From positions 186,001 to 250,000 of the forward strand of contig NZ_FOIJ01000011.1 in NCBI RefSeq assembly GCF_900111745.1: a stretch of DNA of 64,000 bases, written 5' to 3'. This document shows, one piece after another, positions 1 to 64,000 of this stretch (position 1 is its first letter; the number at the start of each line of letters is the position of its first letter). Origin of the DNA: Stigmatella erecta (GTDB taxonomy: Bacteria; Myxococcota; Myxococcia; Myxococcales; Myxococcaceae). The notes below the pieces were generated by a model. The model was given only the letters and a program-made list of their open reading frames with translations. It searched no databases and was not told the origin of the DNA. Made by a program: the position numbers and the translations under genes.

Positions 1-656
1 TGGTACAGCGGCAGCCACGAGACGCCCACGGGCACCTCCCCCGGACGCGGAGGCAGGGACGCCTCGAGCGCGGCCACCTGCGCCATCAGCGCCGCGTGGG
101 TGAGGACCACCGGCTTGGGGGCCACCGTCGAGCCCGAGGAGAACTGGATGAGGCCCGGGGCCTGCGGGGACACGGCCCGCACGGGCAGCGCCTCGCCGGA
201 GGACACCTCCTCCACCGTCCGGCACCCGAGCCGCGGGCGCGCCGCCTCCACCGAGGCGCCCAGGAGCAGCTTCAGCCGCATCTCGGTGAGCACCAGCACC
301 GCCTCCGAGACGCGCAGCATGCGCGCGGTGGCGCGGTGGTACTCCTCCATCCGCCCCAGCCGCACCGGAGGGTAGAGCGGCACGGGCACCGCGCCGGCCA
401 GCAGCACGCCAAAGAAGGCGTCCATGAAGCCCGGAGACGTCGGCAGGAGCAGGGCCACGGCCTCTCCCGGCGCCACCCCCAGGCGCTGCAACCCCGCGGC
501 CGTCCGCCGGGCCCGGCGGTACACCTCGGCCCACGGCAGCGCCACCTCGCGCTCGGCCGCGTCCACGAAGGTGAGCCCCAGCGCCGTGCGCGCCGTGGCC
601 TCGAGCATCTCCGGCACGGTGGCGTACTTCACCGGGGGCAAGGCCGGGCCCTTCAT
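1..656 (-). CDS. Fatty acyl-AMP ligase (FAAL-like AMP-binding enzyme), partial
   Basis: The gene runs off the left edge, so only about 218 N-terminal residues are visible. The family activates fatty acids as acyl-adenylates and passes them to an acyl carrier protein. Seen here: an AMP-binding P-loop-like motif FSSGSTVAPKPV at about residues 173-184, followed by VSWLPLY at the edge, which matches the start of the FAAL/acyl-CoA ligase motif SWLPLYHDMG. The start is ATG at 656 with GGGAG five bases upstream. It overlaps the carrier-protein stop by four bases (ATGA), so the two are probably translationally coupled. Context (type III PKS, methyltransferase, ACP) suggests it loads the ACP with a fatty acyl starter. 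The usual glycines of the P-loop are replaced by V and P. FAAL rather than acyl-CoA ligase is an inference; the diagnostic C-terminal half is outside the window. Confidence 0.85.
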   Translation of the reverse strand, partial: MKGPALPPVKYATVPEMLEATARTALGLTFVDAAEREVALPWAEVYRRARRTAAGLQRLGVAPGEAVALLLPTSPGFMDAFFGVLLAGAVPVPLYPPVRLGRMEEYHRATARMLRVSEAVLVLTEMRLKLLLGASVEAARPRLGCRTVEEVSSGEALPVRAVSPQAPGLIQFSSGSTVAPKPVVLTHAALMAQVAALEASLPPRPGEVPVGVSWLPLY

Positions 657-919
657 GACCGCTCCCCCACCGAGGCACTCACCCGCGTGGCCACCAGCCG
701 GGCCAGGTCCGCCACGGTGTGCAGCCCCGCCGCGTCCTCCTCGGACAGCTTCACCCGGAAGCGGTTCTCCAGCCCCACCGCCATCACCGTCAGCCCCAGG
801 CTGTCGAGCTGCAAGTCCCTCATCAAGTCGTGGCCGGGCTCCACGGGGCCCTTCCACTCCAGCTCCTCGAGGGCGATGCGGCGGATCTCCCCCACGACTT
901 CTTGCTCCAGCTCAACCAC
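653..919 (-). CDS. Acyl carrier protein
   Basis: An 88-residue acidic helical protein of acyl carrier protein size. The phosphopantetheine attachment site is the serine in LQLDSLGLT (Ser40), within the DSL motif of the family. It should carry the acyl group made by the adjacent acyl-AMP ligase in the cytoplasm. The start is GTG at 919 with GAGG about eight bases upstream. It overlaps the upstream methyltransferase stop by eight bases and the ligase start by four, so it is part of one operon. Its role as donor of a starter unit to the type III PKS two genes upstream is inferred from position only. It could also feed a fatty-acid or PKS system beyond the left edge. Confidence 0.9.
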   Translation of the reverse strand: MVELEQEVVGEIRRIALEELEWKGPVEPGHDLMRDLQLDSLGLTVMAVGLENRFRVKLSEEDAAGLHTVADLARLVATRVSASVGERS

Positions 920-1487
920 GGCGCACCTCGGGAATGAAGCGGGGATGGTGAACGAAGGCTTGCGCGTACACCTCGCCGAGTGCCTGCTCCTCGGCCCGGA
1001 TGCGCACGTACAGCAGCGCGGCGTTGCCCACGGTGAACACCCCGGCCGTTGCCCAGGCCCCGTGGATGAGCGGCACCGCGAGCAGCTCCAGCACCACCGC
1101 CACGTAGTTGGGGTGGCGCAGGAAGCGGTACGGCCCCCCCGTCACCGGCGCCAGCCCCGGGATGACGATGATGCGCGAGTTCCACCGCTCCCCGAGCGTC
1201 GAGATGGCCCAGTAGCGCAGCGCCTGGGCCAGCACCGCCGCCCCCAGCGCCCCCCACCCCAGCGCGCCCGGGAAGGGCCGGTCCAGGAGAAACACCTCCG
1301 CCAGGCACGACACGAGAAACAGCGAGTGGAACACCACCATCACCCGGTAGTGGCCCTGCCCGCGCTCGATTCCACCCCGGGCGAAGGCGCGCGCGGCGTT
1401 GCGCTTCGAGAGCACCAGCTCGACGAGCCGCTCGGCGCCCAGCAAGCCCATGTAGCCCAGGAACACCGCCTGCGTAGGGCTCACCAT
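912..1487 (-). CDS. Isoprenylcysteine carboxyl methyltransferase-family membrane protein
   Basis: A 191-residue integral membrane protein of the ICMT/phospholipid methyltransferase-like family, which uses S-adenosylmethionine. Visible features are several hydrophobic helices, the conserved segment GPYRFLRHPNYVAVVLE (about residues 125-141) with its RHPNY core, and RIRAEEQAL near the C-terminus, both typical of the family. The start is ATG at 1487, overlapping the PKS stop (1481-1483) by seven bases. Members found next to type III polyketide synthases O-methylate the phenolic or quinone product (SrsB-type), so the likely substrate is the hydrophobic product of the neighbouring synthase. The exact methyl acceptor is unknown. 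Catalysis at the membrane fits a lipid-tailed product. Confidence 0.85.
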   Translation of the reverse strand: MVSPTQAVFLGYMGLLGAERLVELVLSKRNAARAFARGGIERGQGHYRVMVVFHSLFLVSCLAEVFLLDRPFPGALGWGALGAAVLAQALRYWAISTLGERWNSRIIVIPGLAPVTGGPYRFLRHPNYVAVVLELLAVPLIHGAWATAGVFTVGNAALLYVRIRAEEQALGEVYAQAFVHHPRFIPEVRRG

Positions 1488-2566
1488 CGCAGCAGCACCA
1501 GCTCCGAGCAGAAGCCCGGCCCCATCGCCATCACCACCCCCCAGTCCCCCTCCTGGGGCTCCGGGGACTCCAGCGTCTCGCCCAGCACGAAGAGCACCGA
1601 CGCGGAGGAGAGGTTGCCCACCTCCTTCAAGGAGGCCCACGAGCGCGCGATGGCCCCCGCGGGCAGCTCCAGGCTCTCCTCGAACGCCTGGAGCACCTTG
1701 GGCCCGCCGGTGTGGGCCACCCAGTGCCGGATGTCCCCGCGGCTCAGCCGGTGCTGGGCGAGGAAGGCGTCCACGTTGCCACGGATGTGCTCCTTCACGA
1801 GCTGGGGCACCTTCGCCGACAGCACCACCTTGAAGCCCGTGTCGACGATGTCCCAGCCCATGATGCGCTCGGTGTCCGGGTACAACACCGACTGGGAGGC
1901 CACCACGCGGGGGGCGCGCGGCCGGGCCGCCGCCTCGGCGCCCTGCAGCACCACGCACGCGGCCCCATCCCCGAAGAGCCCCGAGGCGATGATGTTGGGG
2001 ATGGACAGGTCCTCGCGCTGGAGCGTCAGCGAGCACAGCTCCACCGCGAGCACCACCGCGGTGTGGCCCGGAAAGGCGCGCAGGTAATCGGCCGCCCGGG
2101 CCAGCCCCGCCGCGCCCGCCACGCACCCCAGCCCGAAGAGGGGCGTGCGCTTGACGTCGGAGCGGAACCCCAGCCGGTTGGCCAGCCGCGCCTCGATGCT
2201 GGGCGTGGCCAGCCCCGTCACCGTCACGAAGAAGATGTGGTCGATGTCCCGGGGCCCCAGCCCCGCCTTCTCCAGCGCCTGGAGCACCACCTTCCCGCCC
2301 AGCTCCACCGCGCAGCGGATCCACGCGTCATTGCGCTGCTGGAAGGTGGTGAGGCCCGGGTACTCCGCCAGCGGAAGCGCCAGCGAGCGGCCCGAGACGC
2401 TCACCGCGCGGTGCAGCTCCTCCAGCCGCTCCAGGTTGAAGTGCTTCTGCGCCCACAGGGCCCGCAGGGAGCCGATGAGCTCCTCCTGGGAAGCGTAATG
2501 CGGCGGAAGGCCCCGCCCGACCGCGCGGAGGAAAGGGATCGAGGCCGGAGAAGGAGCACTGTGCAT
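1481..2566 (-). CDS. Type III polyketide synthase (chalcone/stilbene synthase family)
   Basis: A 361-residue homodimeric-type condensing enzyme of full family length. The catalytic triad is present: Cys148 in FGLGCVAGAAG, His285 in HWVAHTGGPK and Asn318 in EVGNLSSASVLF. The C-terminal GPGFCSELVLLRW corresponds to the family's GPG loop. Such enzymes extend a starter acyl group with malonyl-CoA and cyclise it to alkylpyrones, alkylresorcinols or naphthalenes. It is the first gene of a tightly overlapping operon with a membrane methyltransferase, an ACP and an acyl-AMP ligase, suggesting a long-chain starter delivered as acyl-ACP. The ATG start at 2566 faces a divergent MarR gene, which is the obvious candidate regulator. 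Product identity cannot be read from the sequence. Confidence 0.95.
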   Translation of the reverse strand: MHSAPSPASIPFLRAVGRGLPPHYASQEELIGSLRALWAQKHFNLERLEELHRAVSVSGRSLALPLAEYPGLTTFQQRNDAWIRCAVELGGKVVLQALEKAGLGPRDIDHIFFVTVTGLATPSIEARLANRLGFRSDVKRTPLFGLGCVAGAAGLARAADYLRAFPGHTAVVLAVELCSLTLQREDLSIPNIIASGLFGDGAACVVLQGAEAAARPRAPRVVASQSVLYPDTERIMGWDIVDTGFKVVLSAKVPQLVKEHIRGNVDAFLAQHRLSRGDIRHWVAHTGGPKVLQAFEESLELPAGAIARSWASLKEVGNLSSASVLFVLGETLESPEPQEGDWGVVMAMGPGFCSELVLLRW

Positions 2567-2733
2567 GGAACTTCCGCGAAAGGGGGGAACCGCTGACGCA
2601 CAAGGACATCACCACCCGAGGCCCCTCGGCCCGGGGCACCTCCCTTCGATGTCCTCGGGAAGACAGACGGTTCGCTTCCGCGCCCCTTCTCCCTGGCAAG
2701 GCAAGGAAGCACAGCGGCGGCCCGGCGAATCCG

Positions 2734-2781
2734 TTGACCCCACCGGGGGTGCCCGATAAATCTGAAACTCCGTGTCACGGA
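2734..2781 (+). promoter_or_regulatory. Candidate promoter and palindrome at the MarR start
   Basis: TTGACC (2734-2739) is followed after 17 bases by TAAATC (2757-2762), a housekeeping-like promoter pair. A perfect inverted repeat TCCGTG-T-CACGGA lies at 2769-2781. It covers the expected transcription start and the GTG start codon at 2772. This would suit autorepression by the MarR protein, and a leaderless or nearly leaderless message, since no Shine-Dalgarno sequence precedes the GTG. The -10 match is weak. Confidence 0.4.
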
Positions 2782-3281
2782 ATATCCCCATCCCAGAGGA
2801 CGCACCCGCCAACGGTGTATCGCGGCTTCTCCAGCTCATGTACACGCTGGGCCGCCGCCATTCGCTGAGAGACCCGATCGCGGGGCTCTGCGAGCGCTTC
2901 CAGTTCACGCCGCCCCAGGTCCACACCCTGCTGTGGCTGGGCCAGGACGGCGCGCTCACCATGGGGGAGCTGGCCCGGCGGCTGGGCATCACGGAGAAGA
3001 CGGTGACGGGGGTCGTGGATCGCCTTGAGCGCGAGGGCCACCTTCAGCGCGAGCGCGTCCACGAGGACCGCCGCATCGTCCGCTGCCGCCTGACCACCGC
3101 CGGCCAGGAGACCTCCGAGCAGCTGCACCGGCTGGTGAACGAGGCCCTGGCCAACCTGCTGGCCATCCTGGATGGCACCGAGCGCAAGGCGCTCTTCCGC
3201 ATCATCGAGAAGCTCATCCGGCGGCTCGACGCCTCGCCTGCCCCCGAGGAGGGCGAGGCGCCGTCCGAGGACTCAACGTAA
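2772..3281 (+). CDS. MarR-family transcriptional regulator
   Basis: A 169-residue dimeric winged-helix regulator. The DNA-binding part is visible as LTMGELARRLGITEKTVTG (helix-turn-helix) and the wing with HEDRRIVRC and LTTAGQE, all MarR hallmarks. It is transcribed away from the type III PKS operon across a 205-base gap, so it probably controls that operon and itself, usually by release from DNA on binding a small ligand. The start is GTG at 2772: an in-frame stop lies just upstream and no ribosome-binding site is visible, and an inverted repeat overlaps the start codon. The 3' end overlaps the convergent YdcF-like gene by nine bases. The charged C-terminal tail is not conserved in the family. 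Confidence 0.9.
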   Translation: MSRNIPIPEDAPANGVSRLLQLMYTLGRRHSLRDPIAGLCERFQFTPPQVHTLLWLGQDGALTMGELARRLGITEKTVTGVVDRLEREGHLQRERVHEDRRIVRCRLTTAGQETSEQLHRLVNEALANLLAILDGTERKALFRIIEKLIRRLDASPAPEEGEAPSEDST

Positions 3282-3902
3282 GGGGCTCCGGGCCAGCAGC
3301 ACCCGGGGATGCGCCAGCAGGGCGAAGGCCTCCCGCACCGTCCAATAGAAATGCTCCACGGCCTCCAGGCGCTCCCCGGAGGGCGCGGGGCTGGTGGCCA
3401 CCTCCAGCCCCTGGAGCCGGAAGTACTGGCGCGCGCGCAGCAGGTGGTACGCATCGGAGATGACCACCACGCGCTGGGCCCCCAGCCGCCGGAGCACCTC
3501 GGCGCTGAAGCGCGCGTTCTGCTCCGTGGAGTGGCTCTGCTCCTCCAGGAGACACGCCTCCGCGGGCACCCCGAGCCGCACCGCCAGCGCGCGCATGACC
3601 TGGGCCTCGGAGGGAGGGTGCAGCCCGGTGCCCCCGGAGAACAGGAGCCGGGGCACCAGCCCCTGCTGGTAGAGCGCCACCGCCTTCTCCACCCGGGCCC
3701 ACAGGGCGCCGGAAGGCACCCCGCCGGCCAGCACCCGCGCCCCCAGCACCACCCCCACCTCCGCCGGGACCGCGCCTTCCCGCCGGCCAAAGCGGCCCAC
3801 GTACCAGGCCAGCCCAAACCCCCCGCACGTCAGCGCCCCGCCCAGGACCAGCAGCAGGCGCCGCAGCGCACCCGCGCGCGCGCGGAGGGAAGAAGGCCTC
3901 AT
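3273..3902 (-). CDS. YdcF/SanA-like DUF218 membrane-anchored protein
   Basis: A 209-residue protein with one N-terminal membrane helix (about residues 14-34) and an extracytoplasmic DUF218 domain. Family marks are VVLGARV near residue 51, LLFSGGTG, the acidic stretch EEQSHSTEQNARFS and VVISDAYHLLRA. DUF218 proteins such as SanA and YdcF are linked to envelope integrity, but the reaction is not established. The gene converges on MarR, overlapping it by nine bases, and has its own upstream region shared with the pilin operon. No partner is evident from the neighbours. Confidence 0.85.
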   Translation of the reverse strand: MRPSSLRARAGALRRLLLVLGGALTCGGFGLAWYVGRFGRREGAVPAEVGVVLGARVLAGGVPSGALWARVEKAVALYQQGLVPRLLFSGGTGLHPPSEAQVMRALAVRLGVPAEACLLEEQSHSTEQNARFSAEVLRRLGAQRVVVISDAYHLLRARQYFRLQGLEVATSPAPSGERLEAVEHFYWTVREAFALLAHPRVLLARSPLR

Positions 3903-4007
3903 GCCCGCCCACGGTACGCGCCCCCCGCCCGCCCCTCACGGGGATTCGCGCCGGGAGACACAGGTGGGCACACCGCCTACCCTGTCACCTCGGGGCGGGG
4001 CCCGGGT

Positions 4008-4038
4008 GCGCAAACTTTGCGGGGCGCAAACTTTGCGG
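4008..4038 (+). promoter_or_regulatory. Tandem palindromic operator or enhancer site before the pilus operon
   Basis: The 15-base unit GCGCAAACTTTGCGG occurs twice (4008-4022 and 4024-4038), 16 bases apart. Its core CGCAAA-C-TTTGCG is a perfect inverted repeat. Two same-face copies about 105-135 bases upstream of the probable transcription start look like a binding site for a dimeric activator, as used by sigma-54 enhancer-binding proteins. The regulator is unknown. The rest of the 257-base gap holds only the sigma-54-like element and the ribosome-binding site. Confidence 0.6.
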
Positions 4039-4115
4039 CGTGCAGCGTGTGTCCACCGGCGAGCAGGCCAGGGCTCAAGCGCTGTGATTCCGGTGGCTTG
4101 CCGCCTTCACGGCCA

Positions 4116-4131
4116 AGGGCTGGTCTTTGCA
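4116..4131 (+). promoter_or_regulatory. Possible sigma-54 promoter of the minor-pilin operon
   Basis: AGGGCTGGTCTTTGCA has the GG and GC pairs at the sigma-54 spacing (GG-N10-GC) and a good -12 TTTGCA, but the -24 half lacks the usual GGCAC. Transcription would start near 4142, just before the ribosome-binding site GGAGG at 4149-4153. GG-N10-GC is common by chance in GC-rich DNA, so this rests on position and on the paired palindromes upstream. Confidence 0.3.
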
Positions 4132-4159
4132 ATACTCGCGGCAACGCCGGAGGAGCGCC

Positions 4160-4909
4160 TTGCCGATTCATTCCCGAAAACGCGGTTTCACGATGATCGA
4201 GGTCCTGACCGTGGTGGCCATCCTGGGCCTCCTGGCGGCCCTGGCCTCCACGGCCATTTTCTACGGCATGGGCCGCGCTCGGATGAGCAACACCCTGTTC
4301 GACATCTCGGCGATGATGTCGGTGGCCCAGCTTCGCGCCATCAGCCACGGCACGCCCCACTACGTCATCTTCCACCGCAACGAGCAGGGGCGCCTGCGCG
4401 CCTCGCTCGTCGAGCGGCCCTCCGCCGACGACAGCGGCATCGACTGGAACAACCTCAACCTGAGCAACGGGCTCGGTGAGGCGCTGGCCTATACCGAGGT
4501 GGACCCCGTCACGGGGGTGACCACCGTCAACAACGCGTTCGAGCGCGAGTTCATCACGCTCGCCTCGGGCTCGGGCCCCGACGAAGGCGGCATCAACTTC
4601 CTGGATCCCGACGCCGAGGACATCACGCTGCCGGCGCCGTTCTCCGCCATCGAGGCCACCACCGCCTTCAACGCCTCGCCCATCGATCAGCCCACCACCG
4701 AGCTGCGGGCCGGCTGCACGTTCTGCATCTCCGGGGGCGGCGCCGACTACGGCGTCATCCGCTTCAACAGCGATGGCACGGTGACGATGCGCACGGGCCC
4801 CGAGATGGGGGGCCTTCTGTCCTTCATGAGCAACACCGCGGAGGGCAAGGACGTGGGCTACAAGCTGCTCGTCATCTCCGCCCCCGCAGGCGTCATCCGG
4901 GTCTTCTAG
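4160..4909 (+). CDS. Minor pilin, FimU/GspH-like prepilin
   Basis: A 249-residue type IV prepilin. It has a short basic leader ending RKRG, then the cleavage site G^FTMIEV with Glu5 and a hydrophobic helix, processed by prepilin peptidase PilD. I chose the TTG start at 4160 because GGAGG lies six bases upstream (4149-4153) and it gives a nine-residue leader; a TTG at 4127 has no such site. The body contains a Cys pair (CTFC) near the C-terminal third. FimU-type minor pilins sit in the priming complex at the pilus tip with PilV, PilW, PilX and PilY1, all of which follow here with gaps of 2-24 bases. It is the first gene of that operon. Confidence 0.9.
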   Translation: MPIHSRKRGFTMIEVLTVVAILGLLAALASTAIFYGMGRARMSNTLFDISAMMSVAQLRAISHGTPHYVIFHRNEQGRLRASLVERPSADDSGIDWNNLNLSNGLGEALAYTEVDPVTGVTTVNNAFEREFITLASGSGPDEGGINFLDPDAEDITLPAPFSAIEATTAFNASPIDQPTTELRAGCTFCISGGGADYGVIRFNSDGTVTMRTGPEMGGLLSFMSNTAEGKDVGYKLLVISAPAGVIRVF

Positions 4910-4911
4910 CC

Positions 4912-5538
4912 ATGCGAGCTTCTGCCATGCTCTCCCAGCGTCCCTCCCCCCGCGGCACCACCATCATCGAGGCGATGGCCGCCATGCTGGTCTTCACCGT
5001 CGGCATCCTCGGTGTCATGCAGATGAACGTGCTGGCCAGCGGCCAGAACACCCTGGCCATGAACCAGACCACCGCCAACCGCATCGCCCGCGACCTGGCG
5101 GACGCCTTCGAGCGCCTGCCCTACAACCATCCCGCCTTCGCGCCCAGCGGCCTCACCATGGATGACCTCGCGAACGACTCGATCGGCGACGGGGTGGGCT
5201 TCGATGACATCACGAACAGCACGGGGCTCGTCACCCTGAACTCCGTCCTGGCCCCGGCGGGACAACGGCCGTTGTTCGGCGCCGCGGATGCCATCCAGAT
5301 GGCCGAGGGCCTGAATCCCGCCGACCCCGAGCCGTTCTTCCGGATCGCCTGGCGCTCGCTGCAAGTGCCCAACACGGGCTCGGTGGAGTCGGAGCGCGGC
5401 AAGATGGACTCCCTTCGCATCCTGATCATGGTCCGCTTCCCCACCCAGAACGGGGGCTTCCGGCAGGTCAACTTCTGGACCATCAAGTACAATCCCGAGC
5501 TGGTCTGCGCCGGCACCTGCACGGCGTTGGAGATTTGA
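4912..5538 (+). CDS. pilV: Minor pilin, PilV-like prepilin
   Basis: A 208-residue prepilin with leader ending SPRG and mature start TTIIEAMAAMLVF, keeping Glu5 and the long hydrophobic helix typed as PilV (IIEAMxAMLVF). The ATG at 4912 follows the previous stop by two bases. An internal ATG at 4927 would give a shorter leader and cannot be excluded, since neither has a clear ribosome-binding site. Two cysteines (VCAGTC) sit near the C-terminus. It should join the inner-membrane minor-pilin complex and be incorporated at the pilus tip. The order fimU-pilV-pilW-pilX-pilY1 matches known type IVa clusters. Confidence 0.9.
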   Translation: MRASAMLSQRPSPRGTTIIEAMAAMLVFTVGILGVMQMNVLASGQNTLAMNQTTANRIARDLADAFERLPYNHPAFAPSGLTMDDLANDSIGDGVGFDDITNSTGLVTLNSVLAPAGQRPLFGAADAIQMAEGLNPADPEPFFRIAWRSLQVPNTGSVESERGKMDSLRILIMVRFPTQNGGFRQVNFWTIKYNPELVCAGTCTALEI

Positions 5539-5541
5539 GCC

Positions 5542-6804
5542 ATGCGTCTTTCCCGTCGTGGTTTCACGCTGATTGAGCTGCTCGTGGGCGGCGCCGTGGG
5601 CTCGGTGGTGCTGCTGGGCATCAGCCTCACCTTCATGTCTCAAGCCCGGCAGTACCAGACGCACGCCAGCCGCCGGGCCATCCAGTCCAACGCGCGCCAG
5701 GCCATGTCCTTCTTGAGCCGCCACCTCCGGACCGCTGGCTACGGCGTGAATCCGGACCGCGCCATCCTCGCCTATGACTCCTTCAACGCCGCCACGGGCA
5801 CCCCCCAGAGCGGCTACCCGGATGCGATCGCCGTTCACTCGCGCGACCTGCTGTTCCGCCGCGATGTCACGGCGGCGGCCTCCAACGTCCTGACCGTCAG
5901 CACGCCGGTGGCGCGGCTCGATCGCGGGCAGATCCTCCTGGTGCTCTGCCGCGGCGCCAGCGGCGTCTCGACCACCCAGCACCATGCCTTCGTCACCGTG
6001 GGCCAGCGGGTGGTGAACGACACGAACATCCCCCTGGACACCACCGACCCCTCCTCCGCGCCCAACAGCCCCATGGCCATGCCCGGCCGGCTCTTCCACG
6101 AACAGAGCCGGCTGGAAACCCACACCTGCTATGACAGCGCGCAGGTGGTGAAGGTCAACCGCGCCGCCTTCTACGTCGCCGCCTTCGACGATGGACCCGG
6201 CGCCAACGGCCAGCGCACGCCCTACCTGATGATGCATCAGGGCACGGACCTCAACAACGACACCGAGATCAACGAAGCCGACGCCGTCCCCATCGCCGAG
6301 GGCATCGAGCAGCTGCAACTGGCCTACATCCTCAACAGCGTGGTGAACGCGACGCCGCGGCTCATCGGGGTCAACGAGGCCACCACGCCGGAGCACTACG
6401 GCGAGGAGTGGCAGACGATGGTGCCCGCCAACGTGACGGGCACCGACTGGTACATGCGCTGGACGCCGCCCGAGACCATCCCCCCCGGCTTCAATGATCC
6501 CCGCGAGGCGGACAGCCCCGTGAACATCCGGCAGGTGCGCGTCACCCTGGTGTCCCGCAGCTCCGTGCCGGACCCCCAGCACACGGGCGACAACCTCATG
6601 ATGCCCAACGAAGGCGCGCTCATCGGCGGCATCGTGCCCTGGCGGCAGCTGGAGAACCTGAGCGTGACCGGCCCGACGGCCAACACCCATGACTTCACGC
6701 CCCAGGCGCGCGGGTACTACCGCGTGATCCTCCGTGAGGCCATGACCCCCAAGAACATCCAACTCAACTCGCAGTTCATCGCCACCACCGAGGCGGGCGG
6801 CTGA
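5542..6804 (+). CDS. pilW: Minor pilin, PilW-like prepilin
   Basis: A 420-residue prepilin, with leader MRLSRRG and cleavage before FTLIELLVGGAVGS, keeping Glu5. The large body after the N-terminal helix fits PilW, the largest minor pilin of these clusters. A segment near residue 235 rich in acidic residues (TDLNNDTEINEADA) could bind calcium, but this is only a pattern match. It is separated by three bases from pilV and two bases from pilX, so it is co-transcribed and probably coupled. Role: part of the tip/priming complex that starts pilus assembly. Confidence 0.9.
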   Translation: MRLSRRGFTLIELLVGGAVGSVVLLGISLTFMSQARQYQTHASRRAIQSNARQAMSFLSRHLRTAGYGVNPDRAILAYDSFNAATGTPQSGYPDAIAVHSRDLLFRRDVTAAASNVLTVSTPVARLDRGQILLVLCRGASGVSTTQHHAFVTVGQRVVNDTNIPLDTTDPSSAPNSPMAMPGRLFHEQSRLETHTCYDSAQVVKVNRAAFYVAAFDDGPGANGQRTPYLMMHQGTDLNNDTEINEADAVPIAEGIEQLQLAYILNSVVNATPRLIGVNEATTPEHYGEEWQTMVPANVTGTDWYMRWTPPETIPPGFNDPREADSPVNIRQVRVTLVSRSSVPDPQHTGDNLMMPNEGALIGGIVPWRQLENLSVTGPTANTHDFTPQARGYYRVILREAMTPKNIQLNSQFIATTEAGG

Positions 6805-6806
6805 TC

Positions 6807-7355
6807 ATGAAACCCTTCTCTCACTCACCCCGAGGCATGGTGCTTGTCATCGCCATGATCGTCGTCGTTCTCATCACCCTGCTCGTCGCGGGCGCCATCT
6901 CCTTCACGGGCACCGAGCGCGCCGCGGCGGAAGTGCAAACCCAGGCGGACAACATGTCCACCTGCGCGGTGGCGGCCCGCAACCTCTTCGTCTCCCGGAT
7001 GCGGCCCCTGGCCCCGGCGAGCGTGGAGTTCGTGCGCATCGATGACGAGATCATCGATGACAAGGACGCGGGCACCGGCATGCGCATCTCCACCGCGCAC
7101 TTCAGCGGCTCGGCCCTCAATGCCGTCTCCGATGCCGGCACGCCCGGCACCGAGATCCTCGCCGTGGAGAACATCAACAAGACCCGCGCTGGGGCTCTGG
7201 CGGACCGGAGCCAGATCATGGGCATCGACAATGCCCCCGGCCGGACCGCCTATTCCGAGACCTATCGCATCACCGCCTTGTGCAGTGAACTCGTGGACGC
7301 CGGAGAAGTCGGCGCCCAGCGTGAAATCGAGTTCCTCGTCAAGGTCGGCCTCTAG
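6807..7355 (+). CDS. pilX: Minor pilin, PilX-like prepilin
   Basis: A 182-residue prepilin. The leader ends SPRG and the mature protein begins MVLVIAMIVVVLI. It lacks Glu5, as PilX and the GspK-type pilins do, which fits a position at the very tip where no neighbour lies above it. The start is ATG at 6807, two bases after the pilW stop. The body is short and has two cysteines (CAVAA and CSEL). It should bridge PilY1 to the minor-pilin complex. Confidence 0.85.
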   Translation: MKPFSHSPRGMVLVIAMIVVVLITLLVAGAISFTGTERAAAEVQTQADNMSTCAVAARNLFVSRMRPLAPASVEFVRIDDEIIDDKDAGTGMRISTAHFSGSALNAVSDAGTPGTEILAVENINKTRAGALADRSQIMGIDNAPGRTAYSETYRITALCSELVDAGEVGAQREIEFLVKVGL

Positions 7356-7379
7356 CCCTCGAATCGCAAGGAGCCCCTT

Positions 7380-10300
7380 ATGCACTCCTGGACCCCCAAA
7401 CTCCGCCATCTCCTCACCGGCCTCGCCCTGCTCGGCGTGGCAGGTGCCGCCTCCGCGCAACTGGGCGACACCACCCAAGACACGCCCGCCTGCTGCCAGC
7501 TCACCACGTCGCTCATCCAGGACGTGCTGCGCGGCAATGACCCTTCCGGCGACGAGCGCTTCTTCAGCGCCGAGGGCGCCCCGCCCAACCTGCACTTCAT
7601 CATCGACGTCTCGGGCTCCATGCGCGAGCTGCCGCAGGTCATCAACAGCCAGAACAAGGCGTTCTTCGACGCCACCGTGAACGGGTGCGAGAACCCCACC
7701 CTGCAAGCCTTCTCCGACAGCCACAGCTGGGACCCCAACCACCAGTACCCCGTGCCGGACACCGGCACGGGCCTGGGCGCGGACACGGGCTTCCCCAACC
7801 TGTTCCAGGACGACAAGTACTACGCGTATTACGTGTGGGGCTCCTCCTCCAGCCCCATCCCCCAGTGGACCAGCCGGGAGAACGCCTGCCAGCAGCAGGT
7901 GCCGAACTGGAACAAGCCCTCGGGCTCGGCCCAGTACAACCGGTGCCTGACCTGCTTGAAGACCAAGGGCTACTTCAAGGTGTTCAACACCACCACCGAC
8001 GAAGACGCGACCGCGAACACGAACTTCATCCTGTGGGGGCGCTTCCTCAACTTCAACCCGCCCAAGTACGTCACCGCCAAGGCGGTGCTCAAGCAGGTCA
8101 TCAAGGATCTGCGCCGGGTGCGCGTGGGCATCAGCATCTTCTCCGCGACGTCCACGAACGTGCAGAAGATGAAGCCCGCCTGCAATGAGATCCTCTCCAA
8201 CCCCGAGGCCTTCTCCACCTACCGCGCCGACTACATCTCGCGCATCAACTCGCTCAACTTCACGACCTCCACGCCCCTGGCGCGCTCGCTGCTGAACGCC
8301 GGCTACTACTTCACCTCCAGCCAGGACATCTACAAGACGGACTTCGGGTTCGGGGCCTCCTCGCCCTCGGGCTACACCTACCCCACCGACTTCAAGAGCG
8401 AAGCGCTGACCTCCGAGAGCCGCACGGTGTGCTGGGGCTGCCAGAGCTCGTCCATCATCATGATCACCGACGGTGAGCCCAACAGCGACACGCTGGGCGG
8501 CACCGTCGTGACGAAGATCCGGGAGCTCAACGGCGGCAAGGTCAACTGCCCGCCCTCCGCGCCGTGCCCGGACGCGAGCAACGACGCCAACTACATGCTC
8601 GACGACGTGGCGAAGCTGCTGGCCAACAAAGACCTGCAGAAGAGCATCCCGAACGTCATCGGGACCCTGGACACCTTTGGCCAGCAGTCGCTCAACATCT
8701 ACACCGTCGGCTTCGGCATCAACAGCAACCTGCTCCGGAACACCGCCGAAGTGGGCAACGGGCTCTACTACACCGCCGAGGACGCAGGCGCCCTCAAGGC
8801 CGCGCTCCTGTCCATCATCAACAACGTGCAGACGCGCTCCACGTCCTTCTCGGCCGTGGCCTCCAACAGCCTGCAGGTGCGCGACGCCGGCGCCACCGTC
8901 ATTCCGCGCTTCAAGCCCGCGCGCAACAAGGCCCAGCCCTGGCAGGGCTCCCTCTACCGCTTCAACCTGGCCTCGGAGAAGGTGCTCGGCTGCGTGCCGG
9001 GGGGCACGCCCCCCATCACGGGCGACCTCAACAACGACGGGGACTGCAATGACACGCACCTCATCGACAAAGAGAATCAGTCCGTCATCGAGAACGATCA
9101 GGGTGAGTTCGTGAGGCTGTCGGACCCCTCGGTCAAGGCGGTGCCGTTCTGGGAGGCCGGCAGCGTGCTCAAGCCGGCCGCGCAGCCGAACAATCCGTCG
9201 GATCCGGAGCGCACGATGCGCCGCTGGAAGACCCGCAAGGTGTTCACCATCATCGATAACCCGGATGCGCCCGATGGGAAGCTCGACAGCAAGGACACCC
9301 CGATCGAGTTCAGCGTCGCCAACGCCGGCAAGCTGCGTGAATACCTGGGCATCAGCCAGAACCCGCTCGAGTGCGAGGACCTGAAGGCCCAGCTGGGCCG
9401 CGTCAGCCTGACGCCGACGGAGTGCGCCGAGCTCATCATCCAGTGGTACCTGGGCGCGGACATCTTCGCCCCGCTGCCCCCCGGAGAGACCGAGCCCTAC
9501 GACCGGCCCTTCTTCCTGCAGGACATCTTCCACTCGGCGCCCGTGAGCGTGGATCCGCCGATCTCCAAGTTCTTCTGCTCCTTCTCCACCCAGTGCAGCC
9601 AGACGCTGTTCAGCAACCTGGGGGCGAAGAACTCGCAGGATTACACCGACGACGTGCTGACCGGCGACGCGTACGACATGTACGTCTACAAGCGTGGCGA
9701 GCGCGACAAGATCATCCTCGTGGGCTCCAACGGCGGCATGATTCACGCCTTCCACAACGGCTCGTTCCTCTCCAAGGACACCTATACGGGCATGGGCACC
9801 TACGACGCGGGCACGGGCAAGGAGCTGTGGGCCTTCGTGCCCCCGGACATGCTGCCCAAGATGCGCCCCAACCTGGGCAAGCACGGCTACTTCACCGACG
9901 GCACGCCGATGGTGCGCGACGTGTGGATCGACGGCGCGGGCACGGAGGTGCCCGAGCGCGATGCCATCAAGCAGTGGGACGAGTACCGCACCGTCGCGGT
10001 GGTGGGCTCGGGCCGCGGCGGCGTGCACCGCTTCGCGTTGGATCTCACCACCCTGCTGAGCGAGAACTTCGACCTCGAGCCCAACAAGGTGAACAACGTC
10101 TTCAAAACGCCGGGCGTCTTCCTGTGGATGTGGCCGCAGCCGTGTGACGAGCTGTCGCTCCAGCTGGGCGAGAGCTTCACCAACTATGCCCCGATGCCGC
10201 CCCCCCTCATTCCGGTGGCCGTGGAGCCCGCCACGGACAACGCCCTGTCGGCCGATAACGCCTCGCCCCAGCCCGCCAATCCTCCCATCATCGCCACCCA

Positions 10301-11822
10301 GGAGGCCCGGGAGCGCTGGGTGGTGCTGTTCAACGGCGGGTATGACGCGTTCATGAGCCGGGGCCGTGGCTTCGCCATGGTGGACATCGCCACCGGCCGC
10401 ACCATGTGGAGCTTCTTCCATGGCGATGGCAAGCGGCGCTCCGAGCACCTGCTCTATCCGTTCGCCACGGGCGTCACCACGCAGGACATCGGCGAGGCCA
10501 TCAAGCCCTACCAGGACGCCGACACGCTGATGGACACCGCCACGGTGGGTGACTTCGGCGGCCAGATGTGGGTCTTCCGCTTCTGGAAGCCCGGCAAGTG
10601 GGACCCCAACACGCAGCGGATCTCCAACTGGTTCGCCGCGCGCACCTTCCGCGTCAGCCCCGACTCGGGCAACACGAACAGCGAGGAGATACGGGCCCCC
10701 TTCACCACCATGGCCGTCAACGCCATTCAGCCCGGCACGGGCTACATGCGGACCTTCATCGGCACGAGCGACAGCCAGAACCTCTATGACCGGGGCTCGG
10801 TCTGCCGGCTCTCCAACCCGCACGCCTGCGCGGTCCAGGGCTGCACGGTGAAAAACGACATCTCCATCAAGCGTGGCAACACGCTCGCCTGGCACTCCAC
10901 CGCGCCCTTCCAGGGCAAGGCGCTCGACGTCGCGCAGACCCAAAGCACGAAGCAGGAGGTGGCGGGCGCCTGCGGCGGCGTCGAGGCCGAGGTGAAATGG
11001 AGCTATGCCGGCAGCTGCGGCTACAGCAGCAACGGCTCCATCAAGTACGCGTGCACGGGCAACACCAGCAGCTGGGCCTGCGCGCAGCCCACCAATACCT
11101 GGGTGACGATCAACTTCCCGAAGGATGCCAAGCCCTATGGCCAGTACTACTACGGCTTCCACAGCTACGGCGGCCCCACGCGCCGCTTCGACAAGCTGCC
11201 GGTCAATGGCCAGACGGTGGACGATGACGGCGCCGCGGACGACTTCGAGACGAACCTGATGCTCACCCAGAGCACCCTGACGAACGTGAGCGCGTTCGAC
11301 AACGCGGGGTACGAGAACGCGGCCACGGAGGCCGAGTCGGCCGGTCCGGGCTGGTTCATCAAGTACGCCCAGGACAACGAGCGCACGGGCAACACCGGCA
11401 CGCTCGCCAACGGGTGCATGCTCTGGAGCTCCTTCGAGCCCAGCGGCGCCTCGGGCGCGGTGTGCTCGACGACCGGCGACAACAAGGCCCGCATCTACCA
11501 GGCGGACTTCGCCACGGGCCGCGCCAACTGCGCCTCGAGCTTCTTCGATGAGGACTCGAACAAGTGGCAGCGCTACCAGACGTTCACCACCGTCGCGGTT
11601 CCTCCCTCGTTCTCCACCCGCCTCACCATGGTGAACGGGCAGATCAGCCTGGACCTGCCGCTGATCGCCGCGGGCCTCAAGCGCGAGGGCTCGGCCGAGC
11701 AGGGCGTGCCGACGCAAGAGCTGGCCAAGAGCGACTCCGCCGTCAAGGCGCTCTACCAGATCGAACTCGACCGCAAGGCCCACGACTGCCGCCACGAAGG
11801 CCGGAACTGCGACACGCCGTGA
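7380..11822 (+). CDS. pilY1: PilY1-type pilus tip adhesin with von Willebrand A domain
   Basis: A 1480-residue exported protein. It has a signal peptide cut after residue 26 (GAASA), a vWA domain from about residue 68 to 490 with an intact metal site DVSGS (Asp76, Ser78, Ser80), and a C-terminal beta-propeller of the PilY1/PilC type from about 500 to 1400, including DTATVGDFGGQMWVF. Acidic loops such as DLNNDGDCND and one at about 620-635 resemble calcium-binding sites. PilY1 sits at the pilus tip, primes assembly with the minor pilins and can act as adhesin or surface sensor. The ATG at 7380 has AAGGAG six bases upstream. The many cysteines imply disulfides in the periplasm. Several paralogues usually exist in myxobacteria; which one this is cannot be told here. 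Confidence 0.95.
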   Translation: MHSWTPKLRHLLTGLALLGVAGAASAQLGDTTQDTPACCQLTTSLIQDVLRGNDPSGDERFFSAEGAPPNLHFIIDVSGSMRELPQVINSQNKAFFDATVNGCENPTLQAFSDSHSWDPNHQYPVPDTGTGLGADTGFPNLFQDDKYYAYYVWGSSSSPIPQWTSRENACQQQVPNWNKPSGSAQYNRCLTCLKTKGYFKVFNTTTDEDATANTNFILWGRFLNFNPPKYVTAKAVLKQVIKDLRRVRVGISIFSATSTNVQKMKPACNEILSNPEAFSTYRADYISRINSLNFTTSTPLARSLLNAGYYFTSSQDIYKTDFGFGASSPSGYTYPTDFKSEALTSESRTVCWGCQSSSIIMITDGEPNSDTLGGTVVTKIRELNGGKVNCPPSAPCPDASNDANYMLDDVAKLLANKDLQKSIPNVIGTLDTFGQQSLNIYTVGFGINSNLLRNTAEVGNGLYYTAEDAGALKAALLSIINNVQTRSTSFSAVASNSLQVRDAGATVIPRFKPARNKAQPWQGSLYRFNLASEKVLGCVPGGTPPITGDLNNDGDCNDTHLIDKENQSVIENDQGEFVRLSDPSVKAVPFWEAGSVLKPAAQPNNPSDPERTMRRWKTRKVFTIIDNPDAPDGKLDSKDTPIEFSVANAGKLREYLGISQNPLECEDLKAQLGRVSLTPTECAELIIQWYLGADIFAPLPPGETEPYDRPFFLQDIFHSAPVSVDPPISKFFCSFSTQCSQTLFSNLGAKNSQDYTDDVLTGDAYDMYVYKRGERDKIILVGSNGGMIHAFHNGSFLSKDTYTGMGTYDAGTGKELWAFVPPDMLPKMRPNLGKHGYFTDGTPMVRDVWIDGAGTEVPERDAIKQWDEYRTVAVVGSGRGGVHRFALDLTTLLSENFDLEPNKVNNVFKTPGVFLWMWPQPCDELSLQLGESFTNYAPMPPPLIPVAVEPATDNALSADNASPQPANPPIIATQEARERWVVLFNGGYDAFMSRGRGFAMVDIATGRTMWSFFHGDGKRRSEHLLYPFATGVTTQDIGEAIKPYQDADTLMDTATVGDFGGQMWVFRFWKPGKWDPNTQRISNWFAARTFRVSPDSGNTNSEEIRAPFTTMAVNAIQPGTGYMRTFIGTSDSQNLYDRGSVCRLSNPHACAVQGCTVKNDISIKRGNTLAWHSTAPFQGKALDVAQTQSTKQEVAGACGGVEAEVKWSYAGSCGYSSNGSIKYACTGNTSSWACAQPTNTWVTINFPKDAKPYGQYYYGFHSYGGPTRRFDKLPVNGQTVDDDGAADDFETNLMLTQSTLTNVSAFDNAGYENAATEAESAGPGWFIKYAQDNERTGNTGTLANGCMLWSSFEPSGASGAVCSTTGDNKARIYQADFATGRANCASSFFDEDSNKWQRYQTFTTVAVPPSFSTRLTMVNGQISLDLPLIAAGLKREGSAEQGVPTQELAKSDSAVKALYQIELDRKAHDCRHEGRNCDTP

Positions 11823-12313
11823 CCCAGACCCTCCGGACACTGAACCCATGGACCCTGGCGGCGCTCACGGGCGCCCTGCTGGGGGGGGCCTGCACGAAGG
11901 AGCCGGCCCCCGCGCCCGCGGAAGCGCCCCAGCGCGCGTCCGCCGAGCCCTCCTCGCCGGCCCCCGGCGGGGAGGCGGCCCCGGGGGCCGAAGCCGACGA
12001 GGCCCCCACCCCCTCGGAGGGCGCCGAGCCCTCCGGGGAGGCCGCGGTGCCCGCTGCCCCCGAGTCGTTCCAGGTGGGGCAGCAACGCAATGAGGTGATG
12101 CGGCTGTTCGCCGGGTGCGCGGAGCGGAAGATCTTCATGCCCGGCGGCAATGGCGCGCTGTACGTGGAGGTCTACCAGCCCAAGCCGTCCGAGGAGTGCT
12201 TCGAGCGGCTGGGCAAGCGCCAGTTCACCATCCGGGGCGGCGAGCTCTTCCGCATCACCGACGGGCTCATGCCCGAGAGCAACGGCGGCCCCCCACCCGG
12301 CGAAGGGCTCTAA
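11819..12313 (+). CDS. Small lipoprotein coupled to PilY1
   Basis: A 164-residue predicted lipoprotein. The GTG start at 11819 overlaps the PilY1 stop (GTGA), so its synthesis is probably coupled to PilY1. It has a signal peptide with a non-canonical lipobox GGAC (Cys near residue 25), an Ala/Pro/Glu-rich low-complexity linker to about residue 80, and a compact C-terminal domain with two cysteines (FAGCAER and SEECFER). I recognise no family. Its position as last gene of the minor-pilin operon suggests a role in export, folding or anchoring of the PilY1 tip complex; that is inference. Confidence 0.75.
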   Translation: MTQTLRTLNPWTLAALTGALLGGACTKEPAPAPAEAPQRASAEPSSPAPGGEAAPGAEADEAPTPSEGAEPSGEAAVPAAPESFQVGQQRNEVMRLFAGCAERKIFMPGGNGALYVEVYQPKPSEECFERLGKRQFTIRGGELFRITDGLMPESNGGPPPGEGL

Positions 12314-12329
12314 AGCCCTCTGCCTTCCC

Positions 12330-12363
12330 CCGCCCCACGCCGCGTGTGCCGGCCGTGGGGCGG
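12330..12363 (+). terminator. Candidate terminator hairpin after the pilus operon
   Basis: CCGCCCCACG (12330-12339) pairs perfectly with CGTGGGGCGG (12354-12363) around a 14-base loop. It lies 17 bases after the last pilus-operon stop. There is no T tract, so it may be a Rho-assisted stop or only an mRNA 3' structure. The rest of the gap to proS shows nothing else. Confidence 0.4.
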
Positions 12364-12459
12364 CCCGGGAAGACCGCGGGGCCGCGCGTGGCCGTTGATT
12401 TCTGGCAGCCCCCGGCGTAGGCAACCCTCCTCACTGCTCCACCCAGAGGGTTGCTAGCA

Positions 12460-13893
12460 ATGGCCGAGAAGCTCCTGCCCCGCGAGAAGGGTTTTTCCGA
12501 GTGGTACGTCGACCTCGTCCTGAAGGCGAAGCTCGCCGACTATTCGGACGTGAAGGGCTGCATGGTCATCCGGCCCAACGGCTACGCGCTGTGGGAGAAC
12601 ATGCAGCGGATCCTCGACAAGATGTTCAAGGATCTCGGCCACAAGAACGCCTACTTCCCGCTGCTCATCCCCGAGAGCTACCTGAAGAAGGAAGCCGAGC
12701 ACGTGGAGGGCTTCAACCCCCAGCTCGCCGTGGTGACGCACGCGGGCGGGGCCAAGCTGGAGGAGCCGCTCGTCATCCGGCCCACCAGTGAGACCATCAT
12801 CAACCGCAGCTTCGCCAAGTGGATCCAGAGCTACCGGGACCTGCCCCTGCTCATCAACCAGTGGGCCAACGTCATGCGCTGGGAGATGCGCACGCGGCTG
12901 TTCCTGCGCACCACCGAGTTCCTCTGGCAGGAGGGGCACACCTGCCACGAGACGGAGGCCGACGCGGAGAAGGAGACCCTCCAGATGCTGGAGGTGTACC
13001 GCACGTTCGCCGAGGACTACATGGCGATGCCGGTGCTCCCCGGGCGCAAGAGCGAGACGGAGCGGTTCGCCGGCGCGCTGCGCACCTACAGCATCGAGGC
13101 GATGATGCAGGACAAGAAGGCGCTCCAGGCGGGCACCAGCCACAACCTGGGGCAGAACTTCGCCAAGGCCTTCGACACCCAGTTCCAGGGGCGTGACGGC
13201 AAGCAGCACCACGTGTGGCAGACGTCCTGGGGCGTGTCCACGCGCCTCATCGGCGGCCTCATCATGACGCACTCGGATGACGCGGGGCTCGTGGTGCCGC
13301 CCCGGCTGGCGCCCACGCACGTGGTGCTCATCCCCATCACCGGCAAGGCCTCGGACGCCGAGAAGACGCAGGTGCTGGAGAAGACGCACGCGGTGGCCGC
13401 GGACCTGCGCCGCGCGGGGCTGAGCGTGCTCGTGGACGACGACGACACGAAGAGCCCGGGCTTCAAGTACAACGAGCACGAGGTGGTGGGCACGTGCCTG
13501 CGCGTGGAGCTGGGGCCGAAGGACTTGGCCAAGGACTCGTGCGTGATGGTGCGGCGCGACGTGCGGCAGAAGGAGTTCGTCCCGCTGGCGCAGGCGGTGG
13601 AGAAGGCCAAGGCGATGCTGGACGCGATGCAGGCGGACATGTTCGCCAAGGCCAAGGCCTTCCGGGACGCGAACACCTTCGAGGTGAACAGCTACGAGGA
13701 GCTGACGAAGCGCTCCGAGGACGGCTTCATGCTGGCGCACTGGTGCGAGAAGCCTGCGTGCGAGACGAAGGTGAAGAACGACGTGGCGGCCACCACGCGC
13801 TGCCGCCCCTTCAACCTCAAGCAGGAGCCGGGCAAGTGCGTGGTGTGTGGCGACGCCTCGCCGGGCCGCATCGTCTTCTCCAAGGCCTACTGA
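12460..13893 (+). CDS. proS: Prolyl-tRNA synthetase, archaeal/eukaryotic type
   Basis: A 477-residue class II aminoacyl-tRNA synthetase that charges tRNA-Pro in the cytoplasm. Motif 2 is seen at [20 protein letters not shown], and motif 3 near [17 protein letters not shown]. The C-terminal part has the zinc-type cysteines [11 protein letters not shown] and CVVCG of the archaeal/eukaryotic-like (type 3) enzymes; the editing INS domain of the standard bacterial enzyme is absent. I chose ATG 12460 over a TTG nine bases upstream because AGAGGG (12445-12450) is well spaced for it. A 2',3'-cyclic phosphodiesterase gene follows after 25 bases. Confidence 0.97.
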
Positions 13894-13918
13894 GCCCCTT
13901 CGCCGGGAGCCCCGGGCC

Positions 13919-14473
13919 ATGCGCCTCTTCACCGCGGTGACACTGGGCAGTGGCATCGAAGCGCAGGCCACGGCCCACCTGGAGCGGCTGCGCGCCCTGG
14001 CGCCCCGGGCGCGCTGGGTGCAGCCGCACGGCGTCCACCTCACGCTGGTGTTCCTGGGCGAGGTGGCGGAGGCCCGGCTGCCGGAGCTGGAGGAGGCGCT
14101 GCGCCCCGTGGCCCTCCGGCACCCGCCCCTCACGCTCACCATCGCGGGGGGCGGCAGCTTCGGCCCGTCCCGCCGGCCCCGGGTGCTGTGGGCGGACGTG
14201 GGCGGGGAGACGGCCGCCCTGGAGGCGCTCCAGGGGGACATGGCCGCCGTGCTGGAGCCGCTGGGCTTTCCCCGGGACACGCGCCTCTACACCGCGCACC
14301 TGACGCTGGCGCGCGCCCGGGAGCTCCAGGGGGACGCGGCCTTCGCCGCCTGCGTCCAGGCCCTGGAGGGCACGCACTGGGGCGAGGCGCGCGTGGCGCA
14401 CTTCACCCTCTTCGAGAGCCAGGCGGGACGGTACCTCCCCCGCCTGGAGCTGCCCTTGGAGGGTGCGCGGTAA
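13919..14473 (+). CDS. thpR: RNA 2',3'-cyclic phosphodiesterase (2H family)
   Basis: A 184-residue two-histidine phosphoesterase, once called 2'-5' RNA ligase. Both HxTx motifs are present: HLTL at His40 and HLTL at His127, within the right length for the family. These enzymes hydrolyse 2',3'-cyclic phosphate RNA ends, and in vitro join tRNA half-molecules. The ATG at 13919 has GGGAG nine bases upstream. It lies 25 bases after proS in the same direction, so the pair may be co-transcribed, a sensible tRNA-related pairing, though function in vivo is not known for most members. Confidence 0.92.
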   Translation: MRLFTAVTLGSGIEAQATAHLERLRALAPRARWVQPHGVHLTLVFLGEVAEARLPELEEALRPVALRHPPLTLTIAGGGSFGPSRRPRVLWADVGGETAALEALQGDMAAVLEPLGFPRDTRLYTAHLTLARARELQGDAAFAACVQALEGTHWGEARVAHFTLFESQAGRYLPRLELPLEGAR

Positions 14474-14526
14474 GGGGCGCTCCGCGAACTTCGTGCCTCC
14501 GGGCGCGCCCCCGGTACACTGGCCGC

Positions 14527-16554
14527 ATGCGACACATGTTCTGGGTGCTCTGCTTGGCCCTGATGGCGGGGTGCCAGCAGGACCCTTCGCGGGGCGCGGT
14601 GAGGCTTACCGTGTCCTATGAAGGCTTCACGCCCGGCTGCCTTCGCGTCATTGCCTGGGATGCCGCCAACCCGCAGACCGCGAAGCCCGTGGACCTGTCG
14701 CCCCAGGCAGGTGCCTTCGAGGGCACCTTCACGGTGGCCATCTTCAGGGGCCCGGGGTGGAGCCCCCAGCTTGCCGTGGAGACGCGGGCATTCGAGGGGG
14801 CCTGTTCGGACACGGTCCCCCCGGTCGCCCAGCAGGAGGGCACCGCGCTCGTGGAGGACGGCCGGGTGCAGGCGCTGCACCTGTCGCTGTCTGCCCGGGA
14901 CCAGGACCAGGATGGCTTCGTCGATGCCCGGGACAACGGCTCGGACTGCCAGGACCAGGATCCGGCCGTCCACCGGGGCGCCCCCGAGGTGTGTGATGGG
15001 AAGGACAATGATTGCGATGGGCAGACGGAAGCAGTGCTCCTCACGCGGCCCTGTGAACGGACCGGGGTCTGTCCGGGAGCCACCTGGGCCTGCGGGGAAG
15101 GCCAGGCCATCGTGTGTGCGGGGCCAGCCCCCGCGCTGTGGTACCCGGACGCGGACAGGGACACGTTCGGTTCGCGGGAGGCCCGCGCCGAGCCCTTCTG
15201 CGCGCCCCCCGGTCCCGGCTACGCCTCCAACAGCCGCGACTGCGACGACGGCAGCGCGCAGCGGTCTCCCAGCGCCACGGAGCGCTGCAACGGCGTGGAC
15301 GACAATTGCGATGGCCTCCCGGATGAGGGGCTGGGGGTGGGTGAGGCATGCACCACAGTGGGTGCATGCGCCGGAGTACGGGCTTGCGGCATGGACGGCG
15401 AGGTCTCGTGCCAGTCCACCGTCTCATCCACCCTCTACTATCCGGACGATGATCTCGACGGCCATGGCCAGGCGGGGGCGGCGGGAGTGCCCTTCTGCAC
15501 CCCACCTACCCAGGGCTATGTCTTGCAGAACACCGACTGCGACGATGGAAACCCGTTCACCCATCCCCAGGCCTCGGAGCTGTGCGACGGGGTGGACAAC
15601 GACTGCGACGGCGCGCCCGAAGCCGCGGCCATCTGCGCCGGGAGCGCCCCCACGTGGACCCTGCTGTCCACCCTGAACAGCAGCAACAAGAACTGGAACG
15701 CCATCTCCCTGTGGCGGAACGGAGGGGTCTGGATTGTCGGGGACGACAACCGGCGGGTGGTGCGTCAGGCGGGAAACACTCAATTCGATCCCGTCAAGAC
15801 CAACAACTGCACCCGGAGCTGGCTCAGCGTGTGGGCGGAGCACACGTCCGGGGTTGCCTTCATGGGCTCGAGTACCCGGCTCGTGGGAGAGCACCTGCCC
15901 ACGGAGGACAACTGCGACACCCTGGAGACCGGCATGAACCAGATTCACGGCTTGGTGGGACTGCCCTCCGGCGGTGGCTTCGAGGTGCATGGCGTGGGCC
16001 AGGACGACACCGGCACGGAAAGGACCTTCGTCTGGACGGGGGATGACGTGCGGTATGGCGCCACGTCCATCGACGGCTCCCTGTACGACGTCCATGGCCT
16101 GTCCCGAGACCTGCTCTTCGCCGTGGGAGAGGCCTCGGGCTCGGCCCGCCTCTACCGGTTCAATCCCTCCTCGAGCCAGTGGCAGACCTCGAACATCGAG
16201 GAGACATTCCCCTCCCTCAAGACCCTGAGGGGCGTCTGGGCCGTGAACTCCCGGCTCGCCTACGCCGTGGGAGACCAGGGCGCCCTGCTGCGCTGGGATG
16301 CCGGCATCTGGAACCAGGTGAGCTTCCCGGACATGTCCGAGAACCTCACCTCCGTGCTCGCGTTTGGCCGCAACGCCCTCTACGTCACCACCCAGAGCGG
16401 CAAGGTCTACCGCTACGGTCTGACCGGTTGGAGCATCGCCTCCCTGTCCACCCAGCCGGCCCAGGCCCTCAACGACATCGCCGGGACGAATCCCGGTGAC
16501 CTCTGGGCCGCCGGGGACAAGGGAAATGTCTTCCACTGGCCCCGAGCGCCCTGA
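14527..16554 (+). CDS. Secreted lipoprotein with three MopE-type motifs and a beta-propeller-like C-terminus
   Basis: A 675-residue lipoprotein: lipobox LMAGC with the lipidated Cys16. From about residue 125 to 370 there are three repeats of the MopE-like metal-binding pattern: CDGKDNDCDG (156-165), CNGVDDNCDG (254-263) and CDGVDNDCDG (353-362). Each follows a DCDDG or DCQDQD stretch with a nearby proline-rich ATE/ASE segment; these cysteine-aspartate motifs are linked to calcium or copper binding in other proteins. The rest (about 380-675) is repeated WxVGD/WAVN-like blades suggesting a beta-propeller. Such proteins are abundant in myxobacteria. Substrate and partner are unknown. It converges on the next gene with a gap of six bases. 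Confidence 0.85.
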   Translation: MRHMFWVLCLALMAGCQQDPSRGAVRLTVSYEGFTPGCLRVIAWDAANPQTAKPVDLSPQAGAFEGTFTVAIFRGPGWSPQLAVETRAFEGACSDTVPPVAQQEGTALVEDGRVQALHLSLSARDQDQDGFVDARDNGSDCQDQDPAVHRGAPEVCDGKDNDCDGQTEAVLLTRPCERTGVCPGATWACGEGQAIVCAGPAPALWYPDADRDTFGSREARAEPFCAPPGPGYASNSRDCDDGSAQRSPSATERCNGVDDNCDGLPDEGLGVGEACTTVGACAGVRACGMDGEVSCQSTVSSTLYYPDDDLDGHGQAGAAGVPFCTPPTQGYVLQNTDCDDGNPFTHPQASELCDGVDNDCDGAPEAAAICAGSAPTWTLLSTLNSSNKNWNAISLWRNGGVWIVGDDNRRVVRQAGNTQFDPVKTNNCTRSWLSVWAEHTSGVAFMGSSTRLVGEHLPTEDNCDTLETGMNQIHGLVGLPSGGGFEVHGVGQDDTGTERTFVWTGDDVRYGATSIDGSLYDVHGLSRDLLFAVGEASGSARLYRFNPSSSQWQTSNIEETFPSLKTLRGVWAVNSRLAYAVGDQGALLRWDAGIWNQVSFPDMSENLTSVLAFGRNALYVTTQSGKVYRYGLTGWSIASLSTQPAQALNDIAGTNPGDLWAAGDKGNVFHWPRAP

Positions 16555-16560
16555 GCGGGC

Positions 16561-18345
16561 TTATGGCTGGACGGTGTCCGGCTCCAGCGCGTGGACCCGG
16601 AAGGCGTCGAACCAGACCCCCGCGATGGGGGTGATGAGCCCGGCGGTGCCCGCCCCCTTGAGGGCCGAGGAGCTGGAGTCCACCACCGTGAGGCGCACCT
16701 GCCCATTCACGGAGGCCACGAGCTCCACCGGCCCCGAGCCCCGCGCGGAGAACGAGAGCGTCACCGCGTCCCACGAGGAGGACAGGCCGCTGGAGGCCTC
16801 ACCCAGCACCTTCACCGAGCTGCCTACCTCCCGGCGCACCTGGAGCCGGCCGTTCTTCAGGAACAGCAGGGTGTAGCGCGCGTTGCCCTGCGCCCGCAGC
16901 ACCACCCCGGCCTCGTCCTCCGAGAAGTGCTGCACCTGGGCGTCCACCCGGCAGTCCGCGCAGGCCGAGGGGCTCGCCAGCGCCACGTCCTCGCCGTCCA
17001 GGTCGCTGATGGCCCGGCCGTTCTTCGCGTACCACAGCCCCTTCACCGTCCACGCGGCGCCGAGCCCCCGGGAGACGGGCGAGGAGAAGTCATCCGAGAA
17101 GAGCAGCGCCCCCGGGGCGGGCGGGTCATCCTCCTCTGGGGGCGGGGCCTCCTCGCCGCCCTGGGCGGCCATCGCCACGCGGGACACCGTGCCCTGGGAG
17201 CTGGCGTCGGCGGCGTTGCCAAAGAAGCAGGGCACCTCGGTGCTGCCCGCGGGCAGCACGTCCACGGCATTGAGGTAGCCCTTGAAGGTCTTCTGCGAGT
17301 CCAGCACCACCGGCTCGCTGAAGGTGCCGTTCTTCAGCACCCGGGCGTGCAGCTCATAGGTGGAGGTGGAGGACTTCAGCCGGTTGTAGAAGACGTACAG
17401 CGTGTTGCCCACCCGCGTGGTGGCCGGCTGCATGGCCCAGTCCCGCGCGTCCTCCAGCAGGGTGCGCGGCCCGAAGGTGCTTCCATCGAAGCGCCGGTAG
17501 TAGAGGCGCTCGGACTCGTCCTTGTAAACGAAGTGCATGCCGCCCTGGCCGTCCGCCACCGCGCTGAGCGCCGCGCCGTGGTAGATGCCCTCCGGGAAGG
17601 CCTCGCGCACCGGCTCCCAGGTGTCCAGCGGATCGCTGTCCTTGCGGATGCGCATGCGCGCGGGCTCGAAGCCGTCATGCATGCCGTAGACGAAGACGAG
17701 CTTGTTGCCCACGCTCAGCAGCCGCCCCCCACCCCGCCGCCGCACCTGGTCGAGCTCGGGCTGGGCCTGGAAGCTGCTGCCGTTGTTCGTGGAGACCGAG
17801 ATGACGGCGGTGGAGCGGCCGTTCTGCTCGAGCCGGAACGCCTGAATCCACAGCCGCCCCTGGGAGTCCCGCGCGAGCAGGGCGCGCGAGTAGGCAATTT
17901 TGTCGTTGGGCGAGTCAAAGACGCGCACCGCGGGCTCGGGCGTCCACGTGTCCGAGGAGGACTGGTAGCGCCACCACTGGAAGTACACGTCGTGCCGGCT
18001 GGAGGGGCTCAGCGAGGAGGACTCGTAGGAGTAGACCACCGCCACGTCCCGGCCCACCGCGAGCAGCTCCGCCCGGTCATGGTGGCTCGTGTCCGGCTGG
18101 ATGGGGGCGATGTAGCGGAAGCTCCGGGCCCCGTTGTCCGAGCGGAACAGGGAGAGGCCCCGCCGCTCCACCCCCGCTTGTTGGAGCGCCAGGAGCCAGA
18201 CCGGCTCCCGTCCCGCCCCGAGGTCAATACGGACCCCATGCCGCTGCGCTGGCAGGGTCAACGCGTTGCCTGCACCCACCGAAATCAAGGGCGTCCCGCT
18301 CGCGAGCAGTACCGTCGCGAGCAGCGCCGTGGCCGTTCCAACCAT
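16561..18345 (-). CDS. Exported sialidase-like propeller protein with C-terminal jelly-roll domain
   Basis: A 594-residue protein with an N-terminal signal peptide (cut probably near ASG or SVGAG). Residues about 40-400 form BNR/sialidase-like repeats such as LFRSDNGARSF and VSTNNGSSFQ. A short Glu/Pro-rich linker (about 403-420) leads to a C-terminal domain of about 170 residues resembling LamG/concanavalin-like glycan-binding folds (FSDDFSSPVSRGLGAAW). The catalytic residues of a true sialidase are not evident, so I call it a binding protein. The start is ATG 18345. It is convergent with the upstream MopE-type lipoprotein, and the two may have surface-related roles, but no link is shown. 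Confidence 0.7.
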   Translation of the reverse strand: MVGTATALLATVLLASGTPLISVGAGNALTLPAQRHGVRIDLGAGREPVWLLALQQAGVERRGLSLFRSDNGARSFRYIAPIQPDTSHHDRAELLAVGRDVAVVYSYESSSLSPSSRHDVYFQWWRYQSSSDTWTPEPAVRVFDSPNDKIAYSRALLARDSQGRLWIQAFRLEQNGRSTAVISVSTNNGSSFQAQPELDQVRRRGGGRLLSVGNKLVFVYGMHDGFEPARMRIRKDSDPLDTWEPVREAFPEGIYHGAALSAVADGQGGMHFVYKDESERLYYRRFDGSTFGPRTLLEDARDWAMQPATTRVGNTLYVFYNRLKSSTSTYELHARVLKNGTFSEPVVLDSQKTFKGYLNAVDVLPAGSTEVPCFFGNAADASSQGTVSRVAMAAQGGEEAPPPEEDDPPAPGALLFSDDFSSPVSRGLGAAWTVKGLWYAKNGRAISDLDGEDVALASPSACADCRVDAQVQHFSEDEAGVVLRAQGNARYTLLFLKNGRLQVRREVGSSVKVLGEASSGLSSSWDAVTLSFSARGSGPVELVASVNGQVRLTVVDSSSSALKGAGTAGLITPIAGVWFDAFRVHALEPDTVQP

Positions 18346-18412
18346 TCCTGTGTCCCCTCCCCATTGTACTTCGGGAGGAACCTAAGAATGGAGGAGCAAG
18401 ACGGACAACAGA

Positions 18413-18461
18413 GGTGCTGTCGTTCAGCATGCCGAAAAGTCGGCCACATAACGACAGCCAC
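18413..18461. terminator. Two-tier hairpin between minus-strand genes
   Basis: An outer stem pairs GCTGTCGTT (18416-18424) with AACGACAGC (18450-18458), extendable by three pairs across a one-base bulge. An inner stem GCCGA (18431-18435) pairs with TCGGC (18440-18444) around an AAAG loop, separated by a small internal loop. It lies about 30 bases after the stop of the gene at 18491-19216, so a terminator for it is likely. The symmetry and two-tier form could also suit a small structured RNA. Nothing else stands out in the 145-base gap. Confidence 0.45.
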
Positions 18462-18490
18462 CTACCCCGGGACAGAAGGGGGTACCGGGC

Positions 18491-19216
18491 TTAGCGGCCT
18501 GCGTCATTCGCGGGGACGCCCGCGTCGGTGGGGCCGGGGGTGCCGGCATCCGAGGCCCCGGGGGTGCCCGCGCGGGTGGCGCGCTCGATCTTGGGCGGGG
18601 GGTTGATGAGGGTGAAGGACTGGAGGAACGCGTCCACGCTGGGCGAGGGAATGCCGGGGTTGTAGACGCCCAGGAGGGTGTAGAGGCGGGGCCCGACGAG
18701 GTAGGTGCGCACGCGCACGTCGCCGCGGTCCGAGCCCATGATGAAGGCCTTGCCCGGGTAGCCATCCAGGGTGATGGGCTCCTCGCTCTTGAGCGTGCCC
18801 TTGACCTGGTTGATGAGCGCGTCCCGGCCGTCGCTGTTGAGCAGGGCCTCGGGGGAGCGGGCCGCCACGAACTTCACCGGGTACTCATAGGTGAGCAGGG
18901 AGTAGGTGATGCCGTCGATCTCGCTGCTCAGGGTCTCGATGAGGATGTCGCCCGAGGGGATGGTGATCTTGTTGCTGGTGGACTGGGGCGAGCCCGGCAT
19001 CTGCACGGTGAAGCCCTTGTCCGGGCCTCCCACGGTCTGGATCTGAGGGGCAGGGGCCGGGGTGGCGGCCGCGGAGGCGTTCTCCTCGGGCAGCTCCTCG
19101 ACGGTGGAGGAGCCTCCCGCCTGGGCAGGCGCTGCTTTCTGCTGGCCGGTCGCACAGGCGACGGCAACCAGCGAGAGGACGGCGAAGGCGGCGAGGAGGC
19201 GGGACTTCAGGCGCAT
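18491..19216 (-). CDS. Lipoprotein of unknown function
   Basis: A 241-residue lipoprotein with lipobox VAVAC (Cys21), then an Ala/Pro-rich linker to about residue 58. The body, about 60-210, has no family I recognise; the phrase GFTVQMPGSP resembles the start of small exported domains found in several bacterial lipoproteins. The C-terminal tail after residue 210 is low-complexity (Ala, Gly, Thr, Pro, Asp). The start is ATG 19216 with AAGGAA about seven bases upstream. The transcript leader holds a hairpin with a TTCG loop. It lies downstream of another lipoprotein gene in the same direction. Confidence 0.8.
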   Translation of the reverse strand: MRLKSRLLAAFAVLSLVAVACATGQQKAAPAQAGGSSTVEELPEENASAAATPAPAPQIQTVGGPDKGFTVQMPGSPQSTSNKITIPSGDILIETLSSEIDGITYSLLTYEYPVKFVAARSPEALLNSDGRDALINQVKGTLKSEEPITLDGYPGKAFIMGSDRGDVRVRTYLVGPRLYTLLGVYNPGIPSPSVDAFLQSFTLINPPPKIERATRAGTPGASDAGTPGPTDAGVPANDAGR

Positions 19217-19244
19217 GTACGCTTCCTTGGAAAAGGAGGGGAAA

Positions 19245-19260
19245 GGGTCCCGAAGGACCC
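19245..19260 (-). terminator. TTCG-capped hairpin followed by a pyrimidine tract
   Basis: Read on the minus strand, GGGTCC pairs with GGACCC around a TTCG loop, a very stable tetraloop, and is followed by a T/C-rich run. It lies between the stop at 19357 and the start at 19216. It is either an intrinsic-like terminator of the upstream gene or a 5' leader element of the lipoprotein gene. Confidence 0.45.
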
Positions 19261-19316
19261 AACAACGAGACGAAGGCAGGAGACTACCCGGCTTCTTGAC
19301 GCGCCGTTTCCCATTT

Positions 19317-19334
19317 CGACACGAAGATGTGTCG
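19317..19334. terminator. Inverted repeat after the PQQ-like lipoprotein gene
   Basis: CGACAC (19317-19322) and GTGTCG (19329-19334) form a perfect six-base-pair stem with a six-base loop, 23 bases past the minus-strand stop at 19357. It may be a weak terminator or, with the hairpin at 19245-19260, part of the leader of the next gene. Confidence 0.3.
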
Positions 19335-19356
19335 TGCGCTCAACGGTCCCCGGCCC

Positions 19357-21537
19357 TCAGGGGCAGCGGGTGATGAGGGTGGCCGGGTTGCCGGTGTTGC
19401 GCGCGTCGTGCTGGTACTTCGGCCAGGGGGCATCCGGGTCCAAGCCAGGGCTGTCGACGATGAACGCGTGGATCTTGGTCTCCGCCGTCACGTACAGGAC
19501 GCCTACGCGGGCGTTCACCACGGCCTGGCCCGATGGATCGCGGAGGCAGTCGAGGGTCGGCGAGATGTTCGTTCCGTCACCCGCCCCCGACTCGATCTTA
19601 GTACCCCACAACGGTGTCAGAGGTGTCGCCGAACTGGGCATCCAAGCTCTCACTTCACCATCGGTATTCACCGTGTAGAGGTTCCCACCACGGCCTATAA
19701 CCGGGGCGCCCCTCAGAATACCCACCCCCGAACTGACCACTGCCGAAGGGGTTCCAGTCCCCAGTTGAAGGGAGCGGAGGTCTTTGCTCGAACTGGTCTC
19801 CGCGCCGAAATACGCGGTCTCGCTGCCACCAATCGAAAAGTTAAACACGCGCGATCCGCCGCTCGTGGGGTAGAGCGGCTCCACACTGCCGCCATTCACA
19901 GATATTTTAGAAAAACTCCCCTGCGAAGGAGCGCTATCGGTTCCTACTCCAACGTAAACAGTTTCACTCACAATCGCCAAGGCAGGAACGGCCACTGGAA
20001 AACTCTGTGGCCACCCCGGCCGGGGCGTGTTGCTTTCGGTTGAAATATCATAGCTGGTGAGCGCGGACTCCGAAGTCCCATAGAAGACGCTCCCACCCTT
20101 CAACACCACAGCTCCCGCGATGCCGCGAGGAATCGAGGTAGTGGCGGTGTCGATACATTCAAGCCCTGTAGCATCAGGACGAATGCGCACAATGCGTGCC
20201 TGCGGAGAGCTGTTGTAGATAATAACCGCTGTCTCCACCTCTCCAGTCGCCCCGCTCCCTCCCACTCTCCCCACTGCAATCGCGCTCGGAATGTCCACGC
20301 CTCCGGCGTAAGTGCATTTGAACTTTTCTGTGCCGTCGTTTCTAAGCGCGTAAAGCAATGAATTACTGGCACTTCTTGCGGCAACATAGACATACTCCTC
20401 GTTGCCACGCAGCTCGCCTACTGCAGGGCTTCCTTTCACATCTCCTGAAGGGACAACCCATTTCCTCGTCCCTGCCCCATCAACTCCATACGCTTTCCCA
20501 GTTCTATTGCCTGAGTTCGTTCCGAAGTAGATGAGCCCTTGGTTGCCAAGCGCAGGGGTCCCTTCAATGCGCCCATCGGCTTCGAAGGCCCACTTCCAGC
20601 GCGTCACCCGAAGCGGCAGCTCGGCCGACTGCCCTTCATTGCCAGCCCGGTCTTGGCCCTTGGCCCGGAACACCATGGCGCCTCGGAAACCACTCATCTC
20701 CGGAACGGAGAGGTCCACGGCCTTTTCACCGCAGACAGGCTGGCCGCCGGGGCACGAGGTTCTCCGCTGCATGTCAACCGTAACGGGAGCTTCGGTTCGG
20801 CCGGGTGTTCCTTCGGGCCCAATTCCAACCACTATCAATTGGGCCTGCGTCACCGTGTCATCGTTGGATGAGACCGTCACCGTCACGATTTCATCCCTGC
20901 GGAACGCGCTCTCGTATCCTGCCGTGGGCTCCTTTTGTTCGGCTTGCACACCCACACTTCCTGGAGCCCGGACAGTTGGGTTCGAAGAGCCAATGGTGAA
21001 CGAGGGGGCCACGGTGTCCACATCGACGATGGCTGTGGCGCTCAAGCCTGCCTCTGTGTAGGCCACAGTCACGGTGACTTCTTCATCCAGGTTCGGCACC
21101 GTCCACAGCGCCGTGTACTGATTGCCATTGCGCGTGGGGGTGCCAATCGAGCCAGCAGGGCTTCCATCCTTCTTTGTGGCCGTGAAGGCGAGCACGGGCC
21201 ACTGCGCCTCCGTGACGTACTTCTCCGTCAATTCCGCGATGATGGGGATGGTCCCACCATTCAGCGATGCCCCGTTGGCGGGTTCCTTGAGGGTCAACGC
21301 CGAGAAGCGTTGCTGGCAGCCCTCCGTCGTGCACACCTGATACGGGAGGCACTCGTCCGTGCACTCGCTGGGGTCAACGATGTCCGGCTTCTTGCGGCAG
21401 AAACCTTCTCCGTTGATTGGCTCACAGACACCGTTGGGGCCGCATTCGTCATCTGCGACACACGGCTTGCCCTCGAACTCGGTGCATGCGGCCAGCGCCC
21501 CCATCAAGAACGCTGTGCTCAGGAGTTTTCGCCACAT
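19357..21537 (-). CDS. Lipoprotein with Ig-like domains and a PQQ-like beta-propeller
   Basis: A 726-residue lipoprotein with lipobox ALAAC (Cys18). A Cys-rich section (about 18-75, with CVADDECGPNGVCEP) resembles the repeats found in other myxobacterial lipoproteins. Next come two or three Ig-like sandwich domains (about 80-310), then a PQQ-like propeller with repeated blades such as KAYGVDGAGTRKWV and NLYTVNTDGEVRAW. I chose ATG 21537 because GGGGAG lies seven bases upstream and it gives a proper signal peptide. The middle of the gene is visibly poorer in GC than its neighbours: 27 of 60 bases at 20341-20400 are G or C. This suggests transfer or relaxed codon choice. Function unknown; exported and probably extracellular or outer membrane. 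Confidence 0.8.
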   Translation of the reverse strand: MWRKLLSTAFLMGALAACTEFEGKPCVADDECGPNGVCEPINGEGFCRKKPDIVDPSECTDECLPYQVCTTEGCQQRFSALTLKEPANGASLNGGTIPIIAELTEKYVTEAQWPVLAFTATKKDGSPAGSIGTPTRNGNQYTALWTVPNLDEEVTVTVAYTEAGLSATAIVDVDTVAPSFTIGSSNPTVRAPGSVGVQAEQKEPTAGYESAFRRDEIVTVTVSSNDDTVTQAQLIVVGIGPEGTPGRTEAPVTVDMQRRTSCPGGQPVCGEKAVDLSVPEMSGFRGAMVFRAKGQDRAGNEGQSAELPLRVTRWKWAFEADGRIEGTPALGNQGLIYFGTNSGNRTGKAYGVDGAGTRKWVVPSGDVKGSPAVGELRGNEEYVYVAARSASNSLLYALRNDGTEKFKCTYAGGVDIPSAIAVGRVGGSGATGEVETAVIIYNSSPQARIVRIRPDATGLECIDTATTSIPRGIAGAVVLKGGSVFYGTSESALTSYDISTESNTPRPGWPQSFPVAVPALAIVSETVYVGVGTDSAPSQGSFSKISVNGGSVEPLYPTSGGSRVFNFSIGGSETAYFGAETSSSKDLRSLQLGTGTPSAVVSSGVGILRGAPVIGRGGNLYTVNTDGEVRAWMPSSATPLTPLWGTKIESGAGDGTNISPTLDCLRDPSGQAVVNARVGVLYVTAETKIHAFIVDSPGLDPDAPWPKYQHDARNTGNPATLITRCP

Positions 21538-21565
21538 CACGGATCTCCCCAAACCTTTTGACGGC

Positions 21566-21625
21566 CCACCGGCGGTGGATACCATGGGCCTCCTGTTCAC
21601 GAAAGGTTGAGACACTGCCTCAACC
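21566..21625. promoter_or_regulatory. Two inverted repeats in the divergent intergenic region
   Basis: CCACCG-G-CGGTGG is a perfect 13-base palindrome at 21566-21578, and GGTTGAG-N7-CTCAACC is a perfect repeat at 21605-21625, 35 bases before the ATG at 21660. They sit between the divergent genes at 19357-21537 and 21660-22724, a position for operators. No clear -10/-35 pair was found. Confidence 0.35.
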
Positions 21626-21659
21626 CCTCCTCTTTCTCGCGCCCGACACGAGGGCATTC

Positions 21660-22724
21660 ATGCCGAACCGTCTCTCTTCTCACGGCTTCCTGCTCGCCCT
21701 CGCCGCTGCGCTCCTGTTCCCCGTGGCGGGGGCCCAGGCCGCCGAGCGAGAGCGCATCGCCCTCCATCCCTGTGTCATCACCGGCAACAAGAAGGCCTCT
21801 ACCCCGGACCTTCAGCTCGCCTGTGTCACCGCCGCCGTCCGCGACAACATCGATTTTGTCTCCTCCACGGACGTCAACGCCTTCTTCGACTCGGAGAAGC
21901 CGAAGGACGCCCCCAAGAAGGGCAAGCGCAAGGAGGTTCCCGTCTCCTGTGCCACGAAGCGTACGCCCAAGGAACGGGATGCCTGCCTGGGCCGCCTCGC
22001 CGCCACCACCCAGGCCGCCCGTTCCCTCTACCTGAGCATCCACTTCACCTACGTCCGCGGGGCGCTCAAGGGCACCCGCATCACCGGGCGCGCCGTGGAT
22101 GCCTCCGGCAAGCTCGTCGAGGAGAAGCTCAAGGAGCTGATTCTCTCGTCCCCCGTCCCCCCCGAGCCCGAACTCGTCCGCTCGGCGGTCTCCCAGCTCC
22201 TGGACCAGCTCGAGACGACCCGGGCGCCCACCCCGGAGTTCATCCCTCAGTCACTCACGGACCGTCCCATCGAGCCGGATCTTCCGCCCGCCGTGGCCCA
22301 GCCCACCCCGGCTGTTCCGCCCCTGAAGGCCGAGCCCCCTCCCCCGCCGCGTCCCCGGGGGCGCACGTGGATGACGCCCGTGGGCATCGCCGCGGGCGGT
22401 GTGGGCGTCGTGGGCCTGGGCGTCGCCACCGCCTTCCTGCTCGGCGCCGACTCCAAGGCCAAGGACTTCAACAGCGCCTTCGCTGGCGATTCCCTCCCCA
22501 CCGCCAGTGAGCTTCCCGGGCTGATTCAGCTCCGCGAGGACGGCGAGTCCCAGCGCAAGAACGGCAAGGTGCTCATGATTGCCGGCGGCGCCCTGCTGGC
22601 CGCGGGCGGCGCCCTCTTCGGCGTCGACACCGCCCTCAAGGACAAGAAGTCCCCGCCGTCCGCGGGCACGGCCCGCGTCCTCGCGGGGCCCGGCCAGGTG
22701 GGCCTGCTCGTCGTCCTGCCGTGA
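21660..22724 (+). CDS. Exported protein of unknown function with C-terminal membrane helices
   Basis: A 354-residue protein. It has a signal peptide (cut near AGAQAA, residue 28), an N-terminal domain of about 180 residues with four cysteines (HPCVITG, LACVTA, VSCATK, DACLGR), a Pro-rich linker (about 205-235), and two C-terminal hydrophobic segments (about 239-262 and 303-325) separated by a polar loop. The layout recalls myxobacterial FHA/TPR-associated surface proteins, but I recognise no named family. The ATG at 21660 has only a weak ribosome-binding site. It ends in a shared hairpin with the convergent liv operon. Confidence 0.75.
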   Translation: MPNRLSSHGFLLALAAALLFPVAGAQAAERERIALHPCVITGNKKASTPDLQLACVTAAVRDNIDFVSSTDVNAFFDSEKPKDAPKKGKRKEVPVSCATKRTPKERDACLGRLAATTQAARSLYLSIHFTYVRGALKGTRITGRAVDASGKLVEEKLKELILSSPVPPEPELVRSAVSQLLDQLETTRAPTPEFIPQSLTDRPIEPDLPPAVAQPTPAVPPLKAEPPPPPRPRGRTWMTPVGIAAGGVGVVGLGVATAFLLGADSKAKDFNSAFAGDSLPTASELPGLIQLREDGESQRKNGKVLMIAGGALLAAGGALFGVDTALKDKKSPPSAGTARVLAGPGQVGLLVVLP

Positions 22725-22741
22725 GGTGAAGCCCTGGGGGA

Positions 22742-22768
22742 CCCGGCGCCGCTCCAGCGGCGCCCGGG
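22742..22768. terminator. Bidirectional terminator-like hairpin
   Basis: GGCGCCGCT (22745-22753) pairs with AGCGGCGCC (22756-22764), and CCC/GGG add pairs outside a one-base bulge. It lies between the convergent gene ending at 22724 and livF ending at 22770, so it probably serves both. No T tract. Confidence 0.55.
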
Positions 22769-22769
22769 C

Positions 22770-23522
22770 CTACTCGCCCAGGTACGCCTTGCGGACCTCG
22801 GGGCTCTCCAGCAGCGCCTTGCCCGGCCCCGCCATCACCACCTCACCCGTCTCCAGCACGTAGCCGTAGTGCGCCATGTTCAGCGCCAGGTGCGCGTTCT
22901 GCTCCACCAGCAGGATGCTCATGCCCGTGGTGTTCACCTCCCGCAGCGTGCGGAAGATGGTCTCCGTCACCTGGGGCGCCAGCCCCAGCGACGGCTCGTC
23001 CAGCAACAGCAGCTGCGGCTTGCTCAGCAGCGCCCGGGCAATGGCCAGCATCTGCTGCTCGCCGCCCGACAGCGTTCCCGCCAGCTGCTTGCGCCGGGCC
23101 TTGAGCACCGGAAACAGCCCGAAGCTCTTCTCCTGGTCCGCCGCGATGCCGGCCGTGTCCCGGCGCAGGTACGCGCCCAGGTCCAGATTCTCCTGCACCG
23201 TGAGGTTCGGGAAGATGCCGCGCCCTTCCGGTGCGTGCGCCATGCCCCGGGGCACCAGCAGGTGCGCCTTCATCCCCGTGGTGTCCTGGCCCACGAAGTG
23301 GATGCGCCCCGCGCTCGGCTTGAGCATGCCGCTCACCGCGCGCAACGTGCTCGTCTTGCCCGCGCCGTTGGCCCCGATGAGCGCCACCACCTCGCCCTTG
23401 CCCACCGTCAACGACACGCCCCGGAGCGCCTGAATGGCCCCGTAGTGGACCTTGATTCCCTCCACCGTCAGCAGGGGCGGGCGGCTCTCGCGCGTGCCCA
23501 GCGTCTTCACCGCCTCGCTCAC
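22770..23522 (-). CDS. livF: Branched-chain amino acid ABC transporter ATPase LivF
   Basis: A 250-residue cytoplasmic ATPase of the high-affinity Leu/Ile/Val importer. Walker A is GANGAGKTS, the signature is LSGGEQQ, and Walker B LLLLDEPSLGLAP, all intact. The GTG start at 23522 overlaps the livG stop (GTGA). As last gene of livJ-H-M-G-F it forms a heterodimer with LivG on the LivH/LivM permeases. Size and the short LivF form without LivG's long insert support the naming. Confidence 0.97.
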   Translation of the reverse strand: MSEAVKTLGTRESRPPLLTVEGIKVHYGAIQALRGVSLTVGKGEVVALIGANGAGKTSTLRAVSGMLKPSAGRIHFVGQDTTGMKAHLLVPRGMAHAPEGRGIFPNLTVQENLDLGAYLRRDTAGIAADQEKSFGLFPVLKARRKQLAGTLSGGEQQMLAIARALLSKPQLLLLDEPSLGLAPQVTETIFRTLREVNTTGMSILLVEQNAHLALNMAHYGYVLETGEVVMAGPGKALLESPEVRKAYLGE

Positions 23523-24403
23523 GCCGACCCTCCGTGCGTCTCCAGGTAGTTGTCCCCCAGGTACGCCTCGATGACCCTCCGGTCGCTGCGCACCTGCTCG
23601 GGCGCCCCGCGCGCGATCGTCTCCCCGTGGTCCAGCACGGTGATCTTCTCGCAGATGCCCATCACCAGCTTCATGTCGTGCTCGATGACCAGGATGCCCA
23701 GCGAGAACTCATCCCGGAGCTTGCGGATGAGCACCATCAGGTCCGCCTTCTCGCGGGTGTTCATGCCCGCGGCGGGCTCATCCAGCAGCAGCACCTTGGG
23801 CCGCGTGCCCAGCGCGCGGGCGATCTCCAGCCGCCGCTGCTCACCGTAGGGCAGGTTGCGCGCCTCCTCGTTCCGGCGGTGCGACAGCCCCATCACCTCC
23901 AGCAGGTGCTCGGCCTGCCGGGTCAGGTCCTGCTCCTCGGCCAGGAAGCCCGGGGTGAGCAGCATCGCCCGCCACCAGTCGCGGTAGTTGCGCAGGGCCG
24001 AGCGCATCTTCGTCCCCAGCCCCACGCCCTCCGGGTTCAGCGCCCCCTGCGCCCGGCACGCCACCTTCACGTTGTCCAGCGCGGTCAGCGACCGGAACAG
24101 GCGGATGTTCTGGAAGGTGCGCGCCAGCCCCATGTGGTTGATCTGGTGCGGCAGCCACCCGTTCACCGTCTGCCCCGCCACGCGCACCACGCCCTGCGTG
24201 GGCCGGTACACGCCCGTCAGCACGTTGAAGGCGGTCGTCTTCCCCGCCCCGTTGGGACCGATGAGCCCCTGCAGGTCCCCCTTGCGGATGGACAGCCGGA
24301 AATCCGTCAGGGCCCGCAGGCCCCCGAACTGGATGCTCACCCCGTCGGTCTCGAGCAGCGCCGGGCCGGCCTGCTCCGGTGCCGTCTGCAGCGCGGCGCT
24401 CAC
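23519..24403 (-). CDS. livG: Branched-chain amino acid ABC transporter ATPase LivG
   Basis: A 294-residue ATPase. Walker A GPNGAGKTT, Walker B VLLLDEPAAGMN and the signature-like region LPYGEQRRLEIARAL are present, with the longer insert seen in LivG proteins (RTFQNIRLF, about residue 85). I chose GTG 24403, which overlaps the livM stop in a GTGA; a much longer frame upstream would run into livM on the same strand. It pairs with LivF and drives import through LivH and LivM. Confidence 0.95.
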   Translation of the reverse strand: MSAALQTAPEQAGPALLETDGVSIQFGGLRALTDFRLSIRKGDLQGLIGPNGAGKTTAFNVLTGVYRPTQGVVRVAGQTVNGWLPHQINHMGLARTFQNIRLFRSLTALDNVKVACRAQGALNPEGVGLGTKMRSALRNYRDWWRAMLLTPGFLAEEQDLTRQAEHLLEVMGLSHRRNEEARNLPYGEQRRLEIARALGTRPKVLLLDEPAAGMNTREKADLMVLIRKLRDEFSLGILVIEHDMKLVMGICEKITVLDHGETIARGAPEQVRSDRRVIEAYLGDNYLETHGGSA

Positions 24404-25461
24404 GCGAGCCCCTTTCTCCGCCGGGGCAGCCACCGCGGCAGCACCTCCCACAGCTCCTTCGTCCCGAACAGCCCCTGGGGGCGCAGCAGCATCAGCGCCA
24501 CCAGCAGCAGGCCGTACAGCGGCATGCGGATCTGATCCACGCGCGAGGACAGCGAGCTGCCCTCGTCCGTGAACATCGGCAGCACGGAGCGCATCCCCTC
24601 GGGCAGCAGCGTGAGGAACACCGCCGCCACGATGGCGCCCGTGGTGGAGCCCAGCCCACCCAGCACCACCATGACGACGATTTCCATCGACTGCACGAAG
24701 GTGAAGGAGTTCGGGTTGATGACCTGCACGAAGTGGGCGAACAGTCCGCCGGCCACCCCCGCGAAGAACGAGGAGATGACGAAGGCGCGGACCTTGTAGC
24801 CCGTGGTGTTCACGCCCATGGCCTCGGCGGCCACCTCGTCCTCGCGGATGGCCCACAGGCTGCGGCCATGGCTGGAGCCGGCGATGCGCCGCGCCACCAG
24901 CACCGTGAGGAACACCCAGAAGCCGATCATCATCACGCTGGTGGCGGGCGGAATGCCCGACAGGCCCAGCGCTCGGCCGAACAGCGGGGTGTTCTGCACG
25001 AAGACGCGGATGATTTCCCCGAAGCCCAGCGTGACGATGGCCAGGTAGTCCCCGCGCAGGCGCAGCGAGGGCAGCCCCACCAGGAAGCCACACAGCGCCG
25101 CCGCCATGCCGCCCACCAGCAGGGCTGCGATGAAGAAGAGCTGGTCGCTCACCGCCACGGGCAGGAACGAGATCGCCACCTCCTTCAGGTTCAGCGACAG
25201 CACCGAGGAGACGTACGCCCCCACCGCCATGAAGCCCGCGTGGCCGATGGAGAACTGCCCCGTCATGCCGTTGACGATGTTGAGGCTCACCGCCAGCACG
25301 ATGTTGACGCCCACGCGGTAGGTGAGCTGCTGCGCGAACGGCGAGCCGCTCAGCAGCCACTCCAGCGCCAGCAGCACCGGCACCGCCACCAGCACCGGGA
25401 GGATTCCCCGGAGCGCCACGGGCACGCCCGGAACCGTCCCCGGAACAGACGAGCTTTCCAT
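24400..25461 (-). CDS. livM: Branched-chain amino acid ABC permease LivM
   Basis: A 353-residue inner-membrane permease with about eight to ten helices and the family stretch LRGDYLAIVTLGFGEIIRV. The region NIVNGMTGQFSIGHAGFMAV is typical of LivM. The chosen ATG at 25461 lies five bases after the livH stop (25467). It forms the translocation channel with LivH. Confidence 0.95.
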   Translation of the reverse strand: MESSSVPGTVPGVPVALRGILPVLVAVPVLLALEWLLSGSPFAQQLTYRVGVNIVLAVSLNIVNGMTGQFSIGHAGFMAVGAYVSSVLSLNLKEVAISFLPVAVSDQLFFIAALLVGGMAAALCGFLVGLPSLRLRGDYLAIVTLGFGEIIRVFVQNTPLFGRALGLSGIPPATSVMMIGFWVFLTVLVARRIAGSSHGRSLWAIREDEVAAEAMGVNTTGYKVRAFVISSFFAGVAGGLFAHFVQVINPNSFTFVQSMEIVVMVVLGGLGSTTGAIVAAVFLTLLPEGMRSVLPMFTDEGSSLSSRVDQIRMPLYGLLLVALMLLRPQGLFGTKELWEVLPRWLPRRRKGLA

Positions 25462-25466
25462 GTGCG

Positions 25467-26387
25467 CTACACCTTCTCCGCCGCGACCCGGCCAAAGAGG
25501 CCCCCGGGACGCACGAGCAACACGAGGATGAGGATGCCGAAGGCCACCGCGTCCCGCCACGTGCTGGCGACGTAGCCGACCACGAACTCCTCCACCAGGC
25601 CCAGCATCAGCGCACCCACCACCGCGCCCGGCACGTGGCCAATGCCCCCAATCACCGCCGCCACGAAGGCCTTGAGCCCCACGAACAGCCCCATCAGCGG
25701 GTTCACCGAGGTGTCCTTGATGGCGTACAGGAGGCCCGCGCCCGCGGCCAGCCCGCTGCCAATCATGAACGTCACCGCGATGACGCGGTCCGTGGGGATG
25801 CCCATCAGCGCCGCCACGCGGTGGTCATACGACACCGCGCGCATGGCCCGCCCGAAGCGCGTCTTGAAGACCAGGAACTGCAGGCCCACCATCAGCCCCA
25901 CCGCGATGAGCAGGGACATGACCTGCCAGTTCCACACCACCACGTCCCGGTCCCCGATAATGAGCCACTCGTTGGGCTGGATGATTTCCGGAAACGCCCG
26001 GGGCGCCGCGCCCGGCAGGAAGCCAATGTCCAGTTGGAAGCCGTACGAGAGCGCGAACGAGATGCCGATGGCGGTGATGAGCGACGTGAGCCGGGGCTTC
26101 TCGCGCAGCGGCCGGTAGGCGAAGCGCTCGATGAGAAAGCCCATCAGCGCACAGCCCGCCATGGCCACCAGGAAGATGAGCACCACACCCAGGAACGACT
26201 TCTGCGCCTGACGGCCCAGCGCGAACGCCGTGCCGTAGCCCATGTAGACGCCCACCATCATCACATCGCCGTGGGCGAAGTTGATGAGCTTCAGGACGCC
26301 GTACACCATCGTGTAGCCGAGCGCGACGAGCGCGTAGATGGTACCGGCGGCCAAGCCGTTGATGAGGTGCTGAAGGAGCTGCGCCAT
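25467..26387 (-). CDS. livH: Branched-chain amino acid ABC permease LivH
   Basis: A 306-residue inner-membrane permease. The N-terminus NGLAAGTIYALVALGYTMVY and LINFAHGDVMMVG are classic for LivH, as is GGIGHVPGAVVGALMLGL near the end. The ATG at 26387 shares one base with the livJ stop (TAATG), so translation is coupled. Confidence 0.96.
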   Translation of the reverse strand: MAQLLQHLINGLAAGTIYALVALGYTMVYGVLKLINFAHGDVMMVGVYMGYGTAFALGRQAQKSFLGVVLIFLVAMAGCALMGFLIERFAYRPLREKPRLTSLITAIGISFALSYGFQLDIGFLPGAAPRAFPEIIQPNEWLIIGDRDVVVWNWQVMSLLIAVGLMVGLQFLVFKTRFGRAMRAVSYDHRVAALMGIPTDRVIAVTFMIGSGLAAGAGLLYAIKDTSVNPLMGLFVGLKAFVAAVIGGIGHVPGAVVGALMLGLVEEFVVGYVASTWRDAVAFGILILVLLVRPGGLFGRVAAEKV

Positions 26388-27604
26388 TAGGGATTGACGG
26401 TGGTCACGAACTCCGCCTTGCCGTCCCCCACCTTGAGCACGACCGCGGACTTCACCGCGTTGCGCTTGTCGTCCAAGGTGATGGTGCCCGCCACGCCCGG
26501 GAAGTCCTTCGTCGCGGCGATGGCATCGCGCACCGCCGGGCCCGAGGTGTCCGGGGCCCGCTTGAGCGCGTCGAGGGCCACGTTGGCCGCGTCATACCCC
26601 AGCGCCGCCAGCGCGTCCGGCACCCCGCCGTAGGCCGCCTTGTACTCCGCCACGAACTTCTGCACGCGCGGATCCTTGTTGTCCGGCGAGTAGTGGTTGG
26701 AGAAGTAGCTGCCCTGGATGGCGGTGCCGCCCAGCTCGAAGAGCTTCTCGGAGTCCCAGCCGTCGCCGCCCAGCATCGGCGCCTTGATGCCCAGCTCGCG
26801 CGCCTGGCGGGCGATGATGCCCACCTCGCTGTAGTACCCCGGCACGTAGATGGCGTCCGGCTGCGTCTTCTTGATGGCGGTCAGCTGCGCGCGGTAGTCC
26901 GTGTCCCCTTGGCTGAAGCTCTCCGTGGTGGTGATTTTGCCACCCATCTCGGTGAACTTGCGCGTGAACACTTCCGTGAGGCCGATGGAGTAGGCGCTCT
27001 TGTTGTCCTGCAGCACCGCCACCTTGGCGGCCTTCAGGGTCTCCCGGGCGAACTTCGCCATCACGAAGCCCTGGAACGGGTCGATGAAGCAAACCCGGAA
27101 GATGTAGTCGCCCTTCTCGGTCACCGCCGGGTTGGTGGAGGCGGGGCTGATCATCGGCACCCCGGCCGGCTGGACCTTCTCCGCCATGGCCAGCGAGTTC
27201 GACGACGCCACGTCGCCCAGGATGACCACCACCTTGTCCTGGGTGATGAGGCGGGTGACGGCCTGGGCGGCCTCCTCGGGCTTGCCCTGGTCGTCGTACA
27301 CCTTCACCGCCACCTTCTGGCCCTTCACCCCTCCGGCGGCGTTCGCCTCGCGAATGGCCATTTCAATGCCATTGCGCGTGGAGATGCCGAAGGTGGCCTG
27401 CCCGCCCGTCAGGGCGGTGGCAACGCCCAGCAGCAGCGTGCCCGAGTTGGCCGGGGGGGTGGGGGTGCCCGGAGCATCCCCTCCTTGCCCCTGCCCCTGC
27501 GCGGTGGCCGGAGGCGTTTCGGTTGGCGAAGGCTGGGACTTCTTCTCACAGCCGGTTCCCATCAAGGTGAAACCAGCGAGCAGCAGCGGGGCGAGACGTC
27601 GCAT
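26387..27604 (-). CDS. livJ: Branched-chain amino acid-binding lipoprotein LivJ/LivK
   Basis: A 405-residue substrate-binding protein with a lipoprotein signal (lipobox MGTGC, Cys19) and a Gln/Gly/Pro-rich linker to about residue 52. The receptor fold follows: ATALTGGQATFG, INGIEMAIREANAAGG-like and VILGDVASSNSLAMAEK. Tethering a solute-binding protein by lipid is unusual for well-studied Gram-negatives but common in this group. It is the first gene of the operon and gives it specificity for Leu, Ile, Val or other small amides; the exact ligand is not visible. It is preceded by a good promoter. Confidence 0.93.
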   Translation of the reverse strand: MRRLAPLLLAGFTLMGTGCEKKSQPSPTETPPATAQGQGQGGDAPGTPTPPANSGTLLLGVATALTGGQATFGISTRNGIEMAIREANAAGGVKGQKVAVKVYDDQGKPEEAAQAVTRLITQDKVVVILGDVASSNSLAMAEKVQPAGVPMISPASTNPAVTEKGDYIFRVCFIDPFQGFVMAKFARETLKAAKVAVLQDNKSAYSIGLTEVFTRKFTEMGGKITTTESFSQGDTDYRAQLTAIKKTQPDAIYVPGYYSEVGIIARQARELGIKAPMLGGDGWDSEKLFELGGTAIQGSYFSNHYSPDNKDPRVQKFVAEYKAAYGGVPDALAALGYDAANVALDALKRAPDTSGPAVRDAIAATKDFPGVAGTITLDDKRNAVKSAVVLKVGDGKAEFVTTVNP

Positions 27605-27633
27605 GCGGATCTCCCATCGGCGTCAGAAGCTCC

Positions 27634-27665
27634 GCTCTTCTAGGAGAGCCTGCCAAGGGGGTCAA
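27634..27665 (-). promoter_or_regulatory. liv promoter with palindrome over the -10
   Basis: On the minus strand TTGACC (27665-27660) is followed after 17 bases by TAGAAG (27642-27637), a plausible housekeeping promoter for livJ. A near-perfect 16-base palindrome GCTCTTCTAGGAGAGC (27634-27649), with one mismatched pair, covers the -10. It is well placed for a repressor site, as expected of an amino-acid-regulated operon. The regulator is unknown. Confidence 0.5.
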
Positions 27666-27719
27666 GCATGCAACCATGCCCCTGCCACTCTTTTCTCCTC
27701 TCCTGGACACGCCAGGCCC

Positions 27720-28010
27720 TCACAGCGAGGAGGCCGCCGCCTCCCATCCGATGAACTCGTAGCGTTCGCGGCCGTTGGGCCCCCGGCGGACCACCGGGCT
27801 CCGGGCAGGCTCCACGGGCTCCGCCACCGCCAGGGTTTCCTCGTGCCGGGGCGGTTCGGTGGCGAGCGGTGGTGACGCTTCGCCGGAGGGCGGAAGGGGC
27901 TGGCGCCGGGCCAGCTTCCGGCCCACCAGTGCCCCCAACAGGCCCGCCGTGCTCCCCAGCAGCACCCGCCCCCAGCTGCCTTGAGCTCCGCTCCCTTGCC
28001 TGCTCCTCAT
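27720..28010 (-). CDS. Small membrane protein of unknown function
   Basis: A 96-residue protein with one glycine-rich hydrophobic segment (about residues 14-30, LLGSTAGLLGALVG), a basic patch (RKLARR) and a Pro/Glu-rich tail ending in GRERYEFIGWEAAASSL. The ATG at 28010 has GGAGGAG five bases upstream, which makes it a real gene rather than chance. No family recognised. It follows a 330-base gap upstream and lies between the liv operon and the DUF2382 gene. Confidence 0.65.
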   Translation of the reverse strand: MRSRQGSGAQGSWGRVLLGSTAGLLGALVGRKLARRQPLPPSGEASPPLATEPPRHEETLAVAEPVEPARSPVVRRGPNGRERYEFIGWEAAASSL

Positions 28011-28340
28011 GGGCTCTCCTCCTGGGGATGTCCCAGACTCCGCGCAGCGAAGGATTGGGCCGCTCCCCCCTCCCTGGAAGCCCAGCCCCCCTTTGCGCCT
28101 CGCGCCCCCTGCCGGGCAGGCAGCGGAGCACACGTTGGTCTGCGCCTGGGTGGCGCGCCTCCAGGCGGGCTGACGTGTCTTTCCTCGCGGGGTGTCAAGG
28201 GCCCCGCGTACTCCCACCTTGATTTTCGAGGAAGGCCGCCGTGGCAACGGAATTGCCTGGGGGCCTGCTCGACTCACCCGGCCGCAAGGAAACCGCCCCC
28301 GGCGTGTGCTCCGCGGCAGGCCACTCGAAGGAGGCAAGCC
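28011..28340. other. 330-base intergenic region between divergent genes
   Basis: No gene is visible here. The left part carries the ribosome-binding site of the small membrane protein. CGCCTGG-N11-CCAGGCG forms an inverted repeat at 28143-28167, about 100 bases upstream of the expected start of a sigma-54 promoter at 28242-28257 that reads into the DUF2382 gene. The remainder is plain GC-rich sequence. Confidence 0.6.
28242..28257 (+). promoter_or_regulatory. Sigma-54 promoter candidate
   Basis: TGGCAACGGAATTGCC matches the sigma-54 consensus TGGCAC-N5-TTGC at T, G, G, C, A and T, T, G, C with the exact -24/-12 spacing. Transcription would start near 28268, about 73 bases before the ATG at 28341. 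The inverted repeat at 28143-28167 could be the enhancer site. Sigma-54 control is common in myxobacteria; the activator here is unknown. Confidence 0.65.
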
Positions 28341-29063
28341 ATGTATCAGCGCAACGACGTGCGGGAGGGCATGACCGTCCGAAGCATGGACGGCGAAAAG
28401 CTCGGCAAGGTCTTCGCCGTGAACGAGGACGAGTTCCTCATCGAGAAAGGTCTTTTCTTCCCCAAGGATTACGTGTGCCGCTATTCGGAGATCAGCCGCC
28501 TGGAGGATGGGGACATCATCCTCATGCACGGCAAGGACGGGCTGCACCGCTTCTCGTTCGACGGCACGCGGGATGAGGACGTGCTGGCGGGCACGGGGGG
28601 CGGCGCGGGCGTAGGCCCCGGCGCCCTGGGGCTGGGCAGCACCCGAGGGCCCAGCACGCAGGAGGAGGTCGCCATCCCCATCCACGGTGAGCGGCTGGAC
28701 GTGGTGAAGCACTCCACGCAGGCCGGCGAGGTTCGCGTCCACAAGGACGTCGTCGTGGAGGAGCAGCACGTCACCGTGCCCTTGCGCCGCGAGCGCGTGA
28801 CGGTGGAGCGCCGCGCCGTGAAGGACCGGCCCGCGGTGAATGCCTCCTTCCAGGAGGAGACCGTGGTGGTGCCCCTGCGCGCCGAGGAGGTGGAGGTCCG
28901 CAAGCGCCCCGTGCTGGAGGAAGAGGTCGTCATCCGCAGACAGGCCGTGGAGGAGGAGCGGGACATCGATGAGACGGTGCGCCGCGAGCGGGTGGACATC
29001 GATGGCGCGGAGGACTCGCGCACGCTCGGCCTGAACAGCGACGATCCGCTCCCGCGCCGCTAG
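28341..29063 (+). CDS. PRC-barrel/DUF2382 stress-related protein
   Basis: A 240-residue soluble protein. Residues 1-75 resemble a PRC-barrel (GMTVRSMDGEKLGKVFAVNED), and about 108-215 a DUF2382 domain (YsnF/AvaK-type) with its repeated charged strands, e.g. VDVVKHSTQAGEVRVHKDVV-like pieces and the internal repeat VTVPLRRERVTVERR. DUF2382 proteins are linked to general stress in other bacteria. The ATG at 28341 has AAGGAGG six bases upstream. A Gly-rich stretch (about 83-100) separates the domains. The sigma-54 promoter upstream suggests tightly regulated expression. It converges on the kinase with a four-base overlap. Confidence 0.85.
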   Translation: MYQRNDVREGMTVRSMDGEKLGKVFAVNEDEFLIEKGLFFPKDYVCRYSEISRLEDGDIILMHGKDGLHRFSFDGTRDEDVLAGTGGGAGVGPGALGLGSTRGPSTQEEVAIPIHGERLDVVKHSTQAGEVRVHKDVVVEEQHVTVPLRRERVTVERRAVKDRPAVNASFQEETVVVPLRAEEVEVRKRPVLEEEVVIRRQAVEEERDIDETVRRERVDIDGAEDSRTLGLNSDDPLPRR

Positions 29064-30559
29064 CGCGAGGGCTTCGCCGACGCGAGCGCCCGCGTCTCCG
29101 CCTGCGGGGACCGGCCAGAGGAGGGCCGGTCCAGCCGGCTCAGGTCGCGCAGCCGGTCCGGAAAGCGGAGGGAGACGAACCGGGACAGCTCCTCCTCCCG
29201 CACCGGCGGCATCGCCGCGGCCAGCCGGTCTGCCATCTCCTGGGCCGTGCGGAAGCGCCGGTCCGGACGCTTGGCCAGCGCCATCGCCATCACCTCCCAG
29301 AGCGGCAGGGGAATCTGCTCCGGCCACGCCAGCGCCTCATCGCAGATGGCGTACAGGCTCGTCAGCTCATCCCCCCGGTCGAAGGCGCACTGGCCCGTGA
29401 GGGCCTCGTAGAGAATGAGCCCCATGGCGAACAAGTCACTGCGCCCATCCAGCCGCTCGCCGCGCGCCTGCTCCGGGGACATGTAGAGCGGCTTGCCCTT
29501 GATGATGCCCGGCAGCGTCACCGTGCGCTGGGCGCGCGCCTTGGCCACGCCAAAGTCGAGCACCTTCACCCGCCCATCGAAGCCCACCATGAGGTTCTGC
29601 GGTGACAAATCCCGGTGCACCAGGTGCATCGGCGCCCCGTCCTCGCCCTGGAGCAGGTGGGCCGCGTGCAGCCCTCGCAGCCCCTGGATGACCACCGCCA
29701 CCGCCACCGCCGGGGGCAAGGGCTCCTTCGAGGCCCGGAGCAGCCGGTGCAGGTCCACCCCGCGCACCAGCTCCATCGCGATGTAGTACGCGCCCTGCGC
29801 CTCGCCGATGTCGTAGACGGTGACGAGGTTGGGGTGGGCGAGCTGCAACCCGATGCGGGCCTCGTCCAGGAACTGCTGCACCATGGCGGGGTCCGCGGCC
29901 AGGTGGGGCAGGATGCGCTTGAGCGCCACCAGGCGCCCGAGCCCCTCGGGCCCCCGCGCGCGCGCCACCAGCACCTGCGCCATGCCGCCCGTGCCCAGCG
30001 GCGTCACCACCTCGTAGCGGCCAATGCGCCCGTGCGGCACCGGCGTGGCGTTCTCATCCACCTCCAGGGCGTCCAGCCGCTCCAGCACCCCCTGGCCGTC
30101 CATGAGGGCCAGGAAGCCCAGCATCGCCGAGTCGAGCTGCTCGCCGATGGCCTCCACCAGCGCCATCACCATCGGTCCGCCGTCCTCGAAGCGCCCCTCC
30201 ACCACGAGCCCCAGCGCGCCCAGGTTGAGCTTGCCGAGCGTGAGCTGGGTGCAGAAAAGCATGCGCCCGTCCGGCAGCCGCAGCGTGCCGGTGTGCGAAG
30301 CCACCGCGAACACGTCCGCGCCCAGCGCGCCCAGCACCCGCGTGAGCACCGGGCCCCGCGTGCCACGCACCAGCACGAAGCCCGCATCCGCGTGCACCAT
30401 CCGCGCGCACTGGGTGAGGAACACGTCCAGGGCGGTGTCGAGGTCCAACCCCCGCTCGAAGCAGTCCTCGAGGATGTCGTCCGCCATGCGGTGGACGGAC
30501 GTCAGCCCGCGCAGGAAGGTGACCTCGGCTTCGAGCGATGAGAAACGCACGGCCTTCAT
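29060..30559 (-). CDS. Ser/Thr protein kinase with N-terminal GAF-like domain
   Basis: A 499-residue Hanks-type kinase. The first about 165 residues look like a GAF-type sensory domain. The kinase starts near 181 (RYEVVTPLGTGGMAQV, glycine loop), with catalytic Lys214 in VALKRI, Asp317 in VHRDLSPQN, and the DFG Asp335 in DFGVAKA, plus the APE-like MSPEQARGE; all key residues are present. No membrane helix is seen, so it is a soluble sensor kinase. Myxobacteria carry many such kinases. It has its own upstream region after the dnaK terminator. Its signal and substrate are unknown. Confidence 0.9.
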   Translation of the reverse strand: MKAVRFSSLEAEVTFLRGLTSVHRMADDILEDCFERGLDLDTALDVFLTQCARMVHADAGFVLVRGTRGPVLTRVLGALGADVFAVASHTGTLRLPDGRMLFCTQLTLGKLNLGALGLVVEGRFEDGGPMVMALVEAIGEQLDSAMLGFLALMDGQGVLERLDALEVDENATPVPHGRIGRYEVVTPLGTGGMAQVLVARARGPEGLGRLVALKRILPHLAADPAMVQQFLDEARIGLQLAHPNLVTVYDIGEAQGAYYIAMELVRGVDLHRLLRASKEPLPPAVAVAVVIQGLRGLHAAHLLQGEDGAPMHLVHRDLSPQNLMVGFDGRVKVLDFGVAKARAQRTVTLPGIIKGKPLYMSPEQARGERLDGRSDLFAMGLILYEALTGQCAFDRGDELTSLYAICDEALAWPEQIPLPLWEVMAMALAKRPDRRFRTAQEMADRLAAAMPPVREEELSRFVSLRFPDRLRDLSRLDRPSSGRSPQAETRALASAKPSR

Positions 30560-30572
30560 GCACCACCCGCGG

Positions 30573-30602
30573 TCCTCCCCCCGGGCCAGGCCCGGGGGAG
30601 GA
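30573..30602 (-). terminator. Terminator hairpin after dnaK
   Basis: TCCTCCCCCCGGGCC (30573-30587) pairs with GGCCCGGGGGAGGA (30589-30602) with one bulged C and a one-base apex, so about 13-14 base pairs. It lies 11 bases beyond the dnaK stop and just before the kinase start, so it probably separates the two transcription units. There is no T tract. Confidence 0.65.
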
Positions 30603-30612
30603 GACAGGGACT

Positions 30613-32442
<1,830 letters not shown>

Positions 32443-32448
32443 GGCGTC

Positions 32449-33318
32449 TTACTGACTCCCCCCGGCAGAATTCCCGGATTCGACAGAAACGGCGGGCGTC
32501 TCCCCCGCCTCCGGTGCGGCAGCGGCAGCAACTTCGGTCCCGGCCGGGGCGGCAGCGGCCTCGGCCACCGGCGTGGGCTCGGGCGGCGGGGCCGGCGCGC
32601 GCGCCACCACCACCATGGCGGGCCGGATGAGCCGCTCGTTGAGGTGGTAGCCCCGCAGGACTTCGTAGGCGACGTGGCCCGCGGGCACCTCGGCGGTCTC
32701 CGCCTGGGACATGGCCTCGTGCAGGCGCGGATCAAACGCCTGGCCCTGCGCGCTGAAGGCCTTCACGCCGTGGCGGCCCAGCGTGTCCTCGAAGGACTTG
32801 CGCGTCATCGCCACGCCCTTCTGGAAGCTGATGAAGTCGGGCGTCTTGGCCGCCGCGTCCATCGCGCGGTCCAGGTTGTCCATGACCGGCAGGATGTCCT
32901 TGAGCAGCTTCTCCACGCCGAACTTCTGGACCTCTTCCTTCTCCTTCTGGGCGCGCTTCTTGTAGTTCTCCAGGTCGGCGGAGGCGCGCAGCGAGCGCTC
33001 GTGGTCCGCCTTCAAGCGCTCCATCAGCTTGCGGCTCTCGCCCTGGCTGAAGTCGAGCTGCGCGCGGAGGTTCTCGGCCTCCTTGCGCGCCTCGGCAAGC
33101 GCGGCGGTCAGCTCCTCCACCTCGGCGGAAGCCGGGGCGCCGGCGGACTCCCCGGCGGGCGCCTCCGGGGACGCGGCGGACTCCACATCCAGGGAGATGC
33201 CTTCCTCGGCGTGGGACTGCTGGGAGCGGCGCTGAACACTCTGCAGCGCCGCGTTGATCACTTCCTGCGCGATGTCCGCGCTGAAGTTGCCCTTCTCGTT
33301 GGAACCAGACACTCGCAC
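32449..33318 (-). CDS. grpE: Nucleotide exchange factor GrpE with long tails
   Basis: A 289-residue GrpE, the DnaK exchange factor. The coiled coil and head are recognised at about residues 65-235 ([21 protein letters not shown]-like core; [10 protein letters not shown] and [15 protein letters not shown]). It is longer than the usual 180-220 because of an N-terminal extension and an Ala/Pro/Glu-rich C-terminal tail (about 239-289). Start choice: GTG at 33318 or at 33312. A -10-like CATAGT ends at 33319, so the message might start near 33312 and be leaderless, which favours the downstream GTG. It leads dnaK in one operon. Confidence 0.93.
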
Positions 33319-33347
33319 ACTATGTCACGGCTCTCTGTGCGATCCAA
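33319..33347 (-). promoter_or_regulatory. Candidate grpE promoter
   Basis: On the minus strand TTGGAT (33347-33342) is followed after 17 bases by CATAGT (33324-33319), immediately before the GTG codons at 33318 and 33312. Transcription would start at about 33312, giving a leaderless message. Housekeeping-type and not a clear heat-shock match. Confidence 0.35.
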
Positions 33348-33430
33348 CCCACCGTCGCGGCCGGAAGACCCCCGGACAGGCGAGCCACCGCGCCCGGTGA
33401 AGATGTGTGGCCAAGGCAGAACCGCCCGGC

Positions 33431-33925
33431 TCAGGCCCGCTTGCGGCCCAGGGTTTTTCCCGTCTTGCCCGCGGCGGTCTTCTTGGCGGGGGCGGTCTTC
33501 TGGGCGGCCGGGGTCTTCTTGGCCGCGGCCTTCTTGCCGATGGTCTTTCCGGCCTTGCGCGGCGCCTTCGGGGCGGGCGTGTCCGTCACGGGCGGGGGCT
33601 CCGGCGGCGGGGGGCTCGCCTTGGCGGAGGCGCCCTTGGGGGGACTCGCGGGGGCCTTCTCCTTCTCGGTCTCACTCCCCCGGCTCACGAAGTCCTCCAC
33701 GTGACGCGCCGCACCTTCCAGCCGCTCGGCGGCCTCCTTGGTGACGGCGGCCGCCTTGTCCCGGAACTCGGAGAGCGTGGCCTTGAGCTTGGCCTGGCGG
33801 GAGGGGTCCCTCACCTCGCCCAGCAGACGCTCGGCTTCGACCTTGAGGTCTTCCCCGGTGCGCCGGATGTCCTCACTGGTGCGCCGGATGAATTCCATGA
33901 ACTGCTTGTCCCATTTCTCGGCCAT
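33431..33925 (-). CDS. Phasin-like/histone H1-like lysine-rich protein
   Basis: A 164-residue protein with an amphipathic helical N-terminal half (MAEKWDKQFMEFIRR, residues 1-80), a Pro-rich middle and a C-terminal tail of Ala/Lys/Pro runs (KKAAAKKTPAAQKTAPAKK) like eukaryotic histone H1. Similar Lys/Ala tails are known on DNA-binding proteins and phasin-like proteins of myxobacteria. The ATG at 33925 has AAGGAGG about ten bases upstream; the longer frame from 33988 lacks support. It may compact DNA or coat granules; neither is shown. The helical half could equally be a phasin. Confidence 0.7.
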   Translation of the reverse strand: MAEKWDKQFMEFIRRTSEDIRRTGEDLKVEAERLLGEVRDPSRQAKLKATLSEFRDKAAAVTKEAAERLEGAARHVEDFVSRGSETEKEKAPASPPKGASAKASPPPPEPPPVTDTPAPKAPRKAGKTIGKKAAAKKTPAAQKTAPAKKTAAGKTGKTLGRKRA

Positions 33926-33959
33926 GGTGCTTCTGCCTCCTTCGGGAGCGGCGGGTTCT

Positions 33960-34026
33960 GTTGGCGCCAACCAAGCGCTGGGGCCCATCTGACTTCAGTG
34001 CCGGTAGGAGCGCAAAGCTTTCCTAC
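33960..34026. promoter_or_regulatory. Palindrome and hairpin in divergent intergenic region
   Basis: GTTGGCGCCAAC (33960-33971) is a perfect 12-base palindrome about 35 bases upstream of the H1-like gene start. GTAGGA (34004-34009) and TCCTAC (34021-34026) form a second stem, with AAAGCTTT nested in it. They may be operators for the divergent genes at 33431-33925 and 34127-35722. No clear promoter was found. Confidence 0.35.
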
Positions 34027-34126
34027 GCAGAGCGTCACCGCGCCGGGAACGCCGCCTGCCTGGCAACACGGTAGAGTGACAAGCCATTGGCCCTCCCGCG
34101 GAGGGCCTGTCCCGGGAGCTACACCC

Positions 34127-35722
34127 ATGTTGTTCACCCGAGCGGCCGCCGCCCTGGTCACCGCCGTCGTGCTGAGCGCCTGCGCCGGCCGCGAGGAATC
34201 CGGCGAAGGCCCGCTGCTTCCCGCCATCACCCTGCGCTCCACCACGGTGGGCCTGCCCTATGAAGTCCGCTTCACCGCCACCGGAGGCCTGGCCCCGCTT
34301 CGCTATTCCGTGGAGCAGGTTCCTCCTGGCTTCTCCTTCTATGACACGGGGTTGCTCACGGGGCCGGCGGCGGAAGCCGGGATGTACTCGCTCTATGTGG
34401 GGGTGAGGGACTCGCTGGGCGAGGGCGAGGCCCGCTCCTATGCGCTGCGCGTGTACCCGGCGCCCTCGGTGAGCAGCCTGCCGCTGCCGCCTGCCACCCG
34501 GGGCTCCGCCTATGCGGTGACCCTGACGTCCGCCGGGGGACAGCCGCCCCTGAAGTGGACGGTGACCACGGGGACCCTTCCCCTGGGGCTGACGCTCTCG
34601 GAGAGCGGGGCCATCTCGGGGGTTCCGGCGGACACGATTCCCGGACTCTTCGTGGCGAACGTCGAGGATGCCAATGGCGCGAGGGCTTCGCGGCAGCTGT
34701 TCCTGGAGGTGCAGGAGCCTCCCGAGGATGGCGGAACCCCGGACGGTGGAACGCCCGACAGCGGCGCTCCGGACAGTGGCACTCCGGACAGTGGCACTCC
34801 GGACAGCGGGACGCCCGACAGTGGCACTGCGGACAGTGGCACTCCCGACAGCGGCACGCCCGACGGCGGCACCCCGGACGCGGGCTCGCCCTTCCCCCTG
34901 TCCGTCGTCAACTGGAACGTCGAATGGTTCGGGAGCACCACGGAAGGCCCGTCCAACGACGCCCTTCAGCTCAGCAACGTGCGCGCCGTCATCGCCGACG
35001 CGGGGGTCGATTTCTGGGCCTTGCAAGAGGTCGTCAGTGCCAGCACGCTGCTTCAACTCAAGCAGGCCCTGCCCGGCTACGACGGCTTCGCCGCGAACGA
35101 CGCCCGCGTCATTCGAGGCTCCAGCTACTACACGGCCAGCGAGCAGAAACCGGCCGTGCTCTTCAAGTCAGACACCGTGCAGGTGCGCAGCGCCGAGCTC
35201 ATCCTCACCGCGTATGACTATGAGTTCGCGGGCCGGCCGCCCCTGCAGGTGAGCCTGCGCGTCACCCGGGAAGGCCAGAGCGTGGACCTGACCGCCATCG
35301 TGCTCCACATGAAGGCGCAGACCGGCGGCATCGCCGACTACAACCGGCGCAAGGCCGCGGGCGCCGCCCTCAAGCAGTACCTCGATTCGCAGCAGCCCAC
35401 CGCCCGGGTCATCGTGCTGGGGGACTGGAACGACGACGTGGACGTGTCCATCTACGACTCCGGCGGCTACCTGCCCTCGCCCTACGAGAACTTCGTCGCG
35501 GTGCCCAATGCCTACCAATTCCTCACGCGGCCCCTGTCCTTGCAGGGCGTGGGCAGCACCGTGGGCTGGTCCAGCTTCATCGACCACCAGCTCGTCACCC
35601 ACGCGCTGTCCGGCGACTACGTGAGCGAGTCCACCCAGGTGCTCTACCCGTCCCTGCCCGACTACGCCAACACGACCTCCGACCACTATCCCATCCAGAG
35701 CCGCTTCGATTTCGGCCCGTAG
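34127..35722 (+). CDS. Lipoprotein with putative Ig domains and an endonuclease/exonuclease/phosphatase-type domain
   Basis: A 531-residue lipoprotein (lipobox LSAC, Cys19). Residues about 30-195 are two putative Ig domains of the bacterial surface type, with PxGLxxxxxGxIxGxP-like pattern (LPLGLTLSESGAISGVPAD). A repetitive Thr/Pro/Asp/Ser/Gly linker (about 202-254) follows. Residues about 258-531 are an EEP domain with VVNWNVEWFG, WALQEV, VLGDWND and TTSDHYPI, the family's key acidic and His residues. EEP enzymes include DNases and phosphatases; being exported, it may degrade extracellular DNA or sphingomyelin-like lipids, but the substrate is unknown. ATG 34127 has GGGAG eight bases upstream. 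Confidence 0.85.
   Translation: MLFTRAAAALVTAVVLSACAGREESGEGPLLPAITLRSTTVGLPYEVRFTATGGLAPLRYSVEQVPPGFSFYDTGLLTGPAAEAGMYSLYVGVRDSLGEGEARSYALRVYPAPSVSSLPLPPATRGSAYAVTLTSAGGQPPLKWTVTTGTLPLGLTLSESGAISGVPADTIPGLFVANVEDANGARASRQLFLEVQEPPEDGGTPDGGTPDSGAPDSGTPDSGTPDSGTPDSGTADSGTPDSGTPDGGTPDAGSPFPLSVVNWNVEWFGSTTEGPSNDALQLSNVRAVIADAGVDFWALQEVVSASTLLQLKQALPGYDGFAANDARVIRGSSYYTASEQKPAVLFKSDTVQVRSAELILTAYDYEFAGRPPLQVSLRVTREGQSVDLTAIVLHMKAQTGGIADYNRRKAAGAALKQYLDSQQPTARVIVLGDWNDDVDVSIYDSGGYLPSPYENFVAVPNAYQFLTRPLSLQGVGSTVGWSSFIDHQLVTHALSGDYVSESTQVLYPSLPDYANTTSDHYPIQSRFDFGP
34727..34876 (+). repeat. Ten tandem 15-base units coding a five-residue linker repeat
   Basis: Ten near-identical units of 15 bases, each of the type GACAGTGGCACTCCG, encode the D-x-G-x-P linker of the EEP lipoprotein. 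The divergence is at third positions mainly, with one A to G change in a few units. Such tracts commonly vary in copy number between strains. Confidence 0.9.
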
Positions 35723-35739
35723 TCCCCTGGGTTCTCGGC

Positions 35740-36732
35740 ATGCGCATTGGAATCATCGGAACGGGCTGGGGGCGGATGCACGTGGGGGCTTTCCGCGCCG
35801 CGGGCGCCGAGGTGGCCGCGCTGTGTGGCCGGCGCCTGGAGCACACCCGCGAGGTGGCCGCCCAGGAAGGCATTCCCCTGGCCACGGACGATGTCCAGGC
35901 GCTGTGTGAGGCCGTGGATGCCGTCGTGGTGGCCAGCCCCGATGCCCTCCATCGCGAGCACGTGGAGCGGGCGCTCGACGCGGGCCGGGCCGTGCTGTGC
36001 GAGAAGCCCCTCGTGCGCACGGACGAAGAGGCCCAGGCGCTCGTGAAGAAGGCCCGCGCCCGGGGCCTGCCCTGCGTGGTGAACTTCCCCTACCGGATGC
36101 TCCCCCCCTTGCGCGCGCTCAAGGGCTGGCTCAAGCGCCGGCCCCCGCACCACCTTGTCGTCACGCTGCGCAATGGCTTCGTTCCCATGGAGAGCAATGG
36201 GCCCGGCCCCTTCCTGGGCACGTCCGCGGACTTCGGCGGCTTCTCCCACGTGCTCGATGCGGCCCTGTGGCTCTCCGGCGCCGCCCCCGCCTGGGTGCAG
36301 GCCTCGCTCTCGGGCCGCCCCGTCCACACCGCCGCGCTGCACGTGGGGCTCGCCTCGGGCGCCGTGCTCGTGCTCACCCATGCCGCGTGCGCCGAGCCGG
36401 GCATCCACGGGGGCTGGTCGCTGCTGGGCGAGGGCTGGGAGGCCGGGTTCTCCGCGGGCTACGTGCCGGCCCGGAATGGCTGGTGCCTCTCCCCGGTGAA
36501 TGTCTTCCAGGAGGGCCCGTGGCGCGAGCTGGCCCCGGGCCATGTGCCCTCCCCGGGCGCCCACGAGCCCTGGGCCGAGGCCCACGTGGAGACGGCCCGG
36601 AGGTTCCTCGCCTTGATTCAGGGCGGGCCCCTGGAGGAGCTGGCCCCCGTGGAGGCCGGCGCCACCGTCCAGCGCCTGCTCACCGCCGCCGTGGCCTCCG
36701 AGCAGCAGGGGCGCCGCATCACCCTCGGGTGA
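35740..36732 (+). CDS. Gfo/Idh/MocA-family oxidoreductase
   Basis: A 330-residue NAD(P)-dependent oxidoreductase. The Rossmann glycine motif is GIIGTGWGRMH (4-14), and the family EKP signature is CEKPL with Lys89. The C-terminal alpha/beta half is present and full length. Such enzymes oxidise sugars or other polyols, or act in amino-sugar metabolism; substrate is not visible here. ATG 35740 follows the EEP lipoprotein by 17 bases, so co-transcription is possible but the link is not obvious. Its 3' end overlaps larC by 14 bases, head to head at their stops. Confidence 0.88.
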   Translation: MRIGIIGTGWGRMHVGAFRAAGAEVAALCGRRLEHTREVAAQEGIPLATDDVQALCEAVDAVVVASPDALHREHVERALDAGRAVLCEKPLVRTDEEAQALVKKARARGLPCVVNFPYRMLPPLRALKGWLKRRPPHHLVVTLRNGFVPMESNGPGPFLGTSADFGGFSHVLDAALWLSGAAPAWVQASLSGRPVHTAALHVGLASGAVLVLTHAACAEPGIHGGWSLLGEGWEAGFSAGYVPARNGWCLSPVNVFQEGPWRELAPGHVPSPGAHEPWAEAHVETARRFLALIQGGPLEELAPVEAGATVQRLLTAAVASEQQGRRITLG

Positions 36733-37915
36733 GGGCCGCCAGCGCCGCCGCCATCACCTGCTTGAGGGGAACGCCCGCTTTGTCCGCCACCTGGCGGCAG
36801 TCCTCGAACTCCGGGTGCGCGTTGAGCACCTCGCCGGCGCGCAGGCCCCGCTTCACGCGGACCTTGCCCCACGGCGTCTCCACCTCCACCCAGTCCCGCT
36901 CCAGCGCGTGCCGCTCCACCCGGTGGTAGCGCACCCCCAGCGTCGTGGACTCGCGCAGCACCAGGTCCATCAGCCCCTCGCGCTGGCCGCCCTCCACCAG
37001 CACCCCCAGGAGGTGGCCCGGGCGGCCCTTCTTCATCACCGCGGGCACCACCCACACATCCTTCGCCCCCTGCTCCAGCAGCCGCTCCATCAGGTGCCCC
37101 AACAGCTGCGGCGTGCTGTCGTCCAGGTTCGCCTCCACCACCCAGAGCCCCGCGTCCGCCCGGGCCTCCGCGCGCCCCAGCGAGGCGCGCAGCACGTTGG
37201 GCCGGTCCTTGAAGTCCTTCGTCCCCACCCCGTAGCCCACGCGCTCCACGATGAAGTCCGGCGCATGGCCAATTCGCGCGAGCACCTTCAGGAGCGCCGC
37301 GCCCGTGGGCGTCGTCAGCTCCCCCACCCCCTCGAAGCGCACCGGCACGTCCCGGAGCAGCTCCAGCGTGGCCGGCACCGGAATGGGCATGCTCCCGTGC
37401 GCCACGCGGATGGTACCGCTGCCCAGCGGCGGGGGCGCCGCGTACACCTCCGGGTTGCCCAGCAGCTCCAGCACCACCGCCGCGCCGCAGATGTCCACGA
37501 TGGAGTCCACCGCGCCCACCTCGTGGAAGTGGATCTCCTCCAGGGGCACCCCGTGCACCTTCGCCTCGGCCTCGCCGATGGCCCGGAACACCGCCAGCGC
37601 CCGCGCCTTCGCGCGCGGCGGCAGCGTGTCCGCCGCCTCGATGAGCCGCTGGATGTCCGCGTACGCGCGGTGGGGGTGCGCCTCGCGCGCGTCCAGCACC
37701 ACGTCCAGGTGCGTGCCGCTGATGGCGTGGCGCACCGCCCGGCTCACCGCGAGCTTCCAACCCGGCACCATCAGCCCGCCGAGCGCCTGGGCAATGGACT
37801 CCGGGGAGAGCCCCAGGTCCACGCCCGCCGCGAGGAACATGTCCCCGGCGATGCCGCCCACCGGCTCCAGGTAGAGAATCTTCCGCCCCCCCGCCTCCCC
37901 TGCTCCCGCCCTCAC
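36719..37915 (-). CDS. larC: Nickel-pincer cofactor insertion protein LarC
   Basis: A 398-residue LarC, which inserts nickel into the pyridinium dithiocarboxylate mononucleotide to make the nickel-pincer cofactor. Family marks are YLEPVGGIAGDMFLAA at the start, HFHEVGAVDSIVDICG and TPTGAALL. It is not split into LarC1/LarC2 as it is in some lactobacilli. The GTG start at 37915 overlaps the larB stop by four bases (GTGA). No larA (racemase) or larE gene lies in the window, so the client enzyme is elsewhere or the cofactor serves another LarA-like protein. Confidence 0.93.
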   Translation of the reverse strand: MRAGAGEAGGRKILYLEPVGGIAGDMFLAAGVDLGLSPESIAQALGGLMVPGWKLAVSRAVRHAISGTHLDVVLDAREAHPHRAYADIQRLIEAADTLPPRAKARALAVFRAIGEAEAKVHGVPLEEIHFHEVGAVDSIVDICGAAVVLELLGNPEVYAAPPPLGSGTIRVAHGSMPIPVPATLELLRDVPVRFEGVGELTTPTGAALLKVLARIGHAPDFIVERVGYGVGTKDFKDRPNVLRASLGRAEARADAGLWVVEANLDDSTPQLLGHLMERLLEQGAKDVWVVPAVMKKGRPGHLLGVLVEGGQREGLMDLVLRESTTLGVRYHRVERHALERDWVEVETPWGKVRVKRGLRAGEVLNAHPEFEDCRQVADKAGVPLKQVMAAALAALTRG

Positions 37916-38664
37916 CGGCGGCCCTTCGTGCGCGAGATGAGCGCCGCGTAGAAGCCCCCTCCGAAGCCGTTGTCGATGTTCATCGTGGCCACGTTCGAGG
38001 CGCACGAGTTCACCATCGCCAGCAGCGCCGACACCCCGTGGAAGTTCGCCCCGTAGCCCACCGAGGTGGGCACCGCCACCACCGGAATGCCCACCAGGCC
38101 GCCCACCGCGCTCGCCAGCGCCCCCTCCATGCCCGCCACCACCACCGCCGCGTGGCACTCCTGAATCTCCTCCCGCCGCCGCAGGAGCCGGTGGATGCCC
38201 GCCACCCCCACGTCGTACACGCGCCGCACCGTGGCCCCCAGCGCCTCGGCCGTCAGCGCCGCCTCCTCCGCCACCGGAATGTCGCTCGTGCCCGCGGTCA
38301 CCACCGCCACCTTGCCGGCGCGCGCCTTGCCCTGGCGCAGGTGGAAGATGCGCGCCACCGGGTGGTACTCGCCCTTGGGAAAGCGCGCCACCAGCGCCTC
38401 GGCCTTGTCCGGCTGCAGCCGCGTCACCAGCACCGTCTGCTTGCGCTCCACCAGCGCCGCGACGATGCCCAAGAGCTGCTCCACCGTCTTGGGCTCGCCC
38501 AGCACCACCTCCGGAAACCCGAACCGCAGCGAGCGGTGCGTGTCCAGCGTGGCGTACCCCAACTCCGCGAAGGGCAGGTCCTTCAACTGGCCCACCGCCT
38601 CGTCCACGGAGACCTTGCCGCCCTTCACCTGTGACAGCAGCCGCGTGAGCGCCTTCTCATCCAT
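37912..38664 (-). CDS. larB: Pyridinium-3,5-biscarboxylic acid mononucleotide synthase LarB
   Basis: A 250-residue LarB: it carboxylates and hydrolyses nicotinic acid adenine dinucleotide, the first step of nickel-pincer cofactor synthesis. The PurE-like core is recognisable: VVTAGTSDIPVAEEA, VAGMEGALASAVGGLV and VPTSVGYGANFHG. N-terminal helical part about 1-60. ATG 38664 lies 61 bases after cheC's stop, in the same direction, and larC overlaps behind it, so it may be the distal part of a long operon or have its own promoter. Confidence 0.93.
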   Translation of the reverse strand: MDEKALTRLLSQVKGGKVSVDEAVGQLKDLPFAELGYATLDTHRSLRFGFPEVVLGEPKTVEQLLGIVAALVERKQTVLVTRLQPDKAEALVARFPKGEYHPVARIFHLRQGKARAGKVAVVTAGTSDIPVAEEAALTAEALGATVRRVYDVGVAGIHRLLRRREEIQECHAAVVVAGMEGALASAVGGLVGIPVVAVPTSVGYGANFHGVSALLAMVNSCASNVATMNIDNGFGGGFYAALISRTKGRR

Positions 38665-38724
38665 GGGAGCCCTCTACCCCAAACCCCCGGGGAGGAGAAC
38701 CCACGAACCCACGCGCGTGCGCCG

Positions 38725-39324
38725 TTAGACGCCCAGCCGCTGCAACAGCGCCTGGGAGCTCTCGCGCTCCAGCACCAGCAGCATCTGCCCCGACACGGCC
38801 GGGGCGCACTCCGCCGAGAAGCGCGCCTCGAGGACGACCACGGGGCTCGTCTGCTCGCCCTCGGTCTCCTTCACCGCCTGGGCCAGCACCTCGCGCGCCG
38901 AGCCCTTGAGCATCTCCGGCACCGTGGGCAGCAGCCGCCAGCGCGTCAGCTTCCCAATGGCCGACAGGCACGCGCTGGCCACGATGTTCGCCGTCTCCGA
39001 CAGCGCGCTCTCCAGCTCCGCGCCCCGGGCCACCTGCCCCAGCAGCACCGTGCCCAGCGAGGCGCCGTCGCGCACCGGCAGCACGAAGAGCATCACCCCG
39101 CGCAGCTCCCCCTGCATGCCCAGGCGCGCGCCCACCACCGGCTCGTCCCCGCCCAGGCGCTCGGCGGCCTCCTCCGCGCTGGCCATCACCGCGCGGGGCA
39201 CCGACAGGTTCACCCGCTTGCCGCCCACCAACCGGGCCAGGGCATTGGCCGCATGGCCGCAGCCGATGTTGGCCACCTCGCGCAGCACGTCGAGCTGCAT
39301 CTCGCTGGGAACCAAGCCGTTCAC
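38725..39324 (-). CDS. cheC: CheC-type chemotaxis phosphatase
   Basis: A 199-residue CheC. The two active-site motifs of the family are present: D-x3-E-x2-N at LDVLREVANIG (Asp12, Glu16, Asn19) and S-x3-E-x2-N at SALSETANIVAS. It dephosphorylates CheY-P in the cytoplasm. The GTG start at 39324 overlaps the cheA stop (GTGA). In the absence of CheZ and any CheR/CheB in this cluster it is the only visible signal-termination component. A CheC-CheD pairing is common; no cheD is seen here. Confidence 0.88.
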   Translation of the reverse strand: MNGLVPSEMQLDVLREVANIGCGHAANALARLVGGKRVNLSVPRAVMASAEEAAERLGGDEPVVGARLGMQGELRGVMLFVLPVRDGASLGTVLLGQVARGAELESALSETANIVASACLSAIGKLTRWRLLPTVPEMLKGSAREVLAQAVKETEGEQTSPVVVLEARFSAECAPAVSGQMLLVLERESSQALLQRLGV

Positions 39325-41405
39325 GCGGACAGTAACCTCGGAACGTCCAGAATGAAGACCGGACGGCCACTTCCCAGAATCGTCACCCCAGAAAGGCCCG
39401 GCAGCAAGTCCAGGGGCTTCGACAGGGGCTTGAGCACCGCCTCTTCCTGGCCAAGCAGCCGGTCTACCGCGAGCGCCACCTTCCCCGTGTCCACCTCCAT
39501 CACCACGAAGGGCCGCAGCCCCCGGTGCGTGGATTCGGGGATTCCCAGCAACGCATCGAGTGCGTGGACAGGCAGCAATGTATTGCCATGTGGCAGCAGC
39601 GCCGTCTCCCGGCTGCGGCTGAGGGTATCCCCGTCGGCCTCCATGGCCCCCAGCACCTTGGCGATGGGCAGGCCGAAGACTTCCTCGCCCACCTCCACCA
39701 GGAGCAGGTGAATCACCGCCACCGTCAGGGGCAGGCGCAGGGTGAAGCGGGTGCCCACGCCCTTCTCGCTGCCAATCTCCAGCGTGCCGCCGGTGTTCTC
39801 CACCACGCGCTTCACCGCGTCCATGCCCACGCCGCGGCCGGAGATCTCCGACACGTCCTTGGCGGTGGACACCCCGGGCAGGCACGAGAGCAGGAAGGCC
39901 TCGCGGTCCGACATGCGCGCCGCGGCCTCGGCGGTGATGGCGCCCCGGGCCAGCGCCGCGGCCTTGAGCTTGGCCGGGTCCATGCCCCGGCCGTCGTCCT
40001 CGATGTCGATGACGACCCGGTCCCGGGTCCTCTTCACCGTCACCTGGACGCGCCCCCGGGCTTCCTTGCCCACCGCGGTGCGCTCCTCGGGCGTCTCCAG
40101 CCCGTGGTCGATGCAGTTGCGCAGCAGGTGCAGCATGGGGTCGGCCAGCTCGTCCAGGATGGCCCGGTCCAGCTCGATCTCCGCGCCGGTGACCACCAGG
40201 TCCACCTCGCGCCCGCGCTTGCGGGCGATGTCGCGCGCGGCCCGGGGCAGCCGGTCGGTGATGAGCGACAGCGGCGTCATGCGCGCCGACATGACCTTGT
40301 CGTGCAGGTCCTTCACCAGCGCGTGCAGCCGGTAGACGCCCTCCTCCAGGGCCGGGCGCGCGTTCTCGGGCAGCACCTTGCCCACCTCGCGCAGCCGGGC
40401 GGTGGCGAGCATCAGCTCGCCCACGGTGTCCAGGAAGTAGTCCAGCAGCTCGGTGCGCACCCGCACCGTGCGCGAGGTGGACTCGCCCACCACGCGCGCC
40501 CCGTCGGACGAGGGCGCGGGCACCGGGGCCACGGGCAGCGCGGGCACCGAGGGGGTGATGGAAACCACCTCCACCTCGGACACGTTCTTCAGCGCCGACT
40601 GGATGCCCGCCTCGCCCGCCGAGGTCTCCAGCTCACACTGGATGAACCCGTCCGGCACGCGCCCGGCCTTCAGGTCCTCCAGGGGCGGTTTAAGGTCGAG
40701 CAGCGTGCCCAGCGCCGACAGCCGCTTGTGCGCCAGGAACGCGCGCACCCCGGGCACCTGGCACGTCGGCACGATGCGCACCCTCACGTCCCAGCGCATC
40801 GCGGGCCGGGCGGGCTCCGCCGCCTTCGCCTCCGGCGCGGGGGGCGCGGCGGCAGCGGGGGGCAGCTCCTCCGGACGCGGGGCCTCGGGGGATGTCCCCG
40901 CCGGGGCGGCGGGCACGGACACCGGCGCCGCGCTGGGCGCGGGCGCCGAGGCCACGGGGGCCGGCGTCGAGCGCACCCCGGTGGTGGTGCGCATCACCCG
41001 GGTGGGCGCGGGCTCCTGGCCGGTGAGGGCGGAGACGCGCGTGGCGAGCTGGGCCAGCAGCGGGGCGGCCTCGTCCGGCGGCTGGTTGGCCGACACGGCG
41101 CGCACCTGCGCGAGCATGGTGTCCGCGGAGGACAGCAGCAGGTCCACCAGCTCCCGGTTGAGGCGGCTGGCGTCCTGGCGCACGGCATCCACCAGGTCTT
41201 CCACCCGGTGCGCCAGGGTGGCGATGGGCTCGAAGCCCATGGAGGAGGCCATGCCCTTGACGGAGTGGGCGTGGCGGAACATGGAGTCCACCACGCTGGC
41301 GCCGCCCTCGCGCTCCAGCTGCACCAAGTCGCGCCCCAGTGCCTCCAGGTGCTCGGTCGCCTCGGTGACGAAGAGCCCGAGGTACCGGGACATGTCCATC
41401 GTCAT
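39321..41405 (-). CDS. cheA: Chemotaxis histidine kinase CheA
   Basis: A 694-residue CheA. Hpt domain P1 has His47 in HAHSVKGMASSMGF. A long Pro/Ala-rich linker with a P2-like part (about 130-300) follows, then the dimerisation helices, the ATPase with HLLRNCIDHGLE, DDGRGMD and GRGVGMD, and the C-terminal CheW-like domain (about 560-694). It phosphorylates the CheY encoded just upstream. ATG 41405; two later methionines (residues 3, 5) are alternatives. It runs in an operon between cheY and cheC. Confidence 0.96.
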   Translation of the reverse strand: MTMDMSRYLGLFVTEATEHLEALGRDLVQLEREGGASVVDSMFRHAHSVKGMASSMGFEPIATLAHRVEDLVDAVRQDASRLNRELVDLLLSSADTMLAQVRAVSANQPPDEAAPLLAQLATRVSALTGQEPAPTRVMRTTTGVRSTPAPVASAPAPSAAPVSVPAAPAGTSPEAPRPEELPPAAAAPPAPEAKAAEPARPAMRWDVRVRIVPTCQVPGVRAFLAHKRLSALGTLLDLKPPLEDLKAGRVPDGFIQCELETSAGEAGIQSALKNVSEVEVVSITPSVPALPVAPVPAPSSDGARVVGESTSRTVRVRTELLDYFLDTVGELMLATARLREVGKVLPENARPALEEGVYRLHALVKDLHDKVMSARMTPLSLITDRLPRAARDIARKRGREVDLVVTGAEIELDRAILDELADPMLHLLRNCIDHGLETPEERTAVGKEARGRVQVTVKRTRDRVVIDIEDDGRGMDPAKLKAAALARGAITAEAAARMSDREAFLLSCLPGVSTAKDVSEISGRGVGMDAVKRVVENTGGTLEIGSEKGVGTRFTLRLPLTVAVIHLLLVEVGEEVFGLPIAKVLGAMEADGDTLSRSRETALLPHGNTLLPVHALDALLGIPESTHRGLRPFVVMEVDTGKVALAVDRLLGQEEAVLKPLSKPLDLLPGLSGVTILGSGRPVFILDVPRLLSA

Positions 41406-41456
41406 GCCGGGCCTCGCACGGGGGAAACGGACCGAAAGGGGGGACGCCGGAGCGCG

Positions 41457-41825
41457 CTAGCCCTCGCCCAGCACCTTCTTCACGACGGCCAGCACGTCCT
41501 CGGCCCGGAACGGCTTGACGATGAAGTCCGAGGCGCCCGCCTCGATGGCCTCCATCACCAGGCTCTCCTGCCCCAGCGCCGAGCACATGATGACCACCGC
41601 GTTGGTGTCGTGCTTGAGGATTTCGCGCGTCGCCTCGATGCCGCTCTTGAACGGCATGACGATGTCCATCGTCGTCAAGTCGGGCTTGAGCTCCTTGTAC
41701 TTCTCCACGGCCTCGAGCCCGTTGGCCGCCTCGCCGACGACCTCGAACCCTCCGGACGCGAAGATGTCCTTGATCATGTTGCGCATGAAGATGGCGTCGT
41801 CGACGACCAGGACCCGCTTAGCCAT
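41457..41825 (-). CDS. cheY: CheY-like response regulator
   Basis: A 122-residue single-domain receiver with the acidic pair Asp9-Asp10, phospho-acceptor Asp54 in TTMDIVMPF, and Lys104 in FIVKPF. There is no output domain, so it acts by protein contact, possibly on the motility machinery, e.g. through MglA-type switching. I took the ATG at 41825, which gives the typical length; an ATG nine bases upstream is nearer to GGAGG. It lies between cheW and cheA. Confidence 0.93.
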   Translation of the reverse strand: MAKRVLVVDDAIFMRNMIKDIFASGGFEVVGEAANGLEAVEKYKELKPDLTTMDIVMPFKSGIEATREILKHDTNAVVIMCSALGQESLVMEAIEAGASDFIVKPFRAEDVLAVVKKVLGEG

Positions 41826-41897
41826 GTGAAGCATCGCCTCCGCGTAAGGCCTCGAGAGGAAGGCGCACACTAGCACTCGCGCTTTTCGAGGAGCTAC

Positions 41898-42323
41898 TCA
41901 CTTCTGCGGGGTGAACAAGGCCAGCACCGCCGCATCCAAACCTTCGGGATCCAACACCGTGACGCCCTGCCCCTTGAGCCGGGCCACCCCGCGCACCGCC
42001 GGCACCGTCTTGCCCGGGGCCGCGGCGCTCACGCGCTCCAGGGCCTCGATGCCCTCCACGTCGGTGACGAGGAACCCCAGATCCCGCCGCCCCCGGTCCA
42101 GCAGGAGCACCCGCGCCGGCGGGTTCTGCCCCGCGGGCAGGCTCAGGAGCTGGCGCATCTCCACCACGGTGACGACGCGGCCCCGGAAGTTCATCACCCC
42201 GGACACGGCCGGCGGGGCGCGGGGCACGCGCGTGAAGCGCTCGGGGGGCACCACCACCTCGCGCACCGCGGACAGGGGCAGGCCGTAGCGCTCCTTCTCC
42301 ACCCGGAAGATGACGTGCCGCAA
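41898..42323 (-). CDS. cheW: CheW coupling protein
   Basis: A 141-residue CheW that couples the receptor to CheA. The SH3-like fold is recognised from [30 protein letters not shown] and VSAAAPGK. The start is TTG at 42323 with GGAG about six bases upstream; an in-frame stop of the receptor gene lies 21 bases before it, so it cannot be longer. The frame is the same as the receptor's, so readthrough would fuse them, but no sign of that is needed. Confidence 0.92.
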
Positions 42324-42344
42324 GGAGCGCTCCGCGTGTGGAAA

Positions 42345-43772
42345 TCACGAGCCCAGCCGGAAGCTGCGGACCACGCTCTGCAGCTCGACGGAGGTGTTGG
42401 TCAGCTCATTGGCCAGCGACGTCATGCGCGACACGGCGCTGGTCTGCTCCTGGATGACCGTCTGGATGGCCTCGGTGGAGGCGGCGTTGTTGCGCGCCAC
42501 CAGGGAAATCTCCTCGATGGCCTTCACCATCTCCTTGCGGCCCTCGAGCTGCTCGCGCGAGCTCTCCGAGATGAGGTGCACCTTCTCGGCGCCCTGGCGC
42601 ACGGTGTCGGTGATGGCGCCCATGTACTTGACGATGTTCGTCAAGTCCTCGCGCCCCTCGGACAGCTCCTCGATGCCCTCCTTCATGGCGGACACCACGG
42701 AGGTGGACTGGCCGGAGATGTCCCGCGCCAGCTTGGAAATCTGCTCGGCGGAGCGGCCCGCGCTCTCGGCGAGCTTGCGCACCTCGTCGGCCACCACCGC
42801 GAAGCCGCGGCCGTACTCGCCCGCGCGCGCCGCCTCGATGGTGGCGTTGAGCGCCAGGAGGTTCGTCTGCTGGGCCACCTGGGTGATGGCATCGACGATC
42901 TTCGAGATCTCCTGCGTCTTCTCGCCGAAGGCGAACACCTGGTGGCTGGCCGCCTCGATGCGGCTGAACACCTTCTTCACCTTCTCCCCGGCCAGGCGCG
43001 CCGCCTTGCTGCCGTCCTCGGCGGCGCCGCTGGTTCCCGCCACGGTGCGCGCCGCGTCCTCGGCGCTCGCGGCGGTGCGCTGGATGGAGCCGGCCATCTC
43101 GGTGATGACCTTGGAGGCCTTGCTCACCAGCAGCGACTGCGCCTCGGCGCCCGAGGCGATCTTCTCCATGGAGGAGCCCACCTCCTCGGTGGAGCTGTTG
43201 ACGTTCTCCGCCGAGCGCTGCAGGTCGATGGCCGTGTCGGCCACACTCTTGGCGGTGTCCTGAATCTTGCCCACCAGTTCGCGCAGGTTCTCCTGCATCT
43301 TGCTGATGGCGCTCGTCAGCTCGTCGATTTCGTCGCGCGCGCTGGAGGTGTCCGCGCTCACCGTCTTGGACAGGTCGCCCTGAGAGATCTCGAACGCGGA
43401 GCGCGACAGCACCCGGACGCGCGTCACGCGCGCCAGCAGCGAGGGCAGCTGCACGGCGGCCATCAGCGTCACGCCCGTGGCGATGATGAGGCGCACCCAG
43501 ACGGGCAGCTTCATCTCCTCCATGGTGATGAAGGCCGCCGACAGCGCCGCGCCGAGCAGCACGTAGCCGTTGAAGATCTTCCGCTGCAGCGAGACGATCC
43601 GTCCGCTGCTGGGCGGCTCCACGGAGCGCAGGAGCCGCTGCACGGGCTCACGGCGGGGCGAGGAGACACCAGGAGTCAATTCATCACGAAGGGGGCGGCG
43701 CACGGGCAGGCGATTCCAGATGAGACGGCAGGAGCGTTCCGGGGGTTTAGCCTTGCCGTCCGACAGGGTCAA
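42345..43772 (-). CDS. Methyl-accepting chemotaxis protein with a membrane hairpin and no periplasmic domain
   Basis: About 475 residues. Two hydrophobic segments ([18 protein letters not shown] and [18 protein letters not shown], about residues 65-115) are separated by only a few residues, so there is no extracytoplasmic sensing domain. A HAMP-like stretch and the long coiled-coil signalling domain follow, with the conserved tip [20 protein letters not shown]. It probably senses cytoplasmic or membrane signals. The start is uncertain: TTG 43772 overlaps the thiL stop (TTGA), while a GTG at 43703 is possible. It works with CheW and CheA in the same operon. Confidence 0.88.
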
Positions 43773-44719
43773 TCCACCGGCGGGCGGACCCGGAAATGGT
43801 CGAAGCCTGGCGGGGGAGGAATCAACCGGCCTTGGGGGTCGCGGAGCACCCGGCGGCGCCCGCGCGTCAGCGTCCCCACCGCCGTGACGCGCTCGCCCGC
43901 CCGGGCACACGCCCGCTCGAAGGCGGCCACCCGCGCCGGGGGCACCGCCAAGAGCAGCTCGTAGTCCTCGCCCCCCTGCAGCGCCCCCTCCAGCCCCAGG
44001 GCCTGACGCACCGCGGGAGACACCGGCAGGTGGGACAGTTCCACCTCCGCCCCCACACCCGAGGCCTCACACAGGTGGCCCAAGTCCTGGGCGAGCCCAT
44101 CCGAGAGGTCCATCGCCGCGGAGGCGAAGCGGGAGGCGAGCAGGCCCAGCGCCACGCGGGGCTGGGGCCTTCGCTGGCGCAGGAGGGCGGCGCCCCGGCG
44201 GCGGCCCTCACGCAGGAGGTTCAAGCCCAGGCGGGCCTCGCCGAGCGTGCCGGACACATAGAGGCGGTGGCCGGGGCGCCCGCCCGCGCGGGTGAGGGCG
44301 GGGCGCGTCAGCTCGCCGGCCGCGGTGAGGGTGAGCGACAGCTCGCGCGCGGAGGTGAAGTTGCCCCCCACGAGCGCCACGCGGTGCGCGCGCGCGAGCG
44401 CCGCCATGCCGCGTGCCAGGCGGCTCAGCTCGCGCCCGGGAAAGTCCCGGGGCAGCGCCACGGCACACACGAACCAGCGCGGGGTGGCGCCCATGGCGGC
44501 CAGGTCCGAGAGGTTCACCGCGAGCGCCTTGTGCCCGATGTCCTCCGGGGAGAAGTGCGCGCGCGTGAAGTGCACGTCCTCCACCACCGCGTCCGTGGTG
44601 ACGCACATCTGGCCCCGATAGGGGGGCAGCACCGCGCAGTCATCCCCGGGGCCCAGCGGCACGCGGGCCCGGGGAAAGGCGCTCAAGAACCGCTCGATGA
44701 AGGAGAACTCGCCGCGCAT
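43769..44719 (-). CDS. thiL: Thiamine-monophosphate kinase
   Basis: A 316-residue ThiL. It phosphorylates thiamine monophosphate to the active diphosphate with ATP. Family marks are [35 protein letters not shown] and [19 protein letters not shown]. Full length with ATG at 44719. Its location inside a chemosensory/GTPase operon is odd: it lies 17 bases after the sensor kinase and overlaps the receptor gene, so it is co-transcribed with them. The overlap with the receptor is TTGA. Whether this is only chance gene order is unknown. Confidence 0.95.
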
Positions 44720-44736
44720 GGCCCGGGGCCCTCCCT

Positions 44737-46128
44737 TCAGAACCGGTCCGGCTCGGGCAGGGGCGGCAGCACGTGCACCCCCTGGTCGCCCACCTGGGGC
44801 GGCCGCGCGGGCACCACCGCGGTGAAGCACGAGCCCTGCCCCGGCTGGCTTGCCACCAGCACCTTGCCGCCGTGCCCCTCCACGAAGCGCTTGACGATGG
44901 AGAGCCCCAGCCCCACGCCGCCGAACTCCCGCGTGGAGCTGGAGTCCACCTGGTAGAAGGTCTGGAAGATGCGCTCCAGCTGGTCGGCGCGGATGCCCAC
45001 CCCCGTGTCCTCCACGGCGACGCGGTAGCCGGGCGCGTCCAGCTCCGCCTGGGGCCCCACCTCCGACAGCCGCACCCGCACGTGGCCCTCCGGGGTGAAC
45101 TTCACCGCGTTGGCCAGCAGGTTCACCAGCACCTGGTGCATCCGGCCCTTGTCGGCGAGCACGCGCGGCTGCCGCAGCTCCGGCAGCACCACCTCCAGCT
45201 TCAGCCCCTTGCGCCGCGACTGGGGCGTCACGCTGGAGACCGCGGAGACCACCACCTCGGCGATGTCCACCGGCGCGAAGGCCAGCCGCAGCTTGCCCGC
45301 CTCCAGCTGGCTGATGTCCAGAATGGAGGTGATGAGATCCAACAGCGTGCGCCCCATCTCCGTGATGGCCTGCACGCACTGATGCTGCTCGGGGTTGAGC
45401 GGCCCGGTAATCCCCTCGGCCAGGAGCTCCGAATAGGCGATGATGGAGGCCAGGGGCGTGCGCAGCTCGTGGCTCACCGTGCCCAGGAAGCTCGACTGGA
45501 GCCGGTCCATCTCCCGGAGCCGGCCCTGGAGCGAGGCCATGCGCGCATCGCGCACCTCCAGCTCCCGGCGGATTTCTCCCGCGGACTCCAGCTGGATGCG
45601 GCTGGCCAGCCACGAGCGGTGCCCCACCGCCAGGAGCGCCTCCAGCACCTGGGCGAAGTACGCTACGGCCCGGACGGGGATGGAGCCTTGCTCGCGCGCC
45701 CGCACCACGTCCAGCCGCTCCGGCAGCGCCGCCACGGCCTCGGGCGCGAAGGAGCCGAACACCGCCCGCCCCAACTCGCTGCCCTCCCACCGCACCTGGA
45801 GGACGAGGTAGCGCGCGCCGCTGGGGCACGCCAGCGCGTGGATGCCCGAGCTGAGGGGCGCCCGGGCCGGGCACCCCGCGCCGTCCGGCGCGCCGGAGGT
45901 GACGTGGGCACAGAAGGGCCCCTGGGGCCCCTGGCTGCCCGCAAGGCACACGCCCTGGGTGTCGAGCACCTGAATTCCCATGCCATGCAGCGCCGCGAAG
46001 CCCTCCACCATGCCGGCCAGTGCCGGCACGTCCAGCAGCTCCACCAGCCTCGGCGTGTGGTTCAAGAGGGTATCGGGACGGGGCACCGCCTCGCCCTCCC
46101 ATGCCGTCCGTCCGGGGTCCACGCTCAT
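44737..46128 (-). CDS. Hybrid-type sensor histidine kinase with PocR-like domain
   Basis: A 463-residue soluble histidine kinase. The first about 165 residues are PocR-like: a Cys/His-rich ligand-binding domain (PFCAHVTSGAPDGAGC with further Cys101). Then a coiled linker, H-box FLGTVSHELRTP with phospho-His220, N box and the G boxes DTGVGI and GVGLGLSIVKRF. No membrane helix, and no receiver domain despite the neighbouring CheY. The ATG at 46128 overlaps the MglA-like gene's stop by four bases. It follows the GTPase gene directly and should act in the same pathway; PocR domains bind small ligands such as hydrocarbon or cobalamin-related signals in other bacteria. Confidence 0.88.
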   Translation of the reverse strand: MSVDPGRTAWEGEAVPRPDTLLNHTPRLVELLDVPALAGMVEGFAALHGMGIQVLDTQGVCLAGSQGPQGPFCAHVTSGAPDGAGCPARAPLSSGIHALACPSGARYLVLQVRWEGSELGRAVFGSFAPEAVAALPERLDVVRAREQGSIPVRAVAYFAQVLEALLAVGHRSWLASRIQLESAGEIRRELEVRDARMASLQGRLREMDRLQSSFLGTVSHELRTPLASIIAYSELLAEGITGPLNPEQHQCVQAITEMGRTLLDLITSILDISQLEAGKLRLAFAPVDIAEVVVSAVSSVTPQSRRKGLKLEVVLPELRQPRVLADKGRMHQVLVNLLANAVKFTPEGHVRVRLSEVGPQAELDAPGYRVAVEDTGVGIRADQLERIFQTFYQVDSSSTREFGGVGLGLSIVKRFVEGHGGKVLVASQPGQGSCFTAVVPARPPQVGDQGVHVLPPLPEPDRF

Positions 46129-46838
46129 CCCGCCCCTCCTCTGGAGTTCTTGCCGCCCGGGTAGCGGCCCGCGAGCGAAGTCCCCTGGAGCTCCAGGTGC
46201 TGGAACACCCGGAGGAGGAACTCCTCCTCGCTCAGGCCGATGTTTCGCGCGAGGTTCGCGTCCGCGTCGAGCCGCTGCCAGGCCAGCTGCATCAGCGCGT
46301 GGAGCGTCTCACACACCCCTTCGCCGCGCACGGCCACCGCGCCCAGCACCGGCTCCCGGCCCCGGCGCCGCAGCAGCTCCAGCTCCTCCTCCGGGCGGGC
46401 ATCCGGCAAGTCCCGCTTGTTGAACTGGATGACGACGGGCACCCGGTCGGGGTCCAGCCCGTTCTCCCGCATGTCGTCCCGGAGGCTGTGCCAGTAGCGG
46501 TTGTTCTCCGCCGTGGCGCTGCGCCGGCTGTCCGCCACGAACGCCACCGCGTCGGCGGCCCGGAGCACGATGCGGCGCGTGGCGACATGGATGACCTGGC
46601 CGGGCACCGTCAGCAGCTTCACCCGGACGTTGTAGCCCCGCGAGGACGAGAAGAAGACCGGCAGGACGTCGAAGAACAGGGTCCGGTCATCGCGGGTCTC
46701 CACCGACAGCAGCCGCCCTCGGACTTCGGGGCTCGCCCGGGCGTACAGCTGGCGCAGGTTGGTCGTCTTCCCACTGAGCCCAGGCCCGTAGTAGACGATC
46801 TTGAGCGTGAGCTCGCGCTGGGCGTGGTTCAGTTGCAA
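46125..46838 (-). CDS. MglA-family small GTPase
   Basis: A 237-residue Ras-like GTPase of the MglA class. Motifs: P-loop GPGLSGKTTN (18-27), the TLFFDVLP switch region, PGQV (the Walker B/G3-like motif), and the base-binding NKRDLP. Sequence phrases KIVYYGPGL and VAFVADS closely match the MglA family. It has a C-terminal extension of about 40 residues (LARNIGLSEEEFL...) not needed for the fold. The start is TTG 46838, with no strong ribosome-binding site. As first gene of the operon with the PocR kinase and Che proteins, it may control polarity or motility. MglB (its GAP) is not in the window. Confidence 0.9.
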   Translation of the reverse strand: MQLNHAQRELTLKIVYYGPGLSGKTTNLRQLYARASPEVRGRLLSVETRDDRTLFFDVLPVFFSSSRGYNVRVKLLTVPGQVIHVATRRIVLRAADAVAFVADSRRSATAENNRYWHSLRDDMRENGLDPDRVPVVIQFNKRDLPDARPEEELELLRRRGREPVLGAVAVRGEGVCETLHALMQLAWQRLDADANLARNIGLSEEEFLLRVFQHLELQGTSLAGRYPGGKNSRGGAG

Positions 46839-46897
46839 GCAGGACTCGGGCGGGCAAGGAAGAGGGCCATCCCCCCCTCGCCCCAGAGACGTGGGGT

Positions 46898-46925
46898 TTT
46901 ATAGTGAGGTGTCCGCCAATGGAAA
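46898..46925 (-). promoter_or_regulatory. Candidate promoter of the GTPase-Che operon
   Basis: On the minus strand TTTCCA (46925-46920) is followed after 16 bases by TATAAA (46903-46898). The predicted start is about 46891, 53 bases before the TTG of the GTPase gene. It is the only AT-rich stretch in the region. Confidence 0.4.
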
Positions 46926-46971
46926 GCCGCCCGGAGAGCAGACGAGAAGGACCCGGCGGCCTGCTTGGAAT

Positions 46972-47003
46972 GGACCTTTCGCGTGAGCAGTTTGAAAAGG
47001 TCC
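46972..47003. promoter_or_regulatory. Inverted repeat between divergent promoters
   Basis: GGACCTTT (46972-46979) and AAAGGTCC (46996-47003) form a perfect eight-base-pair inverted repeat with a 16-base gap, in the 262-base space between the GTPase operon and the GNAT gene. This looks like a dimeric operator. The rest of that space shows only the promoter candidate at 46898-46925. Confidence 0.45.
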
Positions 47004-47100
47004 GGCTTCTCACGAGTTGAGGGGAAATGTGCGCGGAAACACCTCGTGCACGCATACCGGTCTAACGGTTAGGATCGCAGCGCGACGGAGGAGCAAGGCG

Positions 47101-47634
47101 ATGACGATGAAGCAGGTGGACCCGGGCGTGGAGGTGGCGGTGCCAGTGATGGACGCGGCCAATCCCCCCAATGATCTGGCCTCGGCGGTCAAGATGTCCC
47201 CCCCGACCGATGAGGACATGAGCCTGGTGGCCTCCCTGCGCGCCAGCTCGGATCCGTGGAAGAGCCGGGGAGAGACGCAGGAGGAGAGCCTCCAGGCCCT
47301 CACGCAGCTGCGGCCCTTCCTGCACGTGGCGAAGCTGCAGGGCCAGGCGGTGGGCTATGTCACCGTGGAGCGCGACGGCCCGGTGCCCGGCGCCGCGTAC
47401 ATGCGCAACATCGTGGTCCGGCCGGACCTGCGCAAGCAGGGGCTGGGCATGGTGCTGCTCAACCACGGCGTGCAGACCGCGCGCGACATGTACCGCAAGA
47501 CGCTCGCGCTGCGCGTGGACCCGGCCAACGGCCCCGCGGTGAGCTTCTACCGCAAGGCGGGCTTCACCACCGTGGCCACGGTGGTGTCCAAGAAGTCCGG
47601 CAAGCTGCGCCTGTTGATGTCCCGCGAGCTGTAA
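47101..47634 (+). CDS. GNAT-family N-acetyltransferase
   Basis: A 177-residue acetyltransferase. Motif A, the acetyl-CoA pyrophosphate loop, is RNIVVRPDLRKQGLGMVLL (about 102-120), followed by NGPAVSFYRKAGF of motif B. The ATG at 47101 has GGAGG upstream; a longer frame starting 84 bases upstream has no better support. It is divergent from the GTPase operon. Substrate unknown; members acetylate proteins, polyamines or small molecules. Confidence 0.85.
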   Translation: MTMKQVDPGVEVAVPVMDAANPPNDLASAVKMSPPTDEDMSLVASLRASSDPWKSRGETQEESLQALTQLRPFLHVAKLQGQAVGYVTVERDGPVPGAAYMRNIVVRPDLRKQGLGMVLLNHGVQTARDMYRKTLALRVDPANGPAVSFYRKAGFTTVATVVSKKSGKLRLLMSREL

Positions 47635-47654
47635 GCGCCCGCGGCGGCATTTCA

Positions 47655-47683
47655 GGGCGGGAGGAACGCGCTGCCTCCCGCCC
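47655..47683 (+). terminator. Terminator hairpin after the GNAT gene
   Basis: GGGCGGGAGG (47655-47664) pairs perfectly with CCTCCCGCCC (47674-47683) around a nine-base loop, 21 bases beyond the stop. Ten base pairs, GC-rich. No T tract. Confidence 0.6.
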
Positions 47684-47731
47684 GCCACCCGAGGTGGCCT
47701 CCCCCGAGGGCGCCAGGGAACCTTTCACGGC

Positions 47732-48649
47732 ATGAGCACCCCTTCCGAGCACCTGCTGGCCGGCCCCTGGGGGCTGCCCGGTGACCTCGATGCGGAGCTG
47801 GCCCGCGCACTCGAGCAGCAGCGCTACGGCACCGCGCTGGCCCTGCTGCGCGACGCCCTCCCCGACAACCCGCCGCCCCGGCTGCTCGTGCTGCTGGCCT
47901 TCGTGCGCTTTCAGGACGCGTTGGAGGTGATGGTCTCGGAGCTGATGCCCGCGGCGCAGGAGGCCCTGGCGCTGCTGGAGCGCGCCACCGAGGCCGGGCT
48001 GCCGCTGGAGGCCGTGGCCCCGCTGCGCGAGGAAGTCGAGCAGACGCTGGCCGAGGAGACGGCGCGCGAGCTGGCCGCGGAGCGCATGACGCCCGGGCGC
48101 GCCGCCCAGGCCCCGCTGGAGGAAGTCCTCGAGGCGGCCAGCGTCCTGCGCGCCTCCCAGCCCGCGCGCGCCGCGGAGCTGTTCCTCGTGGCCGCGGAGC
48201 GCGATGAGCCCGTGCGCGCCCCGCTGCACCGCGCGGAGGCCGGCATGGCCCTGTACCAGGCGGGCCGCGTGGAGGAGGCCCGGCCCCTGCTGGAGGCCAC
48301 CCTGGCCGCCGACTGGCGCCCCCCGGAGCTGTGGCGGGACCGGCTCCAGGTGGACTGGGCGGCCACGCTGCTCCTGGAGCGGGCCCACCGCGCCCAGGAC
48401 ACCGCCGCCTTCGAGGCCCTGTGGACCCAGGCCCTGGCCCTGGGCCGCCAGTACCAGCGCCCCTTCCCCTTCAGCTGGCTCACCCAGGAGCGCCTGCTGG
48501 CGCTGCTGCTCGAGCGCCAGGACGGCCCCCGGGCCGCCCAGGTGGCCCTGCGCCTGGAGTCCAGCCGCGAGTACCTCCCGCGCGCCCTCGCCGCACGGGT
48601 GGCAGAAGCGCGCACCCTGGCCCGGCGCCAGTCCGCCCCGCCCTCGTGA
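47732..48649 (+). CDS. Alpha-helical repeat (TPR-like) protein
   Basis: A 305-residue protein, almost entirely alpha-helical with repeats of about 34 residues (ALEQQRYGTALALLRDALPDNPP; AGMALYQAGRVEEARPLLEATLAADWRPPELW), so it is probably a TPR or similar scaffold. No signal peptide or membrane helix. It lies 78 bases before the PilT-type gene and may be co-expressed with it. Function is unknown; a scaffold in pilus retraction is a guess from position. Confidence 0.65.
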   Translation: MSTPSEHLLAGPWGLPGDLDAELARALEQQRYGTALALLRDALPDNPPPRLLVLLAFVRFQDALEVMVSELMPAAQEALALLERATEAGLPLEAVAPLREEVEQTLAEETARELAAERMTPGRAAQAPLEEVLEAASVLRASQPARAAELFLVAAERDEPVRAPLHRAEAGMALYQAGRVEEARPLLEATLAADWRPPELWRDRLQVDWAATLLLERAHRAQDTAAFEALWTQALALGRQYQRPFPFSWLTQERLLALLLERQDGPRAAQVALRLESSREYLPRALAARVAEARTLARRQSAPPS

Positions 48650-48727
48650 CGATGTTTTCGAGGGGTTGGACTATCCTGTGCCGGAGTCCTTTCCTTCCCT
48701 GACCCTCGAGCCGACGCGGATCCTCTC

Positions 48728-50440
48728 ATGAAGCCCCTCGCGGAGATGCTGCGCTACCTGTCCCATCCGGCCATCACGGAGCTGGCCCTGACCACCGGGC
48801 GCTGCCCGATGATCAAAAGCACCAATGGCTACGAGCCGGTGGACAACGCCGTTCTCACCGCGGACGAACTGAACCGCACCCTGCTGGCCATGGTGGGCCG
48901 GGAGCGCGCCGCCTCGGTGACGGAGAAGCCCGTGAAGTGGTCCGTGCGCGCCGAGGGCATGGCCACCCTGTCCATCGTCGCGGCGCGGCGCGGGGAACTG
49001 CTCAGCCTCCGGGTGATGCGCACCGGCGACAGCCCCACGGCCGCCCCGGGCACAAGCCCCGCTCCCGCCCCCGCCGAGGCCCCCGCCGCCGAGGCCCCCG
49101 CCGGGGAGCCGGGCGCCCCCGTGGCGCCCAACATCCCGCCCATCCGCCCCTCTTCCGTGGGCCTCAAGCCCGTCAGGGGCGCGGCCGCACCGGTGCCCCC
49201 CCCGGCGCTCAACCCGGCCCCCGCGGCCCCCGCCCCCGCGGCGGCCCCGGCCCTCGCGCCGTCCCTGCAGGTGGGGGCCTCCCGCGCGGACGCCGGGCGG
49301 GATTTGCCGGCGCTGATGGAGGAGGCCCGGCGGCTGGGGGCCAGTGACTTGCACATCGTCGCGGGCCGGCCGCCGCTGTTCCGCGTGGCCTCGGAGCTGA
49401 AGCCCGAGGGCGAGGTGATTTCCCCCGAGCGCGTGGAGCAGATGCTCCTGCCCCTGGTGCCCGCCCGCCTGCGGCCGGTACTGGACAAGGAGGGCAGCTG
49501 CGACTTCTCGCTCGAGGCGCCGGGCAAGGGCCGGTTCCGCGTCAACGTGGGCCGCCAGCGCACGGGCCTCAAGGGCTCCTTCCGCGTCATCTCCCGGGAG
49601 ATTCCCACCCTGGAGTCCCTGGGGCTGCCGCCGAGCATCGCCAAGGCGGCGCACCACCACCAGGGGCTCATCGTCGTCACCGGCCCCTCGGGCCACGGCA
49701 AGACGAGCACGATGACGGCCCTCGTGGACCTCATCAACCGCGAGTCCAAGCACCACGTGCTCACCGTGGAGGACCCCGTGGAATACCTCCACCCGCGCAA
49801 GCAGGCGCTCCTGAGCCAGCGCGAGGTGGGCACCCACACCCGCACCTTCGCCAGCGCCCTGAAGGGCTCGCTGCGCGAGGACCCGGACGTCATCGTCGTG
49901 GGCGAGCTGCGCGACACGGAGACGGTGCGCATGGCGCTGGCGGCGAGCGAGACGGGCCACCTGCTCATCAGCACGATGAACACCCCCAGCGCGGCGAAGA
50001 CCATCGACCGGTTGATCGACTTGTTCCCCCCCGGCGACCAGGCCCAGGTGCGCCTGACGCTGGCCTCCAGCCTGCGGCTCATCGTCAGCCAGCGGCTCCT
50101 GCCCTCCGCCGATGGCAAGGGCCTGGTGGTGGCCGCCGAGGTGCTCCCGGGCTCGGTGGCCCTGGGCAACCTCATCCGCGACAACAAGACGTTCCAGATT
50201 CCCTCGCTCCAGCAGCGCGGCAAGAGCCTGGGCATCATCCGCTTCGACGACTCGCTGGCAGAGCTCGTCAAGGCGGGCAAGACGACGCTGGAGATCGCCC
50301 GGAGCTTCGCCGAGAGCCCCGACGAGCTGGAGGCCGTGGTGACCGGCAAGCGCCCCGGGGCCCCCCAGCCCGAGGCGCCCGCGCAGGACCAGAAGCTGAT
50401 GAACAAGGTGGGCTCGCTGCTGGGCCGCCGCAGCGCCTAA
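48728..50440 (+). CDS. PilT-type ATPase with N-terminal extension
   Basis: A 570-residue protein. The C-terminal about 360 residues are a PilT/VirB11-type hexameric ATPase with Walker A GPSGHGKTST (Lys325), Walker B-like DPDVIVVGELRD, the Asp box VEDPVEYLHP and the His-box region GHLLISTMNTPSA. In the last, the usual His of LHTNSA is Asn, a change that may matter for activity. It starts with about 100 residues that resemble the N-terminal domain in a degenerate form (AITELALTTGRCPMI), then a long Ala/Pro-rich linker (about 100-190). PilT-type enzymes power pilus retraction. ATG 48728. Confidence 0.88.
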   Translation: MKPLAEMLRYLSHPAITELALTTGRCPMIKSTNGYEPVDNAVLTADELNRTLLAMVGRERAASVTEKPVKWSVRAEGMATLSIVAARRGELLSLRVMRTGDSPTAAPGTSPAPAPAEAPAAEAPAGEPGAPVAPNIPPIRPSSVGLKPVRGAAAPVPPPALNPAPAAPAPAAAPALAPSLQVGASRADAGRDLPALMEEARRLGASDLHIVAGRPPLFRVASELKPEGEVISPERVEQMLLPLVPARLRPVLDKEGSCDFSLEAPGKGRFRVNVGRQRTGLKGSFRVISREIPTLESLGLPPSIAKAAHHHQGLIVVTGPSGHGKTSTMTALVDLINRESKHHVLTVEDPVEYLHPRKQALLSQREVGTHTRTFASALKGSLREDPDVIVVGELRDTETVRMALAASETGHLLISTMNTPSAAKTIDRLIDLFPPGDQAQVRLTLASSLRLIVSQRLLPSADGKGLVVAAEVLPGSVALGNLIRDNKTFQIPSLQQRGKSLGIIRFDDSLAELVKAGKTTLEIARSFAESPDELEAVVTGKRPGAPQPEAPAQDQKLMNKVGSLLGRRSA

Positions 50441-50452
50441 GGACAGACGCAC

Positions 50453-51559
50453 ATGAACGCCCAGCCCCGCATCGCCACGCTCTTCGACGCGCTGCTCGCC
50501 GAGAAGGGCAGCGACCTCCACATGAGCATCGGGCACCCGCCCATGGGCCGCATCCGCGGGGAGCTGACGCCCCTGCGCGAGGCGCCGCTCACCGCGCCCG
50601 AGCTGGAGGGCCTGCTGTTCGACCTGGTCAACCCGGACCAGAAGAAGCAAATCACCGAGGAGATGGACCTCGACTTCGCCTACAGCTACGGGACGAAGGC
50701 CCGCTTCCGCGCCAACTACTTCTACAAGACGACGGGCCTGGCGGCCGTCTTCCGCACCATTCCCAGCAAGGTGCTCACGCTCACGGACCTGAACACCCCG
50801 GAGGTGGTGCGCAAGCTGGCCGAGCGCCGCAGCGGGCTGGTGCTCGTCACCGGCCCCACGGGCAGCGGCAAGTCCACCACGCTCGCGGGGATGATCAACC
50901 ACATCAACCAGACCCGCCACGCGCACATCCTCACCATCGAGGACCCGGTGGAGTTCGTGCACGAGTCGCTCAAGGCCCAGGTGACGCACCGGGAGGTGGG
51001 CCCGCACGCCATCAACTTCGCCACCGCCATCCGCTCGGCGGGCCGCGAGGACCCGAACGTCATCCTCATTGGCGAGTTGCGCACCAACGAGACGATGAAG
51101 CTGGCGCTCCAGCTGGCGAGCTTCGGCGTGCTCGTGTTCGCCACGGTGCACACCAACAGCGCGCCGGCCACCATCGACCGCATCGTCAACGCCTTCCCCG
51201 CCGACGAGCAGCCCGCCATCCGCGGCATGCTCGCCGAGAGCCTCGCGGGCATCGTCGCCCAGCAGCTCATCCGCACCGCGGACGGCAAGGGCCGCGTGGC
51301 GGCGCTGGAGATCCTCATCGGCGGCAGCGCCATCTCGTCGATGATCCGCGAGGGCAAGGTGTTCCAGATCGCCAGCAAGATGCAGGCGGGCCAGGCCCAG
51401 GGCATGCAGACCCTGGACATGCACCTGGAGAAGCTGGTGGCCGCGGGCACCATCGCCCCCGAGGCCGCGCTGGACAAGGCCCAGGACCGCGAGTCCTTCG
51501 CCAAGACGCTCCAGCGCATCAAGCCAGACTTCGTGCTGTCCGACGACCTGAAGGGCTAG
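50453..51559 (+). CDS. PilT/PilU-type twitching motility ATPase
   Basis: A 368-residue ATPase of standard PilT length with every expected motif: Walker A GPTGSGKSTT (Lys140), EDPNVILIGELR, VEDPVEFVHE and FATVHTNSAPATIDRI, including the conserved His box. C-terminal helices as in PilT. ATG 50453 is 12 bases after the upstream PilT-type gene, so the two are co-transcribed and may form a mixed or paired retraction motor, as PilT and PilU do. It acts on the inner-membrane platform of the type IV pilus. Confidence 0.93.
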   Translation: MNAQPRIATLFDALLAEKGSDLHMSIGHPPMGRIRGELTPLREAPLTAPELEGLLFDLVNPDQKKQITEEMDLDFAYSYGTKARFRANYFYKTTGLAAVFRTIPSKVLTLTDLNTPEVVRKLAERRSGLVLVTGPTGSGKSTTLAGMINHINQTRHAHILTIEDPVEFVHESLKAQVTHREVGPHAINFATAIRSAGREDPNVILIGELRTNETMKLALQLASFGVLVFATVHTNSAPATIDRIVNAFPADEQPAIRGMLAESLAGIVAQQLIRTADGKGRVAALEILIGGSAISSMIREGKVFQIASKMQAGQAQGMQTLDMHLEKLVAAGTIAPEAALDKAQDRESFAKTLQRIKPDFVLSDDLKG

Positions 51560-51594
51560 GCTCGCCCCCGGGCAAGGGGGCGCCGTGAACCTTC

Positions 51595-51651
51595 TACGAA
51601 GCTCTTCGTTGACTCCTACGAATGGCTTCGTATATTGGTTCGTACCACGAA
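51595..51651 (+). promoter_or_regulatory. BlaI promoter with three TACGAA-type operators
   Basis: TTGACT (51609-51614) and TATATT (51631-51636) with a 16-base spacer form a good housekeeping promoter. Around it are inverted repeats of one word: ACGAA-N4-TTCGT (51596-51609, over the -35), TACGAATGGCTTCGTA (51617-51632, perfect 6-base arms with 4-base gap, over the spacer and -10), and TTCGT-N3-ACGAA (51639-51651, past the start). This fits autorepression by the BlaI protein of the gene at 51661. Confidence 0.75.
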
Positions 51652-51660
51652 GGAGCCTCC

Positions 51661-52047
51661 ATGGCCGAGCCCAAACTGCCGCGTCCCACGGACGCCGAGC
51701 TGGCGATCCTCCGCGTCCTGTGGGAGCGGGGCGCCAGCACCGTCCGAGATGTCCATGACTCGCTTCAGGATGGGACGGGCTACACCACCGTCCTGAAGCT
51801 GATGCAGATCATGACCGAGAAAGGGCTCGTGGTCCGCGACGAGTCCCAGCGCGCGCACGTCTACAGCGCCCGGGTGGCCCAGCAGAAGACCCAGCGCCAG
51901 CTCGTGGCGGACCTGGTGGACCGCGCCTTTGGCGGCTCCCCGGCCCAGCTCGCCCTGCAGGCCCTCTCCTCGAAGAAGACGTCCCCCGAAGAGCTGGCCG
52001 AGCTGCGCCGGCTCCTGGATTCGCTGGAGCAGGAGGACACGCCATGA
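51661..52047 (+). CDS. BlaI/MecI-family repressor
   Basis: A 128-residue winged-helix repressor. The start PTDAELAILRVLWERGASTVRDVHD and GYTTVLKLMQIMTEKGLV are strong family marks, and R-x-H-V-Y-S follows. The ATG at 51661 has AAGGAGCC upstream. BlaI proteins block transcription until cleaved by, or after signalling from, their M56 partner, which follows with an ATGA overlap. Three related inverted repeats lie in the promoter. The target genes beyond the pair itself are not evident; no beta-lactamase is nearby. Confidence 0.95.
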   Translation: MAEPKLPRPTDAELAILRVLWERGASTVRDVHDSLQDGTGYTTVLKLMQIMTEKGLVVRDESQRAHVYSARVAQQKTQRQLVADLVDRAFGGSPAQLALQALSSKKTSPEELAELRRLLDSLEQEDTP

Positions 52048-53807
52048 GGGAGCTCATCTTGGAGTCACTGGGCTGGGCACTGCTGCACCTCGTGTGGCAG
52101 GGCGCGCTCGTGGCCGCCGTGCTCGCGCTCGGACTGCGCCTGCTGGGGCCCCGGGCCGCCGCCCGCTATGGACTCGCCTGTGGCGCGCTGGGGCTGATGC
52201 TCCTCCTGCCCGCCGCCACCGGTTGGCAGCACCTCCGCGCCCGGCAGGCCCCGGCGGCCGTGTCCTCCCTCCCGGCCCTCTCCGGGCAGTCCTCCCTGGC
52301 ACCCGCCTCCAGGGCCGGGGCGGCGCCCGCGTCCTCACCGGCCGCGTCCCTGCGCGCCCGGGCCACCGCCTTCACCGGCGGCCTTCTGCCCTGGGGGGTG
52401 CTCGCCTGGGGGCTGGGGGTGGCGGGCTCCTCCCTGCGGCTGCTGGCCGGGTGGGTGCGCCTGCGCCGGAGGGTGCGCGAGGCGTTCCCTGCCCCCGAAG
52501 CGTGGCAACTCCGGCTGGAGGCGCTCGCGCGGCGCCTGGGGGTGAAGCGCGAGGTGCGCCTGCTCCAGTCCCCCACGCTGGAGGTGCCCTCCGCCCTGGG
52601 GTGGTTGCGGCCCGTGGTGCTGCTGCCCGTCTCCACCCTCACCGGCCTGCCCGCACGTCAGCTCGAGATGATCCTCGCGCACGAGCTGGCGCACATCCGC
52701 CGTCATGACTTCGCGGTGAACCTGCTCCAGACCGTGGTGGAGACGCTGCTCTTCTATCACCCGGCCGTCTGGTGGATGTCCCACGTCATCCGCGTGGAGC
52801 GCGAGAACTGCTGCGATGACGCCGCCGCGGGCCTGACGGGCAACGCCCTCTCCTACGCCCGGGCACTCACCGCCCTGGAAGCCCTGCGTGTCATGCCCTC
52901 GCCCGCGCCAGCCCCCGCCCTCTCCGCGCTGGGAGGCTCGCTGCCGGAGCGCGTGCGCCGGCTGGTGGCCGCGCCTCCCTCCCGGTGCGCCTCCCGCTGG
53001 ACGGCGGGCGCTTCCGTGCTGGTGCTGATGAGCAGCCTCGCGGCCGCGGCGCCCCTCACCGCCCGGGTGCTGCCCGCCCAGGCCCCGCGCTCGCTGCTGG
53101 CCGCAAGCCCGGCCACACCTGCCGAGCCCCCCGCGGCCCCGGCCCCCTCGGCGAGTCCCGCGCCCGCGCCTGCGCCCCATGGGGCCCCCCAGCCCAACCC
53201 GGCCCCGGCACCTCGGCCGTCCGCTGTCCCTTCGCCCCACGAGGCATCCCACGCCGGGGAGGACGCGCTTCCCGGGGATTCGCACGCCAAACCCCGGCGC
53301 ATCGTCCCCACGAAGCCGCGGAAGGACGGGGGGCAAGACCCGGCCCTGCAGTCCCTCCTGCCGTCCGGCATCACCGAGGCGTACGCGAAGGGCCTCCAAG
53401 CCCACTTCGAACAGCCCCTGTCCTCCGAGGAGCTCTTCACGCTGAAGCACCTGGGCGTCACCGCCGAGGAGGTGGACGCACTGAAGCGGCTGGGCTTCTC
53501 GGAGGTGGTCCCGGACACCGTGGCCGCCGCCCATGCGGTGGGCGCCACCGAGGCATACCTGCGCGCGCTCAAGGACGCCGGCTACACGGATCTGGAGAAG
53601 GCCACGGGGATGCGCGCCCTGGGCATCACCCCGGAGACGCTCACCGGCCTGGCCCGCGCGGGCTTCACCGGCCTGAGCGCGGACACGCTGATGGGATTCC
53701 AGGCCACCGGTGTCACGCCCGCATTCATCGAGGAGATGCGCGCCCAGGGCCACGAGCCGCTCACGCCAGAGGCGTTGATCCGCCTTCGCCTGGGCAAGCA
53801 GCCCTGA
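52044..53807 (+). CDS. M56-family (BlaR1-like) zinc protease with C-terminal repeats
   Basis: A 587-residue membrane protein. Four predicted helices in the first 320 residues flank the cytoplasmic-side zinc protease: HELAH with His213, Glu214 and His217, and the third-ligand region RVERENCCDDAA. Unlike BlaR1 it has no penicillin-binding sensor domain. After a last helix (about 315-335) comes a Pro/Ala-rich linker and about 150 C-terminal residues of four repeats of about 27 residues each (G-V/I/A-T-x3-L ... AGF/GYT...). It would sense an unknown signal and cut the BlaI repressor. Its start overlaps blaI by ATGA. The repeat region is known in some other M56 proteins but undefined in function. 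Confidence 0.85.
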   Translation: MRELILESLGWALLHLVWQGALVAAVLALGLRLLGPRAAARYGLACGALGLMLLLPAATGWQHLRARQAPAAVSSLPALSGQSSLAPASRAGAAPASSPAASLRARATAFTGGLLPWGVLAWGLGVAGSSLRLLAGWVRLRRRVREAFPAPEAWQLRLEALARRLGVKREVRLLQSPTLEVPSALGWLRPVVLLPVSTLTGLPARQLEMILAHELAHIRRHDFAVNLLQTVVETLLFYHPAVWWMSHVIRVERENCCDDAAAGLTGNALSYARALTALEALRVMPSPAPAPALSALGGSLPERVRRLVAAPPSRCASRWTAGASVLVLMSSLAAAAPLTARVLPAQAPRSLLAASPATPAEPPAAPAPSASPAPAPAPHGAPQPNPAPAPRPSAVPSPHEASHAGEDALPGDSHAKPRRIVPTKPRKDGGQDPALQSLLPSGITEAYAKGLQAHFEQPLSSEELFTLKHLGVTAEEVDALKRLGFSEVVPDTVAAAHAVGATEAYLRALKDAGYTDLEKATGMRALGITPETLTGLARAGFTGLSADTLMGFQATGVTPAFIEEMRAQGHEPLTPEALIRLRLGKQP

Positions 53808-53821
53808 ACACGAGGCGGTAT

Positions 53822-53842
53822 GCCAGCCTGGCGGAGGCTGGC
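53822..53842. terminator. Bidirectional terminator hairpin
   Basis: GCCAGCCT (53822-53829) pairs perfectly with AGGCTGGC (53835-53842) around a five-base loop, in the 45-base space between the convergent M56 gene and the lipoprotein gene at 53853. No T tract. Confidence 0.55.
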
Positions 53843-53852
53843 CTCCGGGGAC

Positions 53853-54530
53853 TCAGCGCGCGCAGAGGTAATTCGCGGTCTGGGAGATGCTCACGGGATT
53901 CCCACCGCACGCGGCCAGGTTGTAGTTGTAGCGCAGCGATTGGATGGACTTCCAGTTGACGCAGTAGCCCGTTCCCACGCCGCACTTCCAGGACTCCAGA
54001 TACTGGTACTTGTAGCTGGTGCCCGTGACCGACGAGGTGACGCACGCGCTGGTCCCGGCGGCCTGGATCCGCTGGCTGCATGAGGAGTTCTTCCACACCT
54101 GCAGGTTGGGGGTCTGGAGCTCCAGCTTCGGACACGGCCGCCCGTTGAGCACGTACTGGCCATTGGGGCAGCGCGTGAAGAGGCGGGGCCACACACTGAT
54201 CGGCGAGGGCTTGAGGGTAAAGAACAGCTTCTCGCCCGTGGGCCGGTTGATGGCCTCGTACGAGGTGCTGTCCACCTGCGTGGCGCCGAGCTGCTTCAGC
54301 ACCGTGTCCTGCTCGGTATCCACGACATGGAGAACGCCCTCCTCGTCGTCGAAGACCGCGCTCAGATCTTCAATCTTGCGAGGCTCCTCGGCCACGGCCT
54401 CCTGTCCGGCGGTCTCCAAGTCCGGCGCGAACTCCGGCTCCTCGGAGGTGCCCCCGCAGCCGGTGCCAAAACCCACGGCCACGGCCAGGATGACCGCACT
54501 CTTCATCAGTTTGTTGCGCATGGTCTTCAT
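53853..54530 (-). CDS. Cysteine-rich lipoprotein of unknown function
   Basis: A 225-residue lipoprotein (lipobox GTGC, Cys25 in GFGTGCGG). After an acidic linker (about 30-65) comes a domain with nine or so cysteines (TRCPNG, RPCPK, SSCSQR, ACVTS, KCGVG, YCVNW, AACGG, LCAR) that would form disulfides. ATG 54530 fits the signal peptide; a GGGGGA lies four bases upstream. I recognise no family. It is divergent from the metal-handling cluster at 54740-60726. A sigma-54-type promoter candidate lies 70-80 bases upstream. Confidence 0.7.
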   Translation of the reverse strand: MKTMRNKLMKSAVILAVAVGFGTGCGGTSEEPEFAPDLETAGQEAVAEEPRKIEDLSAVFDDEEGVLHVVDTEQDTVLKQLGATQVDSTSYEAINRPTGEKLFFTLKPSPISVWPRLFTRCPNGQYVLNGRPCPKLELQTPNLQVWKNSSCSQRIQAAGTSACVTSSVTGTSYKYQYLESWKCGVGTGYCVNWKSIQSLRYNYNLAACGGNPVSISQTANYLCAR

Positions 54531-54596
54531 CACGTCCCCCAAGTCCTGCGAAAGTGGTAGCCGTCCTCGAAGGGCGAGGACAGCGCAGATTCCCAC

Positions 54597-54612
54597 TGCA
54601 AGCCGTGAACCA
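54597..54612 (-). promoter_or_regulatory. Sigma-54 promoter candidate for the Cys-rich lipoprotein
   Basis: Read on the minus strand, TGGTTCACGGCTTGCA has TGG at -24, TTGCA at -12 and the exact spacing, with mismatches at two -24 positions. The start would be near 54587, 57 bases before the ATG at 54530. The inverted repeat TGTAG-N9-CTACA (54677-54695), about 90-108 bases upstream, could be the enhancer site. Confidence 0.45.
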
Positions 54613-54739
54613 GGAAGAGCGCGTGCCTCGGCACCAGGGGCTCCCCCGGCCGGAACGGCCCTGCCTCCCCGGGCGCTGTAGCCTTCGGCGCTACACGGCG
54701 GTGCAGGGACGTGGCCCGCTCTGTCACAATCCCTGGCCC

Positions 54740-55300
54740 ATGGGCTCCTTCCGCCGAGGGTTTCTCAGGGCCGCGCAGGGCCTCGGTATGGGGGCAGCTT
54801 GCCTGATGGGCCTTCTCTCGCTGCCAGGCTGTCAGAGCGAGTCCCTTCCAGCCTACGTCCGGCTCGGCGGACAGGCCCCAGCGCTTGCGAGTGCGCCCCC
54901 GTCACGGGCCTGGCTCGTCGTCTTCTGGGCCTCGTGGTGCCCGCCCTGCCGGGAGGAGACGCCCGCCCTGGTGAAGCTGGCGGAGGCGCCTCCCGAGGGG
55001 CTGCGGGTCGTCGTCTTCAGCCACGACGCGCACCTCCAGGCCGTCGAGGCGTTTCTGGGGGGCCCTCCCGCCGCCGGGCTCCACCTGCGCCTGGATGAAG
55101 GGCACGCAGTGGCCCGTGCCTTCGGCGTCGACGCCCTCCCCGCCAGCATCCTGGTGGTGGACGGACACCTGACGGCCCGCTTCTCGGGGGCCAGGGATTG
55201 GGATTCCCGGGCCATGCGGCGCTTGCTGGAACGGCTGCTCCAGGAGCGCCGCCCCACCGGGGCGGCCTCGCACATTGACGTGCCCCCGCGTCCTCAGTAA
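54740..55300 (+). CDS. Thioredoxin-fold lipoprotein (TlpA/ResA-like)
   Basis: A 186-residue lipoprotein (lipobox LPGC, Cys31) with the thioredoxin-fold active site WCPPC (Cys67, Cys70) in FWASWCPPCREE and the cis-Pro ALPASILVV. TlpA-type proteins reduce disulfides or copper sites in the periplasm. Followed 11 bases later by a Cys-rich membrane or exported protein and then an RND metal pump, it is placed to keep their Cys motifs reduced or loaded. ATG 54740 has no strong ribosome-binding site; a longer frame starting upstream would not give a lipobox. Confidence 0.85.
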   Translation: MGSFRRGFLRAAQGLGMGAACLMGLLSLPGCQSESLPAYVRLGGQAPALASAPPSRAWLVVFWASWCPPCREETPALVKLAEAPPEGLRVVVFSHDAHLQAVEAFLGGPPAAGLHLRLDEGHAVARAFGVDALPASILVVDGHLTARFSGARDWDSRAMRRLLERLLQERRPTGAASHIDVPPRPQ

Positions 55301-55311
55301 GCCCAGGGCCG

Positions 55312-55611
55312 ATGCCGTACCTCCTGCGCATCCTTGCCCTGCTGCTCGTGCTGACGGCCGGGGGCGTCTTCCAGACGCTCGCGCTCGTGAGCGAGGGGGC
55401 CGTGCCGTGCGAGGACGAGGAGGGCACGGAAGAGCCGTGCGCGGACTGCACGGTGTGCCTGTGTTGTCCCCACCGGGCCCTGGCGGGCACGCCGCTGGTG
55501 GACATGCGGGTGCTTCCTCCCGCCTCCCGCCCTTCTCCCGTCCCGCTGCGCCTGCACGCGCCGGTGCCCTCGGGCGTCACGGCCGACATCTTTCAGCCCC
55601 CGAGAGCCTGA
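55312..55611 (+). CDS. Small Cys-rich protein of the metal cluster
   Basis: A 99-residue protein, with a hydrophobic segment (about 3-26), then a Cys-rich core CEDEEGTEEPCADCTVCLCC (residues 33-52) and a C-terminal ADIFQPPRA. Six cysteines in about 20 residues suggest metal binding. C-termini of this kind are seen on small proteins beside CzcCBA-type pumps (DUF2946-like), a resemblance only. ATG 55312 is 11 bases after the thioredoxin-like gene. Function unknown. Confidence 0.7.
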   Translation: MPYLLRILALLLVLTAGGVFQTLALVSEGAVPCEDEEGTEEPCADCTVCLCCPHRALAGTPLVDMRVLPPASRPSPVPLRLHAPVPSGVTADIFQPPRA

Positions 55612-55702
55612 CGTCCTCCGTCCAGGCCGTCGTGTGTCCAGCGTCCCGCCCGGGGCCCTGGACTCACGCGTGAAATCGCGTCCCTTCTGAATCCCTTCTG
55701 CG

Positions 55703-55723
55703 CCCCGGGCCTGCCGCCCGGGG
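55703..55723 (+). terminator. Hairpin between the small Cys-rich genes
   Basis: CCCCGGGC (55703-55710) pairs perfectly with GCCCGGGG (55716-55723) around a five-base loop, 92 bases after the stop of the 99-residue gene and 52 bases before the next ATG. It could be a terminator or attenuator of the metal cluster. No T tract. Confidence 0.45.
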
Positions 55724-55774
55724 CCTTGCCGCCGTGCGCGCCCCCTCCGGGGCCTGCCGGCTGGAGTTGCCTTC

Positions 55775-56053
55775 ATGCGTTCCTTGCGTTCCCTGTCCCT
55801 GTCCCTGGCGCTGTGCCTCGTGTCCGTCCCCGTCCTTCCCGCCTGGGCCGGCGAACCCCCGCCGCCCGCTGCCCCCGCCGAAGCGGCCAAGCCGAAGTGC
55901 GAGCACGGCGTTCAAAAGTCCCTCTGCACCCGCTGCAATCCCAAGCTGGCCCCCGTCTACAAGTCCAAGGGGGACTGGTGCGCCGAGCACGAGCGCCCCG
56001 AGTCCCAGTGCGTCCTCTGCCACCCGGAGCTCGCCCAGAAAGGCGTGAAGTAG
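55775..56053 (+). CDS. Small exported protein with two Cys/His metal-binding repeats
   Basis: A 92-residue exported protein. Signal peptide cut near residue 25 (AWAG), a short Pro/Ala linker, then two units of the pattern C-x(1,2)-H-x6-C-x2-C-x-P: CEHGVQKSLCTRCNP and CAEHERPESQCVLCHP. Each unit offers three Cys and one His. The same repeat occurs four times in the adaptor gene that follows at once (its ATG is directly after this stop). A periplasmic metal carrier handing ions to the pump is an attractive but untested role. Confidence 0.8.
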   Translation: MRSLRSLSLSLALCLVSVPVLPAWAGEPPPPAAPAEAAKPKCEHGVQKSLCTRCNPKLAPVYKSKGDWCAEHERPESQCVLCHPELAQKGVK

Positions 56054-57619
56054 ATGCGGCCTGCCCGCATCCTCCCGGCCGCGCTGGGGGCCCTCCTGTG
56101 GTGCATCGCGGGGGCCGCCTGCACGAAGGACTCCCAAGCCCTCCCGGTGGGCCCGTCCTCCTCGGGCCCCGGGGATGCGGGCCCGCCCGCCCAGGAGTCC
56201 ACCGCAGTTCAACTGTGTGAGCATGGCGTCCCGGCGGACCTGTGCACCCGCTGCACGCCCGAGCTCGCGGAGGTCTTCCAGGCCCAGGACGATTGGTGTG
56301 AGGCCCACCAGGTGCCCGAGTCGCAGTGCCGCGCATGCAACCCGGGGCTCACCTTCACCGGCACCCCTTCCGTGCCCAAGGACTGGTGCCCGGAGCACGC
56401 CGTTCCCGAGTCCCACTGCACCAAGTGCCACCCGGCGCTCATCGCGCGCTTCATCGAAGCGGGCGACTACTGCCGGGAGCACGGCTTCCCGGAGTCCGTC
56501 TGCCCCCACTGCCACCCGGAGCGCGTCCGGGCCGCGGGCGCGGAGCCTCCCGCCTTCCCCCCCCCGGGCATGCGCGTGCGCCTGGCCTCGGAGGAGACCG
56601 CGCGCGAGGCGGGCATCACCACGCGGCGCGTGGCGCAGCAGCCCCTGGCCCGGACGCTGGAGGTGGTGGGCCAGCTCGCCTTCAACCACAACCGCTCCGC
56701 CCCGCTCACCGCCCGGGGGGAGGTGCTCGTCCTGGAGGTCCTCGCCGATGTGGGGGACTCCGTGAAGGCTGGCCAGCCCCTGGCGGTGGTGGCCTCCGCC
56801 GCCGTGGGGGAGGACCAGGGCCGGCTCTCCGCGGCCCAGGCCCGTGTCGCGGCGGCGCGCTCGGCGCTGGGCCGGGAGCAAGCCCTGCTCCAGCGCGGCA
56901 TCAGCTCCCAGAAGGACGTGGAGCAGGCACGCACCGAGCTGGCCGCGGCCGAGGGGGCCCAGGACGCGGCGCGCGCCGCGCTCTCCGCCGCGGGCGTGGG
57001 GGCTGCGAGCCCCCCGGGCCGGTACACGCTCAAGGCCCCCCTGTCCGGCACCGTGGTGGCGCGCGATGCGGCCCCCGGCCGGCACGTGGCCGCCGGCCAG
57101 ACGCTGCTCCACGTGGCGGACCTCTCCACCCTCTGGGCCCAGCTCGACATTCCCGAGGCGGATGCCCTGTCCGTGCGCGCGGGCCAGAAGGTGACGCTCC
57201 AGTTCGAGGGCCTTCCCGGAGAGGCCCGCGAGGCCACCCTCACCCGCGTCGCGGCCTCGGTGGACCCTGCCACCCGCACCGTGCGCGCCCGCGTGGAGCT
57301 GCCCAACCCGGACCAGGCGCTCAAGGCAGGCCTCTTCCTGCGCGCCCGCATCCAGGTGTCCCCCGCGCATGCGGCGGTGATGGTTCCCCGCGAAGCCATC
57401 CAGCACGCCGAGGGGCGCACGCTCGTCTTCGTGAAGCGGGAGGCGGGCCTGTACGAGCCCGTCGCCGTGGAGCTGGGCGCCGGCACACCCGGGCAGGTGG
57501 AGGTGGTGAAGGGGCTCGCCCCCGGCGCCGAGGTCGTCACCACGGGGGCGTTCCTCCTCAAGACGGAGATCCTCAAGGGCTCCATCGGCGCGGGCTGCTG
57601 CGAGGAAGGCGGCGAGTAA
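56054..57619 (+). CDS. CzcB-like RND periplasmic adaptor with four Cys/His repeats
   Basis: A 521-residue membrane-fusion lipoprotein (lipobox AGAAC, Cys23). N-terminal part (about 55-160) has four repeats of C-x(1,2)-H-x6-C-x2-C-x-P, e.g. CEHGVPADLCTRCTP and CREHGFPESVCPHCHP. Then the HlyD/CzcB body: a barrel-sandwich, alpha-helical hairpin (about 255-305) and the beta domain with ATRTVRARVELPNPDQ. It connects the CzcA-like pump to an outer-membrane channel. No CzcC/TolC-type gene is present in the window. The repeats are far longer than the usual metal-binding N-terminal tails of CzcB. The last residues CCEEGGE add a Cys pair. Confidence 0.9.
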   Translation: MRPARILPAALGALLWCIAGAACTKDSQALPVGPSSSGPGDAGPPAQESTAVQLCEHGVPADLCTRCTPELAEVFQAQDDWCEAHQVPESQCRACNPGLTFTGTPSVPKDWCPEHAVPESHCTKCHPALIARFIEAGDYCREHGFPESVCPHCHPERVRAAGAEPPAFPPPGMRVRLASEETAREAGITTRRVAQQPLARTLEVVGQLAFNHNRSAPLTARGEVLVLEVLADVGDSVKAGQPLAVVASAAVGEDQGRLSAAQARVAAARSALGREQALLQRGISSQKDVEQARTELAAAEGAQDAARAALSAAGVGAASPPGRYTLKAPLSGTVVARDAAPGRHVAAGQTLLHVADLSTLWAQLDIPEADALSVRAGQKVTLQFEGLPGEAREATLTRVAASVDPATRTVRARVELPNPDQALKAGLFLRARIQVSPAHAAVMVPREAIQHAEGRTLVFVKREAGLYEPVAVELGAGTPGQVEVVKGLAPGAEVVTTGAFLLKTEILKGSIGAGCCEEGGE

Positions 57620-57624
57620 CCCCC

Positions 57625-60600
57625 ATGCTCACCCGCATCATCGACTGGAGCCTGCACCACCGTGGGGCGGTGCTCCTGGGCACGCTGGCGCTCGCGCTCT
57701 CCGGGGTGCTCTCGTTCCAGGCCCTGCCCCTGGATGCCCTGCCGGACACCACCCCGCCGCAAGTCCAGGTGAACACCCTGGCCCCGGCGCTCACACCCGT
57801 GGAGGTGGAGCGTCAGCTCACCGTCCCCATCGAGCAGGCGCTGACGGGACTTCCCCGGTTGGAGCAGATGCGCTCGCTGTCCAAGCCGGGCCTGTCCCAG
57901 GTGACGCTCCAGTTCGGCGACGGCACGGACGTGTGGTTCGCCCGGCAGCAGGTCTCGGAGCGCCTGGGCCACGTGAGCCTGCCCGAGGGCCTCGAGCGCC
58001 CCACGCTGGGCCCCGTGGCCACGGGGCTCGGAGAGATTTTCCACTACCTGGTGAAGAGCCGGACGCGGAGCCTCACGGAGCTGCGCACCCTGCAGGACCG
58101 GGTCATCGCCCCCGCGCTGCGCGGCGTGCCGGGGGTGGCGGAGGTCAACAGCTGGGGCGGCGAGGAGAAGCAGTGGCACGTGGTGGTGGAGCCCCAGCGG
58201 CTCCAACAGTTCCACCTGTCGCTGGGAGACCTCTACCAGGCGCTGGAGGCCAACAATGCCAACGTAGGCGGAGGCCGGGTGGAGCAGGCGGGGGCGGCCC
58301 GCCTCGTGCTCGGCGTGGGCGCGCTGGAGGGGGGCGCGGCGGTGGAGGAGGTCACCGTGGCCGCCCGCGATGGGGTGCCGGTGCGCGTGCGGGACGTGGC
58401 CCAGGTGCGGGTGGGCCCGGCGCCGCGCCAGGGCGCCACCACCGCGGAGGGGGAAGGCGAGGCCGTGCTGGGACTGGGCTTCATGCGCATGGGCGAGAAC
58501 TCCCACGCGGTGAGCCAGGCACTCACCCAGCGGCTGGAGGAGGTCCGCCAGCGCCTGCCCCCGGACGTGCAGGTGGACCTCGTCTACGCGCGCACGGAGC
58601 TGGTGGAGCAGGTGCTGCGCACGGTGCGCAACAACCTCCTGGAGGGCGCGCTGCTCGTCATCGCCATTCTCTTCGCCTTCCTGGGCCACTGGCGGGCGGG
58701 GCTCATCGTGGCGGCGGCCATCCCCCTGTCCCTGCTGTTCGCCTTCAACGCCATGGTGCCGCTGGGCATCGCCGGCACGCTCATGTCGCTGGGCGCCATC
58801 GACTTCGGCCTCGTCGTGGACTCCTCCGTCATCCTCGTGGAGAACGCCGAGCGGCGGCTGGCCGAGGACGCGGGGCGCCGCAGCGTCCTGGAGGTGGTGC
58901 GGGATGCGGCCGTCGAGGTGCGCAAGCCCACCCTCTTCGGCGAGCTCATCATCCTGGTGGTGTACCTGCCCATCCTCACGCTGGAGGGGGTGGAGGGAAA
59001 GCTCTTCCGCCCCCTGGCGCTCACCCTCATCTTCGCCTTGCTCGGCAGCGCGCTCCTGTCCATGACGCTGATGCCGGTGCTCGCCTCGTTCGTCCTGAAG
59101 CCAGGCCAGGGGCCCCACCGGGAGCCGCGCCTCGTGGGGCTGCTGCAGCGGCTCTACCGGCCGGTGCTCGACGGGGCCCTTCGCCACGGCCGGGCCGTGC
59201 TCGCGGGCGCGGCCCTCCTCACGGTGGGCGCCGCCGGGGCCGCCCTGGGGCTCGGCAGCGAGTTCGTTCCCCGGCTGTCCGAGGGCACCCTCGTCATCAA
59301 CACCGTGCGCTTGGCGGAAGTCTCGCTCGCCGAGTCCATCCGCTACGGCGGGCACATCGAGGCCCTGCTGCGCCGCAAGTTCCCGGACGAGGTGAAGCAC
59401 GTGTGGACGCGCACGGGCACGGCGGAGGTGGCCACGGACCCCATGGGCCTCGAGCTGTCCGACGTCTTCATCACCCTCCACCCCCGGGCGCAGTGGACGC
59501 GCGCCGATACGCAGGAGGAGCTCGTGGCGGAGATGAAGGCGGAGCTGGCGGACCTTCCCGGCATGCGCATGGCGTTCCTCCAGCCCATCGAGATGCGCGT
59601 CAACGAGATGCTCGCCGGGGTGCGCGGCGATGTGGCCATCAAGCTCTTCGGGGAGGACCTGGACCTCTTGAAGGCCAAGGCCCAGGAGGTGGAGGCCCTG
59701 GTGCGCCCCCTGCCGGGGGCGGCGGATGTCACCGTGGAGCAGGTGACGGGCCAGCCCATCCTGCACGTGACGGTGGACCGGGCCGCCGTGGCCCGGTACG
59801 GCATTCCCGCCCGGGACGTGCTCGACGTGGTGGAGGCCGTGGGGGGACGCCGCGTGGGGGACGTGCGCGAGGGGGAGCGGCGTGTCGAGCTGGCCGTGCG
59901 CCTGGCCGACGAGTACCGGCAGAACCCGGCCCGGCTGGCCACCGTGTCCGTGGTGGCCCCGGACGGGGTCCGCGTGCCGCTGGGGCGCCTGGCCACGTTC
60001 CGCGAGCTGTCCGGCCCCACCACCGTCCAGCGGGAGGGCGGCCAGCGCCGACTCGTCATTCAGGCCAACGTGCGGGGGCGCGACCTGGGCGGCTTCGTGG
60101 AGGAGGTGCGCCGCACCCTGGACGCGAAGCTGGAGCTGCCCACCGGGTACGCTGTCCGCCTGGGCGGCTCGTTCGAGCACCTGGAGCGTGCCCGGCAGCG
60201 GCTGCTGCTCGTGGTCCCCGGGGCCCTGGCGCTCATCTTCCTCCTGCTCTACCTCACCTATGGCCGCGTACGGGATGCCCTGCGCATCTTCGCGGGCGTG
60301 CCGTTCGCGATGGTGGGCGGCGTGCTGGCGCTGCTCGTGCGCGGCCTGCCCTTCTCCATCTCCGCGGCCGTGGGCTTCGTGGCGCTCTCGGGCGTCTCGG
60401 TGCTGGGGGACATGGTGCTCGTCAGCCGGGTGCGCCAGCTCCTCGGCCAGGGCGCCGCGCCCGGAGAGGCCATCCGGGAGGCGGCCCTGTCACGCCTGCG
60501 TCCGGTGCTGATGACCTCCGCCGTGGCGGCGCTCGGCTTCGTGCCCATGGCGCTCCACACGGGGGTGGGCGCGGAGGTGCAGCGGCCCCTGGCCACCGTC

Positions 60601-60726
60601 GTCATCGGAGGCGTCCTGTCCTCGGCCGTGCTGACGCTGCTGGTGCTGCCCGTCCTCTATGCCGTGCTCGGCACCGGCCAGGACGCTCCCCCAAGACAGC
60701 CCAGGGCGCCAGACACGACCGCTTGA
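57625..60726 (+). CDS. CzcA-like heavy-metal efflux RND pump
   Basis: A 1033-residue inner-membrane RND transporter. The heavy-metal-efflux signature in TM4 is present: DFGLVVDSSVILVEN, in which the normal D-F-G-x-x-V-D-G-A has Ser for Gly and Ser for Ala. Twelve helices in two sets, two large periplasmic loops, and the GAIDFG motif fit a proton-driven Zn/Co/Cd/Ni or Cu/Ag pump; the metal cannot be read from this. ATG 57625 is five bases after the adaptor stop. It is the last gene of the metal cluster, followed by tandem palindromes. Confidence 0.95.
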   Translation: MLTRIIDWSLHHRGAVLLGTLALALSGVLSFQALPLDALPDTTPPQVQVNTLAPALTPVEVERQLTVPIEQALTGLPRLEQMRSLSKPGLSQVTLQFGDGTDVWFARQQVSERLGHVSLPEGLERPTLGPVATGLGEIFHYLVKSRTRSLTELRTLQDRVIAPALRGVPGVAEVNSWGGEEKQWHVVVEPQRLQQFHLSLGDLYQALEANNANVGGGRVEQAGAARLVLGVGALEGGAAVEEVTVAARDGVPVRVRDVAQVRVGPAPRQGATTAEGEGEAVLGLGFMRMGENSHAVSQALTQRLEEVRQRLPPDVQVDLVYARTELVEQVLRTVRNNLLEGALLVIAILFAFLGHWRAGLIVAAAIPLSLLFAFNAMVPLGIAGTLMSLGAIDFGLVVDSSVILVENAERRLAEDAGRRSVLEVVRDAAVEVRKPTLFGELIILVVYLPILTLEGVEGKLFRPLALTLIFALLGSALLSMTLMPVLASFVLKPGQGPHREPRLVGLLQRLYRPVLDGALRHGRAVLAGAALLTVGAAGAALGLGSEFVPRLSEGTLVINTVRLAEVSLAESIRYGGHIEALLRRKFPDEVKHVWTRTGTAEVATDPMGLELSDVFITLHPRAQWTRADTQEELVAEMKAELADLPGMRMAFLQPIEMRVNEMLAGVRGDVAIKLFGEDLDLLKAKAQEVEALVRPLPGAADVTVEQVTGQPILHVTVDRAAVARYGIPARDVLDVVEAVGGRRVGDVREGERRVELAVRLADEYRQNPARLATVSVVAPDGVRVPLGRLATFRELSGPTTVQREGGQRRLVIQANVRGRDLGGFVEEVRRTLDAKLELPTGYAVRLGGSFEHLERARQRLLLVVPGALALIFLLLYLTYGRVRDALRIFAGVPFAMVGGVLALLVRGLPFSISAAVGFVALSGVSVLGDMVLVSRVRQLLGQGAAPGEAIREAALSRLRPVLMTSAVAALGFVPMALHTGVGAEVQRPLATVVIGGVLSSAVLTLLVLPVLYAVLGTGQDAPPRQPRAPDTTA

Positions 60727-60803
60727 AAGGGCCGGCTCCTGACCGGTCAGGAGTGGCGAAGGGCCCTGCTCCTGACCGGTCAGGAGTGGCGAAGGGCCCT
60801 GCA
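60727..60803. repeat. Tandem perfect palindromes after the RND pump gene
   Basis: The perfect 18-base palindrome CTCCTGACCGGTCAGGAG occurs twice (60736-60753 and 60769-60786), each inside a repeat unit of 32-33 bases (60727-60758, 60759-60791), with a third partial unit from 60792. It starts one base after the pump stop. It could be a double operator for the next gene, a palindromic repeat element, or a terminator/mRNA-stabilising hairpin pair. The rest of the 253-base gap to 60980 holds nothing else clear. Confidence 0.75.
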
Positions 60804-60979
60804 GGACCGTCTCCTTTCGGGACCTGGGGTCTCCGCGCGTGGACGGGTTCATGGCGACCGCCCCATCCAAGTGCCTGTTTTCCGGGAGCACACCGGCTGG
60901 CGTGCCTTGTGCTCTGCACGGCCTCAGCTGCTTCGTCACGCAGCTGGGACGCATGGCGCGTCCCTTGAGGGAATCAACG

Positions 60980-61699
60980 ATGTTCACGTGGACCGCGAAG
61001 GACATTCAAGGTGCCGTCCCAGAGGGCATGACGCTGGAGCAAGTGCGTGCCGCCATGCTCCAGCTCCTGGCCGAGGAGGGCGCCCATCACCACCGCATGG
61101 GGCAGCTCTACAACTACACCGTGGCGCACAAGCTGGCAGAGCGCGCGGGCTACAAGGATGCCCGGGAGTACTTCGGCCAGCATCTGCGAGACCTGTCTCA
61201 GGCGACCCTGACCACCTATGGGGCGGTGGCGAACGCCTTTCACGAGGAGGTGAGCCGCCGGTTCGGCGTCACCCGCCTCGCCCTGCTGCTGACGTACGAG
61301 GAGGTGGCGGACCTGGCGGTGAATCACGCAGAGCCCGGAGGCAGCCTCATCGAGGTACCGGGCGAGAATTGGGAGGTAATGCCCAAGCCCTTCTCCGAGT
61401 GCAGCGTGGAGGAGATGCGCCGGGCGATCCAGCGCAAGCGCAAGCCCTCTTCCAGTAAGCCCCTGCCCCCTTCGGACCTGGCCCTGGTGAACCTGTATCA
61501 ACAGAGCGTGTCGAGCCACTTCTCCTACGGAGAGGCCGTCCGGGTGCAGGTGCGCAACCACAAGGGCAAGGCCGTGCTCGACTTCAAGGGGGTGCCCCTG
61601 GCCCAGGTGGCGAAGCTGGTCGAGGCGCTGATGGATTCGCTGCCACCGGAGCCCCTGCGTGACGTGACGGCCGAGGCGCCGCTGCCCCTGGCGTCATAA
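60980..61699 (+). CDS. Conserved-looking protein of unknown function
   Basis: A 239-residue soluble protein, mostly helical (e.g. MTLEQVRAAMLQLLAEEG; ELLNLYQQSVSSHFSY-like) with a segment AGYKDAREYFGQHLRDLSQ. The second half has a Lys/Arg/Ser-rich stretch (about 155-165) and a beta-rich end (VRVQVRNHKGKAVLDFKGVPLAQ). The ATG at 60980 has GAGGGA seven bases upstream; an earlier ATG at 60839 has none. No family recognised. The tandem palindromes lie about 195-245 bases upstream, so it may be the DNA-binding regulator of them, which is only a guess. Confidence 0.7.
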   Translation: MFTWTAKDIQGAVPEGMTLEQVRAAMLQLLAEEGAHHHRMGQLYNYTVAHKLAERAGYKDAREYFGQHLRDLSQATLTTYGAVANAFHEEVSRRFGVTRLALLLTYEEVADLAVNHAEPGGSLIEVPGENWEVMPKPFSECSVEEMRRAIQRKRKPSSSKPLPPSDLALVNLYQQSVSSHFSYGEAVRVQVRNHKGKAVLDFKGVPLAQVAKLVEALMDSLPPEPLRDVTAEAPLPLAS

Positions 61700-61712
61700 C
61701 GCCGGGGCCACC

Positions 61713-61743
61713 GCGGCCCTCGGTGCTCCCGCCCGAGGGCCGC
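61713..61743. terminator. Bidirectional terminator hairpin
   Basis: GCGGCCCTCGG (61713-61723) pairs perfectly with CCGAGGGCCGC (61733-61743) around a nine-base loop, in the 54-base space between the convergent genes ending at 61699 and 61754. Eleven base pairs. No T tract. Confidence 0.65.
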
Positions 61744-61753
61744 CCTTCACCGC

Positions 61754-62983
61754 TCAGGTGCTCTGGATGACGCGCTCGATGATGTCGCAGGCCTCGTTCA
61801 TCTGGGCCTCGGTAATCACCAGCGGCGGCGCGAAGCGGATCTTGTTTCCCTGCGTGGGCTTGGCGAGCAGGCCCCGCGCCTTCAGCTTCAGGCAGAGCTC
61901 CCACGCCGCGCCGCTCGCCTCCGTGTCGTCGATGACCAGGGCGTTGAGCAGCCCCTTGCCGCGCACCAGCGTCACCCGCCCGCCCTTCTGCACCAGCGCA
62001 TTCATCCGCTGGCGGAACAGCTGCCCCATCCGCTCGGCGTTCTCGGCGAGCTTCTCCTCACGCAGCACGTTCAGGGCCGCCACCGTCACGGCACACGCCA
62101 GCGGGTTGCCGCCATACGTGCTGCCGTGCTCGCCCGGCTTGATGGTGAGCATGATGGCATCATCCGCCAGGACGCAGGAGACCGGGTACGTGCCGCCCGA
62201 GAGCGCCTTGCCCAGCACCAGGAGGTCCGGCTTCACCGCCTCATGGTCACACGCGAGCCGCTTGCCCGTACGCCCCAGGCCCGTCTGCACCTCGTCGGCG
62301 ATGAACAGCACGTTGTACTTCGTGCACAGCTCGCGCACGCCCTTCAGGTACCCCGCGTCCGGGACGACCACGCCCGCCTCGCCCTGGATGGGCTCCACCA
62401 TGAAGCCGGCAATCGTGGGGTCCGCGGCGAAGGTGCGCTCCAGCGCGGCCAAGTCGTTGTACGGGATGATGAGGTAGCCCGGCAGGTAGGGGCCGTAGTC
62501 GCGCGTGCTCTCCGGGTCCGTGGAGGCGGAGATGGCCGCCAGGGTGCGGCCCCAGAAGTTCCCCGCCGCGTAGACCGTCTTCGCCTGATTGGTGGGCACG
62601 CCTTTGACTTTGTATGCCCACTTCCGGGTCAGCTTCAGGGCGGTCTCCCCGCCCTCCACGCCCGTGTTCATCATCAGGGCCTTGTCGTACCCGAAGTACT
62701 CCGCCAGGTACTTCTCGCACTCCCCGAGCCGGTCGGAGTGGAACGCCCGGGAGGTGAGCGTCAGCTGGCGCGCCTGCTCCGTCAGGGCGGCGATGATGCG
62801 CGGATGGCAGTGGCCCTGGTTCACGGCGGAGTAGGCCGAGAGGAAGTCCAGGTACCGGGTGCCCTCCACGTCCCAGACGTGGACCCCCTCGCCGCGCGTC
62901 AACACCACGGGCAGAGGATGGTAGTTGTGTGCTCCGTATCGCTCTTCGAGGGCGATGGCCCGCTGCGTGAGGGTCTCTGACAT
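61754..62983 (-). CDS. rocD: Ornithine--oxo-acid aminotransferase
   Basis: A 409-residue class III PLP enzyme. It transfers the delta-amino group of ornithine to 2-oxoglutarate, giving glutamate semialdehyde, in arginine/proline catabolism. Marks: [41 protein letters not shown] and the PLP lysine Lys259 in [10 protein letters not shown]. Phrases such as [11 protein letters not shown] are typical of ornithine aminotransferases rather than other class III enzymes. ATG 62983. It is divergent from the TonB-dependent receptor at 63093, with a 109-base gap. Confidence 0.95.
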
Positions 62984-63092
62984 GGCGCCTTTCTACCAAG
63001 GGCGCCCGCGCCAGGCACCTGTCCACCACCTGCCACATCCGAACTCTCCCGTGGAGAGCTGCTTGCCTGGCTGAGAACCTCCCGCCGTGCCG

Positions 63093-64000
63093 ATGACTCC
63101 CCTCTGTCTCGTGCTGCTCTGGATGGGCAGCACGGACGCCCCGCCCCCCAAGCCCCCGCCCGAGGCCCCCCCGGAGCCCCCCGCGGCCCAGGGCACCGTC
63201 GTCACCGCCACGCGCTTGCCGAGGCCCCTCCGGGATGTGCCCGCCACCGTCATCGTCCTGCCCCGCGCGGAGATCGACCGGAGCCCCACGCTGACCCAGG
63301 ATGGGCTGCTGCGCACCGTGCCCTCCGTGGCCACGTTCCGCCGCACCTCGAGCCTCGTGTCGGACCCCACCGCCCAGGGGCTCAACCTGAGGGGCCTTGC
63401 CCCCTCGGGCGTCTCCCGCAGCCTGGTGCTGGTGGATGGCGTGCCCGCGAATGATCCTTTCGGGGGCTGGGTGTACTGGCGCGCCTTGCCCCGGCTGGGC
63501 CTGGACCGGGTGGAGATTGTCCCCAGCGGCGGCTCGGCCCTCTATGGGAGCGCGGCGCTGGGCGGCGTGGTGCAGCTCTTCTCCCGCCCCCTCACCGGCC
63601 CGCTCCTCGAAGGGGACGTGGCCTATGGCATGCTGAACACCGGCCAGCTGTCCGCGCGCGGGGCCCACCGCTGGGGACGCGTGGGCGCCGCGGTGGAGAC
63701 CGAGCTGCTCACCACCGGGGGCCACCCCGTCGTGGCCGCCTCCCAGCGGGGCGCCATCGACCAGGACACGCCGGGCAACCACGTCACCCTCAACGGCCGG
63801 GTGGAGGCCGAGGTGAGCCCCGCCTTGCGGCTCGACGCACGCCTGAGCCTCTTCCGCGAGAACCAAAACGGGGGCACCACCTACACCACGGCCCGCGCGG
63901 AGTCCGGCCTCGCCAGCGCGGGGGCCCAGCTCACCACCCCTACCGCGGGCCAGTTCGCGCTGCAGCTCTTCGGGCGCGTGCAGCACTTCGAGCAGCGGCG
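63093..64000 (+). CDS. TonB-dependent outer-membrane receptor, partial
   Basis: The gene runs off the right edge; about 302 codons are visible. Signal peptide about 1-16, a Pro-rich linker, then the plug domain: GTVVTATRLPRPLRDVPATV, and LVDGVPANDPFGGWVYW with RVEIVPSGGSALYGSAALGG, all classic for TonB-dependent receptors. Barrel strands begin after about residue 165. The transported substrate (siderophore, cobalamin, sugar or metal) cannot be read. I used ATG 63093; a GTG two codons upstream is possible. Confidence 0.92.
   Translation, partial: MTPLCLVLLWMGSTDAPPPKPPPEAPPEPPAAQGTVVTATRLPRPLRDVPATVIVLPRAEIDRSPTLTQDGLLRTVPSVATFRRTSSLVSDPTAQGLNLRGLAPSGVSRSLVLVDGVPANDPFGGWVYWRALPRLGLDRVEIVPSGGSALYGSAALGGVVQLFSRPLTGPLLEGDVAYGMLNTGQLSARGAHRWGRVGAAVETELLTTGGHPVVAASQRGAIDQDTPGNHVTLNGRVEAEVSPALRLDARLSLFRENQNGGTTYTTARAESGLASAGAQLTTPTAGQFALQLFGRVQHFEQR

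Follow-up and report, generated by a model that had tools for sequence, protein, structure and literature searches.

The 64,000-nucleotide stretch of Stigmatella erecta DNA analysed here (the window) encodes a short cysteine- and histidine-containing repeat, usually paired, that is a real coding feature under purifying selection. The repeat occurs both in a small exported protein and at the N-terminus of the adjacent pump adaptor, within an operon for a heavy-metal RND exporter. We favour, with a probability of about 0.6, a periplasmic capture-and-delivery system for efflux that would work by analogy with CusF and CusB, the repeats providing Cys3His sites for a thiophilic metal.

Layout of the metal operon

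The apparent extent of the operon is about 54740-60726, and its parts are as follows.

54740-55300, + strand: TlpA/ResA-like thioredoxin lipoprotein (Pfam Redoxin 4.9e-12, Thioredoxin 2.1e-9)
55312-55611, + strand: 99-residue exported Cys-rich protein, ending DIFQPPRA
55775-56053, + strand: free exported 92-residue protein, a signal peptide plus one two-unit module
55895-55936, + strand: unit 1 of the free protein (residues 41-54)
55979-56020, + strand: unit 2 of the free protein (residues 69-82)
56054-57619, + strand: CzcB-like RND periplasmic adaptor, 521 residues, predicted lipoprotein (Cys23), C-terminal Cys-Cys tail (HlyD_D23 2.1e-41)
56216-56512, + strand: adaptor N-terminal domain, four units forming two paired modules (residues 55-153)
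57596-57601, + strand: adaptor tail Cys515-Cys516 (SIGAGCC), the position at which seven relatives have UGA
57625-60726, + strand: CzcA-type HME-RND pump with TM4 motif DFGLVVDSSVILVEN (TIGR00914, 1143 bits)

The genes for the TlpA-like lipoprotein and the 99-residue protein lie just 5' of the 92-residue gene and in the same orientation. The adaptor gene abuts the stop of the 92-residue gene (56054 against 56053), and czcA starts 5 bp past the end of the adaptor gene. The TlpA-like lipoprotein, whose start codon was picked by inspection, begins MGSFRRG and has the lipobox LPGC and the active site WCPPC. The 99-residue Cys-rich protein has no Pfam match; from its appearance we take it to be CzcI-like. 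Short Cys-rich proteins that resemble it, with ends of the F.PPR type, were found in 15 of 64 module loci, including some next to the thioredoxin-fused forms described below. At one locus a degenerate module copy (L125:6838-7497) overlaps an intact gene of this kind.

The repeat and its conservation

Six units in the window match C-x(1,2)-H-x6-C-x2-C-x-P, two in the 92-residue protein and four at the adaptor N-terminus, where the sequence-only reading had correctly placed them. Those of the free protein are C41-H44-C51-C54, in which C41 E H is read as spacing x1, and C69-H72-C79-C82; those of the adaptor lie at residues 55-67, 82-95, 112-125 and 140-153. The repeat is not a chance match, because in the 9.2 Mb of the S. 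erecta genome a paired-module profile matches these three pairs and nothing else, the best at E=2.8e-23. Comparisons of the 92-residue gene with its orthologues gave Ka/Ks values of 0.13-0.31, as expected of purifying selection, and its module differs from those of L005 and L006 by 1 nonsynonymous against 11-12 synonymous changes.

The consensus of the paired unit (alignment A1) is CxEHxVPExxCTxCNPxLxAxFxAxGDWCAEHGxPESQCxxCNPxL; its rows were selected for the Cys/His spacing but not for L17, D26 and S36, which are conserved as well. Ligand conservation was counted in 236 distinct units gathered with a unit profile, a set less biased than A1: the His is present in 236 of 236, the third-ligand Cys in 234 and the fourth-ligand Cys in 233. 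The ligands depart only to Asp (L030, L031) or to His (L025, L137, L127). This conservation supports the earlier suggestion that the module is likely to bind metal. The two loci with Asp have free carriers (L030:3379-3738 and L031:5574-5918, both + strand) with Asp in place of one Cys per unit, giving C..H......D..C and D..H......C..C, and the adaptor keeps all its Cys. It is possible that the Asp ligands shift the metal preference of these carriers.

The repeat in databases and predicted structures

When single proteins, 29 relatives and the module profile were compared with Pfam, NCBIfam and the PDB, no entry above its cut-off covered the repeat, which agrees with the earlier judgement that it had not been characterised. 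It appears to be an uncatalogued domain rather than a known one. At E<=1 the Pfam matches of the window proteins include no model of the CusF family and no heavy-metal-binding domain of the YxCPMHP type (HMBD), and the latter is also absent from the 29 relatives at E<=0.1. The B-box zinc finger PF25287 reached 10.7 bits against a Pfam cut-off of 27. No description of the repeat turned up in the mostly open-access main texts searched, which dealt with metal pumps of Myxococcus, with HME classes and IhpB, and with selenoproteins.

AlphaFold2 models the module of the free protein, without metal, at a pLDDT of about 85-94 over most of residues 41-90. The adaptor head is predicted as two modules, mostly at 78-92, with a break near residues 103-107. 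Foldseek/VIA searches with the free-module model returned no match, solved structures included, which is unsurprising at so small a size.

Pump and adaptor class

The pump scores 1143.2 bits against TIGR00914, the HME-RND family of CusA and CzcA (cut-off 701.45), and belongs to that family. It does not fit the HME1/HME2 classes of CzcA and CnrA, for which the published TM4 motif is DFGx3DGAx3VEN (PMC3637150): its TM4 reads DFGLVVDSSVILVEN, or DFGxxVDSS. This difference places the pump in a separate subgroup.

Nor does it have the metal-site residues of the Cu(I)/Ag(I) pump CusA (HME4). The methionine triad M573/M623/M672 is the metal site of CusA, and these positions align with N, L and E in the window pump. 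By alignment the pump also keeps the acidic TM4 residues of the CzcA type. Together, the residues at the triad positions and the acidic TM4 residues would favour a divalent substrate over Cu(I)/Ag(I).

The adaptor is an RND periplasmic adaptor by its match to TIGR01730 (187.4 bits, cut-off 94.9) and to HlyD_D23 (142 against 30). With 187.9 bits it falls below the cut-off of 319.3 for the CzcB/NccB subfamily TIGR00999, and is thus CzcB-like without being a member. The best solved relatives of adaptor and pump are ZneB and ZneA.

Eight genomes were searched with the window CzcA. A module lies within 1.5 kb of all 10 pumps of the DSS/DSA type (defined by the motif DFGxxVD-S-S/A) and beside none of the 6 DGA/DGS-type paralogues in the same genomes. 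The wider set of loci mostly fits this link; the exceptions, in which the nearest pump is of another type, are L044, L045 and L208.

Distribution and architectures

Profile searches of the kind the sequence-only reading had proposed matched 56 of 147 genomes of the window's class and 57 of 195 of its phylum, Myxococcota, as well as 51 of 294 genomes sampled from Planctomycetota, the phylum of a Phycisphaerales MAG. Matches are rare elsewhere, with 3 among 198 genomes from the phylum of a Desulfuromonadaceae MAG and 1 among 398 that share a phylum with a gammaproteobacterial MAG. The module is also present in one Eisenbacteria MAG and in Polyangium, and a plasmid search returned two weak planctomycete matches only. 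Judged by its distribution and its link to one pump type, the module is probably a metal-handling domain, so far uncatalogued, by which one pump subclass can be recognised in Myxococcota and Planctomycetota and for which a profile model could already be built.

The module is built into proteins in three ways. It forms free exported proteins of about 90-160 residues, it stands at adaptor N-termini as a run of one to nine units, and it is fused to thioredoxin in lipoproteins. The earlier expectation of a free periplasmic form beside an adaptor-fused one is thereby borne out. In Myxococcaceae-type genomes the fused lipoprotein consists of one module followed by a thioredoxin domain, as in the following examples, and further cases are L127, L129, L131 and L138.

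L126:6353-7021, - strand: thioredoxin-fused lipoprotein
L128:6732-7505, + strand: thioredoxin-fused lipoprotein
L130:6721-7401, - strand: thioredoxin-fused lipoprotein

These fusions, together with the TlpA-like gene present in Myxococcaceae operons, substantiate the thioredoxin link noticed earlier, and they appear to tie the module to thiol reduction. The fused forms lie mostly away from CzcA and adjoin a protein of about 290 residues that has a weak outer-membrane beta-barrel likeness in two loci.

The expected CzcA neighbourhood is found for the other forms, with a CzcA homologue in 53 of the 57 non-thioredoxin module loci, all of them fetched by module matches alone. Three of the remaining four (L023, L025, L042) end at a contig edge, and the fourth, L125, is the degenerate copy. 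Genes for an outer-membrane factor of efflux systems and for an ArsR-type regulator adjoin the module in the loci tested. Where the free gene sits depends on the phylum: in Myxococcota it is on the upstream side of the adaptor, in Planctomycetota often downstream of CzcA. This difference suggests that the association of module and pump survives rearrangement. In many loci the adaptor units occur without a free protein nearby.

The adaptor tail and probable selenocysteine in relatives

The C-terminus of adaptors that bear the module reads LKxSIGAGC(C); adaptors of the same genomes that lack it tend to have His tails such as SMGEGHSH, GEGHSH and GGGHSH (L174, L175, L176, L181, L183). The pairing of Cys tails with the module and His tails with its absence suggests a coordinated shift to thiol ligands. 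The window adaptor has Cys515-Cys516 at this position. Seven adaptors from the sampled Planctomycetota genomes have an in-frame TGA in place of the tail Cys codon, followed by conserved codons, as listed here with the residues from the UGA onward (the UCPEK tails read, for example, GAG-UCPEK).

L145, adaptor 7485-10265, - strand: Sec-tail candidate, UADDE
L044:4047, + strand: Sec-tail candidate, UAD
L199, - strand: Sec-tail candidate, UCPEK
L204:1899, + strand: Sec-tail candidate, UCPDK
L208:2347, + strand: Sec-tail candidate, UAD
L210, - strand: Sec-tail candidate, UCPEK
L220:2033, + strand: Sec-tail candidate, UCPEE

A bSECIS-like hairpin of at least 5 perfect pairs, with GU in the loop and starting 14-17 nt past the UGA, is found at 7 of 7 UGA tails and 0 of 63 others, by position and loop criteria that were written after the cases had been seen. 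The loop is GGUC in two of the seven. Folding-energy z-scores do not separate UGA from Cys tails; shuffled GC-rich sequences fold as well, and the energies do not stand out against them. Reassignment of TGA as a sense codon was rejected because several of the UGA-tailed genes use TGA as their own stop, only a few codons further downstream.

Both SelB and tRNA-Sec scored above cut-off in four of the genomes concerned (G283, G346, G361, G433); G325 has SelB only (tRNA-Sec at 46.5 bits, cut-off 47), G355 has tRNA-Sec only and G152 has neither, in sets that may be incomplete since several of these genomes are fragmented assemblies. With one or both components in six of seven genomes, the UGA-tailed adaptors are probably selenoproteins, selenocysteine being the best reading of the codon. 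The S. erecta genome itself encodes SelB (G000:C5:113890-115800, L233) and tRNA-Sec (G000:C14:61968-62062, L241), both above cut-off, and its adaptor uses Cys.

These adaptors resemble bacterial selenoproteins with Sec in place of Cys in having UGA at a conserved Cys position, a downstream hairpin with G/U in its loop, and at least part of the Sec machinery in six of the seven genomes. They differ in kind, as no RND adaptor was found among selenoproteins in NCBIfam or in the main texts of the selenoprotein literature searched. If the reading is correct, selenoproteins would extend to efflux-pump adaptors, and that literature would hold no earlier example of a selenoprotein in an RND efflux pump. 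The apparent selenocysteine also points to the Cys-Cys tail pair as functional.

A proposed model of periplasmic capture and delivery

In the mechanism that we favour, the three Cys and one His of each unit would form one tetrahedral metal site. The free 92-residue protein would diffuse through the periplasm and take up a thiophilic metal ion, and the modules of the lipid-anchored adaptor would receive the ion from this carrier or catch it independently. The adaptor head would thereby concentrate the ion where the CzcA-type pump takes it in for expulsion, and the adjacent TlpA-like lipoprotein may keep the periplasmic Cys sites reduced. The ligand chemistry and the pump motif suggest that the metal is probably a divalent soft ion (Zn, Cd or Pb) rather than Cu(I) or Ag(I). 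Support for the putative delivery chain proposed earlier comes from gene order and from the fusions.

The closest functional parallel is E. coli cusCFBA, in which the exchange of metal between CusF and the CusB N-terminus is experimentally established (PMC4446572). There, too, a free periplasmic carrier is encoded beside an HME-RND operon and the adaptor has a metal-binding extension. SilB offers a further likeness, since a domain that is free elsewhere (CusF) is fused to its C-terminus (PMC4446572). The parts are different, however: CusF folds as a beta-barrel and handles Cu(I)/Ag(I), the Cys3His repeat has no detected relation to it in sequence or fold, and the window pump lacks the Met site of CusA. 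The window system would therefore work like CusF and CusB with unrelated parts, and would not be a member of their family.

The divalent-metal exporters CzcCBA and ZneCAB are related by descent, in that adaptor and pump are homologous to ZneB and ZneA and the acidic TM4 residues are kept. Unlike ZneB, the window adaptor has N-terminal units and a Cys tail outside the aligned part, and the pump has DFGxxVDSS in place of the HME1/HME2 motif DFGx3DGAx3VEN (PMC3637150). By gene order alone there is also a likeness to nieIC-cep-nieBA of Cupriavidus (RND-HME5), where cep, the gene of a small exported protein, lies between nieC and nieB with nieI upstream (PMC7060636).

It is tempting to go further and to speculate that these loci represent a distinct, undescribed efflux class with thiol or selenol ligands throughout, comprising Cys3His carriers and adaptor heads, a Cys-Cys or Sec-Cys tail, reducing thioredoxin partners and a DSS-type pump of its own. 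We hold this broader proposal only tentatively and lean slightly against it. The set of free, adaptor-fused and thioredoxin-fused forms would predict how periplasmic thiol sites are loaded and how they stay reduced in an oxidising compartment. Against the capture model stand the many loci whose adaptor units have no free protein nearby, the few loci in which a pump of another type is nearest, and the location of the thioredoxin-fused form, mostly away from CzcA, which shows that the module is also used in at least one different context.

Alternative explanations

The main rival to capture and delivery is that each unit is a structural zinc finger that holds a permanent Zn and docks carrier, adaptor and pump, the transported metal never using the unit. 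The C-x2-H...C-x2-C arrangement has zinc-finger spacing, 9 of the 29 relatives show a weak B-box likeness (best E=0.0014, the window member showing none at E<=0.1), and a compact predicted fold without a solved relative would fit a small knuckle. We nevertheless consider this unlikely: one to nine units per adaptor would be odd for a docking surface, and the adaptor tail turns to Cys together with the module. Sequence cannot fully separate docking from capture. It is also possible to see the Cys residues as substrates or donors of thioredoxin-like proteins, in a disulfide relay or in metal reduction, with metal binding secondary. The TlpA-like gene in the operon, the module-thioredoxin fusions and the apparent UGA at the adaptor tail Cys would all suit such a role, selenocysteine usually being found in oxidoreductase active sites (PMC1794560). 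The selenocysteine argument, however, concerns the tail and not the repeat, in which the most invariant residue is the His. Moreover, the natural changes of Cys to Asp or His keep metal ligands and destroy disulfides, which makes a purely redox role less likely, and we regard it as improbable.

Two other readings seem very improbable to us. Heme attachment, as in a c-type cytochrome, might be suggested by the CxxCH found in 59 of the 236 units, three of the six window units among them, and by the part that TlpA-like proteins play in cytochrome maturation. We rejected it, as CxxCH is missing from every unit in 49 of 97 module proteins (among the short ones, in 26 of 40), the residue in question is Asn in 117 units, and the invariant C-x2-H has no role in heme attachment. 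An exported Cys-rich carrier could equally serve metal uptake, and the sequence-only reading had described the module as one of metal acquisition. That claim does not stand: the pump falls in the heavy-metal exporter subfamily TIGR00914, and outer-membrane efflux and ArsR-type genes lie beside the module in relatives, so the module would capture metal for efflux rather than for acquisition.

Age of the adaptor fusion and neighbouring sequences

In a tree of 112 modules over 46 columns, the free, adaptor-first, adaptor-second and thioredoxin-fused modules of Myxococcota each cluster across genera. Clustering by module type rather than by genus suggests that the fusion in the window is old, and the adaptor modules would not represent a recent copy. 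As a recent event, the copying of the repeat onto the adaptor proposed earlier has no support from this tree, and the fusion may have arisen in either direction. Some Planctomycetota loci have free and adaptor modules that are alike within one locus, so that copying may have occurred repeatedly there.

Three further features of the window lie near the metal operon. Just 3' of czcA, at 60727-60802, is a 33-bp tandem repeat of 2.3 copies that includes CTGACCGGTCAG. Upstream, two T2SSE-type (PilT-like) ATPase genes follow one another at 48728-51559, and 51622-53807 holds a BlaI-type repressor gene and, after it, the gene of a BlaR1-type M56 peptidase protein, a pair with no apparent connection to the metal operon.
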